Shown: positions 1 through 64,000 of the stretch, one piece after another | Numbering within the stretch: position 1 is the first letter of the stretch | Layout of the letters: the number at the start of each line of letters is the position of its first letter | Assembly (NCBI GenBank): GCA_949130485.1 | Contig: OX422185.1 | Location: 4,944,928 to 5,008,927 of the forward strand | Length of the DNA: 64,000 nucleotides | Source: Agelas oroides | Lineage: Eukaryota; Porifera; Demospongiae; Agelasida; Agelasidae | Direction of reading: 5' to 3' | Translations under genes and position numbers: made by a program | The notes under the pieces: model-generated | What the model saw: only the letters and a program-made list of their open reading frames with translations | What the model was told of the DNA's origin: nothing | The model's database searches: none

Positions 1-221
1 TGAGTTTGGGCTTGTATATCATTGGCACAGATTGCCTGAGTTGTCTTTCTGCCATAACAGCTGCAGTGCAACACAGCCCTTTAAGACTCTTGGTGCTTTG
101 GTCCCTGGTCCTCGGTCCCTAGGTCCAGTGTTTATAGTGTCCCCCCAATAAAACTCATCTCAAGGGATTCTGAAGTTCAAATACGCATAGATACTGTGGT
201 TATCGATGGTGACCCACACGT

Positions 222-226
<5 letters not shown>

Positions 227-285
<59 letters not shown>

Positions 286-296
286 CACACACACAT
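227..296. repeat. (CA)n microsatellite
   Basis: Near-perfect CA dinucleotide run of about 70 bases with one small interruption near its 3' end. It lies directly 5' of a possible splice acceptor (ttccttccag). Confidence 0.95.
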
Positions 297-305
297 TCCT
301 TCCAG

Positions 306-486
306 ATGCCAGTCAGTAGTAAAAAGTGGCATGCGAGTATTGGCCTAGCCAAGGCATCTCGACCCCTCTGGCCTCATGGTACCAGCCAGCCCATCAGAGG
401 GTGGACATCATGGGATGTAGTATTCTCCACTCTTCTGGATGCTATGCTGCTGTCTGGAGATGATAGAAGGGGAACAGGACAGAGAA
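306..486 (+). CDS. Possible 5' exon of gene A (weak)
   Basis: An ATG sits immediately after an acceptor-like ttccttccag, and the frame stays open for 60 codons to a donor-like GAA|gtgagt. The exon would end in phase 1, matching the phase used throughout the neighbouring gene. The other two frames are closed. The peptide (starts MPVSSKKWHAS, Trp- and Ser-rich) resembles nothing I recognise and has no signal peptide. It could be the first coding exon of gene A, part of an unrelated upstream gene, or chance. The call rests only on splice-site context and phase. Confidence 0.2.
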
Positions 487-764
487 GTGAGTAACTATAG
501 AATAAAGTCATACTGTTACATGTGTCAAAGTGTTTGTGAGGTATACACTAGGTCTTGAGCTACCCCATTCCTCCTCCCACAATGGTGGAGACTCTGGTAA
601 ACTAAGGCATGGGACATGTAATTTTGTACTAGATACACACATATTTATAAAAATCAATAGTGTGTATGGGAATCTTAAAGGACCAGATGAAACTTGATCT
701 GTGCATATGTGAAGCCCTAAGCTATACGCACGGTACAATTACTGATTATGTAATGTCGTCAAAG

Positions 765-893
765 GCGGAAAAGAAGATGACGTTTGCTCGCTACAAAATT
801 TGCTATACAAATTGGATAGTGATGAGACTCTACGCACACTACAGAAGTACCACCAACAGCAAGCTTACCTTCTTAAAGTTTTGTTGTTCTCTG
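765..893 (+). CDS. Possible exon upstream of the 2A exon of gene A
   Basis: The frame is open from a stop at 743-745 to a good donor TCT G|gtaagc at 893/894. It reads a hydrophilic, helix-like peptide (DETLRTLQKYHQQQAYLLKV and flanks). It ends in phase 1, and the 2A exon begins with the two bases needed to complete that codon, so the two can join in frame as Glu. The acceptor (gtcaaag before 765) has a poor pyrimidine tract and there is no in-frame ATG, so at least one more 5' exon would be required. No domain is recognised. Confidence 0.28.
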
Positions 894-1466
894 GTAAGCA
901 ATATTTCAAGCCATGTCCGATTGTTTTGTTTGCTGTTCTTCTGTTCCGCCATGACACAAGCAGTTCTCATGCGTACAGTCGGTAGTAGAGAGTAAAAAGG
1001 TCACTTGCATTTGAAGCGCTCAACCGCTGTATGGCATATAAAGTCCACGCTTCTGTTTCCTATGTACAGCTTGCAGGCCGAGGAACTCATTCATGGGGAT
1101 ATGACAACGATGTAGTCACAGAGCATGATGTAGAAAGTCACGATACATCGTTTGCATTTTACAGTTATGCTCACTTCTGTTAGTCACATGAGCTTTGCAT
1201 TGTGATCACATCAAAATTAAACCCCATGCCCATTTGCCACAATTCCTTACACTGTGTTAACCCTTCCAAGGCTGGGGGAAAGGATATAGAGGGTGATGAC
1301 AGGGGAAAAAGGAAAGAGGGTGGAGGGATGTGAAGTGGAGGAGGGAAAGGATAGAGGGGAAGAAAGGAGGGCAGAAAAATCAAACAAGGATCGTAGCTCT
1401 CAGAGAGTGAAAAGAGTTAATCTTCAAATTAATATCAACATCCATCTTTCCTTATCTTCTCCTCAG

Positions 1467-1583
1467 AAGGCATACCTAGAGGGAGGGAGACTGTGGGGGA
1501 CCTGTCACCCTCCCTCGTCACTGCTGTTCGAAGGAAACAGCTACTGATAATAGCAGGAGATGTTGAGACTAACCCAGGGCCAG
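1467..1583 (+). CDS. Gene A exon carrying a 2A ribosome-skipping peptide
   Basis: A strong acceptor (tttccttatcttctcctcag) precedes the exon and a donor (CCAG|gtacga) ends it. Both borders are phase 1. The encoded segment is about 38 residues and ends VRRKQLLIIAGDVETNPGP. Its last nine residues match the full 2A consensus D(V/I)ExNPG|P, preceded by the usual hydrophobic/basic upstream stretch. In 2A peptides the ribosome fails to form the Gly-Pro bond, so the upstream chain is released ending NPG and translation continues from Pro. Spliced to the next exon, the downstream product would start P-D-L-P and enter the death domain. N-terminal 2A leaders have been reported, from memory, in sea-urchin NLR-type proteins, and 2A also occurs in animal non-LTR retrotransposons, so the exon could be of transposon origin. 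No start codon is visible in this exon. Confidence 0.75.
1556..1582 (+). other. 2A-like motif GDVETNPGP
   Basis: Every position of the 2A core (D-V-E-x-N-P-G-P) is present, and the exon stops one base after the final Pro codon. The expected skip is between Gly and the last Pro. Recoding is inferred from the motif alone. Confidence 0.85.
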
Positions 1584-1747
1584 GTACGAATTTGATTATA
1601 TACGAAGTTTGCACGTCAGCCTACATGTACATAGTAGATGTGTATACAATTTATATTGTTGATATAACGAAATTTATGGCACATGCTAATATCTATTTAT
1701 ACAATCTACACCATCAGTGTGACTAAATTCCACTCTTCCCCAAACAG

Positions 1748-2092
1748 ATCTGCCAACACTAACTGAATGCATCAGATTCCAAGGAAGAGAAAGAAGAATC
1801 AACATTCCGCAGGAGATTGGCATCAAGTACTACCAGTTTGGCCGCCTTCTGCTGGATGATGACACTGGAGCAATGGTTCGTTCCATAGCCCACAAGCATA
1901 GGGATGATGCTGAACAAGTCACTTTGGAGATTCTCGAGGAATGGATTGCTGGCAGAGGCATGCATCCAGTCACCTGGAAGACACTCACACAAGTTTTACA
2001 TGACATTGATCTAAGCACACTAGCTAGTGAGATTGAAGCTAGCAAATATCAAGAAGGGATTGAAGCTGTGAATGATATACCATCTAACCAAG
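1748..2092 (+). CDS. Gene A death-domain exon
   Basis: The acceptor is ccccaaacag|atctgc and the donor is AACCAAG|gtaatc; both ends are phase 1. Joined to the 2A exon it reads PDLPTLTECIRFQGRERRIN and then an about 90-residue helical module. That module has the death-fold signature of amphipathic helices and a conserved Trp (GRGMHPVTWKTLTQVLHDID, helices 4-5) followed by LSTLASEIE. Death domains oligomerise homotypically in cytosolic signalling complexes. Here the domain precedes the GTPase, whereas in genes B and C it lies at the C terminus. The stretch RINIPQEIGIKYYQFGRLLL before it may be helix 1 or a short linker motif. A death-superfamily fold is likely; the exact subclass (DD, CARD or DED) is not certain. 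Confidence 0.72.
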
Positions 2093-2187
2093 GTAATCTT
2101 GCTGTGGTAACTGTTGGTGATACGATATCTGGCCTCAGAAATGGTTGTGAACATTTTTTGAAATTGGTAATTATGATTCTTGTTCAA

Positions 2188-2874
2188 AATTACGACCCCC
2201 CTTTTAGGTGAGTAGATTTAAATTAGCTACAAGTATGGGGGGGGGCTTATAATTGAAATCAGTCTCGTTTATACGCCCCCTTTCCTGGATACACATTTGT
2301 GGGTAGGTAATAACATCATAGTAAACACAACCTATCGTAGCTGACTAGCAATTTGAAACGGCACTATTCTACCACTGGATACTTACAGCTCCGACTTATA
2401 AGCCAGTTTCCAAGTTATATGAAGGTAGAACTCCTACCTCAAGTGAAAACTGGAGGCCGTTTGCTCACTGTGTTTGAGTAAAAGCTTTGTGTCTAGACTG
2501 CCCCAGCTAAACTCACGATCACTACAGACTAGCACCGCCTCTTCCTGCCTAGCTCCTTTCCAGAGTGATGATGTCAGTCAAAAGGTGTGGTCTAGCCTCA
2601 TTACTACTTAATATAAAGAGGCCTACCCCCAAGTTTCGCTAAGCTTCTTAGCTTCATGGTAAACAGCGAGTTCTACTTTACAGGCCACTTTAGTGGCCTT
2701 CCGCGTGGGCTAACTGGCAATTAGCTATTGGGCCACTGAAGTGGCCTCCCACATGTAATGAGTTAAATTTTTTGTATGGTCAAGGGGGGGGGCATAAATT
2801 GGAGATAAACATACCTCCGCAACACATTTTTGCAAATAGTAAGGGGGAGCTTATAATTGAAGGGGGCGTAATTT
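2188..2874. mobile_element. Inverted-repeat element in gene A intron 3
   Basis: The ends are imperfect inverted repeats (aattacgaccccccttt at the left, aagggggcgtaatt at the right). Inside each end the phrase gcttataattgaa recurs. The centre (about 2340-2640) is clearly similar to the interior of the TTAA-flanked element at 49295-49932: both contain agcaatttgaaacgg, tccaagttat and aaaggtgtggtct. It therefore looks like one non-autonomous element carrying a second. It fills most of the 1.1 kb intron between the death-domain and Roc exons. Confidence 0.5.
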
Positions 2875-3190
2875 CGAGTGATTACGGTAATGATGAACTA
2901 CTCTTGTTCCTAGGCCACTCACAAATTTTTACAACTAGTGATTTTAGTTCCTTCCTATCAGGAATCTAATGAAGTCTGTAGATTTCATTTCTTAATTCTT
3001 AATATAACTTATCATTCTTGAGGAACTTAATATACCAGCTGGGATCCATAGTGGACAGAACACTAAGCCAAAAGAGCCTGTCAAATTACGTGCATTAGAG
3101 ATGAACCAGATTATACATTGCATGTTATTGTGATTTGAATGAGTACAAGTGTGAGGTAATAAGAACACTTAATCACTTGTACATCTGCAG

Positions 3191-5406
3191 CTGATGCACA
3201 AGCAATACTGGAAGAGGCTCTTGAGAAAGGTTATGTTGACTGCCACATATGGAAGGTGCTAGTCACAGGAGCTGCTGGAAGTGGTAAAACATCGCTGAAG
3301 CATCGCCTCTTTGGAGAAAAGCCTCCTTGCATTCGTTGCAGTACTGCCCTGACTGAGGCTGCAATTCGAGCCGTCTCACGAGAGATTGTTGGTATAGATC
3401 AAACTGCCTGGTTTCGAGTCACAGCTGATAAGCTGATGGAATTGCTTGGTGCAGCTCTTAAGGCAGGTGTGCCAATGCAAGAGTTACCATCTGGTATAGC
3501 TAGGGTGGCTGTTAACAGACAGCCTCGTGCTCAAAAGGGTGTTAGTTCTTCAAAGCAAGAGCTGGTTCAGCTTGTAGAAAGGTCACAAGGTTCGAAGCGC
3601 TTCCTTGAGCTTCAGTGGATCCACTTCATAGACAGTGGTGGACAGCCTCAGTTTCATGAGGTTCTCCCAGCATTCATTAGAAACACCACAGCCACCATCT
3701 TTGTCATGAAACTTTCAGAAAGGTTAGATGAACATCCAACGATTGAGTATTATGATAGAAATGGGGAACTCTGTGGTAAGTCTTTTCGCCATGCACTTAG
3801 TAATCATCAGATGCTCCAGTGTTGTGTTCGAACAATCCTCTCAAGACCATCGACAGGCAAAGGAAAGCATTCAAAGACTCTTATAGTTGGTACACACCGA
3901 GATCGAGAATCTTCTTGTTCTGAATCACGAACTAAGAAGAACAGAAAGCTGATCAATATGCTAGTACCATCATTACAAGATCAACTAGTGCACTACCGTC
4001 TCGGAACTGAAGTCATCTTTCCAATCAATGCAAGGAAACCAAAGGAACGAGATCACCATGTATGTGCAGAGATTCGCAAGCAAATTGAAGATAAGAAAAA
4101 TGCTCCTCCTCCCTACAAGATTCCCATTGGATGGTTCCTACTGGAGCAAGACATTATCAAGGCATCAAAAGGCGGTGTCATCAGCAAACAACAATGTGCT
4201 GGTATTGCTTCAATCTTAAACATTGATGTAGAAGCTCTCAATGCAGCACTAAAATACTTTGATGACCTCAACATTTTCCTCTACTACCCATCTGTTCTTT
4301 CAGAGATAGTGTTCGCTGACCCGCAAATACTCCTCAACAAAGTCACAGAACTAGTTCACTTCAGCTATAGTCTGCAAACTTATAGTCCACCAGTAGGCTT
4401 AGAAGGTAAGTGGCTGCAGTTTCGAGACAAGGGGATAGATAGTCTGCAAACTTATAGTCCACCAGTAGGCTTAGAAGGTAAGTGGCTGCAGTTTCGAGAC
4501 AAGGGGATAGTGACACTTGAAATATTTCAAGATGAACGCTTCTCAGCTCACTACATTCCAGACCTGTTCACTCCAGCAGATTTTATCAAGCTGCTTGAGT
4601 ATCTTCGTATTATAGCTCCCCTCTCCAGCACAGAGTATTTCATGCCTTCACTTTTGCAGACGATCACTCCAAAAGAGATTAACCACCTGCTTCCACCACC
4701 ATCCACCTCTGCTGCACCTTTGCTTGTCCACTTCCCAGCTGGATGTGCCCAGAATGGAGTCTTTTGTGCTCTAGTAGTTTATCTGGTTTCTAAATGTCAA
4801 TGGAAGTTTGCTTGTGACATTGAAGGCAACCCACTTTGTGTCTCTCGTAACACTGTTTGCTTTCAGATTCCAGGTAAACAAGCTTCCATTATACTGGTCG
4901 ATAGCTTTTCGTATTTTGAGGTGCATGTAAAAATGCCCACTATCATGTACCCTAAGGTTTGTCCTATGATCCAAGATGTTATATTTAGTGGATTGAAAGC
5001 AGCTGCTGCTACCCTGAGATACATTGATCGTACAGCAATATCTGCGTTCTTCTGTAAGTGTAGCTTGTCACACCCACATGCTGCAACCACTGATGAAGAC
5101 TCCTACTTGATGTGCACTCAATCAACCCACTATGAACGTCTCACCAAACACCATGCTGTATGGCTAGACATGAAGCTGCCAGCTGAAAAAGGTGCACTCT
5201 CCATGTCATTGAATGTGGTTGCTATTTTTGTCTGCTTTTTTCTAACTATAAGTGGTAACCACATCACAAGTGGAAAGGAAGACCCAATAGAAATAGTCCT
5301 GCCCATGAGAACTATTGGCCAGAGACAGATATTTGACACTGCATGTCCACAAAGCAAAGTTAGATTAACATGTACAACTCCAACATTAACATGTACAACT
5401 CTATAA
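3191..5406 (+). CDS. Gene A Roc-COR (ROCO-type) GTPase exon
   Basis: The acceptor is cttgtacatctgcag and entry is phase 1. About 20 residues in is the P-loop GAAGSGKTS (3268-3294). The switch motif DSGGQPQF follows at 3631, and VGTHRD serves as the base-recognition motif. After these comes a COR-like half with a winged-helix-like stretch (PIGWFLLEQDIIKASKGG) and the conserved YFMPSLL block. DxGGQ plus a following COR half is typical of ROCO proteins (LRRK2/MFHAS1 group), whose GTPase and dimerisation modules act as a switch. A 24-residue segment is duplicated in tandem. The frame runs past the place where genes B and C have a donor (here LPAEK|gtgcac), adds about 70 residues including a hydrophobic stretch (LNVVAIFVCFFLTI), and ends in TAA. 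Either this is a true terminus with a membrane anchor, or splicing occurs at the conserved site and this tail is intronic. Confidence 0.8.
4369..4512 (+). repeat. 72-bp in-frame tandem duplication in gene A
   Basis: The second copy starts at 4441 and is essentially identical to the first, giving two copies of a 24-residue block (SLQTYSPPVGLEGKWLQFRD and four more). Each copy contains GAAG|gtaagt, a perfect donor-like sequence. The paralogues have a single, unrelated-looking segment here. Confidence 0.9.
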
Positions 5407-5729
5407 AGCAGGTGTGAGTCACACCTACAGGCCTTAGCTACAAGGAAGCCAGGCTCTACTGAAAATGTATGTGGAAGAGTTCAAACTAGATTTTCCACTG
5501 TTCGCGAAAATATTGCAAAGGAAATTTTGACGTGCAACACACACACTTCACGCTCTGACTGCAGGAGCGTTGATGAACAACATCCTGGGGCTATAAGCTG
5601 CCGAATCTGCAAGGAACTCTCTCCGAAGAGATACCTTCAAAGTAGGCATTGCTTTGCTGACAGCTGCAAGCTGGAGTGGACGACGGTGTGACGTTGCGTG
5701 TTAGATAAACTGGTTAACCAAGCGGTTTG
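5407..5729. other. Gene A 3' flank, no gene seen
   Basis: No canonical AATAAA was seen close to the stop. A short open stretch around 5545-5690 (ISCRICKELSPKRYLQSRHC and on) is Cys-rich but unsupported by splice or start signals. Confidence 0.4.
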
Positions 5730-6400
5730 GTGCCATTTTGCCTATACTCCCATTTTGCCTACTAAAAATCAAAATGTGCCATTTCACCTACTCAACTAAA
5801 AACAGTTTCTAAGTAAAGCAAAGAGTATATTTTAGTTACTACGTACAACACTTTATGGTGGTTGGGAACCAGTTGCCAGCTGAGCAATCAAAGCTTCTGT
5901 GCGTGCTTGTTCCTGTTTAAAAATTTATATACATTGGGATGAGCTTCTCTGGCAACTCATATTGCCCACCAACCATGTTCCTTCAAAGTATGTTACAAAA
6001 CTTATCAACTCTGGGCAGATTAGGAGCTGTAACCTTGGCTGCTTCCAGGCTAGTTGTACAAATCGAAGAGGCACAAAGCCTAGTGCAACTGTCTGGCGTT
6101 TGAAATGAATAAAATAAGCCCAAGTGTGGATACCCTCCAATTTAGGGCTTGCATGAGCAAAGTGGAAAAAGAACCCCTTCACCTCAGTTGTAGAAAAGGC
6201 AAGCTCAGTTGCTTGGATGCTTGTCTTAGCGTCAAAAACTATTTTTGGCTGAGTAGACGAAATGGCACAATATGATTTTTAGTAGGTGAAATGGGAGTAG
6301 ATGAAATGGCACAATATGATTTTTAGTAGGTGAAATGGGAGTAGACGAAATGGCACAATATGATTTTTAGTAGGTGAAATGGGAGTAGGCGAAATGGCAC
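5730..6400. mobile_element. Non-autonomous inverted-repeat element (about 670 bp)
   Basis: The left end (gtgccattttgcctatactc) and right end (gagtaggcgaaatggcac) are inverted. The right arm has expanded into three tandem 44-bp units (starts at 6259, 6303 and 6347, with a fourth partial at 6391). There is no transposase ORF. It resembles a MITE whose right terminus has amplified. Confidence 0.65.
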
Positions 6401-6449
6401 TAACCCAACCAGGCTTGTATGCCACGCCCATAGTATATACGTGTGCAGT

Positions 6450-6547
6450 GTGTGCGCGTAGCGAATTCGAGAAAGTATTTTAACAAAATTTTCTAAACTT
6501 GCTATTCGCGAAAATTTAGACCCTTGCAAATTTAGCATTATACAGTA
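6450..6547. mobile_element. Half copy of a TACCGTA-type MITE
   Basis: The end cgaaaatttagacccttgcaa...ttatacagta matches the right end of the complete MITE at 15906-16110, but the left terminus is missing. Confidence 0.45.
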
Positions 6548-9056
6548 TCTGCCGAAAACTGGGACCAACTTACACAATCTGCACATCTTCACAATCCTTG
6601 TCTTATTGTTTAATCAATTTTGTCACACCCTTGCACAAACTACACACAAGACATAGAAAGTGTAGCCTACTGTTGTGCAAACGCTAGCTCTAACTTGCTG
6701 ATCAGCCAAGAGGTGATCATTGTAATGGTATCTTGTAGCAAAGAGCATGTAGAATCAGAATTTCACATACCGGTACACCTTTTAATAAAAGCCACATTAT
6801 GTACGTAGATAAATGACTTTATCGGCCATAGTGAAGTTGCAACATGAAAAGGTAAGAATTACTGTGAAAACAAGCTAATGTCCGAAATTTCCTCATATGG
6901 TGATAAATGTGCTACAAAGAAGTAATTACTTGAGGAACAGGAAATCCAATCTAGACAACACAGCTCTTAAGGAATGAGTAAAACCATAGCATCTAGAGTG
7001 AAGTGCGCTAAGCCTGTACAATGTCTCATTCTGCCTACTGAGGATGCCTGTGCAAATGCAACTTGAAAGCCACATAGGGCAAGATAATTCTATATTATGG
7101 CAATAGCATGAGCCACATTCATTGTTGACCATTGGTCAGTGTTGTAAGAAACACTGACCAAAGAAGAGTGTTGTAGATGCATAGGATGTGCCACAATACA
7201 ACAAGCCAGTAGCTAAGTGCGCACTTCACTGAATTGTCAAAGTAGCTTATAGCTTAGTGTGGCTGTGCTGGATTAATAATCTGCTAGCAGCAACTTGTAG
7301 CTAATAGTATAGCTTGTATAGCTTGTTAACAGTATATGTGCTTTAGTCTTCACACAAGGCTCTCAAACTATAAATTGGGATGACATGTATAGGGTCACTG
7401 AAAGTCAACAATTTCAATTAGCAGTGGTTTGAAAAGATTGGGCGTACCTAGTTTCTGCAAATAAAAGTATCTTCATGTCAAAATATATGGGTAGCTTAGC
7501 CACTGTAAAATTGTGCATTAGTGTATGTCCTATTTATTAGTGACAAATGTCACCCATGCTGTTGCCATGGATTATAGTTCTCAGCTTTAGCACCTGAGCT
7601 GTGGATACTTCAATGAGTACTGTTTACAGCTAATATCAAATAACTCCACTCATACAGTTTAGCAGTGATTTGCAAATAGATCTCATATTCTCATCTGGAT
7701 GTCTATAATTACTGGAATATACACTGGAATGGTGGCATGGACTATGGAATGGACAATTGAACTTTTGTTACATAGCTATGTAGCTATCCCTATAAACTAC
7801 TCCCTGAGTCTAAAAGTGGCCAACCATCCTTATGTGCTCTTGCTGGTATAGCTAGGGTCCTTACCTCACTGCAAAGAGGAACCCAAATGCCAACATTGGT
7901 CTACCCTTTTAAAGTTCTTGAGAAAGAATGTTCCCAGGCACCACTCAGCTTTTCATAGTCATGTTGAAAATGAGGCTGTTACACATGGCTGTTTGTGGTT
8001 TCAAGTGTCAGACTGGACTGCGACATTGAGAGGATGAATGTTATAGATTTAATGGTGATTTGTCTACCCTGGATTAATTTGCTAATTTCATATACACATG
8101 CTAGCTAGCTACAAGTTTGTCCAGCAAACCAGACCCAACCAATCACAATATCACTAGCAGCTAAGCTTGTGTACCAGGCAAGGAACTTCATGTCAGCAAC
8201 GACTTTTCATATGGAACATGGAGCAAGTAATGTACTCAAGTGTTTTACAATTGTATATACTGAAAGATGACAAGGGTCTTGGTCCACAAAATAACAAAAG
8301 TGAGGTAGGTGCTACCTTGATTATCCCGCTGACAACTTCGGACTAGCTACCAATGTTGTGTGTCACCTGTGTGTGGACGAGTTTACATATGCAGAAATAT
8401 GACTAGCCTTGTACCCAAGCCACATGGGTATGAGGCTAAAATATGACCAACCTGAACAGTCTGAATATTTGAGGACTATGTTTTCATAATCTCAGACCAA
8501 TAGCGAATGCAGTACTCAAAGGTATTATTGCAGCTCTAGTGCTTGTATGTTCCTAGTTTTAAATGTAAACAGCAAGATGAATTATTTTTAGGTGTACAAA
8601 GATTTTATTCTAACCTACTAAACTGGCAACTCAGATGCACATTTTCAAAAACATCAGGTGAAGATGACTGTTGTAACTGTTGTATTAGATTTGATCATAA
8701 TCACATCTCAAGATGCTGTAGTGATCAACTTCATTGACATTATATGAATAAAAGAAGTGACGAATAAGTGCAGTTTCAATAGTACATGGTGCAGTTACCA
8801 TGTTTTAATATTTCAATCATTAAACATAAACAGAACGGTAAATCTTTGCTTTTGGCATACTGATGTGTACTAGTATGTGTTTGTCACCTGGTAATTTGTG
8901 GTAAGCCTGAGCAAGACCCACACTAGTGATTTGAATTGTTGATTGTCTTTCTGTGTATATTATATAAATTTTCACTTGTCATCATACCTAAAAAAAATGA
9001 GAGAATATGTGAATTCCACTGTTGTTTACATCCAGTGTACATGTTTTTTTATGCAG
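6548..9056. other. Intergenic/5' region of gene B, first exons not identified
   Basis: No domain-bearing exon was found. A 68-bp phase 1-1 candidate exon (about 8592-8659, acceptor attatttttag, donor TCAG|gtgaag) could supply upstream sequence for gene B but encodes nothing recognisable. The phrase gcctgagcaagacccacactag at about 8907 is one of a dispersed family of such motifs in this window. Confidence 0.4.
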
Positions 9057-11188
9057 ATAATGATTATTACCTGTCAAAATGTGAGCAAGTAATGCATGAG
9101 TCTGGAACAATGGATCAAACTATTATGCACTGCATATTTGTGGGACCTGCTGGAGTGGGGAAGAGTTCATTACTGAAACGTCTACTTCGTAAGAAGTTGG
9201 TTTCAAAGCGCACTAGTACACAAGCAGCAGAGAAGTCAGTACAGGTTGAAATCATCAGAGATGTGACAATTTCAATTTCACAGGCGTCTTTACTAATTGG
9301 ACAATTGTCTACAAACATAGGAGATCCAGCTTCAAGTGGGCAATTGACTTTAAAACCGAAGAAACAAATACAAGATCCATTGACACGGTCTCCTGAGCCA
9401 TCATTTACAATACAAGAGGTCATTAAAGAATATCATCCCACAACCCATGATCAAAAAAGAGAAATTCCGGAGCAAAAAGGGCAAGTACTGGTATCCAAAG
9501 AACAATCAAGTGAAAGTCCTCAAGTTCACTCACCTGCAGAAGTAACAATCTCGTCTGAATCCATTACATCAAAGAGCAGTCATTCCAACTTCAATATGAG
9601 CCTTGATTTCTTTCGACATGTTTTGAAGGAAGAAGGTGTTTCTGGATTGAAAAAGCATCTTGATAACAGGTGGACCCTCTACCTGACTGATTCGGGAGGT
9701 CAGCCTGAATTTCAAGAGCTCCTACCAGCTCTAGTAGTAGGCCCTTGTGTTTTTTTTATAGTCTTACCTCTTAATCGAGACCTAAATATGAAATATGAAG
9801 TAGAGTATGTGAGACCAGATGAACAGAAATACATGCGAAAATATCTTTCCAGTCTCACTGTACAAGAAGATCTTCTGCGGTCCCTTGCAAGCATTGCCTC
9901 CACTGAGTACAAGGATAAAGATGGAATTGAAGTCAAACCAAGGGTGATACTTGTTGCCACTTTTAAGGACAAAGTTACAAAAGAGGAATGTCAAAAAACA
10001 CTAGACAGTATCAAAGCCCTGGTTACAAAAACAGATGTTTACCGTCAAGGTATGATAGTGGATGCCTCTGAAACCCAGATGGTGTTTACCATAAACAATG
10101 CCTCTGATGTTGAATCTGAGAAAGACGCTCAGAAAATACGTGATGCTTTTCAGAAAATTGCTGATGGCTTTAAGGTCTGCACTCCTGCTCCATGGCTAAT
10201 TTTTAGCATACTACTCCAGTATATGAGTGAAAAAGGTGATGTTGTAAGCAAATCAGAATGCTTTGCAGTTGCCCAGGAATGTGGTATCAAATCTCCATCT
10301 GAGTTTGAAGCAGCTCTCCAGTTTCTTCATAAACAAAGTGGTGTACTTCATTACTACATGGAACCATCTGAGCTCAATCAGATTGTACTTCGAAACCCAC
10401 AGCACCTCTTTAGCAGGGTGAATGAGCTGGTAGAAAAAACCTTTACATTTAAAGTGACTCAAACTAACCAATGTACCGATGATTTCAAAAGGGGCATATT
10501 TAGAAGAACAGATTATGAGAGGTATACATTGGCCAAAGAATCTAGCAGCAACAAAATGACCCCCACCATGCTTTTGAAGCTCCTTGAGCACCTGAATGTG
10601 GTTGTATCACTAGATAGTGGTGAAAAGTACTTCATGCCTTGTGCAATTGCTCACCTTGAGCCCGCTGATATCGGTCTTCTCCCACAACCATCCCCCATTC
10701 CTCCACTACTGATAACATTCAAGAGTGGCTACTGCCCTAAAGGGCTGTTTGGATCACTCGTAGCTTGCATTGCAAACAAGCAAGTGGAAAATTCTACACT
10801 GGATTTAGATCAATCAAAAATCAACCGAGATCAAATCTGCTTTGCAATGGGCCAGTGTATTCTTCTCTTAAGAGTCAAAGCCACTTGTATCTACATTGAA
10901 GTTAGCCCTTGCAACCCAGATGTGCCTCTGTCAACCTTATGTAACAATGTTCGCAAACTGATTTTTGATAACATTGAACGAGCATGTAAGGCATTACATT
11001 ACTCGCTGACACCAAATAAACACTACTTTCTGTCATTTGAAGGCTGGTGTGATCAATGTGAGAAACTTCACCCAGTTGCATTACAACCTGTCCTAAATGT
11101 TGATCACTTAAAAGTTGATTTGTTCCAGTGCAATCAATCTCAGAAAGCAGTCAAGCCAAGTCTACAGTTGTATGTATGGCTTCCAGAG
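9057..11188 (+). CDS. Gene B Roc-COR (ROCO-type) GTPase exon
   Basis: The acceptor is tgtttttttatgcag (phase 1 entry) and the donor is CCAGAG|gtgagt (phase 0 exit). The P-loop is GPAGVGKSS (9143), followed by a Ser/Lys-rich variable insert of about 100 residues. DSGGQPEFQELLP lies at 9689, TVQEDLLRSLASIAS next, and VATFKDKV occupies the G4 position (TFKD, an atypical version of NKxD). The COR-like half (APWLIFSILLQYMSEKGDVV, LHYYMEPSELNQIVLRNPQH, KYFMPCAI) ends at LQLYVWLPE. It was read as spliced-in because the frame upstream of 9057 gives low-complexity hydrophobic residues. Internal Met codons near SGTMDQTIM could be starts if this exon is first. Role: cytosolic nucleotide-dependent switch. 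Gene B couples it to Ig and death domains in cis. Confidence 0.8.
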
Positions 11189-11360
11189 GTGAGTAGACAA
11201 CAGCATGGTGCATATTAGTCACTGTGTACAGAAGTTTTAATACTAGCCTGCCAACAAAGGGCATTTAGTGCAACAAATTATGCCAACAAGCTGCAACTGC
11301 AGTAAAGTTAGGGCCCTGCATGTCATCGGATAAGTGTCAGTTTTGTTTCCATTCCATTAG

Positions 11361-11622
11361 CCAATCATTCAGTCTGATCCAGAAAATGCAGTAGTGCCTC
11401 CTGGCGCAGAAGTCAAGTTTAAAATTGTGGCAACTGGAGATTGCCTTAGCTTCCAGTGGCAGAAGTATCGTAGGGACCTGTCTGATGGTGGCAGATATTG
11501 TGACACTGACAATGACACTTTAAGTATTGTTGAGGTGGAGAAGGGTGACAAAGGTCGCTACCGATGCCATGTCAGCAACTACACAGGAGAAACATTTTCA
11601 AAAGAGGCTTTCCTTACAGTCA
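11361..11622 (+). CDS. Gene B Ig exon 1
   Basis: The acceptor is tttccattccattag (phase 0, matching the Roc exon's phase 0 end) and the donor is GTCA|gtaagt (phase 1). It encodes one I-set-like domain: PENAVVPPGAEVKFK, TGDCLSFQWQKY, DTLSIVEVEKGDKGRYRCHV, FSKEAFLTV. The F-strand Cys and C-strand Trp are present, but the B-strand Cys is replaced, so no canonical disulphide forms. It probably mediates protein-protein contact, and a cytosolic location is compatible with the missing disulphide. Confidence 0.75.
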
Positions 11623-11853
11623 GTAAGTTGGTCATAGTTGGGGATGATGTTTTACTTGCAACTAAATCTACTTTGAAATATTTTTTCTCCTATATATATG
11701 GTGATATTCTCATTCCATTTTTGTGATATGGGTCGTAAAAATGGAATGAGAATGGCACATGTACACTTACCTCCATAACTCCACGCTCCCCCGCCCCCAA
11801 ACAAAAGGTCACACCTGATTTCCTATCTGTTAAATTTCCTTTCTTCCTCACAG

Positions 11854-12123
11854 TTGATCCGCCTAAGATCACCCAACATCCAGAAAGCAAATCATTAGCA
11901 ACTAGAGCACCCGCAGCTTTTACTGTGAAAGCAACTGGAGATGACCTTCACTTACAGTGGAAGAAGGATGGCAAAGACTTGCATGATGGTAGCAAATATC
12001 GTGGCACTAAAACTCACACATTACGCATTAAAGATGTGGAGAAGAGTGACAGGGGGAGCTACCAATGTCTTGTGAAGAATGATGTGGGAGAGGAGTTGTC
12101 AGAAGAGGCTGTTCTTACAGTCA
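11854..12123 (+). CDS. Gene B Ig exon 2
   Basis: A 270-bp phase 1-1 exon with acceptor ttcttcctcacag and donor GTCA|gtaagt. It encodes a complete Ig domain (PPKITQHPESKSLATRAP, LHLQWKKDGKDL, GSYQCLVKNDVGEEL). It closely resembles the gene C Ig array, so it is probably of the same origin. The B-strand Cys is again absent. Confidence 0.8.
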
Positions 12124-13382
12124 GTAAGTTGGTCATGAATGTAGATGGTATTAAAAAATATTGACTACAGATTTCTTACTATTGGTAAATCTGGTTTGGT
12201 AGTGTAGAATATTAATTTGCACTAAATTTTCTAGTAGATCATTCGGCTTCTGCCAGGTCACACTCCAATGTGTAACTCAATGCAGGCCAATTTAGTAACT
12301 GTAGTCTCATATAGCCTATAAGAATATCCATATTGTGCCCCTTGCAAGATTGAAAGTAACTCCAAAGCTGTGGCCTACACTTGGGTCGTTACAGCCTCGG
12401 GCGGGGCCTTGGGTTTGTAAATTGCATAGATCCCTCGGACTCAGCATCTAATAATTATTTAGGTAAAGTACTCAAATGTTCTGCTTTTGCAGATATAACA
12501 CTGGGTACAGTACAGTAATCACAGCTATTGCCTATGTATGTCATTTGCACAAATTATTATCAGCCATGTGAAATATTTCACTATTTTGGCAATTTTGTCT
12601 AAATACACTTAATCTTTAAGTAGCAATTTTACTTATAGAGGTACAATAGTTAGCATGGTTTGTAAATAACTTCATGTAAGCTTCAGTGTATTTATGGGAC
12701 TAGACTACTAGATTGGATTTACCAGACGGTAATCTCAATGCACCTAAACACTCTGTCCTACCAGTGGAGTTGCATAGTTCACTTACAACTAGCAAGTATA
12801 TATGTAGTATTTTTTTTGTATGTTTACCATTAAGTGCTATTATGCTACAGCAAGCTACAACGTAACTTGCTGTAGTATGTATACCCTGTAGTTAAGGAGA
12901 TCTCTACTTCTCTCAAAATGGATATTATGTAGGAGTGAGTCTAATATTGAAAGTCTTAGATCTGGCTGACATGTATGTCCAGTCCAAGCATTCTTCCCAG
13001 GCCAGTGCCCACTTCTGGTTGATGTAGTGGAGTAAAACATGCTTGACAATGGTATCTGTGTACACTAGTGAGATCAAAATGCCTATATCAGTGGTCACGC
13101 ATGCTTCAGCCATTTACATTGTACTAGGACTTATGTTGAGTAGTTAATATGTCAAAAGGAGACCACAGAAAAAGGCTTACCCGGTATTGCAATTTTCTAT
13201 GCTGATGTAGTGCACTATACACAACTCTACAGACAGGTTAAAAACTTCTTCTGTGGTCCAGTTTAGATGCTCCTTGCTGTATTGTGCATACTGTATTTGC
13301 AATATCCAAACCCTGGTTATACTTGATAAACCCTTTTCCTATGTGGTTGGTAGATATGTGCCACTCCTTGTCCTACCCCCAG
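12124..13382. other. Long intron of gene B, nothing recognised
   Basis: AT-rich sequence with short antisense frames only. It ends in a strong pyrimidine tract (ccactccttgtcctaccccc) at the linker acceptor. Confidence 0.45.
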
Positions 13383-13457
13383 TCCCACTTCCTGGCATAC
13401 TACAATCAACTGGTAAAAAACAGCAGACATCTTCGCCATCTCAACCTCTTCAGCAAG
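13383..13457 (+). CDS. Gene B Pro/Gln/Ser linker exon
   Basis: The acceptor tract is ccactccttgtcctacccccag and the donor is CAGCAAG|gtatta; both ends are phase 1. The peptide ends KKQQTSSPSQPLQQ. The gene C linker exon at 26784 ends in the same way (LTPPLSQQ|gtatta), which supports frame and boundaries. It is probably a flexible tether between the Ig and death domains. Confidence 0.6.
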
Positions 13458-13938
13458 GTATTATGATGTACAGCTCTGAAGATAGGATCATTGTACTAAT
13501 TACCTAAATATGAAATCAATTGCCTGTCAATTAGTTGCATCTTGTAGTCTTAATTAACTGAATATAGATCTGTACATAAACCTTAAGCCATTATTAGCTA
13601 ATCAACAAAGTTTTCAGAAACAATAGCTGGAGAACAAGAACTATAAAAGGACATCTCTTTCAGTTTATAGCAGAAGAGAATGCCTCCATCCATATTTCTT
13701 GTGAGAGCCATTTCATTCATTAGATTTAAGGTAGCTAAGCTACCCAACAAGAAGTGATGTTCTCCTTGTACCGAAAAACTAGCCTGTGCTTCTTTGTAGC
13801 CATCTCGCACACCCATGGTCTGTACATTCCAAAATCTAACCTGTGTGCTAGCTCTGTTACGTTGCTAGTACTTGAGGCACTATATTACAGCTCTCCCCAG
13901 CTGGATGTGGTGTTAACTAAAATACTTGCTCCCAACAG

Positions 13939-14187
13939 AAACTCCTCTGACACTCCAAAACATTGATAAGATACTCATAGAAGTGGTGGACTGGCACACT
14001 CTGGGGATAAAACTTGGTTTACAAGTACACACACTTAAGGCAATTCGAATCGACTACAATGTATATGGAACTCATCGGCAGAGACAGGAGATGATCACCA
14101 CATGGCTTAAGTCTGACATAGAGGCCTCATGGGACAAGCTACACAATGCTATCAAGGAAATGGAGAAGCATGTAGCAGCTAACAGGG
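13939..14187 (+). CDS. Gene B death-domain exon
   Basis: The acceptor is cttgctcccaacag and the donor is AACAGGG|gtatgt; both ends are phase 1. About 83 residues have a clear death-domain pattern: LQNIDKILIEVVDWHTLGIK (helices 1-2), LGLQVHTLKAIRIDY (helix 3), RQRQEMITTWLKSD (helix 4) and SWDKLHNAIKEME (helix 5, with the conserved W-x-x-L). It is expected to recruit other death-domain proteins. It lies near the C terminus of gene B, as the death domain does in gene C. Confidence 0.82.
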
Positions 14188-14653
14188 GTATGTTTGCTAT
14201 AGATTGACCGTGCTAAGGTTAAATTGACTTGTGTAATGTGCAGTGCATTGTGTATGTAGTGGTTGTAGTATACCTTGCACCAATATAGTGCATAATAGAG
14301 TGACGTGCCACTTGGGTGAATGGACAGCATGGCATGCTTCAATGAAGCAACAGGCATATCACTGTCCTGCCTTATCCAGTTATTGTGTAAGCATACTCTA
14401 TTGGCCATGGTCCTAACCACCATGTACGGTTCTGAAAAATTAGGCTTTACCTGAATGACACTGCATGGTTTGCATAGCTGAACTTGTATCCGGAAGCTAC
14501 CAATATGATCTATAGCCAAAGTTCATTGCAGGTGTTGGAGCTAGGTCCAATGCTCTGCAAGCTGTTTACATCACTGTTGTTGTCTACCCGTAATATTATT
14601 GCATAGAGTTACTGTAATCTGATACTTCTATCTCTAATACCAATTACTTTCAG

Positions 14654-14706
14654 AAGTACAGCCCCAGCCAAGGACCAGGAGAAGCTTTTGCTGTAATACA
14701 CTGTAA
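14654..14706 (+). CDS. Gene B probable terminal exon
   Basis: An acceptor (accaattactttcag) is followed in the required phase 1 by EVQPQPRTRRSFCCNTL and a TAA stop. The exon is only 53 bp and carries no domain. Support is splice site, phase and position only. Confidence 0.4.
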
Positions 14707-15905
14707 ATGTTGTTGTGGTTGCAGCTGAGGGATAGATTTTGTGAGCTATGGTCCATTTTGGTGCAGCTAAGCAATTAATTTGCATGTGACCCAGCCTGTA
14801 AAGAAACCTACAGCATGCACATAGAGAGGCTCCAGTATCTGAGCTTACTGTTACAACTTAGCCACAAGTGAGCCTTCCAAAATGTTTATAGTGTGCATTA
14901 CTGTAGACGACACATCAAGCACCGACATGCATCAAGTGTACACCCTGCTAGTCACATGAAAGTTCTCACACAGCTATATTTCAAAATCTGAATTCAAATT
15001 GTATACAAAACAATGAACTGTTGATTGATTGGAAACATGAACCACTTTGCTGAAGAATTGAAGATGCACTGAGTTTGTGGATGGTACTGACCATTTTGTG
15101 GCTGCACTATTCATTTAATTATTGTTCATCTTAGTGTGTGCATGAATTTGCTAATCCATAGAAAACAACAGTAGCTTCTTTGTAATCTTCATACTTACTG
15201 CATGGGTAGAAGTGTTGCTAGACATTATTTGGTGGTTTTGTGTTAAGCTGACAAGGAGTGTGCTGTTTAGAGGTAAAAATAATGAGTAGTTTTCAGACAT
15301 GAAAGCTGCATAAAATTTTAATTGTTAGTGGATATGAGTTAAGTATATGACTAGGCAGGCAAATTGGTTTCTGTGGGAGTGTATGGTCCAATGTACAACA
15401 CTTGGATTCACAATTTGTTTTTGCCAGAATACACATGCACGGTGTTTGCCTTTTTTTTTGTTGAAGTAACAATTACTAAGGGGTCCTCTTTTCTTCTCCC
15501 TGTTTAAGGTATAGGATCTGGAACTGCTCAACTTAAAAATGGTCAGTTGTGTACAAGTGAGCATATGATCATAGGTTTATGGTAGAGCTGTAACAACATA
15601 TCGATTTTACCATATGTGATTCTACTTTGAGTGAGACGCAAATCAATACAAATTTTGATGTCTTGATACATCACCAGATCACCACATAGGTGAGTGCATA
15701 CTCATTGTGAAGATTGTGAGGGAGATAGCAAGTGTCTTGGCCAACTAAAAGAGCAAAATGTGAGGTGTAGCACTGCTTTAATTTGGTTATCCAAGAGGAG
15801 TGTTGTATGTACACCAACAACAAGGAGCTGTGCGCAGAGGCATTGCAAAGCCTAGCCAATGTAGCCTGTTCATCCGTCGCGGGTACAAGGTTACGCAAAG
15901 CAGTA
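14707..15905. other. Intergenic, no gene seen
   Basis: AT-rich sequence. The only open frames are short, antisense and unsupported. Confidence 0.4.
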
Positions 15906-16110
15906 TACCGTATAGTGCTAAATTTTCGAGTGTCTAAATTTTGTTAATGTCTAATCTAAGTTTTCATTGAAATAATTTCGCAAATTCGCTGTGCGCACAC
16001 GCCGCACGCCGCGTGTCAAAAATTTTTGCTGAAACATTTTCGCGAACAATTGAAATTTCTCAAAATTCGCGCAAAATTAAAGACCCGCGAAAATTTAGCG
16101 CTATATGGTA
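15906..16110. mobile_element. 205-bp MITE with TACCGTA ends
   Basis: The left end taccgtatagtgctaaattt is the imperfect reverse complement of the right end aaatttagcgctatatggta. There is no ORF. Related half copies lie at 6450-6547 and 52436-52546. It is flanked by TA, so a TA target is possible. Confidence 0.75.
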
Positions 16111-16257
16111 GTGGAAATACCAGTGGGCAAGTGACAGGCAACTTGTCATCAAATAGTAAGCAGGTGGCATTGGAAACCGCAATGCATAGCCAATATATCA
16201 CAATTATAGTCTGACCAATAATCTTTACAGTATCGAAGTGTATTGTTGCAGCTCTAG

Positions 16258-16259
16258 TT

Positions 16260-16327
<68 letters not shown>
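16258..16327. repeat. (GT)n microsatellite
   Basis: Uninterrupted GT run of about 70 bases. Confidence 0.95.
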
Positions 16328-16330
<3 letters not shown>

Positions 16331-16427
16331 GAAACATCATTGCATGCTATACTGCTAAGGCATGTTTGTTGGGTTTATTTTGCTGATGTGCTACAATGTA
16401 CATAGTAAAGTGTGGGATGCAGTTTGA

Positions 16428-16742
16428 CTAGTTTTCTGTGTTCTTGTAATGTTCCCACTCAATAAAGACCTAAAAAGAATTATGTAGTAGAGTATCTGAG
16501 ACCAGATGAACAGAAATACATGCAAAAATATATTTCTAGTCTGACTATTCAAGAAGATTTTATGAGGTCCTTTGCAAGCATTGCCTCCATCAAGTACAAG
16601 GATAAAGATGGAAATTAAGTCAAACACCAAGGTTGATGCTAGTTGCCACTTTCAAGAACAAGGTCTCACGGGAAGATTGCCAAAGAAAACTACAAGACTT
16701 AATTAAGAAAACAGATGATCAGGATAGTGGATACCTCTCAAT
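16428..16742 (+). pseudogene. Fragment of a Roc-COR GTPase resembling gene B
   Basis: Nucleotide-level match to gene B from about 9760 to 10075: shared runs include gagaccagatgaacagaaat, gcaagcattgcctcca and aagtacaaggataaagatgg. It has in-frame stops (for example aattatgtag and ggaaattaag) and small indels. Only the stretch between switch II and the G4 region survives; P-loop, DxGGQ and COR parts are missing. With the two orphan Ig exons downstream it looks like the remnant of a gene B duplicate (Roc then Ig then Ig). Confidence 0.82.
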
Positions 16743-17018
16743 ACGTACTTTCACACCATCCCTACATCTTGCGCCATTTTGCCACTTGCATTTGTTGTGT
16801 GCATAGGAGGGTTATGGAAGGCAGTGGAGTGGGTAGTGCTGGGTGTGTAGTGCATGTTAATGTGCATGGAGAGTGAGCTGATCCCTACAGTTATGTTAAT
16901 CACACCTTGACCAGCTGGTAGGATCCTTACCACAAAATGATCCGGTGTTGCATGTAAGTCTACTGGACTAGTACATACCCCTATTCCAATGTTATTTGGT
17001 GTCATTTCTTTCTCACAG

Positions 17019-17288
17019 TTAATCCCCCTAAGATTATTCAGCATCCAAAAGACCGGTCAGTAGCCACTGGAAAGAACACAGACTTGAGCATTCAAGCCAC
17101 AGGAGATAAACTTCTGTTCCAGTGGAAGAAGAATGGCCATGATCTGAGTGACAGTGACAAGTATCATGGTTCAAAGTCTCACACTTTACAGATTGTAGCA
17201 GTGGAGGAAAGTGATGAAGCCAACTACAGGTGCTTTGTGGAGAATGAAGTAGGAGAACTGCTTTCAGATCCAGCTCTCCTTAGAGCCA
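17019..17288 (+). CDS. Orphan Ig exon 1
   Basis: An open 270-bp phase 1-1 exon with intact acceptor (tttctttctcacag) and donor (GCCA|gtaagt). It encodes an Ig domain: PPKIIQHPKDRSVATGKN, LLFQWKKNGHDLSD, YRCFVENEVGELLS. The B-strand Cys is missing. About 100 bp of upstream flank (around gaccagctggtaggatcc) is shared with the copy at 21234. It may be part of a decayed gene B duplicate or may splice into gene C; neither can be decided from sequence. Confidence 0.65.
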
Positions 17289-17819
17289 GTAAGTTTCTTG
17301 TAGCTGTCAGATTCCAAACTCTCTCACAAATACCATTTTTTAGAAAGTAGCTATATGGTCCCATCATAGATGATGGAACCAGTAGTACGTTTCTTGTAGC
17401 TACCAGCTGCATATGTAATGTTAAGCTCTATAACCAGATTCCAATCTCTCAAGAATGCTATTTTTAAGAGATATATGGTCCCATCATACGTAGATGATGC
17501 GACCAATATTTGTATATATCACATTGTACAAACCAAGAAACAATATTTTCATTAGATTTGTAGATTGTTAACAAGAAAGAAAAATCTGTAGAGATGGAGC
17601 TTTGTGTAATTACCATCACTTTTCTACTTTTCCTTGTTTGTAATTGGCATTTGCATAGATAATGTAAGGCCTTGGTGACATGATCCAACAGTAGCATATT
17701 TTAAACTTGTTTGGAGTTGTTTGTGAGTGATCCCTAAAGTCACGTCATGATCACTCCGACGCATTAAGGACTAGGTCCAGCTGTTTTGCGCATGCTGCCT
17801 AAATCACCCTTGAGGTGGG

Positions 17820-18595
17820 TGCTATCGCACCATAAACAGGAAGCCGGTTGTATCTATGTAAACAATGCAGGGACCTTGGAGTGCAGCACTTACATAAGCT
17901 ATCATGGTACTGAGAGACCATTTTAAGCTTGTACTGATCCTTACAACAATGCTCAGTCTTGTCCTTACCTCTTTGACTAAAGTGTGATGTGATACGCATG
18001 TCTGTAACACTAGAAGTTGTTCTGCCAACCACTTCTAGCAATTTTCAAAGCGCCCATAATGGAGTCACTGCACCGTGTAGGGCAGTACATGCCAGCTACG
18101 TACCTTCAAATAACCAGCATAATGGCTGCTTAGCAGCTCTTTCTCCAGAAGTAACCCATGTGGAATTTGCCAAAAGACAACTGGAATGTACTGTTGGGTT
18201 TCGATCAACAAGAAATCCAATTGTCTTTGATTTCACCGTCGGAAGTTTGTAGCTTACCACCAAGGGTGCAAAGTGGAACTTTAAATGCCCGGCGGATGTG
18301 GCATATTTGTCAGCTCCATGCAGTGCTTTGGAAAAAGATATCCACAGATAAAATGTTGGGTCAGATGAAATAGAACATAATGGTGCAGAAACAGTCGTGA
18401 AATTTTGCTCGCCCAAATACCGCATATCACATTTATTGCACTGATATATCCCGAGGGAGGGGCTTGGTACAGCTAAGCTGTTTATGGGCATGGCCATAAA
18501 TGATGTCACAGTAAACAAAGGCTTCGGCTACATGTAACAACAGTGAACAATTCAAGCTTCTTCAGTTTTCATAAACTTGATCCAAAATTTGTCAT
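17820..18595. other. Unassigned region
   Basis: It has overlapping open frames on both strands (up to 140 codons) but no recognisable domain, no clear splice context and no homology I can name. The neighbouring sequence is transposon-rich. Confidence 0.3.
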
Positions 18596-18596
18596 A

Positions 18597-19735
18597 ATAG
18601 TGTAGGTTAGCAATTATCGGACGACAGGTATATTCAGACGCTCAAACGCGGAGGGAAAACTGCGTAAACATTCGGTGATACCGCAAGATCGTAGCAGAGG
18701 TACGTGGTACCTGGTGTACCAAAAATGACGCCCGCTCATTGTTTCCTGTTGGCGCTAGAAGCGATAAAATGGCAATCCGAAAAACATCAATCTTTGGAGA
18801 AGTGTATCTATTTTCAGACACTGTTGTTTGTGCCTTCTCTGAAGCTACTTTTGGAGAGATTTTAGGATTGATACAATGCCCCAAGACCTCCTCAAGTCGT
18901 AATATATTTTCGTAGCGGTAGCTGCTTTGAACACTCAGGGGCGCAGCTGAACATGGGCCAGTCCGATTCGATCAATAATCGGACGGTGAAATTTGTCGTT
19001 TCATACCGTGTTTGTCTTCAAACAAGTTGAAGTCTCCACAATATTAGCATCAGTAGAATCTACAGGTTCTTGGCTACATGCTGGTACTTGTTCGGTGTTG
19101 GTGTGTTGAGTAGTTTTCGAGATATAAATATATTCCATGTTTCTTTCCATATACTTACGCTGGTTGATTTATGTGCAGTATAAATAGGTAAGTTTGAACG
19201 ATATCGTGCAATATCTCAAGAACTACTCAACGCACAAACACCGGACATGTACCAGCATGTAGCCAAGAGCCTGTAGATTCTACTGATGCTAATATTGTGG
19301 GACTTCAACTTGTTTGCAGACAACACAGCAAGAAACGACAAATTTCACTGTCCGATTATTGATCGAATTGGACTAGTCCATGTTCAGCTGCGCCCCTGAG
19401 TGTTGAAAGCAGCTACCACTACGAAAATATATTGTGAATTGGGGAGGTCTTGGGGCATCATATCGATGCTAAAATCTCTCCAAAAGCAGCTTCAGAGAAG
19501 GCACAAACAACAGTGTCTGAAAATAGATACACTTCTCCAAAGATTAATGTTTTTCGGACAGCCATTTTATCGCTTCTAGTGCCAACAGGAAACAATGAGT
19601 GGGCGTCATTTTTGGTACACCAGGTACCGCATACTTCTACTACAGTCTTGCGGTATCGCCGAAGCAATTTTCCCTCCGCGTTTGAGTGTCCGAATATACC
19701 TGTCGTCCGATGATTGCTAACTTACTCTATAATAT
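18597..19735. mobile_element. 1.1-kb palindromic fold-back element
   Basis: Two arms of roughly 530 bp are inverted copies around a spacer of about 70 bp near 19140-19205. The left arm starts gttagcaattatcggacgac and the right arm ends gtcgtccgatgattgctaac. Each arm contains the same about 80-codon frame (ISPKxASEKAQTTVSENRYT and on), on - in the left arm and on + in the right. It has the form of a long-terminal-inverted-repeat DNA element without a transposase core. Confidence 0.75.
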
Positions 19736-19937
19736 TATGTAGCCTCAAACCCCATGGACCCATGCAGTCCTGAATGCCTCTGAGCACATCTTGACCAGCA
19801 GGTAGGATCCATATATACCACAAAATGATCCAGTGTTTCATGTAAGTGTACTGCATAACAGTAGGGAGTTATTGCAACTCCCTAAATATTGATATTTGCT
19901 GTGCATTAAATGGAAAGCATTCCACTTTGTACACAAA

Positions 19938-20965
19938 TACCATATTTCCTTGATTACTTCCCGCGGATACTATTAATTTCAGACTGTACTTACCTGTGGG
20001 TACAATACGAGGGCGGGAACAACGGGGAAGTGGTAAAACCAGGAACGATGCAAATGGAAATGGAAATGGAAACGGAAATGGAAACGGAAATGGAAATGGA
20101 AATGGAAATGGAAATGCAAACTCACTCGTCACTCTCACTGTGGCTCGCAGTGCCCGTAATTGCTCGCAGTACTAGTGCCCTCAAAGTTGCAGTCCCCTTT
20201 GAATTCTGCTGTATACCGTTCTGTATAAATAACAGCACACGAACTTTGGACAGCTGTCACTGAAAAGGGAGCCCTCTAGATGCCCCTTCAGAGTTCAGAC
20301 CCAAGAGAGCCGCTCTAATTAAGGCACATTATTCTGATGCTAGTCTCGTTCCCAGACTACACGGAGGAAGGTGGATTTGCAAGCATCAAACTTGCAGTGT
20401 ACAGCAACATCCAGTTAAAGGAGTGTCAGCTGTGAGCTATATATTATCAGTAAAAAAGAATTCAATTGCTCTAAAATTTCATTGCCGTTTGGTGAGCTCA
20501 GTGCGCTTGTAATTGAATGTTCAATGCTGCAATTCACATTACACTGAGCAGCATGACCTGTAAGCTCACCTGGTCACAGCCCTGCTGTTTCCATTTCCGT
20601 TTCCGTTTCCATTTCCATTTCCATTTCCATCGTTCCTGGTTTTACCACTTCCGGAACAAAACGAGGGCAGGTTCAATTAACTTCAGCCTAGTCCAACATG
20701 CGCTCCAGTCGTGCGTGCGCCATCGAAATGCACATGACTGCATGACGTCTTTGTATGGCACAAATGCTAGGTAGTGCAGTGCGTGAGTTACAGACCGGCT
20801 AGACAAGCGATCTGAGTCGTCCAAGTCGTCCTCATTGCCAGCTATGAGTGTGGCTGCCTAACTGTGTGGGAACTATTCAAGGGCGGGGTTAATTTTTTTC
20901 AGCTCAAGAGAGCGCTCATGTGCAGGGTTAATTCAAGGCCGGGAAGAAATCAAGGAAATACGGTA
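19938..20965. mobile_element. 1.0-kb inverted-repeat element with hexamer repeats
   Basis: The termini taccatatttccttgatt and aatcaaggaaatacggta are inverted. Inner inverted blocks include aagtggtaaaaccaggaacg and its reverse complement. A (GGAAAT/GGAAAC)n tract at about 20050-20115 has its reverse complement at about 20588-20631. No transposase is seen. The TACCGTA-type end is shared with other elements in the window. Confidence 0.7.
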
Positions 20966-21233
20966 GTACTGTTTCGCTTATCCGAACATTTCAGCCATCC
21001 GAACGAACACCCTTTGGTCCAAGCATGTTTAGATAAGTGACTTGGTGACATGATCTAACAGTAACAACCTTCTTTGGAGTTGTTTACAAACGATCCCTAC
21101 AGTTATGTTAATCACACCTTGACCAGCTGGTAGGATCCTTACCACAAAATGATCCAGTGTTAGTTGCATGTAAGTGTACTGCACAGGTTCATAGTACTAT
21201 TCCAATGTTATTTGGTGTCATTTCTTTCCACAG

Positions 21234-21503
21234 TTAATCCCCCTAAGATTATTCAGCATCCAAAAGACTGGTCAGTAGCCACTGGAAAGAACACAGACTT
21301 GAGCATTAAAGCCACAGGAGATAAACTTCTGTTCCAGTGGAAGAAGAATGGCCATGATCTGAGTGACTGTGACAAGTATCAGGGTACAAAGACTCACACT
21401 TTACGGATTGTAGCAGTGGAGGAAATTGATGAAGCCCACTACAGGTGCTTGGTGAAGAACGATGTAGGAGAACTGCTTTCAGATCCAGCTCCCCTTAGAG
21501 CCA
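21234..21503 (+). CDS. Orphan Ig exon 2
   Basis: A 270-bp phase 1-1 Ig exon nearly identical to that at 17019-17288, with intact acceptor (tttctttccacag) and donor (GCCA|gtaagt). The domain reads LLFQWKKNGHDLSD, TLRIVAVEEIDEAHYRCLVK. The frame is open and the splice sites are intact despite the ruined Roc fragment nearby, so it may still be used, possibly as a 5' exon of gene C, or the duplication is recent. Confidence 0.65.
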
Positions 21504-21742
21504 GTAAGTTTCTTGTAGCTACCAAATCTCAATCTCGCTCAAAAATATCACTTTTGTTTAGTATATGGTCCCTTCATAGATGATGCAACCAGTAGTCATT
21601 TATATCACATTGTATAAACCAAGAAATGCTATTTCTGTTGCATTAATGCTGCAACTACATTGAGAATGCACCAATGGCTTGCTCTTGACACTTTGAGGCT
21701 GAACAAAAACACTGACCTTTCACAAAGGATGTAAGGGTCAGA

Positions 21743-21974
21743 CATTGGTGGATAGGACGCTACCTAGAGTGAGTGTGTAGATGCGTCCATCGAGTGGCAA
21801 TTTTGGGTTCATGAATATATTAATGAACCACTAAAACCCTTTTTAAAATTAGGCGAAGCAAGATTGCCCTAAAGCAAACCCTAACCCTGAAACTAGGAGT
21901 AACCCTGGTCCTGACTGTAACCAAGGTTTATGTTTTCGTTAACCTCCGCCGAAAGACTTCTCGCCACCTTAAGA
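21743..21974. repeat. Dispersed repeat, copy 1 (pair with 29730-29965)
   Basis: About 230 bp shared with a copy 8 kb downstream in the same orientation, including tgtgtagatgcgtc, gagtggcaattttgggttca and ccctaaccctgaaactagga. Confidence 0.8.
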
Positions 21975-24205
21975 ACCATTGTAGGATGCACAATTGGCAC
22001 TCCCTAAACTGGGAACTGTCCCCAGGCCTTGATAATGACATATTAGCTGGTAGTCACTTGTCTTTTGACTATATTCTACCCCTTACACTACATCCAAGAG
22101 TTTGGTCATTCCAATTTAACTTTTAGTTTCTGGTCTTCTGCCTGTTTCTAGTTTTACAATTGAATTTATGAAAACTAATCAGTTACATCATCAAAATTGT
22201 AATTAGTGTGTGAATGCATAACTATAAAGAAAATGACTCGTGTAGGTCTTGTGTAGTTCTCACAGAGCTCCATGTATCCATGGAACTCTCAAATACCAGC
22301 ACCTTCTGTGGCTACTATCACAATGTCATCAAGCAGTAGCAGGGGACAATGAAGTATGAAAATGACTGCAGCTATCCAAATGAAGTGTGAAAGGCATAAT
22401 ATTGTATGCAGGAATGAAAATTTTGTGAAGGTTAATGTAATCAGTAGTCCTCATCTTGCATTGTGTAGGAAAGAAATATAGGAACAGAAAATAAACATTA
22501 ATCTGGAGTAGCGTTAGCAGTTAATTGTGCAAGTGCTATTCAGTGAAAGCATGAAATTAAAACTGGTCTTCATTTCCATACACTGAGATTCTGTTTTACA
22601 GCCAAGTTATATTGTTCGGCTTGCATGCCAGTTGCCTTTTGTCTTAACCCTTTAGCCAATAATGGTGTCTGTACTCATCAATTTTGGTTGCATGTTTTGG
22701 CACAATCTGTTTTGAAGATTGGTCTTGTACTAGTAGAAAGGGTGGGATAGATGGAGGTTGGGAAGTTTAGGCAAGGGGTGCCATCCATCTGGAATTTGAA
22801 TTTAAGTACTTCAGAATACTGGAGAGTGGCAGAAATTCCCTATTTCTGTTTGAAAAGTATAAATCTCTGCAAAGTCTATGTGCAGTTTTCTACCTTAACT
22901 TTGGTTGCTCTAAGCTGCCATAAAAATGAACCGTCTGTTCAGTATACTTCACTAGTGGCTGTTTATTGAATAAACTATTCATCTGCACCCAATGTAGCAA
23001 ACATTTGTCAATACTAGTTTAGTGTGTGCATGTAGCACATGTAGCTAAGTATGGACAAGTGATTGCCAGGTGTAGTGACTGGTGATTTATACCAGTAGTC
23101 ACACTTACAGAACATTATGGAGATTAATTGCTAAGCCGTTCCTAATAAACATGAAGTAAAAATGAGGAAAAATAGTGTGCAATGACTATGGCTCACTCAC
23201 CCACCTACTGCTTCATTATATGATTTGTACAGTTTAGTTTTGTTTGTGTTGCAGCTCATCAATTTGGCTGTGTGAGTGTAGTATGAACAGAAGGTTGATC
23301 ATTACTGAGCTAAAATGACAAAAAGATGCTGCTGACTTCTAGAAACCACCTTATAGTCTGTCTGTAGTGACTTTGCTGACATCTCAAGATGGTTTATTCA
23401 GTGCTCCTAGAATGGTAAGCAGACCAGCTAGGTACCCATATAGTATCTGTCAGCCTGTTTGAATCTGCATAGACTACATGATGTAATGGTCGCATGTGCA
23501 TGATAGTGGCATTATGGAGCCAGTAACACGTTCACTTGCCCGAAGGTGGGATTCAGCGAGTTGTGTACAGGTGGAGCACAAAACTCCATCGTATGCAACG
23601 TCTGTTCTCATAGCACTGGAGAAGTTTGAAAGATGTACCATTCTGCCAGATGGCTTTGAAAACAATGTCTACAAGCCAAGTTAAAGTGTTAGAAGTTGAT
23701 TAACTATGGCTTCCACACCTACAGAAATTGCGGTTTGTGTGGATTGAGAAGCCACCTGATAGAATGTCATCATAGGGTTGACATATAATGTAAACTCTCT
23801 GTGGTTTACTTGTATCTTCATGTCCAACATCAGCCATGAATCAGGTCAAAAACATGATATAAGTACTGGAGCCAGTCCCTTGAGGACTCTCCAGTACTTT
23901 ATTTTCCAGTTTTTTGTACAATGTATACACTACTTATCTTTATAGTCAGATTAAGCACCAACAGTCCTTCAACTCATGAGTTCCCACATGCAGACTATAT
24001 GCAAGCACTGATGTGTTCATTAGTTGTCAAATCCACTCTGCATATGAATAATCACTATCTTCCATGCGATCAAGATTAAAAATTAATACTGTAAATGGGT
24101 CATATACTACGTTTACTACTGACTTAGTATATATCCTAGCTACTGACAAAGCCAATATACTGATTTTGGTATCTTCCTTTCATACTCTCCCCTTCTGCCA
24201 TTCAG
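21975..24205. other. 5' region of gene C, no exon recognised
   Basis: No death or Ig domain and no other coding signature could be found. The gene C 5' exons are therefore unknown. Confidence 0.4.
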
Positions 24206-26631
24206 TCCTCCCACATATAGAGACACACCTGGCCACCCTTGAGCAAGCCATACAACACAAAGAGAAGATAAGGAAAACTATCATGCAATGTGTCTTCATT
24301 GGCATTCCTCGCTCAGGCAAAACCAGCCTAATGAAGCGTATAGTAGGTGAAGACCTCCCCCGCATTTCTCCCAGCACTGGGATAGCCGAAAAAGCAGTGC
24401 AAGTAGTTGTGAAACCCTCGGCAGCATGTGTGAGTGAATCCGACTCAACATGGACGAAGCTTAACAATGATGAAGAGGCCGCCATGGTCATCATGGATGC
24501 ATCTCGGTGTCGTTTGGACCCAGTAGGTGGTGATTCAATGCCTTCCACTGACACTTCTCATAGTCATTTGGACCCAGTAGGTGGTGATTCAATGCCTGCC
24601 ACTGACACTTCTCATAGTCATTTGGACCCAGTAGGTGGTGATTCAATGCCTGCCACTGACACTTCTCATAGTCATTTGGACCCAGTAGGTGGTGATTCAA
24701 TGCCTGCCACTGACACTTCTCATAGTCATTTGGACCCAGTAGGTGGTGATTCAATGCCTGCCACTGACACTTCTCATAGTCATTTGGACCCAGTAGGTGG
24801 TGATTCAATGCCTGCCACTGACACTTCTCATAGTCATTTGGACCCAGTAGGTGGTGATTCAATGCCTGCCACTGACACTTCTCATAGTCATTTGGACCCA
24901 GTAGGTGGTGATTCAATGCCTGCCACTGACACTTCCCAGAGTCCAGTAGGTGGTGATTCAACACCTGCCACTGACACTTCTCAGAGTCTTTTAAACACAG
25001 TAGGTGGTGATTCAAGAACTCCAGAAGTTATAGCACCTGTGCCTCAGTCTGAAGTTCCAATAGATATCTGTAGACGTGCACTTCAAAATGCAGAAAAGCT
25101 CATACAAGAGCCAGGCTGGTTGGTCTACCTGACAGACACAGGAGGTCAAATTGAGTTCCAGGAACTCCTTCCTCAGTTTCTCTCAGGTCCGACGGTGTTC
25201 TTCCTGGTATTCCGATTGGACAAAAAACTCAACAAGCCATTCAAAGTGAAGTACGTCTGCCACAATGGTAAAAAGTCAAAGCCCTACAAGTCCACCTTGA
25301 CGGTGCAGGATGCCCTCATCCAGTCACTCACCAGCATTGCCTCCATGGCATCCAATGAAACCCAGGTGTTCTTTGTTGGAACACATAGTGATAAGGTTCG
25401 TAAGCTACAAATCAATCACATCAATGATAACCTTCAACAGTTAGTAAAATCAAAAGGCTTGGACTGTAAACACATAGTTAGGAGGGGCTCTGAGTCTTGC
25501 ATGTTGCTGACAGTCAACAACCTGTCTGATCATGATCCTGGCATCCAACAGGTTCGGAGAGCTATGGAGCGACTGCACAAACAGAAAGAATTTGGGGTCG
25601 AAGCCTCTCCTTCCTATCTAATCTTTGGTCTGGTTATTCGACAACAAAAGGATAGTGTTCTCAGATACAAGGATTGCCTTGAGTTGGCCACTCAGTGCAA
25701 CATCAAAAAAGAAGACTTAGATGATGCTCTTAAGGTCCTCCATACAAAATTAGGTGTGATTCGTCACTACCAGGAAAAAAGCCTCCAGGATATTGTGATT
25801 CTAAACCCACAGGTACTTTTTGACTGCATCACTACCCTGGTGGAAAAGGCCACTTTTGAAAATGATCCTACTGGCTGGGGGGAATTTGGGAAGGTAGGTA
25901 TCTTTCCATTCAGCACTATTGAGGGAAGTTCTGAACCTCTCATCACTTCATTCTGGCTGGTGAATCTCCTAAAATACCTCCACATTATTGCCCCACTGGA
26001 GGAGGAGGAGGGGGAGAAGAAATACTTTATGCCATGTGTACTAGCACGTGCCCAACCAGCAAAAGCTGGCACCTCACGGTTTGGTAGAAAGCAATTGGCT
26101 AAGCAAGTTCCCTCTCTCCTCATTTGCTTCGAAAATGGCTGCTGCCCACTGGGTCTCTTTACAGCCCTTGTGGTGTACCTTCATGCAAAGCAAAAGATGG
26201 AAGAGGGTTTCCAGTGGCGTCTCAACAAAGACAAGATCTTCAAAAATCAGATCTCCTTTTCTGTGGGTCCCGGTTACACAGTCTCAATAACAGGGTGGCC
26301 AGATTTCTTCAAGATTACCTGCACCCCTCCATCATCTGTGGTTACAGGAACTAATCTACCTGACATATGTAAAGAAGTACGAAAACGCCTCAAGACAGGG
26401 ATCCAAGATGTGATATCACGCCTGCCTTACAAAGATACCCACTATTTGGCATTTGAATGTACTAGGGACCACCGAAGTCACAACCAAATGGACATCCACT
26501 CAGCAGCAATCCTCGACCACCTTGGCAAAAATTTAACCCTGGAAACATCCAATGAACCATGCATACTCATGTGTAAGCTCGAAGAAAATGATTTATCTCT
26601 TCCCATAGGGCATGAGATTTGGTTCCCTAAG
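24206..26631 (+). CDS. Gene C Roc-COR (ROCO-type) GTPase exon with tandem-repeat insert
   Basis: The acceptor is ccccttctgccattcag (phase 1) and the donor is CCTAAG|gtacat (phase 0). The P-loop is GIPRSGKTS (24301). Then comes an insert of ten 18-residue-type repeats, the switch DTGGQIEFQELLP (25135), TVQDALIQSLTSIASM, and VGTHSDKV as the G4-type motif. The COR-like half (SYLIFGLVIRQQKDSVLRYK, KYFMPCVLARAQ) ends EIWFPK. The intact frame extends upstream to an ATG at 24064, but that extension is hydrophobic, unlike the paralogues, and is crossed by a good acceptor, so I start the exon at 24206. It is predicted to be a GTP-switch protein linked in cis to Ig, TM and death-domain exons. Confidence 0.82.
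24508..25015 (+). repeat. 54-bp (18-residue) coding minisatellite in gene C
   Basis: There are eight near-identical units of SHLDPVGGDSMPATDTSH plus two degenerate ones. It interrupts the Roc domain between the P-loop and the DTGGQ switch. Near-identity at the DNA level indicates recent expansion, so copy number is probably polymorphic. Confidence 0.95.
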
Positions 26632-26783
26632 GTACATACATACAGTGACCATTACTAATATGTATACAGAGCTCCTTTGTACTGTGATGTGGTAGTTTCA
26701 CGTTAGTTTCGTAAATTGCTGCTCTAAAATATCAAACACAACTAATGAACATTGTTGTATTATGATTTTCTCATTAAATGTAG

Positions 26784-26862
26784 GTGAATGAAAGCCAGCA
26801 AGGGAGACAGTCCTCAGGTGTACCTCCACCTCAGCAGTTGACACCTCCACTTTCTCAGCAAG
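26784..26862 (+). CDS. Gene C Pro/Gln linker exon
   Basis: The acceptor is tctcattaaatgtag (phase 0, matching the Roc exon) and the donor is CAGCAAG|gtatta (phase 1). The peptide is VNESQQGRQSSGVPPPQQ then LTPPLSQQ. It is homologous to the gene B linker at 13383. In gene B a death-domain exon follows; here the next recognisable exon is the first Ig at 32379. Confidence 0.7.
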
Positions 26863-27721
26863 GTATTACTTAACGATAGAAGCCATAGCCTTGTTCCTAG
26901 GATTTCCCTACCCTTGCACCAAACTTAGGCCTTGACAAATTATGATAGCATAATTTTGAGTATAATAGGCACAAAGAAATATAACAAATTATGCTGTGAA
27001 ACCATGTGTACAAAACTGTGCTGAGTAAGCCCTACACTATGTAGCAAGTTGAATGGTGGATTTTCCCTCTATCAGAGAGTCAGTAGACTCTCCAAGTAGG
27101 GATGGTGCAGATGCACAATATATGCAATGCTTAAGCAAAAGCCGTGTAGCTTTACCACAAATACACCAAAAGCTTATTTAAACGCCTCTTGTCCTCTTTG
27201 AGTGCCTTTGTAATCAGCAAGACTGGCCAAAAACTTCGTGGAAGACAGCTAAACGCAAAAGTGTGCAGTAACAAAAGTGCCATTTTTTGTATGTTTTCTT
27301 TCTTTCTTTGTTCTACAGTATGCCATATCCCTTTATCTTTTTACATTACTGTAACAGTAACTGTTGCAAACTATAGTGCAAAAACAATGCAGGGATGAGG
27401 CTTTGTATATCATCCCTACCTTGTTTGCATACTTTTTGGCATGCCATCCCTACATCTTACATTGTTAATGTTTTTATTTCCTTGTATATATATATATATA
27501 TATACACACATACATATATACACATAGTGGTATATATTATATGTGTATACATATATCTGGCATACGTATTCCATATATGGGACCCGCTGAGTGAAAACAC
27601 ATTATGTTACGTAAGTGGCAAATGACAGTTGTTGTCCATGGCAATGAGTTCGAGCTTATATCATGCTTGGCTTGAAAACTACCTGTACAGATAAAATTGC
27701 CTCAAATTTTGTATTTGCCGG

Positions 27722-27965
27722 AATGGGATTGTTTAAGTTCACATAGCTCCATGAGGTTACGTCATAAAACCTCATATGGGAATTTCCCGTCTCCACCGCA
27801 TAATCGCGATAACCCTCTTTCTATGTAATTTAACTAGCATGCATGTATTCAGAGAGTATGCAGCATATCAAGGTAAAAGAGGCCAAGTAAGCATAATATC
27901 AGTAAGATAAAGTAGTCAGGATGAAGGTATATATTTGTGGCAGTTGTTGAGGGAGGAAATCAACT
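27722..27965. repeat. Inverted repeat, left arm (partner 30180-30424)
   Basis: This about 245-bp arm is the reverse complement of 30180-30424 (shared gcagcatatcaaggtaaaag versus a ttgatatgctgc-type match, and cataatcgcgataaccctct). The 2.7-kb span between may be a degraded DNA transposon with long terminal inverted repeats. Confidence 0.75.
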
Positions 27966-29729
27966 GTACAGGACAGAGCTAGCCAAGACTGAGTACAGCA
28001 TACTTGGTATCATGTGAGAGTACAATCAGTCCATGAGGCCTAAATTTGGGCCGTGAAGGAATGTACATGGTAACTTCTTGTCACACACAAGTTAATCAAG
28101 ATTTCAAGTGTTTGTGTGCATAATTTGTTAGTACCATGGCAAACCTGCTGTGTACAGTTAGCTGTGTGCATTGTAAGCTTGCACTCAAACTATCCATGAA
28201 ATTTCTACCTTCTCCACTGACTATTTATGTTGCTTACTTGATTCTATTACACTTCTCACTCAATGATACTGTCTGTGTCACTGCATACACAGCCAGCCTC
28301 ATACTACAAGCCCAAGACCGTGTCACACAAGTATACCAATCATTACTTCAGCATACTTGTATGTTTGAAATCACCCTTGTTCCCAAGTTCCCACCCAGCT
28401 TTCTGTCAGCACTGCGAGTGATGGAAAGCTAAGTAAGGAAGGCCTGGAAATGAGGCTATGCTCAACTTGTGTACGCACTCCCCTCTCTTAATTCACCAAC
28501 AAAACGACTACACAAATGCAGACAAGTTCTAATTCCACTATCAGATCACCAAGAAATAGACTAGGGGAAGCTTCTCCCCCACTCCTGAGCCCTAAGGGAG
28601 TACTAGGAAATGACTTTTGTTAAAGACCACCTAAAAGATACAGTTATAGGTGTGATTTTACCTCTCAGATTGCATCACAAACAATCTGAGAGCACCTAAA
28701 ACCCAAATTTTTGTTGAGGAGCATGCCCCCCAGAGCCCCTAGACAATGCTTCAAACAGCTTCCCCTAAAAAATCATAATCCTAGATAGAACCCTCTCCTC
28801 TCAAAACATGAGGTGACAGACTGCACACAACAGACCTTCCTCTAGCATGGAGAAAAAGGAGACATCCTATATTTGAAGACAAGCATCCTGGGTGTAAGTT
28901 CCAACTCTCACTTCAAGTGTCAGGCATCCCATGACCCGTTTGCTGCCCTGTCTGTGCTGTTCTACCTGGATGGGGCTTAAGGTGGCAGGGAACCCTGTGT
29001 TTTCAAGGTCAACAAACCTGGAATCCAAGCTGCCGTTATGGGAACCTTCATCTGTTCACTGTCCGTAAAATTTGGGGATTCTCCCCATTTCCTGTCGGCA
29101 TTGGCATCCAATAATCACTTTTTAATAATTAAAAAAGTTAAGATGTGGCCTGGCGGAACCCTTCATGTGGTGGTCGGAACTTTGAAGATAAGCTTAGATC
29201 GACTTAAAAAAAAAACAAAAAAAAACAGAGGAGTTTTAGTAGAGTGCTGTAGTGTCAGTAGCTGTGAGTAGTGCATAATGCCTGCTTGTGAAAGCTAGCT
29301 TGTGTCTAGAAGCAGCAGAAAGGCCACAGTGGCCAAGACTGTAGTCACTGGGTAGGCCCAGGTCTTGCGATCGTATGCCTAGCCTAGTAGGTGACCGTGG
29401 CCCAGTGCTCCGAGTGCTGGGCTGGGCTTTAACTAGAATGCGCAATATATCGTTGGAACTACCCTGCCGTAGACAAGAAAGCTCCAGAGGAGTTGTGTGT
29501 GGAAGAGAACCGTGAGTTGTTTAGTGACATAACGGGGAGAGGTGGGGCTAGTAATGCTTGCTTCCACTCGTGAATGAGCCCCTCCCGTATACAAGCTGTG
29601 AATTTTTTGAAATGTGCATTCATTTTGGTGCAGTCAAAGTTGTTCATTCCAAGAGTAGTGACAAACATGAGTCTAGCCTGACTTTGAGAGTAGCTCTGAA
29701 CAAAAGCTGGCACAGATTGATTTGAGATA

Positions 29730-29965
29730 CATTGGTGGGTAGGACGCGAGTGTAGATGAGTGAGTGTGTAGATGCGTCTATCGAGTGGCAATTTTGGGTT
29801 CATGAATATATTAATGAGCCACTAAAACCCTTTTTAAAATTAGGCAAAGCAAGATTGCCCTAACGCAAACCCTAACCCTGAAACTAGGAGTAACCCTGGT
29901 CCTGACTGTAACCCAAGTTTATGTTTTCGTTAACCTCCGCTGAAAGACTTCCCCGCCACCTTAAA
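29730..29965. repeat. Dispersed repeat, copy 2 (pair with 21743-21974)
   Basis: Same orientation and nearly same content as copy 1, ending in cgccaccttaa. Confidence 0.8.
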
Positions 29966-30179
29966 TCCACACTGTCACTGCTCACTTTGGCCTGGGCTTG
30001 CTACGGAACAATGCACACAAATGAAAAATTCGTGTGGAATAGTAAACCTTTTACAAGCCTTTGCTGCCCAATAGAGCACAAATTTAGGGCTCAAGAACAG
30101 ACTGTACCTTCAAATGGTCATCTCAGTTGATCCAACATGCCTCTTATGGAGGGCTAGCTCTGAGCTGTACAATCTATTT

Positions 30180-30424
30180 CTCCCTCCACAGCTGCCACGA
30201 ATATACACCTTTATCCTGACTACTTTAGCTTACTGATATTATGCTTACTTGGTCTCTTGATATGCTGCATACTCTCTAATTGCATGCTAGTACAGAACAA
30301 TTTTTAGTAAGTTAAATTACGTAGAAAGAGGGTTATTGCGATTATGCGGTGGGCACGGGGAACTCCCATGTGAGGTTTTATGACGTAACTTCATGGAGCT
30401 ATGTGAACTTAGACGATCCCAGGC
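30180..30424. repeat. Inverted repeat, right arm (partner 27722-27965)
   Basis: Reverse complement of the left arm, including gaaagagggttattgcgatt and atgacgtaacttcatggagc. Confidence 0.75.
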
Positions 30425-30896
30425 TGGAATAGTCTCGCGTAGCCAGACTCTCGCAGGGAGGAGAGTCTGGTGAACTGCCCATGCCAACTATCACTGTGAT
30501 TTTGTGTAGTGTTGATTCATTGTGTTATATCTTGTAAAATAGCTGAGTTCAGGCAGTGATAGTTAGGCTTAGCTTAATTGAAAAAAACTGCTTTACTCAG
30601 AACGTAGTGAGAAGACCTGCTAGTAAAGTCCAAAGAAGCCAAAATGGTGGAAACGTAGGTACCCGCTGTGGATCTGATAATACGTGGCAAAAGTTGGCTG
30701 ACAGTTTCAGTGAAGGTACGTTTTAACTGTCGCTGGCATGATTAGATAGTCGGGGCGAGCGTGAGCGAGCCCCCTTCTAGTGATGCTAACGGGACCGTCT
30801 CATATATATATATATATTATGTGTCGTACGTCGTGCCGCATATCCTAAACTTATCCAATTTAACGCATGTATATACAGACGCCACGTGTTCTACAA

Positions 30897-31004
30897 TGGA
30901 GTCGTACAGCAATTCTTCACCAAGAGTCCCCGAGTCATCAGGGAATAGAGAAGACAGACTGCAGCGTAGAAGAGAGCGAGGGTTAGGATTTAACACAGGT
31001 TGAA
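30897..31004 (+). pseudogene. Helitron-type protein N-terminal fragment (weak)
   Basis: ATG followed by MESYSNSSPRVPESSGNRED and an Arg-rich LQRRRERG segment, then a stop. Basic RRRER-type N termini of this kind occur on large Helitron proteins in sponges and cnidarians, from memory. Only about 35 codons survive. A Pif1-like helicase fragment lies just downstream on the other strand. Confidence 0.35.
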
Positions 31005-31189
31005 GAAATGCTGATTTCTGCCGTGTTGCCAATCATGTCCATCTATCGCTTACCTCACTAGCTGTACGAAAGATTCGCAGCAATTGGCACCGTTTCTGGC
31101 GAATGAAAATTCACAACAATTAGCGCAGTTATTAACATACGAAAGATTCACAGCAACTAACACAGTTGTTGGAGTATGAAAATTCACAG

Positions 31190-31440
31190 CACTATTTGTT
31201 GGTACAGAGATTGTTGCACTGTGTGAACAGTTAGCACCTCATCAATGATGAGGTACTTCATGTTGGCCAGGGACTGCTGCATTTTGTGTAGGCGCTCACC
31301 CTCCAGGTCTTTGAAGTCACCCTTGGTTGGCAGACTGAAAAGAGAGTGGAGGGTGTGGCCCTCGATGTTAAATACTGCCACACCACCAGCCGCACCGCAC
31401 CAACCGCTCTCCACGCGCTTGTGGTGCATCCATCGCATTC
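31190..31440 (-). pseudogene. Pif1-like helicase fragment (Helitron remnant)
   Basis: The minus strand reads AVFNIEGHTLHSLFSLP, GDFKDLEGERLHKMQQSL and MKYLIIDE. These match the region between the Walker A and Walker B motifs of Pif1/Helitron helicases, with YLIIDE as Walker B. The frame degenerates on both sides and no Walker A is seen. It is a short dead piece of a rolling-circle transposon. Confidence 0.72.
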
Positions 31441-32279
31441 GAGCTCACGCTCACCCCCACAATGCTGTGCATTCACCTAGTATATACATGATAGAATGAG
31501 TAGCGTGTGGAGGTAAGCTGTACTGTGGCCAACTACGACGCCACAGGCAAACTTCGAACACAATTTTGAGGGGAAATCCCTATAGGACACCACAGCTAAC
31601 TATGCTTCAATTGACTTCCTGTTACACGTAATAACTAACTCCAGGTCCAACAAGGCGGAGTGATCACGATAAAATAGTGGAAGCGAAGTGGGGGCACATT
31701 TGGCCGCTATTGGTGTTAAGGGACAAGAAATTTCACGGGTGCATTTGGCCGCTATAGGGTTATACCCGCAAGCTATACCGCTATGATCTATAGCCAAAGT
31801 TACATTGCAGGTATTGCAGCTAGGGTTAACTATCCCATTCCAATGCTCCACATGAGGATGAGACTACTTTAAGTATAGCGAAGAGCTGTTTTGGTCTATA
31901 CATGTTCCTAATCACTTGACTTAAGTGGACTGGACTGGACTACAATTGGACTCAGAAAATGTCAGAAATAAGTTAATAAACCACTGGAAACAGAATTAAG
32001 CACATGCAAAAATCAAACACGATGGAACATGCATAGAATTTCAAGGGTTTGTACAGCTGTATCAATGAGAGTCTGATAATTGGAATGTTACTTGTTACAT
32101 GTAACCAACACTACCCTAGCTGGTTTGTTAATGTGAGACTAAACCAACAGCCTCATTCTCAAGCCCCGCCCAGCTTTGACATTTTTGACATTTTTGGTAT
32201 AGTTCAGTCCAGTCCAGTGATTAGTGACACCCAAGTACACTTGCATTCAGAACTCTGTGCCAATATCACTAATATCTTT

Positions 32280-32321
32280 CCCCCTCCCCCCTCCCCCCCC
32301 TCCCCCCCCCCCCCCCCCCCC
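32280..32321. repeat. Poly-C tract
   Basis: Nearly pure C run of about 40 bases, immediately followed by a short CA-A run, about 60 bp before the first Ig exon. Confidence 0.95.
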
Positions 32322-32378
32322 ACAAAAAAAAAGTGACAACTAATTTTGTATCTGTCAAATTGCCTTTTCTTCTCATAG

Positions 32379-32648
32379 TTGAGGCCCCTAAGATCACCCA
32401 ACATCCAGAAAGCAAGTCAGTAGCAACTGGAGCATCCACAACCTTTATTGTTGAAGCATCTGGAGATGACCTTCAGTTCCAGTGGAGGAAGGATGGCCAA
32501 GACTTGCATGATGGTAACAAATATCGTGGCACTAAAACTCACACATTACACATTAATGATGTGGATAAGAGTGACAAAGGAAGTTACCAATGCCTTGTGA
32601 AGAATGATGGAGGAGAGAAGTTGTCAGAAAAGCCTGATCTTACAGTCT
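32379..32648 (+). CDS. Gene C Ig exon 1
   Basis: A 270-bp phase 1-1 exon with acceptor cttttcttctcatag and donor GTCT|gtaagt. The Ig domain is APKITQHPESKSVATG, TTFIVEASGDDLQFQWRK, GSYQCLVKNDGGEKLS. The B-strand Cys is replaced by Val; the Trp and F-strand Cys are kept. Splicing from the linker exon gives an in-frame Val. It is the most distinct member of the array and lies outside the exact 459-bp periodicity. Confidence 0.82.
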
Positions 32649-32837
32649 GTAAGTTGGTCATAAAATTTTCTTGTTGAGTTTTCCTTTTATGTACATGAGA
32701 ATAATTCTGTGGGGGTGCTTAGTTTAGTTTGGTGACGTGGGTTTGGTGTACATCTACACTTGCCTTCAGAACTACATGTATTACTAATATATAATTTTCT
32801 CTGTCAAATTGCCTTTTCTTCCTTTTCTTCCTCACAG

Positions 32838-33107
32838 TTGATCCCCCTAAGATCACCCGACATCCAGAAAGCAAGTCAGTAGCAACTGGAGCATCCACAA
32901 CCTTTACTGTTGAAACATCTGGAGATGACCTTCAGTTCCAGTGGAGGAAGGATGGCCAAGACTTGCATGATGGTAACAAATATCGTGGCACTAAAACTCA
33001 CACATTACACATTAATGGTGTGGATAAGAGTGACAAAGGAAGTTACCAATGCCTTGTCAAGAATGATGGAGGAGAGAAGTTGTCAGAAAAGCCTGATCTT
33101 ACAGTCT
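32838..33107 (+). CDS. Gene C Ig exon 2 (array unit)
   Basis: Phase 1-1, 270 bp, acceptor ttccttttcttcctcacag, donor GTCT|gtaagt. The domain reads PPKITRHPESKSVATG, VETSGDDLQFQWRK, LHINGVDKSDKGSYQC. It is the first of four virtually identical units including their introns (period 459 bp). Confidence 0.85.
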
Positions 33108-33296
33108 GTAAGTTGGTCATAAAATTTTCTTGTTGAGTTTTCCTTTTATGTACATGAGAATAATTCTGTGGGGGTGCTTAGTTTAGTTTGGTGACGTGGG
33201 TTTGGTGTACATCTACACTTGCCTTCAGAACTACATGTATTACTAATATATAATTTTCTCTGTCAAATTGCCTTTTCTTCCTTTTCTTCCTCACAG

Positions 33297-33566
33297 TTGA
33301 TCCCCCTAAGATCACCCGACATCCAGAAAGCAAGTCAGTAGCAACTGGAGCATCCACAACCTTTACTGTTGAAACATCTGGAGATGACCTTCAGTTCCAG
33401 TGGAGGAAGGATGGCCAAGACTTGCATGATGGTAACAAATATCGTGGCACTAAAACTCACACATTACACATTAATGGTGTGGATAAGAGTGACAAAGGAA
33501 GTTACCAATGCCTTGTCAAGAATGATGGAGGAGAGAAGTTGTCAGAAAAGCCTGATCTTACAGTCT
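33297..33566 (+). CDS. Gene C Ig exon 3 (array unit)
   Basis: It appears identical to exon 2 by eye in both exon and flanking intron sequence. Phase 1-1. Recent unequal crossover is the simplest source. Confidence 0.85.
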
Positions 33567-33755
33567 GTAAGTTGGTCATAAAATTTTCTTGTTGAGTTTT
33601 CCTTTTATGTACATGAGAATAATTCTGTGGGGGTGCTTAGTTTAGTTTGGTGACGTGGGTTTGGTGTACATCTACACTTGCCTTCAGAACTACATGTATT
33701 ACTAATATATAATTTTCTCTGTCAAATTGCCTTTTCTTCCTTTTCTTCCTCACAG

Positions 33756-34025
33756 TTGATCCCCCTAAGATCACCCGACATCCAGAAAGCAAGTCAGTAG
33801 CAACTGGAGCATCCACAACCTTTACTGTTGAAACATCTGGAGATGACCTTCAGTTCCAGTGGAGGAAGGATGGCCAAGACTTGTGTGATGGTAACAAATA
33901 TCGTGGCACTAAAACTCACACATTACACATTAATGGTGTGGATAAGAGTGACAAAGGAAGTTACCAATGCCTTGTCAAGAATGATGGAGGAGAGAAGTTG
34001 TCAGAAAAGCCTGATCTTACAGTCT
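33756..34025 (+). CDS. Gene C Ig exon 4 (array unit)
   Basis: As exon 3, except that the LHDG motif reads LCDG (tgtgatggt), a change it shares only with exon 7. Phase 1-1. Confidence 0.85.
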
Positions 34026-34214
34026 GTAAGTTGGTCATAAAATTTTCTTGTTGAGTTTTCCTTTTATGTACATGAGAATAATTCTGTGGGGGTGCTTAGT
34101 TTAGTTTGGTGACGTGGGTTTGGTGTACATCTACACTTGCCTTCAGAACTACATGTATTACTAATATATAATTTTCTCTGTCAAATTGCCTTTTCTTCCT
34201 TTTCTTCCTCACAG

Positions 34215-34484
34215 TTGATCCCCCTAAGATCACCCGACATCCAGAAAGCAAGTCAGTAGCAACTGGAGCATCCACAACCTTTACTGTTGAAACATCTGGA
34301 GATGACCTTCAGTTCCAGTGGAGGAAGGATGGCCAAGACTTGCATGATGGTAACAAATATCGTGGCACTAAAACTCACACATTACACATTAATGGTGTGG
34401 ATAAGAGTGACAAAGGAAGTTACCAATGCCTTGTCAAGAATGATGGAGGAGAGAAGTTGTCAGAAAAGCCTGATCTTACAGTCT
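34215..34484 (+). CDS. Gene C Ig exon 5 (array unit)
   Basis: Same as exons 2 and 3 (LHDG form). Phase 1-1, with the same intron sequence on both sides. Confidence 0.85.
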
Positions 34485-34673
34485 GTAAGTTGGTCATAAA
34501 ATTTTCTTGTTGAGTTTTCCTTTTATGTACATGAGAATAATTCTGTGGGGGTGCTTAGTTTAGTTTGGTGACGTGGGTTTGGTGTACATCTACACTTGCC
34601 TTCAGAACTACATGTATTACTAATATATAATTTTCTCTGTCAAATTGCCTTTTCTTCCTTTTCTTCCTCACAG

Positions 34674-34943
34674 TTGATCCCCCTAAGATCACCCGACATC
34701 CAGAAAGCAAGTCAGTAGCAACTGGAGCATCCACAACCTTTACTGTTGAAACATCTGGAGATGACCTTCAGTTCCAGTGGAGGAAGGATGGCCAAGACTT
34801 GCATGATGGTAACAAATATCATGGCACTAAAACTCACACATTACACATTAAAGATGTGGAGAAGAGTAACAAGGGAAGTTACCAATGCCTTGTGAAGAAT
34901 GATGTAGAAGAGGAGTTGTCAGAAAAGCCTGATCTTGCTGTCA
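34674..34943 (+). CDS. Gene C Ig exon 6 (hybrid unit)
   Basis: The first half matches exons 2-5 (TRHPESK, VETSG). The second half (YHGTKTHTLHIKDVEKSNKG) matches exon 8. The donor changes to GTCA|gtaagt, as in exons 7 and 8. It also carries a unique NDVEEELS segment. It looks like a crossover product. Confidence 0.85.
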
Positions 34944-35125
34944 GTAAGTTGGTCATAAATTATTTTTATTGATGAGTTTTCCTTTTACATACATACGAAT
35001 AATTGTGTGGGGGTGCTCAGTTTAGTTTGGTGACATGGGTTTGGTGACATCTACACTTGCCTTCAGAACTCCATGTATTACTAATATCTAATTTTCTCGG
35101 TCAAATTGCCTTTTCTTCCTCACAG

Positions 35126-35395
35126 TTGATCCCCCTAAGATCACCCGACATCCAGAAAGCAAGTCAGTAGCAACTGGAGCATCCACAACCTTTACTGTTG
35201 AAACATCTGGAGATGACCTTCAGTTCCAGTGGAGGAAGGATGGCCAAGACTTGTGTGATGGTAACAAATATCGTGGCACTAAAACTCACACATTACACAT
35301 TAAAGGTGTGGAGAAGAGTGACAAGGGAGGCTACCAATGCCTTGTCAAGAATGATGGAGGAGAGAAGTTGTCAGAAGAGGCTGATCTTGCTGTCA
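35126..35395 (+). CDS. Gene C Ig exon 7
   Basis: Phase 1-1. The domain contains LCDGNKYRGTKTHTLHIKGV and EKSDKGGYQCLVKND. The preceding intron is slightly shorter than the array standard (spacing 452 bp). Confidence 0.85.
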
Positions 35396-35580
35396 GTAAG
35401 TTGGTCATAAATTATTTTTATATTGATGAGTTTTCCTTTCATGTACATAAAAGTAGTTGTGTTTGGGGTGCTTAGTTTAGTTTGGTGACATGGGTTTGGT
35501 GACATCTACACTTGCCTTCAGAACTCCATGTATTACTAATATCTAATTTTCTCTGTCAAATTGCCTTTTCTTCCTCGCAG

Positions 35581-35850
35581 TTGATCCCCCTAAGATCACC
35601 CAACAAACAGAAAGCAAGTCAGTAGCAACTGGAGCATCCACAACCTTTACTGTTGAAACAACTGGAGATGACCTTCAGTTCCAGTGGAGGAAGGATGGCC
35701 AAGACTTGCATGATGGTAACAAATATCATGGCACTAAAACTCACACATTACACATTAAAGATGTGGAGAAGAGTAACAAGGGAAGCTACCAATGCCTTGT
35801 GAAGAATGATGGAGGAAAGGAGTTGTCAGAAGAGGCTGATCTTGCAGTCA
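35581..35850 (+). CDS. Gene C Ig exon 8
   Basis: Phase 1-1, acceptor ttttcttcctcgcag, donor GTCA|gtaagt. The domain starts PPKITQQTESKSVATG and has VETTGDDLQFQWRK and GSYQCLVKNDGGKELS. It is the last Ig before the transmembrane exon. Confidence 0.85.
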
Positions 35851-36141
35851 GTAAGTTGGTCATAAATGTTATTGATAGCGTAATTATCTAAGTTTTCATT
35901 TTGTAAGTAAGGGTGCTCAATTTCATTTGGTGACGTGCGTTTGTTGTTACATAATATTATATAGTCAGTAGGTTGTTCATAGATGTGGTTGATATGCATT
36001 TTGCTTGCAGCTAAACCTACACGTACCATCTGAGTTTACCTCCTATGCATGCTGTTAGTTATTCTATTTTGATGAATGGTATACATGTACACTTACCTTC
36101 AGAACTCCATGTATTTCTAATGTGTTCACCCACAACAACAG

Positions 36142-36237
36142 GTCACAAATGGAAGAAAACATGTGTTATCATTATATGTGTGTTGCTAGTGATTGGAGGA
36201 GTGTTTGGAGCGGTGATTGGAGTGTCGTGGTGGCTAG
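36142..36237 (+). CDS. Gene C transmembrane exon
   Basis: A phase 1-1 exon with acceptor ttcacccacaacaacag and donor CTAG|gtaggt. It encodes SHKWKKTC followed by a long hydrophobic helix (VIIICVLLVIGGVFGAVIGV then SWWL), a convincing single membrane span. The basic KWKK lies on the N-terminal side, which by the positive-inside rule favours a cytosolic N-terminal (Roc/Ig) side. Confidence 0.75.
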
Positions 36238-36444
36238 GTAGGTCTTAGATTTACAGTTGAGTATTGAGTGCATGTCAGCTTGTGACATTACGCAAAGTAT
36301 TCCTATAATATTACTTGTATACATACATACTTATGTGATAGAATGGCCTTGTATAGTCCTATATAATTGTTTCTTTTGTGATTTGATACCTGTACTTGGC
36401 TTAATGTGTAATGTGATATTTCAGATCAGCACTTAAATACACAT

Positions 36445-37304
36445 TAGCCTCGTTCCCAGGCCCGTTTGAAAAATCAGAGAAAAGGACCTGATATCTACTG
36501 TTTGTGCCTGTGCTTAATTTCCTGACATTCCGGGAATAGACCTTTCCCACTAACATTGGAATCCATGACGTCACGTCTGGGGTGCCTCGGAAGGCGTGCT
36601 GGGGCGAATTTTCCATTGTTATATACGGGAATATAGCCTATGTTCAGACGGCTGCTGCCTTCGCGTACAGGGGAAACCTGCGCTGCCTAGACACCGAAGT
36701 CGGACAGAGTTCGGAGTACCACTGTTGAAAATGCCGATGCTGGAACTCTGGATCAGTGTCTAGGCAGCGCGGTATTTCCCCTGGACACAAAGCAGCAACT
36801 GTCCGAACATAGGCTATGTTCCCGTATAATAACAATGGAGAATTCGGCCACCGAGGCACCCCAGGCGTGACGTCACGTATACTGCATTCCATTGGGAAAG
36901 GTCTATTTTCCAGATAATACCGTGTTACCTCCGTGTGACATGACGTCAGGTACATGTATATTTAATCGTACACTGCTGACAATGACTATTTGTGTACAAC
37001 ACCTGGATTCTGCCATGTTGTATGCCTTCCTGTGACTTTGAGATGAAGCGACAACGCTAAAACTCGAAAAGAAAGCATCTATGAAGCATTTATCCTGGCT
37101 GCTTATTGGTTTTGGCAAGTTATAAAGTTATAGCTTACTTTTGTAGTGTGAAGATCGTCCTGCATCGACAGCACACCCTTGCATAACTTCACATGAGATT
37201 TACGCATTAATTAAGAGTATGCACAAACTCTTTCTCCAATTAATTAAGAGTATGCATGCACAAACTTTTCTCCAATTTTTGGAATGAGCCTGGGAACGAG
37301 GCTA
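36445..37304. mobile_element. 860-bp TAGCCTCG-type inverted-repeat element
   Basis: The ends tagcctcgttcccaggc and gcctgggaacgaggcta are inverted. It is flanked by the 12-bp direct repeat ttaaatacacat (36433-36444 and 37305-37316), marking an insertion into a gene C intron. Internally there is a further palindrome around 36600-36870. No transposase is seen. Confidence 0.85.
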
Positions 37305-37381
37305 TTAAATACACATGGGGTATATACGTTTTGAACTTCAGGTTGAACATTATCAAGCACATGACATACTCATCCTTTTAG

Positions 37382-37561
37382 CATCTGTGGACTGCGGCGC
37401 TCTGACTAACCTAGCCAATGGCCAAGTTAGTCACACTGCTGGAACAACATTGGGACAAACAGCCACTTACAGTTGTAATTCAGGGTACAACCTGATAGGA
37501 GGGAGTACTCGTACATGTCAAGCTACGGGAGTGTGGTCTGGAAGTGTACCTACCTGTCAAC
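37382..37561 (+). CDS. Gene C sushi/CCP domain exon
   Basis: A phase 1-1 exon with acceptor atactcatccttttag and donor GTCAAC|gtatgt. It encodes one complete complement-control-protein module with all four cysteines (VDCGALTNLANGQVSH, ATYSCNSGYNLIGGSTRTCQ, GVWSGSVPTCQ). CCP modules are normally extracellular ligand-binding domains. In gene order it follows the TM exon. An in-frame ATG at 37315 exists just upstream but without a good signal peptide. Confidence 0.85.
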
Positions 37562-38398
37562 GTATGTTGTTACCATGTGTACATGTGCATATAGGTCTGT
37601 CTATAGGCAAAATTATTCAAGACACTTCATACTAGTTTGTAGTTTGCTGGAACACCTACCAGATTACTATAGTTACAAAGTGAGCTATGTAAAGTTTGTT
37701 TTGCTTGTTTATGAGAAATCTGATGTTCATTTTAGTCAGCACACCCATGCACCACTGCTACTCAAACTACCCTGGCCACTGATAGTTCTTGAGTGAAAAT
37801 GGATGCAGGAAGCATTAAGTATAATGACATAGTAGGACAAAACTGACCAGAAATAAGGGTGGAGCCACACAGAGAGGATGTTTAAGATGGACTACACTTC
37901 CCTTTGGCTACAAGTCAGACTGCAAGTCAGTGGAAGAAGATGAACTTACAAATGAGAGCAAGAGCACAAGGCCTCCACAGTAAAAGTGACATCATTATGC
38001 ACTCTTGATGAGAGCTACATGCCAGTATAGAAGTTATAAGTGCTATCTTATAAATTTGGAACATAACGTGAGCACAATAGAAAGTGGTGTGGCATAGTTG
38101 GAAATTTCTGTGAGTGGTGTTCAAGCATAATTGCATGGTCGAGCAAACTACTCAGATGTACTGATTGTTCAAGTTTGAGTACGTATGTTGTATGATGACC
38201 GCACTCATAATCATAAAACTTAGTTTTTACTTTATAAGTACCGCATTTACCTTAGCCAAAGGGTTCTACCCAGCTAACAGCACGTGTTCCTAATACCTGT
38301 CACCCTCTTGAACATTTCCTGATTACACATACTCCTGTAGTCATATGTGCTTGTTTATTCAAGCATCTGCATGCATGCACACACACATACACATTTAG

Positions 38399-38467
38399 CT
38401 GACCACCTCTCAGGCATGAACCAACCCACAGTTCTACACCACATTGAACCACCAGGATACAACGATG
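38399..38467 (+). CDS. Gene C short linker exon
   Basis: The acceptor is catacacatttag and the donor is GATG|gtaagt; phase 1-1. The peptide is DHLSGMNQPTVLHHIEPPGY, followed by ND. It contains no domain and probably connects to the terminal death domain. Confidence 0.55.
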
Positions 38468-38883
38468 GTAAGTCCCATTTTCCATCCTTAGATACAAGTA
38501 ATAGTACAGAGAGCAATAGTAGTCTAAGCTGAATGATAAATTTAGTATACCTATATTATTGCATTCTGCTACATGAGCTATTGATTGACACTATATGGCT
38601 ATATCTTATGACTGTGCAAAGCCACTTTGTGTTGCTAATGGCAACATTGTTTGACATCAACATTCTTAAACAAGATATCAGATAATGAACATGCAATACA
38701 TGCTGCCTTCTACAAGCAGTTCCTTATTATATAATTAAAAAGGCAGAGTATGTCATCTTTTTCACAGCAGATTCTTTTTCACAACAGACAGCCTAGTGTG
38801 GCCATCTGCTTTGATAGTTATGCCAGTTTCAATCTCATGATCTAGGAATCTGACTAACAACATTGTCCTTTGCTTTATTCCAG

Positions 38884-39194
38884 GTTGCCACAGTATCAGT
38901 ATTACAAAGCTGCAAGAACTTGAAAAGGCAGTGGCAGAGATTGGAGAGTGGGAAATACTCTGTGAATACCTAGGAGTGGACAGAGCTGTTCTCAGTGGTC
39001 TTCGTAACATGATAAACACTGAGAATACAATAAAGAAACATAGGTGCCTTGAAACTTACATAAACACAGGCAAAGCCTGCTGGGAGCAGGTAGTGAAGGT
39101 TGTAGCTGGCCATCCTTTCCTTAATGCTAGGGTTGCTAAGGAAATAGCTCATGATCACATGCATGATGTAGGTTATTCTAAACATGAACTATAA
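38884..39194 (+). CDS. Gene C terminal death-domain exon
   Basis: The acceptor is tgctttattccag in phase 1, and the frame runs 103 codons to TAA. The death-fold pattern is: ITKLQELEKAVAEIGEWEIL (helices 1-2), YLGVDRAVLSGLRNM (helix 3), KKHRCLETYINTG (helix 4), CWEQVVKVVAGHPFLNARVA (helices 5-6). It makes gene C, like gene B, carry its death domain at the C terminus. It should act as a homotypic adaptor-recruiting module on the cytosolic side. Confidence 0.75.
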
Positions 39195-41410
39195 TCTTAC
39201 AAAGCATTGTGGTTTTGTAATGACTACATAGTTTTTTGTGTTATTCACCAAAGCACGCCATTGTACAATTTTGTCATCATTGGAGAAGTTGTATAAAAAT
39301 ACACATCCTGTTTAGTCAGCTTTTACAACATTCTTCAGTGGGTGGGGGTGGTTGTGCAGACGTCCCCAAGGGGAAGGATACCACCTGAACCATGGAAGCA
39401 GCTACATAGCCCAGTTAGTAACCTAATGCTTAGTAATTACCCCCTTTAGGCTAACACTACTCTTTTGATATTGTGTACTGTAACCATAGTCACAGCAGCA
39501 AGTAGTACAAGTTACTATACTGGACTGGAAATGAATGTGGTCGTTATCCATGCAGTATATACCTCAGCTTGTTACCATTCAAGGAGATAACTGATTTTGT
39601 AAGTATACTAGTGTACATATCACATATTTAATCTACAAGCTTTATTGATTTTCTGAGAATTTTTTCACAATACTGCAGATGATGCATTTGGCTCATCATG
39701 CAATGCTACCCACTACTAAAATGCAAATTACTACACCTCTAAGGTAGGCCATTCATTTCTGAATTGTTGACCACATCATATGCATGCAAGTAATTTAGGG
39801 TGTAAAATTTCCAGATCAGGGACCAAGATTACATTGAAGTCAACAAGTGCAAGACTAGGCTAAAGGTGCTTTCACTACATATAACTTTTATGGTAACAGT
39901 GCAATATTGAACCCTACATAACGGTGTATCCATCATAGCTAGTACACTACACATGCATGGCTCAGCTCAGCAGTATGGTAAGTATAGAGGATTGACTTCT
40001 GAATCCATGCATCCATTTCAGCAGAACTGGCAATGGATGCATTTCCTGTGTTTCTGCATGCATTGTATCAGATAGGAAATATTCGTCCCAAAATAATTAT
40101 CAACATTTTAGTGGCTTCTCAGTTGGCTTCTGTGCAAATGAAAGGAAGGTTACCTGTTCCCAACAATTACTTGAGCTTGGAAAATAACTTTGCCAACGTT
40201 TTGCTGCTCCAGTTGTCATCGAAAGTGAAGAAGTGTGAACAAACACTGCCCATGCACTACTGAGGATGCGTCATTGGAGGTGAAAGGTCGGTGAGGGTAG
40301 TTCCTCCCTCCCTGCCTCCTCATCAGTGGTCTAGCAACCATGCATGCAGAAACTTCCAGTCCTCTTATTGATCACATTCAGTATCCATGGAGTATTACTA
40401 TACCTTCGAGATCAGCTTGTTGCCATAAGGTGATAACGGATTTTGTAAGCACTAGTATGCCACTATGTTGGGTTCAACACTGCAAAAAAAAATTATGATT
40501 CCATCAGTCACATACAAGAAACATATCATTTCCCCCATTGTTCACATGCATGAAATGTGGCATTTCCTTTGCCACTCACATGACTGTGTTAAATCCTGTC
40601 ATTATACCGAAAGTGAAACATTTCTGAATGGTGTATGCAACTTTCACTGCTCAAACATGAAAAATATGTAAGCAAGAAAATGAGTGATACATGCATAGCT
40701 AGAGGATACATATTTTTTGTCACGATGCATGATCAATACAATCATGGAGATAGTAATGATCTATGTGAATTTGTACGTAGCTAGAGGATATACATAAGCT
40801 GATAAAAAATCAGAAACAGTAATTGTTTTCAAGAAGACATCACTGCCCATTTTGACATACCCGCAGGTATAGGACAAGATGCCGCACACTGAGAACGTGA
40901 TTCTTCATTTGGCGCCTGCCTTTGGGGGGGAATTCTCTGCCTTTCCATTATCATCTAGCTTTTTAAAGAAGCCATTCACTCTTTCTGCCCTCCAGGGTAG
41001 TCTAGAACATCATTGACGGAACCATCACTTTTCACCATTTGTCACACTGTTCAACCTTCGATTTTGCTAACATCATCTTCCTCTCTTCTACTTCCTAGTG
41101 GTAAAATAAAGAAAGTTGTGTTATTAGCAAGATATTCACCCATAATTGCCGAGCGCCTTAGCGCGAGGCTACTAATCTTGCAGTGCGTGTTCTCGGTTGG
41201 CGGGGTGTGGCTTTGACTTCCGTCCCGCTTTAGGAATGCAATTTGTCACGCTTCAGGCATGCAATTAAAGGTGTGGCTTGTGCGCAAACATCCGTCCCGT
41301 TTAGGAATGCAATTAAAAGATCCTGTTTACAAAAAGTTGTGTACACTTACGTAAGTTTATCGTATCCAGCGCTGTAGCGGCGCGAGCGGTCTCATTGTTG
41401 CGACGTCAAA
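39195..41410. other. Gene-poor region downstream of gene C
   Basis: No recognisable coding exon. Weakly repeated phrases (for example aactgattttgtaagtatac near 39590 and acggattttgtaagcactag near 40435) suggest an old duplication. A 76-codon frame at 40033-40263 lacks support. Confidence 0.4.
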
Positions 41411-41720
41411 ATGGCGGAGAATTGTGAGAAGAGCGAGGAAGAAAGAGGTAGGAGACTGGCACGAAAACGGAAGCAACGACAAAGGGTCCAAATGCAGCCA
41501 CCACCCTGTGAAGTTCGGATAATTTGTGATAGTGCGAGAGAGAGGAGCTGCGACTAGCAAAACAAAGAAAGCGCATGGCTGTCTTCAGGAATGCCGACCA
41601 TCCCCGTAGATCCGCCAGGCTACAGGCCGAGCAACTACGTCTACAACAGCTCACACTGCTCACACTTCCTTGCACGCACATGGCCAACAGTCAACGTGCC
41701 ACGCCTACTAACTGTAATAT
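41411..41720 (+). pseudogene. Arg-rich N-terminal fragment, possibly Helitron-type, frameshifted (weak)
   Basis: MAENCEKSEEERGRRLARKR starts at an ATG and stops at about 41557. A second frame continues EELRLAKQRKRMAVFRNADH and RRSARLQAEQLRLQQ. This looks like one basic coiled N-terminal region broken by a frameshift. The style matches the RRRER segment near 30.9 kb. No helicase motif is seen. Confidence 0.3.
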
Positions 41721-42472
41721 CATGTGTCGGTTCAAAGGTTAATAAGATGCGCACGCGCGAGGCATACACTGCGAATACGTACACCTAGTTATAAATATGT
41801 ATTAATACAGAACATTACTATGACACGTGTAAGCTTTTATTGTGAGTAACAAAAACTTCGAGGCTAGTGTTTTTGTGCACACAGTTACAAAACATTTTAT
41901 GATGGTGATGTGTATGCTAGCCTTTTTCACAATAGATTTACATGCACAAGATTTAATCTGTCAATCACTTGACATGAGTAGGTTTCAAACAATGGTTTTA
42001 TTTATGCCAGTTACACACAGCTCATGCAAGGAGAGGGCTGGGTCTGGGCATGAGACTACCTCGTTTCCAGGCTCCCCCCTCCAGAGTGTCAGCATCAGTA
42101 GACAGGAAGAGCCTGGTATCTTTTCTCACATGCAGGAGCATGATGTAAGCCAAGAGCGCATAAGGCCTGGACACAAGAGTAGTGATGCCCACTAAAAATC
42201 TAACTTCACTCCCTCTTGACAATTATTCTAAGTGAAGTCCAGAACACTGGGTAGGCACATGGCTATCCAGCCAACAGACAGACTCATGGATAGCTGAGGA
42301 ATTAGAGTTACTATGGACAGTTAAACAGTACTTAACATGTAATGTTGCCACTAGACATATCGTTTGTACTTGTGTCAGTCACATCACACAAAAGCAACAC
42401 ATTTTTATACACATCGTTTGTCAGGAAAACTCATAGTGAAGGACTGAAAACAGGACTGAAAAAAGATACATT

Positions 42473-42645
42473 TGTAGACCCGGCTAAAACTAGGTCTTCC
42501 AAAAAAATTTGCCTCTGGGAGAGGAAGATTAGCAAGCCAGAAATCAGTCACCTAGCTGAGCTAATATACCTTGGCTTGTCATTATGGGTTTTGTGATGTC
42601 ATATGGCATTGCAGTGTACAATATTCATATTAGTATTCATTCACA
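42473..42645 (+). repeat. SINE-like family copy 1 (diverged)
   Basis: It shares actaggtcttcc and tgggttttgtgatgtcat with the copies at 44481, 46991, 47904, 57341 and 58757, and ends in attcat-rich sequence. Confidence 0.6.
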
Positions 42646-43004
42646 GTGGTGGAGAGTATCATTAGGCAAGGAGAGCCTGGTATCTTTTCTTACATGAGCA
42701 CAAAGTAATAGGAAAAGGGAACAAGAAGGCAATGTTTTGTGCTTTGCTGAACTAACTATATACTTTCACAATTACTATGTTTGTGGGGAAGCCTATGAAT
42801 GAGGCTAATGTGCACCTTCACCACTGGCACAAATAGCCTCATTCCCAGACCTCAATCATTTTTACTCTTCGATTAATGTCCATAATAAACAGGGAAGGTA
42901 TGGCACGGATCATTACATTGACACACACACACACATCCACGGATCACAATGCCATCCTGCGACAGCCTCTTATGGTATCTTGCCGCTTAGCTACATCCTT
43001 AACC

Positions 43005-43215
43005 CCACACTGCTCATGCACCTACACCCCCTTATCTACACCCTCTCACCTACACTTCTCATGCACCTACACCCTCTCACCTACACATCTCACCTCCCCC
43101 TCTCACCTATACCCCCTCACCTCTCCCCTTCACCTCCCCCTCTCACCTACACCACCTCACTTCTCCCCCTTACCTACACTCTCTCAACGCTCCCTCTCAC
43201 TTACACTCCCACACC
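43005..43215. repeat. Degenerate CTCACCTACACC-type minisatellite
   Basis: About 200 bp of imperfect 12-18 bp units rich in C, T and A on the + strand. Confidence 0.75.
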
Positions 43216-43534
43216 TTTCTTCATGACTGGAGCCCTTTTCTTCTGCCACACCGCGACAGCCTCCCTTATGACAAACTGCAGATTAATGAAGGGATTTGGA
43301 AATCTGCTGCTGAAATACAGTCTTTGGGTCCAACTCTGGCATCTCAGGGCTGTATTCCATTGGGGAAAGATGAAAGCGGAGAGGAGGTAGTATTATGTGA
43401 CTTATAGGACTTCAAAATGTGAACGAAATACAGTGACATTTATGTGAAGGAGAAAATTAGAAAAGCTACTGGCTATAGTACAAAAAGGCCAACACAAAGT
43501 TCGAAATGCTTGTGAATTTGTTTGTGAACCGTCT

Positions 43535-43790
43535 AAATATTGTAGTCTCATGAAAGAGTGCCCACCCCCTACTATTGGCCCAAATTCCTGTATAGGGTCA
43601 AAGATTGCTGAATTGAGTGCCCACCCTGAAGCAAGCTTTGTATGATTATTATTAGAGTAAAGTTGTGGAGCTTTGAGAAGCACAGCCGCAAGTGCTATGT
43701 ATATCTGAGGCAAGAAACTTCATATCATACTTCACCAAAGATTATAACTAGTGTAAATGTACAACATTGTGGGGTGAGCCTGAGCGAGCA
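43535..43790. mobile_element. Truncated copy of the 45748-46208 element
   Basis: Shares gtagtctcatgaaagagtgc, ccaccccctactattggcc and the following about 150 bp with the complete element, but lacks a matching right terminus. Confidence 0.65.
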
Positions 43791-44364
43791 ACGCAAAGCA
43801 GCATTGTCTGGCTAACTAAGACTTCACCAGCTGTATTACCTGGTTACAGGATACAGGTAATGCATGTTTGCAGTTAGTTGGGATTAAGTCTGGCCTCCTG
43901 CTGACCTCCATTAACTCTGAACACTCTGCCTGGCTTGTCATGGCAGTTGTCACACAAATGGGAGAGGCGCCAAAAAGTCGCTACACATGATAAATACACT
44001 GTCAGCTATTCAACCATCAGCCACCTTCCGTGTTCTGTAAGTAACCAGGTTTGTCTTCACAACTTACAGCAGTAAATTCTGGAAAAAAAAAACCTATACT
44101 TTTTTAGCCTAAATTTGCAAACTTTGAAAAAAAATTTGCCGCCACACTATGTGCGGTGAAATTATTTCACGTTCTTCCCACCACGCTTCGCATGGCACAG
44201 CATGGCCTCTACACTTCAAATTTGCTTCCTTCGTTAATTCTGACCTTGCAAACTGCATGTGCTAGTGTAAAGACACCTCAACAGAACAAAACAAAGATGT
44301 GCTGAAATGTAGCACAGAAGGTTGTGTGTTTACACAGTTGACAGCACCAGGCTTGTCAGAAGTT

Positions 44365-44455
<91 letters not shown>
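44365..44455. repeat. (CA)n microsatellite
   Basis: Pure CA run of about 90 bases. Confidence 0.97.
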
Positions 44456-44457
<2 letters not shown>

Positions 44458-44480
44458 GAATGGAGGGTAGGAGGGTATGT

Positions 44481-44680
44481 GGACCCAATTAGGTCTTCCA
44501 AAAATTCAACTATTAGTTGGTCATCTGATGTAGTACGAGAGCTCCTCTAAGTTAAGTGTACTACTGCAATCTTATATACTCGGGCTTGTTCGTAACACTT
44601 GTGGGTCCGTGTGGTGTCATGTGGTAGAATATTCATTGACAGTATAAGATATTCATTGACAGCTTAAGCTATGAATGTAG
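44481..44680 (+). repeat. SINE-like family copy 2
   Basis: Begins ggacccaattaggtcttcca, contains cttgttcgtaacacttgtgg, and ends in attcattgacag repeats and ctatgaatgtag. Confidence 0.8.
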
Positions 44681-44695
44681 TATTTTGAGGACAAG

Positions 44696-44908
44696 CACAG
44701 GGCGAAAAATGAAATTTCCCATCTGTCCTGTGGATATGAAACCTGACATTTCATTGACCCTTCTCCACCAATCCTGTAGAGGATAGAGCCAAATGTCGGA
44801 TGTGTATGACATTTGGCTCTATCCTCTACAGGATTGGTGGAGAACGGTCAATGAAATGTCAGATTTCATGTCCACAAGACAGATGGGAAATTTCATTTTT
44901 CGCCCTGT
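44696..44908. mobile_element. 213-bp near-perfect palindrome
   Basis: The arms acagggcgaaaaatgaaatt and aatttcatttttcgccctgt fold back over about 95 bp each, around a loop near 44800. This is a fold-back element or MITE with no coding content. Confidence 0.8.
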
Positions 44909-44929
44909 GAAGGGCACTCACACACACGA

Positions 44930-45235
44930 TAGAGTTGCTACAAAGCTCTGTGTAGGCAGGAAAGAACTTGATTTAAGCTCTGGAGAGAGAGAAAGAAAAA
45001 TCCACAGGAATTCAGCTGGAGATTGAATCTGGGACCTTCTGATTACTAGTCGGACAATGAGCTACTGGACTCATTGCGGAAAAGTAGAACACGAAAATCT
45101 AAAACTTTGCCTAGTAATCAGAAGGTCCCAAGTTCAATCCCCAGCTGGACCCCTGTGGATTTTTCTTTCTCTCCAAAGCTTACATCAAGTTTCTTTCCTG
45201 CCTACACAGACCCTGGAACTCAATAGTGTTGTGTG
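44930..45235. repeat. Inverted pair of tRNA-derived SINE sequences
   Basis: Two about 130-bp arms are inverted. The minus-strand arm contains an A-box-like TAGCTCATTGTCCGA, an anticodon-like loop CTAGTAA and a B-box-like GGTCCCAGATTCAATCTCC. The plus arm repeats ctagtaatcagaaggtccca and ttcaatccccagctgg. This is the layout of a tRNA-derived SINE (Thr-like AGT loop) followed by a shared tail (gtggatttttctttctctcc). Confidence 0.65.
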
Positions 45236-45747
45236 CTTCCCTTGAATAATTGCATGGGCAAGCCTGAGCGAGACCCACACTAGCATAGTCTACTTCGGAT
45301 GCAACCAGTGAGATCAGCATTGCACTTTACTCAGCATGATAATCTTTCTTACATGCTTCAGTGCACAGGCACACACACATGCAGGCAAAGTGAACAATTT
45401 CACACTTTATTTGTGTGGTTACCTGACTGCTCTAAGATTGCTTGCTCCAGCCCTCAATGACTACTTTGTTTTTGATAGCCACAGAAGACGGTGACACCTA
45501 TTCTGCTAGGCTTCTCCTCACAGACAAAAAAAGGTATAAACATTCGATGCAATGAGACTTAGCTTTTTTCAAGCGCAAGGATTGACTGCACCCGAGTATG
45601 AGACCAATGCATGGCAACTTACCTCTTCTTCAAGTAAGGACTATATATAAGTAGGCCTCATGCTCATGGACAACTTTAGCTAGCCAGTTTCATATTGCCT
45701 TGTTTGTCCAGGGTTATCTCACAATGTTACAACAGAGTAAAAATGTA

Positions 45748-46208
45748 TACCGTAGTCTCATAAAAGAGCGCCCACCCCCTACTTTTGGCCGAATTTCATG
45801 TATAGAGTCAACGTTTACTTGAATGAGCACCCACCCTGGAGCGAGCTTCGCGTGGAGTTTGAGAAGCGCAGCCTCAAGCTCTATGCACATCTGACGTAAG
45901 AAACTTCATGTAATATTTCACCGAAGCTTACTAAAAGACATCTTTGCGTAGATGGATGTAGCTAATGCGGTGCGCACCGTGAGCTGCACCATGCTTACGG
46001 TGACAGAGTGCTGTGTGCTGTATGAACTCGACTTTGAAGCCACTGGTGTTTCTGTTGTATGTTATTATTTGTCCAAATAATCACTGTACACACAACATGG
46101 GCACTCTTTCGTAGCTAAATGCAGAACACTCAAAAGAGTGCCTATCCCCCTATTTGGCAGACTTGTAAGGTGCTCCGCCCATGGGCGCTCTTTCGTGAGA
46201 CTACGGTA
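45748..46208. mobile_element. 461-bp MITE with TACCGTA ends
   Basis: The left end taccgtagtctcataaaaga and right end tctttcgtgagactacggta are inverted, with a possible TA target. There is no ORF. A truncated relative lies at 43535. Confidence 0.8.
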
Positions 46209-46590
46209 TTATACATCCTAGATGAAGAAGGGTGTTCTTGTGCCAAGATTTAACCCTCCCTGTGAGCAAAAAGAGTCTGGTGATATTTAGTTGATTCTCG
46301 GGCTTCATTAGAGTTGATTGTTTCTTAGAAAGAAAATCCAACTACCAATCACATCACAGGTAACACAACTGTACTTACAACAGTGGAAAGCTGGGTATAG
46401 AGCCTTGGCTAGCATGATGATACAGCACTATTATAATGTAGTTATCAGTTCACAACTTTGTACACAGTTAACTATAAATCTTTAATGAAGCCCGAGGAAT
46501 CAGCTGAAAGTCACCAGACCTTCTTATTCCAGGTATGTACTCAGTATGGTCTGGGAATGAGACTAGATGAAGGGAGACATGAGTGTAGAC

Positions 46591-46987
46591 TAGCCTCGTT
46601 CCCAGGCCGTTCCCGCCTCCAGTTTTTGATCGCTTGCAGTATAAAAACGGAGGGGAAGGCCTGGGAGAAAGAGTCATGTGTGTCATGTCAGGTAGACGTG
46701 AGGGTAGACGTGAGGGGGGCGGTGCCCGACGAAGAATTTGGAGGTCCTTGTAATATCTTGTCCAAGAACTTGAGACTGTAACATTCGAAAGACAGCGTCA
46801 ATACAGCTCGTTGTATGGTAGACTCGAGGCTGATCAATGCAAAGTTAGTGAGTTACAACGATCGGGCACCGCCCCCCTCACGTCTACCTGACGTCACACA
46901 CGTGACTCTTTCTCCCAGGCCTTCCCCTCCGTTTTTATACTGCAACGATCAAAAACTGGAGGCGGGAATGGCCTGGGAACGAGGCTA
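46591..46987. mobile_element. 397-bp TAGCCTCG-type fold-back element
   Basis: The arms of about 150 bp are inverted (tagcctcgttcccaggc at the left, gcctgggaacgaggcta at the right, and inner ggtagacgtgagggggg blocks). It is flanked by the direct repeat agtgtagac on both sides. The insertion lies immediately next to a SINE-like copy. Confidence 0.85.
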
Positions 46988-46990
46988 AGT

Positions 46991-47189
46991 GTAGACCCAG
47001 ATAAACCAGGTCTTCCAAAAATTCAAAATCCAACATGGGAAGCTGTCATGAAGCACTTTTTTCATTTATTAACACTAACAGCTGTCTTTATATACTCTGG
47101 TGTGTTCCTAACACTTGTGGGTTTAGTGTCGGCTGTAGTGGAAATATTCATTGAAAGTTTATAACCTATTCATTGAGCTGTGAATGTGG
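46991..47189 (+). repeat. SINE-like family copy 3
   Basis: Begins tagacccagataaaccaggt, contains gttcctaacacttgtgggtt, and ends attcattgagctgtgaatgt. Confidence 0.8.
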
Positions 47190-47903
47190 ATTATTTCTGC
47201 ATTAATTCAAACTGTGCAACTGTGCGGTAGCTGGAAACTTGTACATCCACAACTAACCAAGGCAACTCTACTGGAATTGACTTGCAAATCAGTCTTAAAA
47301 TGTAGATAGCACCAAGTTGGGAATGTCGACTGAAAATTGGGTTGGCTAAGGCCAGACCAGCCAGACTGGTTCCAGTGCCAATGCAAAACTTCCTCAGAAG
47401 TAGGGACATTCAAGTACAAAGAGTATGAGGGTCTCTCTCCCTGCTAATTCCTGTCCCAAGTTTATACTTTTTCTAGAACCAGAGATACAGTCAGCAATCG
47501 ATTGATTGTTGCCACCCCTGCCCACCAATGCAAAGTGCTAGGAACTAACGAATCTGTGAGAGGTTTTTGCTAATTCCTGGATACGTTTTATCAAGAGGTC
47601 TTGCATTGTTTTTATCTTGTTTCAATAGCTTGGTTACAATTAGAAAAGTTGCCCGCTATGTCCGAAAAGCCGTATCAGCAACTTCACTTCTGTTTGCACG
47701 GCAACCGATGTTTTTTTTATGTGGAGTGCCTATTTTTGTAAGGGTGCTGATAAATGCAATGTGGATGTTGTAAATAAAATTGGTGCCTATATTCATGGGC
47801 TGCTAATGAAAGCAAGCACCATCCTAGCCATGCATACTTTCCCTTGCTCTTGTTCTTGAAGAGTAAGCCTGAAAACGTCTCGTGATGTGTGCCACAAACA
47901 TAC

Positions 47904-48091
47904 CAGACCTAGCTAAACTAGGTCTCCCAAAAATTCTCCTTTCTAGGATGAGCAATGACATCCACCAACAGCAGTGCCCTTTATAGCTGTCTTTATATAC
48001 CCAGGCCTGTCCCTAACACTTGTGGGTTTTGTGTGACGTCACTGTGGAATTCATTGCAGACTTGAAGATATTCATTGAGCTATGAATCTAC
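47904..48091 (+). repeat. SINE-like family copy 4
   Basis: Begins cagacctagctaaactaggt (a small palindrome), contains cctaacacttgtgggttttg, and ends attcattgagctatgaat. Confidence 0.8.
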
Positions 48092-49290
48092 TTATACAAC
48101 GTGCTTCACAACAAATAGCCTTCAGAACTTCCTGCTTTTTTTTTTTACTTCGTTGCTTTTACAATTACATGCACATAATGTGCTCCACATGGAGAAAACA
48201 AGTTAGTCAGTCTTTTGTGACAGCATGTGACGGTGAGTGAAAAGATAGTGGAGTGTGGTCAAGCATACAGAAATGAGTTGAGGAGTTAGCAACCTCACCT
48301 TTGCTGACAAGTCTCCAAACAGTGATAACATGAATATGGAAGGACTGCTTTTTGATGAAGAGCCTCACGAAGAGCACAGTTTGAAAGTATTTTGGCACTA
48401 TCACACCATAACTGGTTAACCCTTTACCGACCGTAACGCGTGATTGCAATGTTACGTAGAAACCGTAATAATTATGAGCAGAACGGTTCAGAGAACGTGT
48501 TACGTTATTATGGGTGGAATGGCTCAGTAGACGTGTTGCGTATTCCGTATTATATCTCCAGTTGTAAAATAGCTACAAACTTCTGGTAAAAAGCAATGGA
48601 GTACCTTATGCTTTGCCCAGCTTCGCTGCAGTTTTGAAGCTTGTCACTAAAGCAGAACCTGTGAAATAAACCGGAAGTTGTCACACCGGAAGTCGCAACT
48701 TTCGATCTGTTCCAGCACTTATAACTTGGCAGTACAATTTATGTTTGGTTTGAAATCTGTATGGAAGTTAGAGCTTTCATTTAGCTCTACGGCTTTTTAT
48801 TTCATCTTCATAGCTTGTGTACTTCTCGAGATCGGTCGCGATAAACTCGGCCCTGTCGATTGTGATAAAGTCTTACACCCCATAACGTTCAACTTCGGCT
48901 CATACGTTGTCTATTTGCAATCCAATATTGCACGTTTAGCGTCCGGTGGGTGCAATGAATATGGTTTATAGCGTAGATAGTCCCTACTAAACCGCTACGC
49001 TCGAAGAAAACTCCAAAAGTACCCATGATGTGTATACGCGTCATTGGTCGTTTAGCGGAAAGTTGATATGACGCGTATACGCGTCTTTGGTCAGTAACCA
49101 TTTACCTACTGAGCATGAGCTTGATCTTTGTAATATTGAAATTTAACTGCACTCATTTAAGATTTACATTATATGGCCGCAAGCAAGCAAGCTAGCAAGC
49201 AAACATACACACGCACGTGCACATCGCAGTCCTGCTAGTGTGGGGCTCGCTCAGGCTTGCCCTAATGATAAAGCTTATGACAACATACAT
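48092..49290. other. Intergenic, no gene seen
   Basis: A TTAACCC start at 48417 and cgcgtatacgcg-type phrases near 49035-49085 hint at an old TTAA element, but the ends do not pair well. ctagtgtggggctcgctcag near 49237 belongs to the dispersed motif family. Confidence 0.35.
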
Positions 49291-49294
49291 TTAA

Positions 49295-49932
49295 CTCTTT
49301 GCACGCGGAAATCATTTACACGTCACCGTTTATTAACGTGGAAATTAAATTTATCAGTCTGAGATCAAAGTGCCAAGCGCTGCTTAGCAAGCCCTAGGGT
49401 TTGCCAGCGGTCTGATTTGCATAGATAGCGTGTAACTAAGCTGGACTAGTTTTTCTAAGTTGCTGATCACAGCTAGGTAAGCAATTTGTACCTGTTTGAA
49501 ACCATTATCTGTAGGTGTGCTTACCAGCAATTTGAAACGGTGCCGATTTTCTCATTTTTTATGTACAGCTCTGACTCCCCAAGTCTATTTCCAAGTTATT
49601 TGAAGTTAGTACTCCTGCCTTATGTGAAACCCAGAAGCCGCTTGTTCCCTGTGTTCAAGAAAAAGCTTCGCGTTTGACCGCCTTCTTATAATTCACGAAC
49701 GATCACAAACTAGAGCCACCCCTTCCTGCCTTCCCCGCGGGGTGATGCAAGTGCAAAGGTGTGGTCTACACTTATTACTACTCAACAGGCAGGGATTTAC
49801 CCCCAAAAGCTCGCTTGGCTTTGCTATTTTACCTCGTAAGATTGTAAGACGTCAGAGGGCACTTAAATGTGCCCGTCGCATAGCACGGAAGCGTTACGTG
49901 GGCACATAAATGTGCCCGTCGCGTACAAAGAG
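49295..49932. mobile_element. 638-bp TTAA-flanked non-autonomous element
   Basis: TTAA precedes and follows it (49291-49294 and 49933-49936). The ends ctctttgcacgcg and cgcgtacaaagag are inverted. The interior is shared with the element in gene A intron 3. The TTAA target suggests piggyBac-type mobilisation. Confidence 0.75.
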
Positions 49933-50683
49933 TTAAAATCCCTACACTGATTGTACTGTACACACCACTATTAACTTGGACACTTTTTGTAAGGTGGAAC
50001 AACTGAGAGAGGGTATCTACAGTATATGTTGTGAACCAATTGTAAATTTGACCTTTTTGTAAACAGGCTACCAGTTATAAACAAGTCATCCTGTTTTTAA
50101 ACTGGTTGGTCCTTTGCGATCATACAAAGCAAAGTGGTCTTATTTAGAAAACAAGCTGACCAGTTTGAAAGCCAGACGGCTAGAAAGGTGGCTGAACAAC
50201 AGCCCGTGGTCCAAATGGCATGAAAGCTGGCTGAGCAATTTATGGAGGCATGAAAGCAAGGTAGTCTTGCAAGTGAGACCCAACCAACCACAGCGGCACA
50301 TCGCTTTGATACTAAAAGTACTCCGTGCTGGTGTCAGTTGGATCTGGCTTGCAAGACTAATAAGGCTAAAAACTAACACACAAACAAAACTGACTAGCTT
50401 CAATCTCAGATTGTGTTCGCAACTTCTCCCTTTTATTGGCACATGTGAAGGACCATCGACCATGAGGTGCTAAGCCATCCAGGACATGCGTGGGCCCGGT
50501 CACCTGATCAAGTGCTTTGAAGAAGAGAACCTTTCAGTATTTCCCTGTACTTAGCTAGCTTTGATCTTACATTATCTTCATTTGAAACAATCACATGTAC
50601 ACCAATGCACTATTCACATAAGTCTTTAATAATGTACACATACACTTGTAAACTATTGCGATAAGAGTTGTGTAGTGGTGAAA

Positions 50684-52332
50684 CTAATTAGTAAGACAGT
50701 CAGCAATACCAGCACCTCTAAAACCATTTTTGATGATGTCGGGCTTCGACTTGAGGTAGTCGTAGAGCTTGATCATCCACTGTGCTCCCAATGGCTTCAC
50801 GATGCTCAACCGCAGATCAACTGGAGACATCCCTTCCTTTCGGTCTAGTTGCTTGCAGATCTTCTCAGAATACCACTCCTGAAATTGCTGTCGTAAAAAG
50901 TTTTTGGCAGGTTTGTTCACGCTGATGTCCATAGGCTGCAATCGGTCAGTGCAGTTTGCAGGAACCATAACGAAATAGATGTGGTTGTCTTCAAGAAGCT
51001 TTAACCCTTTAAACCCTATAGTACACTTTTGATAACGTCATACTGCGCACTGCGCAGAAAAGAAATGAGGGGGCGTGGTTAAGGTCACGTGTCTGCTTGC
51101 TAAGGCTGGAAGTGGAGTTGGGCTCAGTTTTGGAGTCAGAGCTTTGACACAAATGGAGATACGGTGCGTTAAAGGCATGTTTAGGCTAAAACTAATCTCC
51201 AGTGAAAAAAATTCAGTGTTTAAAGGGTTAAAAGATTCTCTGTCCCTTGGCCTGTGAACTTGTCAAAGATAACCAGTGCTGGGTAATCAGCGGTAAGCTT
51301 CAACTCCTTTCTCTTGTCACGGACATATGGCAGGAGGATTTTCTCGATGTACGCTTTCATGGTGCTCTCGTTTGACCAGTGGTTTTCGCTGCATGTGATG
51401 TACCATCTGGAAGGGAACTGAACCGTTGGGAGACATCGATGGGTTGTTCCCTTATAAATCAGCTGGGGAGGTAGGAAATCTCCAGTGAGGGATCCTGCAA
51501 ACACTGCTGTTATTTGTCGCTTATCATCGACACCTGCTATCTCCACTCTTTTTGATCCCTCCTTGTCCATTGTCCACAATCCCACTGGTACGTAATGGAT
51601 TCCTGTTTGATCCCAGTTGATGATCAAATCAAATGGGATGTCTTCCATCTCGACAACAGCGTTGATATCCAGCAGAAACTGCACTTTTACTTGTTCGAAA
51701 TTCTGTACTGAAACTTTCGCCTTAGTGCTAGCTCTGCGCTTGACAAATCCCATACGACGCAAGATGCTTTTCCCCCAGTCTTTAGTGAGGAGGATGTGCC
51801 CACCATTTGAAGCAAGGAGATTACTGTCGTGGCTCTTCACAATCCCTTCAGCACAGCTCATAACTATGGCTGTGTTTACCACGGCACCGTTAGATCGCAG
51901 GGATGTTACATAGGCTCTCACTTGCTTGTCTAGCTCCTCGCCTAAGAGATAAGGGCGGCCTCTCTTCTTCTCGGGTAAAGTTTTCAGAGCTGTGATGTCA
52001 CCTCGCATTGAACGAATCTCTCGGGTGTAGGCGTTCTTCCAGGTTCGTACGCTACTTTCCTTCAGAACAAACTTCTTAGCATAAAAGCGCATCGTTGCAG
52101 CCACTCCATTCTCAGCAGCGTGTTTTCCTATCTGAAATCTTAGTTCAGGAGAAAACTTCTCATAGTGGCCTCTTTTTTGTCGATCAGAACTCTCTTCGGT
52201 TTCGATCACTCGCTTCACTTCTGCATTAGCTGATTCTATGGACGACGATGGCACCGTCGTAGACAGAGGGCCACGTGGATCAGGAAGCTTGGTAGTATCG
52301 CTAGATGCTTTAAAATAGCGTAACAGAGACAT
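50684..52332 (-). pseudogene. pogo/Tigger-like DDE transposase, interrupted
   Basis: The N-terminal 370 codons (52332-51220) begin at an ATG. They contain an N-terminal helix-turn-helix (RFQIGKHAAENGVAATMRFY), a CENP-B-like helix block (LLTKDWGKSILRRMGFVKRR), the first catalytic Asp in INWDQTGIHYVP and the second in ALVIFDKFTGQ. The reading frame is then broken by a 223-bp insert with TTAA borders. It continues from KLLEDNHIYFV through the third Asp in QPMDISVNKPAKN to a stop at 50684. By inspection, the two parts are in the same frame apart from the insert. Total coding length of about 480 residues is usual for Tigger elements. As it stands the product is truncated before the third catalytic residue. 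Confidence 0.88.
51005..51227. mobile_element. 223-bp TTAA MITE inside the transposase
   Basis: Flanked by TTAA on both sides (51001-51004 and 51228-51231). The ends ccctttaaaccc and gtgtttaaaggg are inverted. These are piggyBac-style features. Diverged relatives with the phrases cactgcgcagaaaa and ccctatag are visible in inverted orientation near 58125-58285. Confidence 0.85.
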
Positions 52333-52435
52333 TCCTGTAGAAGAAGTTTAACAACAACAAACTGGTGTGAAGTAGACCAGCTGATCGATCTAGCAGCATG
52401 CAAATCACGATGGCCATGCCCCCTCTTAATTGCGC

Positions 52436-52546
52436 GCGAGAATTTGCTTATAGGTTTTTATTTTCGCAGGTTTAATTTTTGTGGTTTGCCAATCAACCGC
52501 GAAAACCGCGAAAATTGGACCCCTTGAAAATTTCCCGCTATACGGT
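52436..52546. mobile_element. Half copy of TACCGTA-type MITE
   Basis: aaccgcgaaaattggacccc...cgctatacggta matches the right end of the MITE at 15906-16110. Confidence 0.55.
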
Positions 52547-54895
52547 ATAACATATACACTTACCTTGATGATCTGGAGAGGTATATCCCAGATGATGTGG
52601 CGGGTGTGGTCTGTGGTCATCATGGTAATACCCCAGATTCCTCCATAGGTTTGCCTCCTACCCTCTTACGACTGTGAGGATGATAGCCACATCTGCAGAA
52701 GAAGAGATAAAAGGGGGGTTTGTCTTATTCCTAGGTCATGTTGGAGGAGTAAAGCAGCCTGATACTCACTGTTAGTGCATGTACCACTGAAGAAAATCTG
52801 ACATTGTACATCAGAGATCACATGAAATTAAGTGTGCATGCATATAATTACAATCCTGAGCCAATTAAGCTAAAATGACTGTTATCCTGATGAATTTTGC
52901 TCAGGGATCAGGTACATTAAGGCCTGACTCCAGTTGTTCTAAGGATTCACGTTTACACTAGCGCATTGCGCTGGAGCACAAACAATACTATAATGCTTCA
53001 GTTTACATAGCATGCATTAGTGTTGCCCGCGCGGCTGCTTCTGCTTTGTACGGTACACTAACTAACCGCTGGAATGTGCGCTAAGTAAACCATGATGTAA
53101 CTGTAATGGCTGCATAATGGTCACTCGAAACGGAGGTCCTGACTACTTGCATTAGGTGGCTGATCAGACTATCTCTGTTCCTCATGATTGTCACTAAAAT
53201 GAACCACCAAAGGTTTGTCTTACTGTTGGCCTCTTGGACTTTTGCATGGTATGCATGGAACAGCAGCTTTAGGCTGATTTGTGCTGCCTAGAAGGCACTT
53301 TTTAAGCTGGAAAATGTACTTCTGCAAGCCATAACAATAGCGGGTAGTGGGCCAGATACAGCCCAAGTATCATCGGAAGCAGCTCAAACATTCGCAGCTC
53401 TCAACAACAGTTTGACGTATGCTAATCAGCACCATCATTCTCTATGGTAGTAAAATACCTTCTGTATCCGAGAAATCTTCAACTTTCAGCTCGCACGCTA
53501 AGTCTTTGTCAAAGATGAACGCTGCAGATGGGATGTCAGCCACTCCAGCAGCACTAGAATTATGCAATTGCGCTTGCATAATTACACATGATGATTTTCA
53601 GAAATAAACTATTTTTAGTAACACTCAGCGTTTTGCTCCCTATGTACATTGCATGCCCTCTCGCTGCCTGTGGCGGCTTGATGCGCCCTTGGTAGGGATC
53701 AGTTTCTGTATGTTAACTGAAGCTTTATAACATTGTTTGCATCCAGCGCAATGGGATCAGTTGGAATATACGGCACCGGAAATCCTGTTCACCTGCCCAA
53801 TCCTAACCCTTACCCTACCTGTGCGCTAACTAATCCAAATTTCCGGTGCCGCGTGTTCCAATTGATCGCGCAATGTGCTACTGGTGACAGGGGATGATCC
53901 GGTAACTTTTAACAGTATGACATCTAAAATATTTCTATACTTGTGGTAAATGTACAACTCCTTTCCTCAATTGTGTACATACATCTGTGCACAATTCTAA
54001 AAACAGCTATACACTTTTCTAGCTATGCTTGGTACAACCTTCATCGGTCACAGAGTTTGATAAGGTATGTACACAATTCGAGGAAACCCAGTTGCACATT
54101 TACCTAGGTAGCGAATGGCACTTGGTTCAATGAGGTATGTATACAATTCAAGGAAAAGACACCTATACACTTAAGTAGCTTAGTATGGACTCCAGCTCCT
54201 ACGTCAAACTAACAAAAGGGTGCTTGATACTGCTTTCACAGAGTTCAACGAGCTTATAAGGCTTGCGAAAGCAGCCTTCGCATTTCCACATATTGTAAAT
54301 CTGCACACAATTCCAGGAAAAATATACACTTGCTTAAGAGAGGAGACCTTCACGTTTTCCCGTATTGTGGTTCTAATGCAACGTAAGATCTAATTTTACG
54401 TCAATTTCAAATCCAATCTAACATGAGGTCACCACCATATATATTTTAAAGCTTACATAGTATTAGAAAAATTACGGTATTACAGTCTTGGTGACTGTGG
54501 CCTTTCTACTGCTTGTAGATACAAACTTGCCTTGACAAGCAGGCTTTATTCACTAATCACAGCTAGTACTACATTACGTTACTAAAGTCTGTTTTGCAAA
54601 AAAAAGAGTACACTCCAAGTGGAAAGGAAAAAAAAAAACGAGGGAAGACATTTGAGAAACCTAAAAAAGTGCTTACATATGCCTACTTGTTTAGCCATTC
54701 CCTCCAGGCCTAAAGAGAAGTTTGATGCCACAGCTAGGCTGAGGGCTAATCCACGGTGACTATGTGGTGCTGAACATAGAACGAATGAGACCAATGGTCA
54801 TGCAGGATTTACAGTGGCCAAGTTAGCTATCTTAACGTGAAGATGGTTCTATTTACGAAACCTGGGCATATGCAGGTTTTGTTTTTAAACCACTG
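52547..54895. other. Gene-poor region with small repeats
   Basis: It holds a hairpin at about 53745-53872 (ggcaccggaaat and atttccggtgcc, with outer gcgcaatg/attgcgc-like ends). It also has a degenerate series of tgtacacaattc-aggaaa units at about 53960-54320. No coding exon is recognised. Confidence 0.45.
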
Positions 54896-55371
54896 CTAAC
54901 CTGAGTTATGACTGAGAGTGGTTGACCACACAAACAATATCCCGACTTGAGGGAAGGCAAAAATCTTCCCACAGACCTGACTGTACTCCATACCACTGGA
55001 ACTGTAAATCACTCCATCACATCGTGGTCCATTTTGTTTTCCACATCCTCTCTGTGGAGCTGTGAATAGCCTCCAAGCAGAAGGGCAGCTCTGAGAAGGA
55101 TCACTCATGTTGAGGTAAGCAACATGGACCCAACCATTGCCTCCACAAGGTATCAAAGAATTCAGGACTTCAGTGTGCTAAGATTGGCAGAAATTTGTCT
55201 CTGGATTTCTTCTCTTTCCTACTGCAGTGGACAAACTCCATCCGTGCTTGTCAGGATTTGGGCAGGAAATCGAATGACAGCTTTGACTTGGATGAAGAGG
55301 GTAGGGCCAAGGAAAACTAGCAGGAAGGCTTGTGTGAGTGTAGCCATTCTAGTCACAGCAGATCTCTTCAT
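54896..55371 (-). pseudogene. Fibrinogen-like secreted protein pseudogene
   Basis: The minus strand starts MKRSAVTRMATLTQAFLLVF, a good signal peptide, and continues to TSTDGVCP. In-frame stops and a frameshift follow around REEIQRQISANLSTLKS. Another frame then gives PCGGNGWVHVAYLNMSDPSQ, SCPSAWRLFTAPQRGCGK and YSQVCGKIFAF before losing similarity. From memory, G(G/N)GWxxVAYLNMSDPSQ-CP-W-RGCG is a hallmark of fibrinogen-like extracellular proteins expanded in sponges and cnidarians. The rest of the domain is absent, so this is a broken copy. Confidence 0.6.
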
Positions 55372-55385
55372 TCAAATGCGATAGC

Positions 55386-56150
55386 TACTCAGGTGCATTA
55401 AGGCGTGACTAAACGGTTTTACGTAATGCGGAGAAGATTACGGAAGTGTATTATTGATCCGCGGAAACTAGCGATCGATGTAGCTAAGTTCAGTGCCTGT
55501 TTCTGTCATCAAAGTATCGACCATCCAGTGTGTAAGTCGCTAGTTGGCACCTACGATGGAGGGTATTTCAGTGTAGAAAAGAACAGTCTTCGCCTACAAT
55601 TGAGTCGCGAGCCAGTGCTATAAAGTGTTAACTTCAGTGCTGGCCTTCGTGAAAGTGACGCTTACCCGGAGCAGTTCCACAACGAAAAATCCAAGTTTAC
55701 TGCATTGGTTGGTTTCACTGTCGTATGTTCTTACAGAATCTCCCTGGGGAACACGAAGGATGAAGGTTTGAAAGAGCTATGGCGTGATTTGTCATCGAAA
55801 AATACAAATTTATTGAATCAGTGAGACACAAACTCTTGTATCTTCCCTACAGGTAGAAATTTCTGGATCCCCAGTGGGATCTAGTTACTACTGTTGTTGC
55901 TCTTGGCTGTAGCAAAAGTAGAGGCCCCAGCACTAGTGGGAACTGCTCCGGGTTTTGCAATCTTTCCAACGACATATTTTCTCTTCACTTAGGAGAAGGA
56001 TGTGGGCGTGGTCAAAACTGACGTCATAATTAGATAGAGTTTAATGGCAAGTAAGCTCTCACCAAGTATCAAGATCTTAGTATGAATCCAGTGTGACTTA
56101 CACTGCCGCACAGTTTAAGTACAGTAGTCATGCCTTAATGCACCTGAGTA
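55386..56150. mobile_element. 765-bp inverted-repeat element
   Basis: The ends tactcaggtgcattaaggcg and atgccttaatgcacctgagta are inverted. It carries only a 72-codon frame of no known type. It sits directly at the 5' end of the fibrinogen-like pseudogene. Confidence 0.75.
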
Positions 56151-56393
56151 CCTGGTCCTCTTGTTGTTTCAGCAAGTACTAACTGTGAAATGTCTATATA
56201 GGCAGATGTATTTATTGTCATCTCACCTTGTTACGACACGTTATCAGAAGTTGAAAGAATGTTTTCAAGTAGGTTTTCTCAAAGCCCACCAAGGAGCTTT
56301 CCTTTCAGTCTAATTTTTTGGGGAATGCTTGACAATCTTTTTGGTTACATTCCTGGCAACTTTGCCATAACGTAGGAACCAACATCCAGGCCC

Positions 56394-56470
56394 AGCGGGC
56401 TTCTGATTGGTTGAATAGGTGTGTAATTACTGAAAAAGTGTGCAATTTGAAAATAATTGCACACTTTTCT
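56394..56470. repeat. Dispersed repeat (inverted relative at 62342-62417)
   Basis: gcttctgattggttgaatag and gtgcaatttgaaaataattg occur as reverse complements at 62.3 kb. Each copy also has an internal hairpin (gtgtgcaattt...ataattgcacac). Confidence 0.8.
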
Positions 56471-56654
56471 ATAGGGGAAACTGCATATAAAATCAATAAG
56501 TATATGACTAATCCCCTAAACCTTTAATTAGTCTAATCCTTCTCCCACTATCAATGATCCAAGTTGAGCCTCACACTCAGGCGGTTAAGTTTTTAAGTTG
56601 TCATGTATGGTGACTTAGCTTTCTCAACTGCTCTTCATGTAAGGATCTGACTGT

Positions 56655-56735
56655 ACCTGGGTATGAAACTAATGCGCATAGCAACTTTAAGTAAGGACTA
56701 TATGCGAGGCCAGGCTGCGTGCTACCAGACAGCAT
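56655..56735. repeat. Single related copy of the 100-bp tandem unit
   Basis: Matches acctgggtatgaaactaa and ggccaggctgcgtgctacca of the tandem array 370 bp downstream. Confidence 0.75.
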
Positions 56736-57022
56736 ACATAGGTGAACTTTAGCTAGCTGTCAATCCTATCACATGAATGACGTTTGGTGGAAATGAGGTG
56801 GACGTAGGGGGGGAGGGGTCCACGTTAAAAAAATGTACTAGACTTCATCATCGAGTGCTCCAATGACAGTCAGGACTCCAGACGTTCACATGATCGACAG
56901 TACTCTACTTCACTGGTAAGAAACTTGCTCTATCGTTTATTGCATGCAAGTTTGTAGATGGGCACCGCCCCCCCCCTACATCCACCTTGTGTCCACTAGA
57001 CGTCATTCACATGATAGGTGTT

Positions 57023-57316
57023 CCCAGGCCACCTGGGTATGAAACTAACGCACATAGCAACTTTAAGTAAGGACTATCATTTATGTGAGGCCAGGCTGCG
57101 TGCTACCAGACAGCATACACATCCCAGGCCACCTGGGTATGAAACTAACGCACATAGCAACTTTAAGTAAGGACTATCATTTATGTGAGGCCAGGCTGCG
57201 TGCTACCAGACAGCATACACATCCCAGGCCACCTGGGTATGAAACTAACGCACATAGCAACTTTAAGTAAGGATTATATGCGAGGCCGGGCTGCGTGCTA
57301 CCAGACAGCATACACA
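57023..57316. repeat. 100-bp tandem repeat, three copies
   Basis: Units begin cccaggccacctgggtatga at 57023, 57123 and 57223, an exact 100-bp period. The third copy is slightly shortened and diverged. Confidence 0.92.
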
Positions 57317-57340
57317 ATGTAAGAAAGGGGGATGTGAATG

Positions 57341-57538
57341 TAGACCCGGATACACCAGGTCTTCCAAAAATTCATAATCCTTCTTGGGAAGCTGTTGTCA
57401 AGGCTTTTGTCTGCAATCAGTAGCTTCAACATTTGTCTTTATATACCCTGCCCTTTTTGTAACAGTTATGGGTTTTGTGATCTCATGTAGTAGAATATTC
57501 ATTGCAGTTGTGAGTTATTCATTGAACTATGAATGTAG
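57341..57538 (+). repeat. SINE-like family copy 5
   Basis: Begins tagacccggatacaccaggt, contains ttttgtaacagttatgggtt, and ends attcattgaactatgaatgt. A (CA)n run follows directly. Confidence 0.8.
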
Positions 57539-57547
57539 ACACACAGA

Positions 57548-57553
57548 CACACC

Positions 57554-57617
<64 letters not shown>
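57548..57617. repeat. (CA)n microsatellite
   Basis: CA run of about 60-70 bases abutting a SINE-like 3' end. Confidence 0.95.
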
Positions 57618-57619
<2 letters not shown>

Positions 57620-58371
57620 TTCACATACATAACTGAAGACAACATAGTGTTTGCACTAGGGAGATAATTCTTCATCATAAGTCTGAAAGAGAAGTAAAAG
57701 GCAAAGGCAGTCCTTTACTAAAGAATTCAATCACACATGCAGACATCAACGTTCATTAAAACATTAACATACGACAAGAATCTCTGCTGCACTGCGTTAC
57801 CTGCAGGCATGTAGCCTAGCAGACTATGTCATTACTTGCCTCATTGCCACAAAGGGCTATGGCAATGGGAAGGTAGCCATCAGCAGTTGCTAGCAAACAT
57901 TCACAAGTAGTGAAACCTAGAGCTATCACTCACACAATAAGGTTCTGAAATAGTTAATAGTCATTCAAGTGCACATTACTGTATAATACTGTATGCATGC
58001 TTTGACGTTTTTGTGAGAATATTTCCCAAAAGCACGTACAAAAAAATCTTGCGGCATGAAATATTTCTGGTACCCCATCCACCTCCCCCTGTCCCATTCT
58101 GACAAGCACAGGAGACTATCTTTTCTGCGCAGTGTGCAGTATGATGTAACCAAAAGTGCACTATAGCCAGCGTTCTGGGTTGGCAAACACCTACTCTGAG
58201 CCCAAGCAGCCTTTGAGAACCAATATTTTCTGCACAGTGCGCAGTACGATGCAACAAAAAATGCAATATAGGGTTTAAAGGATTTATTAAGCGCTTGTAG
58301 AGCGTATCTAGTAAAAAGAAGCACAGACAAGCACAGACAAGGATCTACCAACTATTTGATACTATAGAGGG

Positions 58372-58713
58372 TAGTGATGGGCGATACCAATGCCAAAATA
58401 TCAATATTTCCGATACTGATGTCACCGCTACTGGTATCGATACTTAGAATTAGTATCGGCTTGTAACGATACTTGTCACATTACATGTCTTGTGCGTCAC
58501 ACGGCCACTTCCTGTGCATGTGATCGTCGCTGAGACTGAGTACAGTCTACCGATCTAGCACCAATTCATGCAACTTGTTAGAAGTGAGAAGTTGAGAACA
58601 GCTATGAGTAAGCGAAAAAGGAGTGTTGTCATTGATTATCAAGGTGTGGCTTCCTGTATTTGCACATTCAGTATCGTATATCTATTACGAATTGATATTC
58701 TCGCCCATCACTA
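58372..58713. mobile_element. 342-bp hAT-type MITE
   Basis: The ends tagtgatgggcgata and tcgcccatcacta are inverted. It is flanked by atagaggg (58364-58371) and atagagga (58714-58721), a 7-of-8 match consistent with an 8-bp target duplication. There is no ORF. Confidence 0.85.
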
Positions 58714-58756
58714 ATAGAGGATTTAGGCTTACTTGTCCTAACCCTCTTTGATATTA

Positions 58757-58948
58757 CAGACCGAGTAAATACCCAGGTCTTCCAAAAATTTCAGTATATA
58801 AACTAATTCAATATTATGAATGATGCAGCACTAATCAAGCAGCTGTCCTAAATACTCAGCTTTGTTCCTAACACTTGTGGGTTTTGTTCCGGACTGAGGC
58901 AGAATATTCATTGCAGTTTATAAGATATTCATTGAGCTGTGAATGTAG
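58757..58948 (+). repeat. SINE-like family copy 6
   Basis: Begins cagaccgagtaaatacccag, contains gttcctaacacttgtgggtt, and ends attcattgagctgtgaatgt. Confidence 0.8.
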
Positions 58949-59808
58949 TTATGAGTTGATTACACGGTAGGTCGTTGCACAAAGAGGCTGAGACACAACT
59001 CTTGTTACTAGACGAATGCAGGGCATTGTGGGGCGAGCCTGAGCAAGCAGCATGCCAAGGACTAAAATTGTGCATACGCAGTTCGTATACACGCGTGCCC
59101 TTTCGCACTTCTTGTCGAGGTGTCGAAGTTGGCGTGGCGTTTAGTAAGAAGTGAAGTTGCTGTTTGTCTACGTGCCTCATCCGAGTGTATAAATGACAAA
59201 GGCAGTGTTGTACATTATTCACACAGGAATGACCTCGTAATTGAAAGTCTTCAATTCCGTTGGCCAACCCACATCTAGTTTTCTGCTTAGGGATGAGAAA
59301 CAATGAACTGATTTGGAAGAGGCTAACATGCAATTTTTTGTGTACACAATCACCGTTATGGTTTATCAATTTTTGTTGTAAACAACATGACATTAGTGTG
59401 ATATAAAAGTGATGACATAATATTTCCTGTTTACATGAGAGCTTACATTGTACTTTCTATTGACCAAATGAGCTTCAAATGGTGTATGGTGGTAGTTTTT
59501 ATACACATTGCCAGTGAGTTAGTGGATGTTGGTTGGTTCAGTTTTTCCATTAGGGCTGTGTCATTGCTATCTCAACACCATTGTTGGTAGCCACAAAAGT
59601 TTTCCATATTTTCTATGACATCATGGTTTGAAGTTGCAAGGCCTATTGAAGATCACATGAATCATTCCATTTTCTCTGAGAGTTTCAACTCAAGGTTGCT
59701 GAACGTCGTGCTGGCTAGAAGAGTCTATATTTTGCATCATGATTGTGTCTGGCAGATTGTGTAGTGGAGACAACTGTGGCAAATGCTTCTCATTCTTGCT
59801 TACCTGGG

Positions 59809-59884
59809 TAGCCTCGTTCCCAGGCTCTCCCCGCTAAGAAGGGCTCTCTCCCTTCTTAGCGGGGAGAGCCTGGGAATGAGGCTA
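59809..59884. mobile_element. 76-bp hairpin with TAGCCTCG ends
   Basis: The two arms of about 35 bp are almost perfect inverted copies (tagcctcgttcccaggctct and its complement). It is flanked by acctggg on both sides. It is the smallest member of the family seen at 36445 and 46591. Confidence 0.85.
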
Positions 59885-59993
59885 CACCTGGGTACAGTTC
59901 ACTGAAATCACACAGCTATTGCTTGAACTCTGTTGTTAAAGATCACCTGACGGATGGCGTCCTTTTCCTCCTTGACGTCGGCTTCTCTAGCGA

Positions 59994-60165
59994 TCACGGA
60001 AGCCATGTACGCTAATGCGATATTGGAAGCCCTACATCTTCGTGCGACCAAGCGCGGCACGCGGGTGATTCTCTTGCGGTTACGGAAGCCATGTATGCGA
60101 ATGCGATATTGGAAGCCCTACATACTTCGTGCGACCAAGCGCGGCGCGCGGGTGACGGTCGTACG
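59994..60165. repeat. 86-bp tandem duplication
   Basis: Two copies of cggaagccatgta-gc-aatgcgatattggaag and the following gcgaccaagcgcgg-cgcgggtga. Confidence 0.85.
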
Positions 60166-60170
60166 ATAAT

Positions 60171-60202
60171 GATAATAATGATAATAATAATAATAATAAT
60201 AC
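60171..60202. repeat. (AAT)n microsatellite
   Basis: Imperfect ATA/ATG trinucleotide run of about 30 bases. Confidence 0.85.
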
Positions 60203-60322
60203 ATATATGATTTCGCCCAGTTGTACCGTCTATGTGGGGCTCGCTCAGGCTCGCCCCAAAAATGGCGGGGATTGCCTTCAAATTTTAGAGTTCCAATCAG
60301 ATTAAAAAACTTGGTTTCATCA

Positions 60323-60957
60323 TATGTGACCCGCTGAGCGAAAACCCGGCACATCATGCATTTTATGAAAATCGAGATAAGATCGGAAATCGGTATACCA
60401 ATGTGTAATTGTGCGGCAGAAAAAAATGGAAGCGATCGTTTGCTTGGTTCCCGAGATACAGAGCGAAATGCGTAGCGGATGCGGAATGCAACTTTTCGAG
60501 AAAACGCAATGTTTTTACATTGCTATATGTCTCCGTATACTATCGTGTTACGTAAATTTACACGTGTTCTTGTCAAAAAGCAGCTTGGAAGTCGGCAAAG
60601 ACAGTTGGGAAAGACAGCGGTTGTGAACGCGGGGGCTTACATTTTGTCTATGGACAGAAAGACAACCGTATACAGACTGGAAGATAGTAAAATCGCGTTT
60701 TTTGAAAATGCGTACAAGCTGTCCATAGCAACGCGTTCCCGTATTTCACTGGCCTGCCTGTGAGTTCGAGCTTATATCATCGTTATAGTAGCAGAGCCGG
60801 GCTTCATAATTCAGCATGATACAGTGCAAGCCCCGTGACATGTTGGTGCAATAATCTCAGTTTAGCTGGGAAACGACCTGTACGGATAAAATTGCCTCTT
60901 AACTCAAATTCAATATTTGCACGAAGTGCCGGGTTTTCGCTCAGCGGGTCACATATA
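60323..60957. mobile_element. 635-bp inverted-repeat element
   Basis: The ends tatgtgacccgctgagcgaa and ttcgctcagcgggtcacata are inverted, and the match extends through aaacccggcac. No transposase is seen. A partial relative is at about 27575-27720 (gggacccgctgagtgaaaac). Confidence 0.82.
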
Positions 60958-61437
60958 TTGACATTAATAAAGAAGTACGTATAGAGATGGGATACACAAA
61001 AAGTATGCAAACTAGGTAGGGATGATATACTGTACAGCTGGAAAATTTGATGGGGAATTAAATTTGGAGGTTTGGCGGTTGGGGTTGAAACCGTCAAATT
61101 ATATTATATTATTTCGTACGCATGCAATGCATAATGACGTAATGCATGCAGTAGCACTCTTGGCCCTGTTTGGCACCCCTCTAAGCGACTGTACATGTAG
61201 CTACCTCAGTGCCACAGTTTTATCTTTTGTAAATTTGAGAACTCATGGCTTTGTTCAAGCACCTCAAGTGAGAGATGACAACGCTCTTTGATAAATTGAC
61301 CGGAGATGACAATGCTCTTTGATAAACGGACCTGAGATGCCCCCAATACTTTTTTATGGTTGGTTTGGGACCAAACCACCAGATTTAAAGACCGCCAGTA
61401 TTTCCGGCTATATAGTACAATCATATAAAAGTGAAGG

Positions 61438-62168
61438 TACCGTAGAATTTCTAATAATTCGTACACCCTATTAATTCATACACCCCCCCTTTTCCGGGAA
61501 AAAACGGTAGTTTACGTACTCTAATTTATTCGTACACGTAAAAATGAAATTATTATGCTATTGTTTGTACAGCGGAAGCGTGTTTGAGCACAAGCACTCT
61601 GAGTTGACGCGAGAGTGTTTCCAACGTCCACAAATGCGAATGAACACGTTCTTTTGGCTATTGGTTCTGATCGTAAGGGCAGGGATGATGTCGAAATAAG
61701 CCGGGGTAGGGTGCAGTCCGCGTGCTCCCGCAGGTTTATTCGTGTGAAGTCTCGCGAGACTAATGTTCAGCGAATGCTGTACAGCATGCTGTACATTCAT
61801 TCTTCAATGTCGGCTAAGAGTCTTAGTGCGACTGACATGTTTATGTGAAGTGTAAGTTGTGGAGCCTCGTAAACCAAGTTGCTCGCCCAGCGTACACATA
61901 ATATTATATATATGTATGCATGTAGATCGAAGCCAAAGTTACTAGTTGTTATACATAATGGCAGCTAACTGAAGCTAGAAAAGTACCTGCTGGTCGGTTT
62001 CCTTAGTGTCAAAAACTTGCACGCGTTTTTCTTCTATTCACTTCGTACAAATACTCTATCTATTCGTACACCCCCCGTTTGTCGGAATACTTGGTAATTT
62101 TCGTACACTAATCAAATCGTACAGCTGAAATTGAAATTGTTTATTTTTGTACGAATAATTATACGGTA
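61438..62168. mobile_element. 731-bp inverted-repeat element with TACCGTA ends
   Basis: The left end taccgtagaatttctaataa and right end gtacgaataattatacggta are inverted. The phrase attcgtacacc recurs internally. Short frames inside show no transposase motif. Confidence 0.78.
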
Positions 62169-62341
62169 CTATACAAATCCTCATCCATCCCTACATCTTT
62201 TTTACAACAGCATGCAGTGTAGAGGAAAACAGATGTAGGGATTGGGGTTTGTAGAGTTTGCATAGTTTTTGGTGTGCGTACGTACTGTCCAAACAGCAGT
62301 GAGTCCTAGCTTACTAATGGGGGCAAAAGAGGCTGATGAGT

Positions 62342-62417
62342 CAAAGTGTGCAATTATTTTCAAATTGCACACTTTTTCAGTAATTGCACACTTATTCAAC
62401 CAATCAGAAGCCCGCTG
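62342..62417. repeat. Dispersed repeat (inverted relative at 56394-56470)
   Basis: Reverse-complement partner; contains caaattgcacactttttcag and ttcaaccaatcagaagcccg. Confidence 0.8.
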
Positions 62418-62778
62418 GCACTGGAGATATTCATTATCAGTTTGGGATATTCATTATCAGTTTGGGATATTCATTGACAGCTGATGATGAGTTCTAGTAA
62501 TGCATGCTGCTTGCAGACTTGGGAGTTGGTACTAAAATGACATTGTGGGAACAAGCCTAAATGTAGGGCAAAAGTTTTACTTTGGCTTGTACTATGCTAA
62601 ATGTGATCTGATTGATCAATTGCAGGTAGTCTATAGCACCTGCAACCAAAGAATTCACCATGAAATATAGCACTGGGTTGTCTTACAGTTTGTGTGTACT
62701 AAACATTTTATCATACGTCTAACTCACGTGAATGTATGGGAGTCAATGGGGAAGCCTTGAAGCTGCATGGAGTTTATA

Positions 62779-62905
62779 AAAAGCTGTTTTTTACTAGAAG
62801 TCACACGAGAATCCGTACAAATACTGCAAGTCACGTGTAAACCCGTATCAGTACTACAAGTCATGAGAGAATCCGTATCAGGTAATGCAAGTCACGTGTG
62901 CTGCA
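62779..62905. repeat. Degenerate tandem repeat of about 44 bp
   Basis: Three or so imperfect units containing caagtcacgtg and gaatccgtatca-type phrases. Confidence 0.65.
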
Positions 62906-62944
62906 TTTGAACGTGCAATGAAATTGAAGGTTTGTATGATAAAA

Positions 62945-63095
62945 TCATTATCACCATAGTGCCAAGCTATACTGAAAAAAAAAATCACTCATTTGTTGCC
63001 GTTGGCATTGTTACTTGTGCTGTGCACTCGTAACAATACAGACGGCAACAAACTCGTGATATTTTCCAGTATAGCTTTGTACTATGGTGATACTT
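62945..63095. mobile_element. 150-bp palindrome
   Basis: The arms tatcaccatagtgccaagct and agctttgtactatggtgata pair imperfectly, with inner ttgttgccgt/acggcaacaa. Fold-back element without coding content. Confidence 0.75.
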
Positions 63096-63421
63096 ATATA
63101 TAAGCTCATTAGCAAATTCACACAAGCAAAGTTACTGTTTCAAGACATGGTGGATAGCAGAGAAGAATGTGCTTGGCTCAATAGTGGTGGTCTTGAGCTC
63201 AACCAGTTCATATGGATTTTGCCAACAGTTAGAGTAGGAGTGAGAGATAGTTACCATTCCGGCTTGAAAGCACTAATAATCCTTCAACAGTTTCTTCTCA
63301 ACAATCCCCACTCACCAAGATGTAATAATGTACGTAGTGGGGTGGGACATTTTAGTCTCATTCTCAGCTACTCTCAATCTGAATTCTAATAACTAGCTAA
63401 TAAGTAACAAGTTGTCACAAA

Positions 63422-63926
63422 TAGGGATGGGCGATATCCAGAATTCGTACAACGATTACTGTCAACTATATAATCACGATTATCACGAATATCGCCATGT
63501 GTTCTTACAAATATACAAGACGTGTAAAGTAAACTGTAACAAGGCTTATTGGCTATGTGCCATGCTGTGCAAACATTTTTCTGTATTAAAAGACACGCTG
63601 GTGCTATACTTTTTTTGCTGGCTTTTGTGAGAACGCTTTGCCACAGGCCTTGCAAATAGCTCACCAATAATCACTGCGCTGTCTTCGGTAGCTTTCAGAC
63701 AAAAATGAAGCCAAACAGGGATATTAGTGTGCTACTTTCTGACTGTTGGCGTAGATGCATGCTCACGGCAGCCATCTTCAAAGTCCGAAGGACGCCACGC
63801 GGTTGTAATAAAATGCGCATGCGCAGAACATTGTGATAATCGCCAAAAGAGAAATTACTTCGATTCGATAATCGGAATGAGTAAAATCACGATATAACCG
63901 TCACACCGGTTAATCGCCCATCCCTA
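63422..63926. mobile_element. 505-bp hAT-type MITE with perfect 8-bp target duplication
   Basis: The ends tagggatgggcgat and atcgcccatcccta are perfect inverted repeats. It is flanked by gtcacaaa at 63414-63421 and again at 63927-63934. No transposase ORF is present. It is a textbook hAT MITE structure. Confidence 0.92.
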
Positions 63927-64000
63927 GTCACAAAGTAATAGTCAACAAACAGAAGTTGGACTGTATCCATTGTTAGGCCATTTCGTTGACAAGGAGGAAT

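Follow-up and report, generated by a model that had tools for sequence, protein, structure and literature searches.

A predicted Agelas oroides gene with a probable StopGo (2A) leader ahead of a death domain and a Roc-COR-type GTPase, likely belonging to a larger set of such death-fold genes across the genome

The closest described systems include the NLR genes of the sea urchin Strongylocentrotus purpuratus, in which 2A-like sequences were found in 85 of 241 NLRs, and 14 of 87 later NCBI NLR entries have a 26-residue N-terminal 2A-like sequence; one such leader showed ~80% recoding in vitro, and chains made without skipping pass into the exocytic pathway (Roulston et al. 2016, PMC4981915). 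NLRs are named among the cellular 2A carriers (PMC11512398), and cellular genes are said to contain StopGo only very rarely (PMC12846837). The StopGo core has been defined as (D/G/C/N)(V/I)ExNPGP, and the L-rich upstream hexapeptide ends in (A/S/C)G before p12 = D; natural octapeptide sequences from four upstream classes, including the L-rich motif 6, were ~93% to nearly 100% active in a reporter test, and full StopGo activity can require more than the motif's 14 residues (PMC12846837). Outside viruses and NLRs, 2A has been reported in non-LTR retrotransposons (Odon et al. 2013, as cited in PMC11512398), and the occurrence of 2A motifs in the proteomes of viruses and cells has been surveyed (Rao et al. 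2025, Cell Rep 44:115822, as cited in PMC12846837).

The stretch of A. oroides DNA analysed here (64,000 nucleotides, hereafter the window) includes a plus-strand gene at 306-5406, composed of four predicted exons. Its features are (window positions):

306-486, plus strand: leader exon 1, 181 nt, starting at AG/ATG and ending in phase 1 at GAA/GTGAGT
1467-1583, plus strand: 2A exon, 117 nt, phase 1-1, acceptor AG at 1465-1466 and donor GT at 1584-1585
1556-1582, plus strand: StopGo core GDVETNPGP, the predicted skipped bond lying between Gly (1577-1579) and Pro (1580-1582)
1748-2092, plus strand: death-domain exon, phase 1-1, acceptor CAAACAG
3191-5406, plus strand: Roc-COR-type GTPase exon, open to a TAA at 5404-5406

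The predicted exons, once joined, give 2859 nt in one frame with a single, terminal stop; introns 1, 2 and 3 are in phase 1 throughout, and sequence reading found all four exons open and phase-compatible. The last codons of the 2A exon are GGA GAT GTT GAG ACT AAC CCA GGG CCA, followed by one base before GT, and the predicted exons place the 2A in frame with the coding sequence before and after it, with no internal stop. The initial annotation had claimed that the 2A exon ends one base past the last Pro codon and that the 2A, death-domain and Roc-type GTPase exons share one frame; direct reading of the sequence bore out both points under the predicted splicing. The locus appears to be a real gene with leader, 2A, death-domain and Roc-COR-type exons. 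There is no ATG in the 2A exon, and an upstream exon is therefore required. An exon ending at 893 had been proposed for this role and was rejected: the sequence between exon 1 and the 2A exon is not conserved in the two paralogous loci (named gx and g3) and does not align with them, and a copy of this stretch located upstream of the window (L085) seems to lack the donor at 893, as judged from its translation. In blastn comparisons of window positions 1-6000 with the 5' stretches of gx and g3 (without their Roc parts), only 276-493 and 1455-1581 aligned; because exon 1 and the 2A exon alone align with the paralogs, 306-486 is taken as the conserved partner exon. This exon is ATG-bearing and phase-compatible, and its start context and donor position are the same in the homologs.

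The sea-urchin leaders, named as the nearest parallel when the locus was first annotated, keep that place after comparison with the published data (PMC4981915). Like SpNLR2A, the predicted window gene has an N-terminal StopGo leader ahead of a death domain, and both cases involve a death-domain immune family with a hydrophobic leader ending in D(V/I)ExNPGP, present in many copies. They differ in that SpNLR2A is a 26-residue N-terminal sequence on NACHT-LRR genes, whereas the window leader has 98 residues, is encoded by two exons and stands on a Roc-COR-type gene; also unlike SpNLR2A, the window 2A is an own phase 1-1 exon, in a genome with 283 exact sites. The core and the L-rich hexapeptide are those of viral StopGo/2A (Li et al. 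2026, PMC12846837), but viral 2A is a polyprotein joint, whereas the window 2A belongs to the N-terminal leader of a predicted intron-bearing cellular gene. The non-LTR retrotransposon 2A is matched in the same genome by a 2A before retrotransposon-like frames (L076, by eye); in contrast to it, the window 2A exon precedes death and Roc domains and no transposon family was found in the seven open frames scanned around it. ROCO proteins of the DAPK1 type have Roc-COR plus a C-terminal death domain. The window gene likewise combines Roc-COR with a death domain, but the death domain is ahead of Roc, a 2A leader is present, and the Pfam scan of the gene's exons detected no kinase.

N-terminal 2A on immune genes is already known from the sea urchin, and part of the genome-wide 2A picture may already be in print in Rao et al. 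2025. A literature search, with most subscription papers and bioRxiv preprints outside its scope, found, among the results listed, no report of 2A in immune genes of sponges or of its fusion to a ROCO gene, and PMC8623073 gave no passage on cellular 2A. As far as this search shows, what is new is the extent of 2A use, its placement on a phase 1-1 exon of its own, its recurrence in different leader families and its attachment to a ROCO-type gene.

The window sequence DVETNPGP (1559-1582) fits the StopGo core, and the hexapeptide LLIIAG ahead of it is L-rich and ends in AG before p12 = D (matched by eye with the published classes); exon 1467-1583 is predicted to encode a complete StopGo/2A signal, LLIIAG-DVETNPG/P. 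Between the window and gx, the nine core codons differ by six synonymous changes and one non-synonymous change, the latter at the free position of the motif. On the sequence comparisons made here, we consider it probable that this is a leader-2A-death-domain-Roc-COR gene subject to StopGo recoding and a member of a genome-wide death-fold leader set. Most likely, the 2A nascent chain would make most ribosomes skip the Gly-Pro bond, releasing a 98-residue leader ending in NPG and a separate death-domain/Roc-COR protein started by Pro; the ribosomes that do not skip would produce a leader-fused form. Since the leaders of the paralogs and of NLR-type relatives contain a strongly hydrophobic segment resembling a signal or anchor, this leader-fused form could be directed into the secretory route, by analogy with a sea-urchin NLR leader for which this has been shown.

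When the genome was searched with exon 1 and the 2A exon, the following homologous features were located, the Roc matches being the closest relatives of the window Roc exon near each paralog:

C3:5936316-5936507 (exon 1) and C3:5935778 (2A), minus strand: locus g3, exon 1 57% identical to that of the window
C3:5898852-5899043 (exon 1) and C3:5898310 (2A), minus strand: locus gx, exon 1 51% identical to that of the window
C3:5919203, minus strand: closest Roc relative by g3, 79% identity over the best-matching part, among the matches listed
C3:5883362, minus strand: closest Roc relative by gx, 79% identity over the best-matching part, among the matches listed
C3:1291613, minus strand: 2A-only homolog
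C3:4942275: exon-1-only copy, 2.65 kb upstream of the window

The Roc relatives are on the same strand as the exon 1/2A pairs, ~15.2-16.6 kb downstream of that of g3 and ~13.5-14.9 kb downstream of that of gx. In gx, which was read through, exon 1 and 2A are followed by three death-domain exons and then by a Roc exon, every located boundary being of phase 1 (predicted); g3 was only sampled, which gave its exon 1 and 2A, a death domain no more than 1.5 kb away (L064) and the position of the Roc match. The leader-2A-Roc frame of the window gene thus appears to be common to two paralogs; the N-terminal death domains of gx belong to a subtype other than that of the window. For exon 1 plus 2A, dN/dS was 0.47 between the window and gx (dS 0.56) and 0.46 between the window and g3 (dS 0.51), values that place the leader only moderately below 1; the value for gx against g3, which are recent copies (0.88), was obtained at a dS of 0.06 and is little informative. 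The Roc exon, with a dN/dS of 0.23 at a dS of 0.72 between the window and gx, appears to be under purifying selection.

The fold assignments of the death-domain and Roc exons rest on sequence profiles. Pfam Roc matched exon 3191-5406 below the cut-off (E=0.00023); the same exon is homologous to the tandem window exons 8930-11215 and 24052-26655, which pass the COR-A cut-off. Both the Roc and the COR parts by which a ROCO GTPase is defined appear to be present, the COR part through this homology. The Pfam scan of the window gene's exons detected no NACHT, and a PDB sequence search with the Roc exon gave no match. The window death-domain exon matched Pfam Death with E=0.00067 and 20.2 bits, under the cut-off of 22.6, and its PDB sequence search gave one weak, unrelated-looking match (E=0.028). 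A profile of the window death-domain subtype recovers other death domains, six of the seven scanned matching Pfam Death at E<=0.01.

The genomic distribution of this subtype bears on the best-surviving alternative, namely that leader/2A and death-domain/Roc are transcribed separately, or that a recent rearrangement is not expressed as one gene, a reading which we regard as unlikely. Of 281 candidate window-type death domains, 150 were scored, and 149 remained after the row of the window's own 2A exon was dropped. An exact 2A was present up to 5 kb upstream in one of the 149 places, the window itself; the nearest same-strand Roc within 8 kb was upstream in 27 places and downstream in one, again the window (the Roc set comprised 101 places from the matches listed, N-terminal pieces left out, of 152 matches in total). 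An earlier count from a partial list had given Roc upstream in 23 of 24, and the 29 paralog loci of the subtype showed no NPGP within 1.5 kb on either side; a single one of them had a Roc match, upstream of the death domain. A uniform 2A-death domain-Roc family was rejected, the subtype being usually behind Roc with 2A upstream in 1/149. Because 2A upstream and Roc downstream of this subtype occur in the window only, the exact joint between 2A and the death-domain subtype is a one-off among the places scored, which speaks for a rearrangement, as does the partial exon-1 duplication upstream of the window. Against it, gx has the order exon 1-2A-death domains-Roc with phase-1 boundaries, g3 has exon 1, 2A and a Roc match 15-17 kb on, the Roc exon appears to be under purifying selection, and the four window exons are open and phase-compatible. 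The one-off death-domain exon weakens the case for the exact fusion, not for the leader. Under the favoured leader-2A-death-domain-Roc-COR reading, the leaders of this gene set would end in a 2A that mostly lies at an exon boundary of phase 1, and the window death-domain exon was probably recruited from another, C-terminal position; such recruitment would be easy because the exons are phase 1-1.

Just upstream of the window, L085 (C3:4941700-4944927) contains a degenerate copy with exon 1 only and a duplicated intron piece, a partial duplication which is a sign of tandem duplication or local rearrangement. In the window, three Roc-COR-type exons stand in tandem on the plus strand (3163-5403, 8930-11215, 24052-26655), and a death domain and an NPGP frame were found only ahead of the first of them. 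At C20:6412974-6702641 (minus strand), window-type death-domain exons with 58-60% identity to the query form a long array.

The 2A motif is abundant in the genome and often stands ahead of death domains. The exact pattern GGN GAY RTN GAR NNN AAY CCN GGN CC matched 283 times (158 forward, 125 reverse). Chance was rejected as the source of the motif: ~0.03 matches would be expected in 259 Mb with equal base use, and the reversed pattern, used as a control over the whole genome, gave 0 forward and 0 reverse. Among 150 scored NLR-type death-domain exons, a same-strand 2A was present upstream within 500 bases in 42, within 1.5 kb in 59, within 5 kb in 88 and within 8 kb in 96, compared with 0, 0, 0 and 2 downstream at the same distances and none on the opposite strand up to 8 kb (277 of the 283 sites were listed and used in the neighbour counts); in six plus-strand cases the 2A adjoins the death domain, with no room for an intron. 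The 88/150 is no estimate for all death domains, because 150 of 828 candidates were scored with a query from a 2A-linked gene. From the 2A side, 48 loci (30 from the top of the site list, which are all on contig C1, and 18 chosen by hand, many of the 48 being related copies) had a same-strand death domain downstream in 32, upstream in 0 and antisense in 0, with a profile built partly from the same loci; an almost independent profile (from L001-L031, only L031 having been chosen by 2A) detected it in 22 of the first 30, L031 included. Within 8 kb of the 277 sites, a same-strand NACHT match followed the 2A in 11 cases and preceded it in 1, and none was on the opposite strand (105 of 314 NACHT candidates scored). 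One 2A-death-domain locus (L041, continued in L061) has, about 1 kb downstream, a frame that exceeds the NACHT cut-off (E=1.8e-8); LRR matches come after it in another frame and below the cut-off. At the 2A site C3:3309696 a Roc-type exon follows 1.9 kb downstream, and no death domain was found between them. The initial annotation, in presenting 2A ahead of a death domain as a feature of this locus, had understated it: the arrangement is frequent genome-wide (88/150), and for the window subtype it stands in the window only (1/149). These distributions point to a modular N-terminal StopGo leader on death-fold genes, the window gene being one member of a genome-wide set.

The leaders of the other 2A loci were compared with that of the window. 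Downstream of NPGP, the nearest donor-like site has phase 1 in 43 of the 48 loci, mostly at a distance of 4-13 bases; the donor pattern is permissive, and two of the 43 are probably chance (that of L031, where a single frame holds both 2A and death domain, and that of the retrotransposon-like L075). Several leader families encode leader and 2A in a single open frame, mostly with ~100-170 residues before the 2A and with a hydrophobic stretch. In another family, searched with a query that contained the 2A letters, the alignment begins within the first 30 leader residues in 79 of 86 rows and extends to the 2A end in 67 of these but not in the other 12; of the 70 copies aligned through residue 100, 67 reach that end. 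The best 19-residue hydropathy means were 0.90 for the window leader, 2.11 for gx, 1.96 for g3 and 1.59-2.61 for four leaders of other families. Judged from hydropathy, membrane targeting is plausible for the leader family, and the case for the window copy is weak; dual targeting is doubtful for the window copy because its hydrophobic stretch is weak (0.90).

These hydrophobic stretches would also suit a leader acting as a plain signal or anchor, with an inert or nearly inert 2A-like end and mainly one fused chain as product, and transmembrane segments have been reported in sponge NLR architectures (PMC12909245). We find this improbable: the exact NPGP core has persisted through changes at synonymous sites, which is more than a signal sequence needs, it is also kept across several leader families (some of their loci chosen by motif), and the core and the upstream hexapeptide fit the published StopGo classes. 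There is little probability, too, in the proposal of the initial annotation that inclusion or skipping of the symmetric 2A exon switches between recoded and unrecoded forms. Its frame compatibility stood, the 2A exon being 117 nt long and phase 1-1, so that 306-486 joins the death-domain exon in frame without it; as a general mechanism it fell, because in other leader families the leader start and the 2A share one open frame, where skipping would remove the protein start. The 2A exon as a fossil of a non-LTR retrotransposon lying between gene exons, outside the working gene, is very improbable and was rejected, although three sampled 2A sites look like retrotransposon frames by eye (L071, L075, L076). 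A Pfam scan of seven open frames from both strands of window 85-2966 yielded nothing above the cut-off and no transposon family, death and Roc domains follow downstream, and at paralogous loci the 2A exon is again found next to its partner exon, with splice sites and phase unchanged.

Going beyond StopGo recoding of the window gene, we tentatively propose, as a possibility to which we attach a rather low probability, that StopGo has been taken up wholesale as a shuffled N-terminal module on death-fold NACHT and Roc-COR genes, where the skipping share would set, per gene, the balance between free cytosolic and membrane, leader-bound receptor; where cell-death receptors are located might then depend on how the translation machinery is working, for example under stress or infection. 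The recoding-based partition of immune receptors between compartments proposed for the sea urchin (PMC4981915) becomes testable here, and 2A leaders would be one possible explanation of the transmembrane segments reported in sponge NLRs (PMC12909245). Many natural StopGo variants in one genome also provide material for testing how skipping is tuned.

Several smaller observations were made on the same sequences. At L071, L075 and L076 the 2A is followed by zinc-finger-like stretches, as seen by eye, and at L076 also by an endonuclease-like one, which suggests that 2A is used by retrotransposons in the same genome; the Pfam scan of 1.9 kb of L076 gave only sub-threshold PHD and C1 matches, with no reverse transcriptase and no endonuclease. 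The motif W(R/H)-x2-3-G was present in 13 of 48 leader frames, compared with 1.6 expected by shuffling, and in those 13 it stands within a start M-x6-7-W-R-x-x-I-G, common to several 2A leader families (L048, L050-L053, L055, L056, L065, L069, L070, L072-L074); the window and paralog leaders start similarly. We know of no name for this leader-start motif. The Roc-COR exon of the window includes a near-exact, in-frame tandem duplication of 72 bases (4369-4440 and 4441-4512), the two copies differing only in their last bases.
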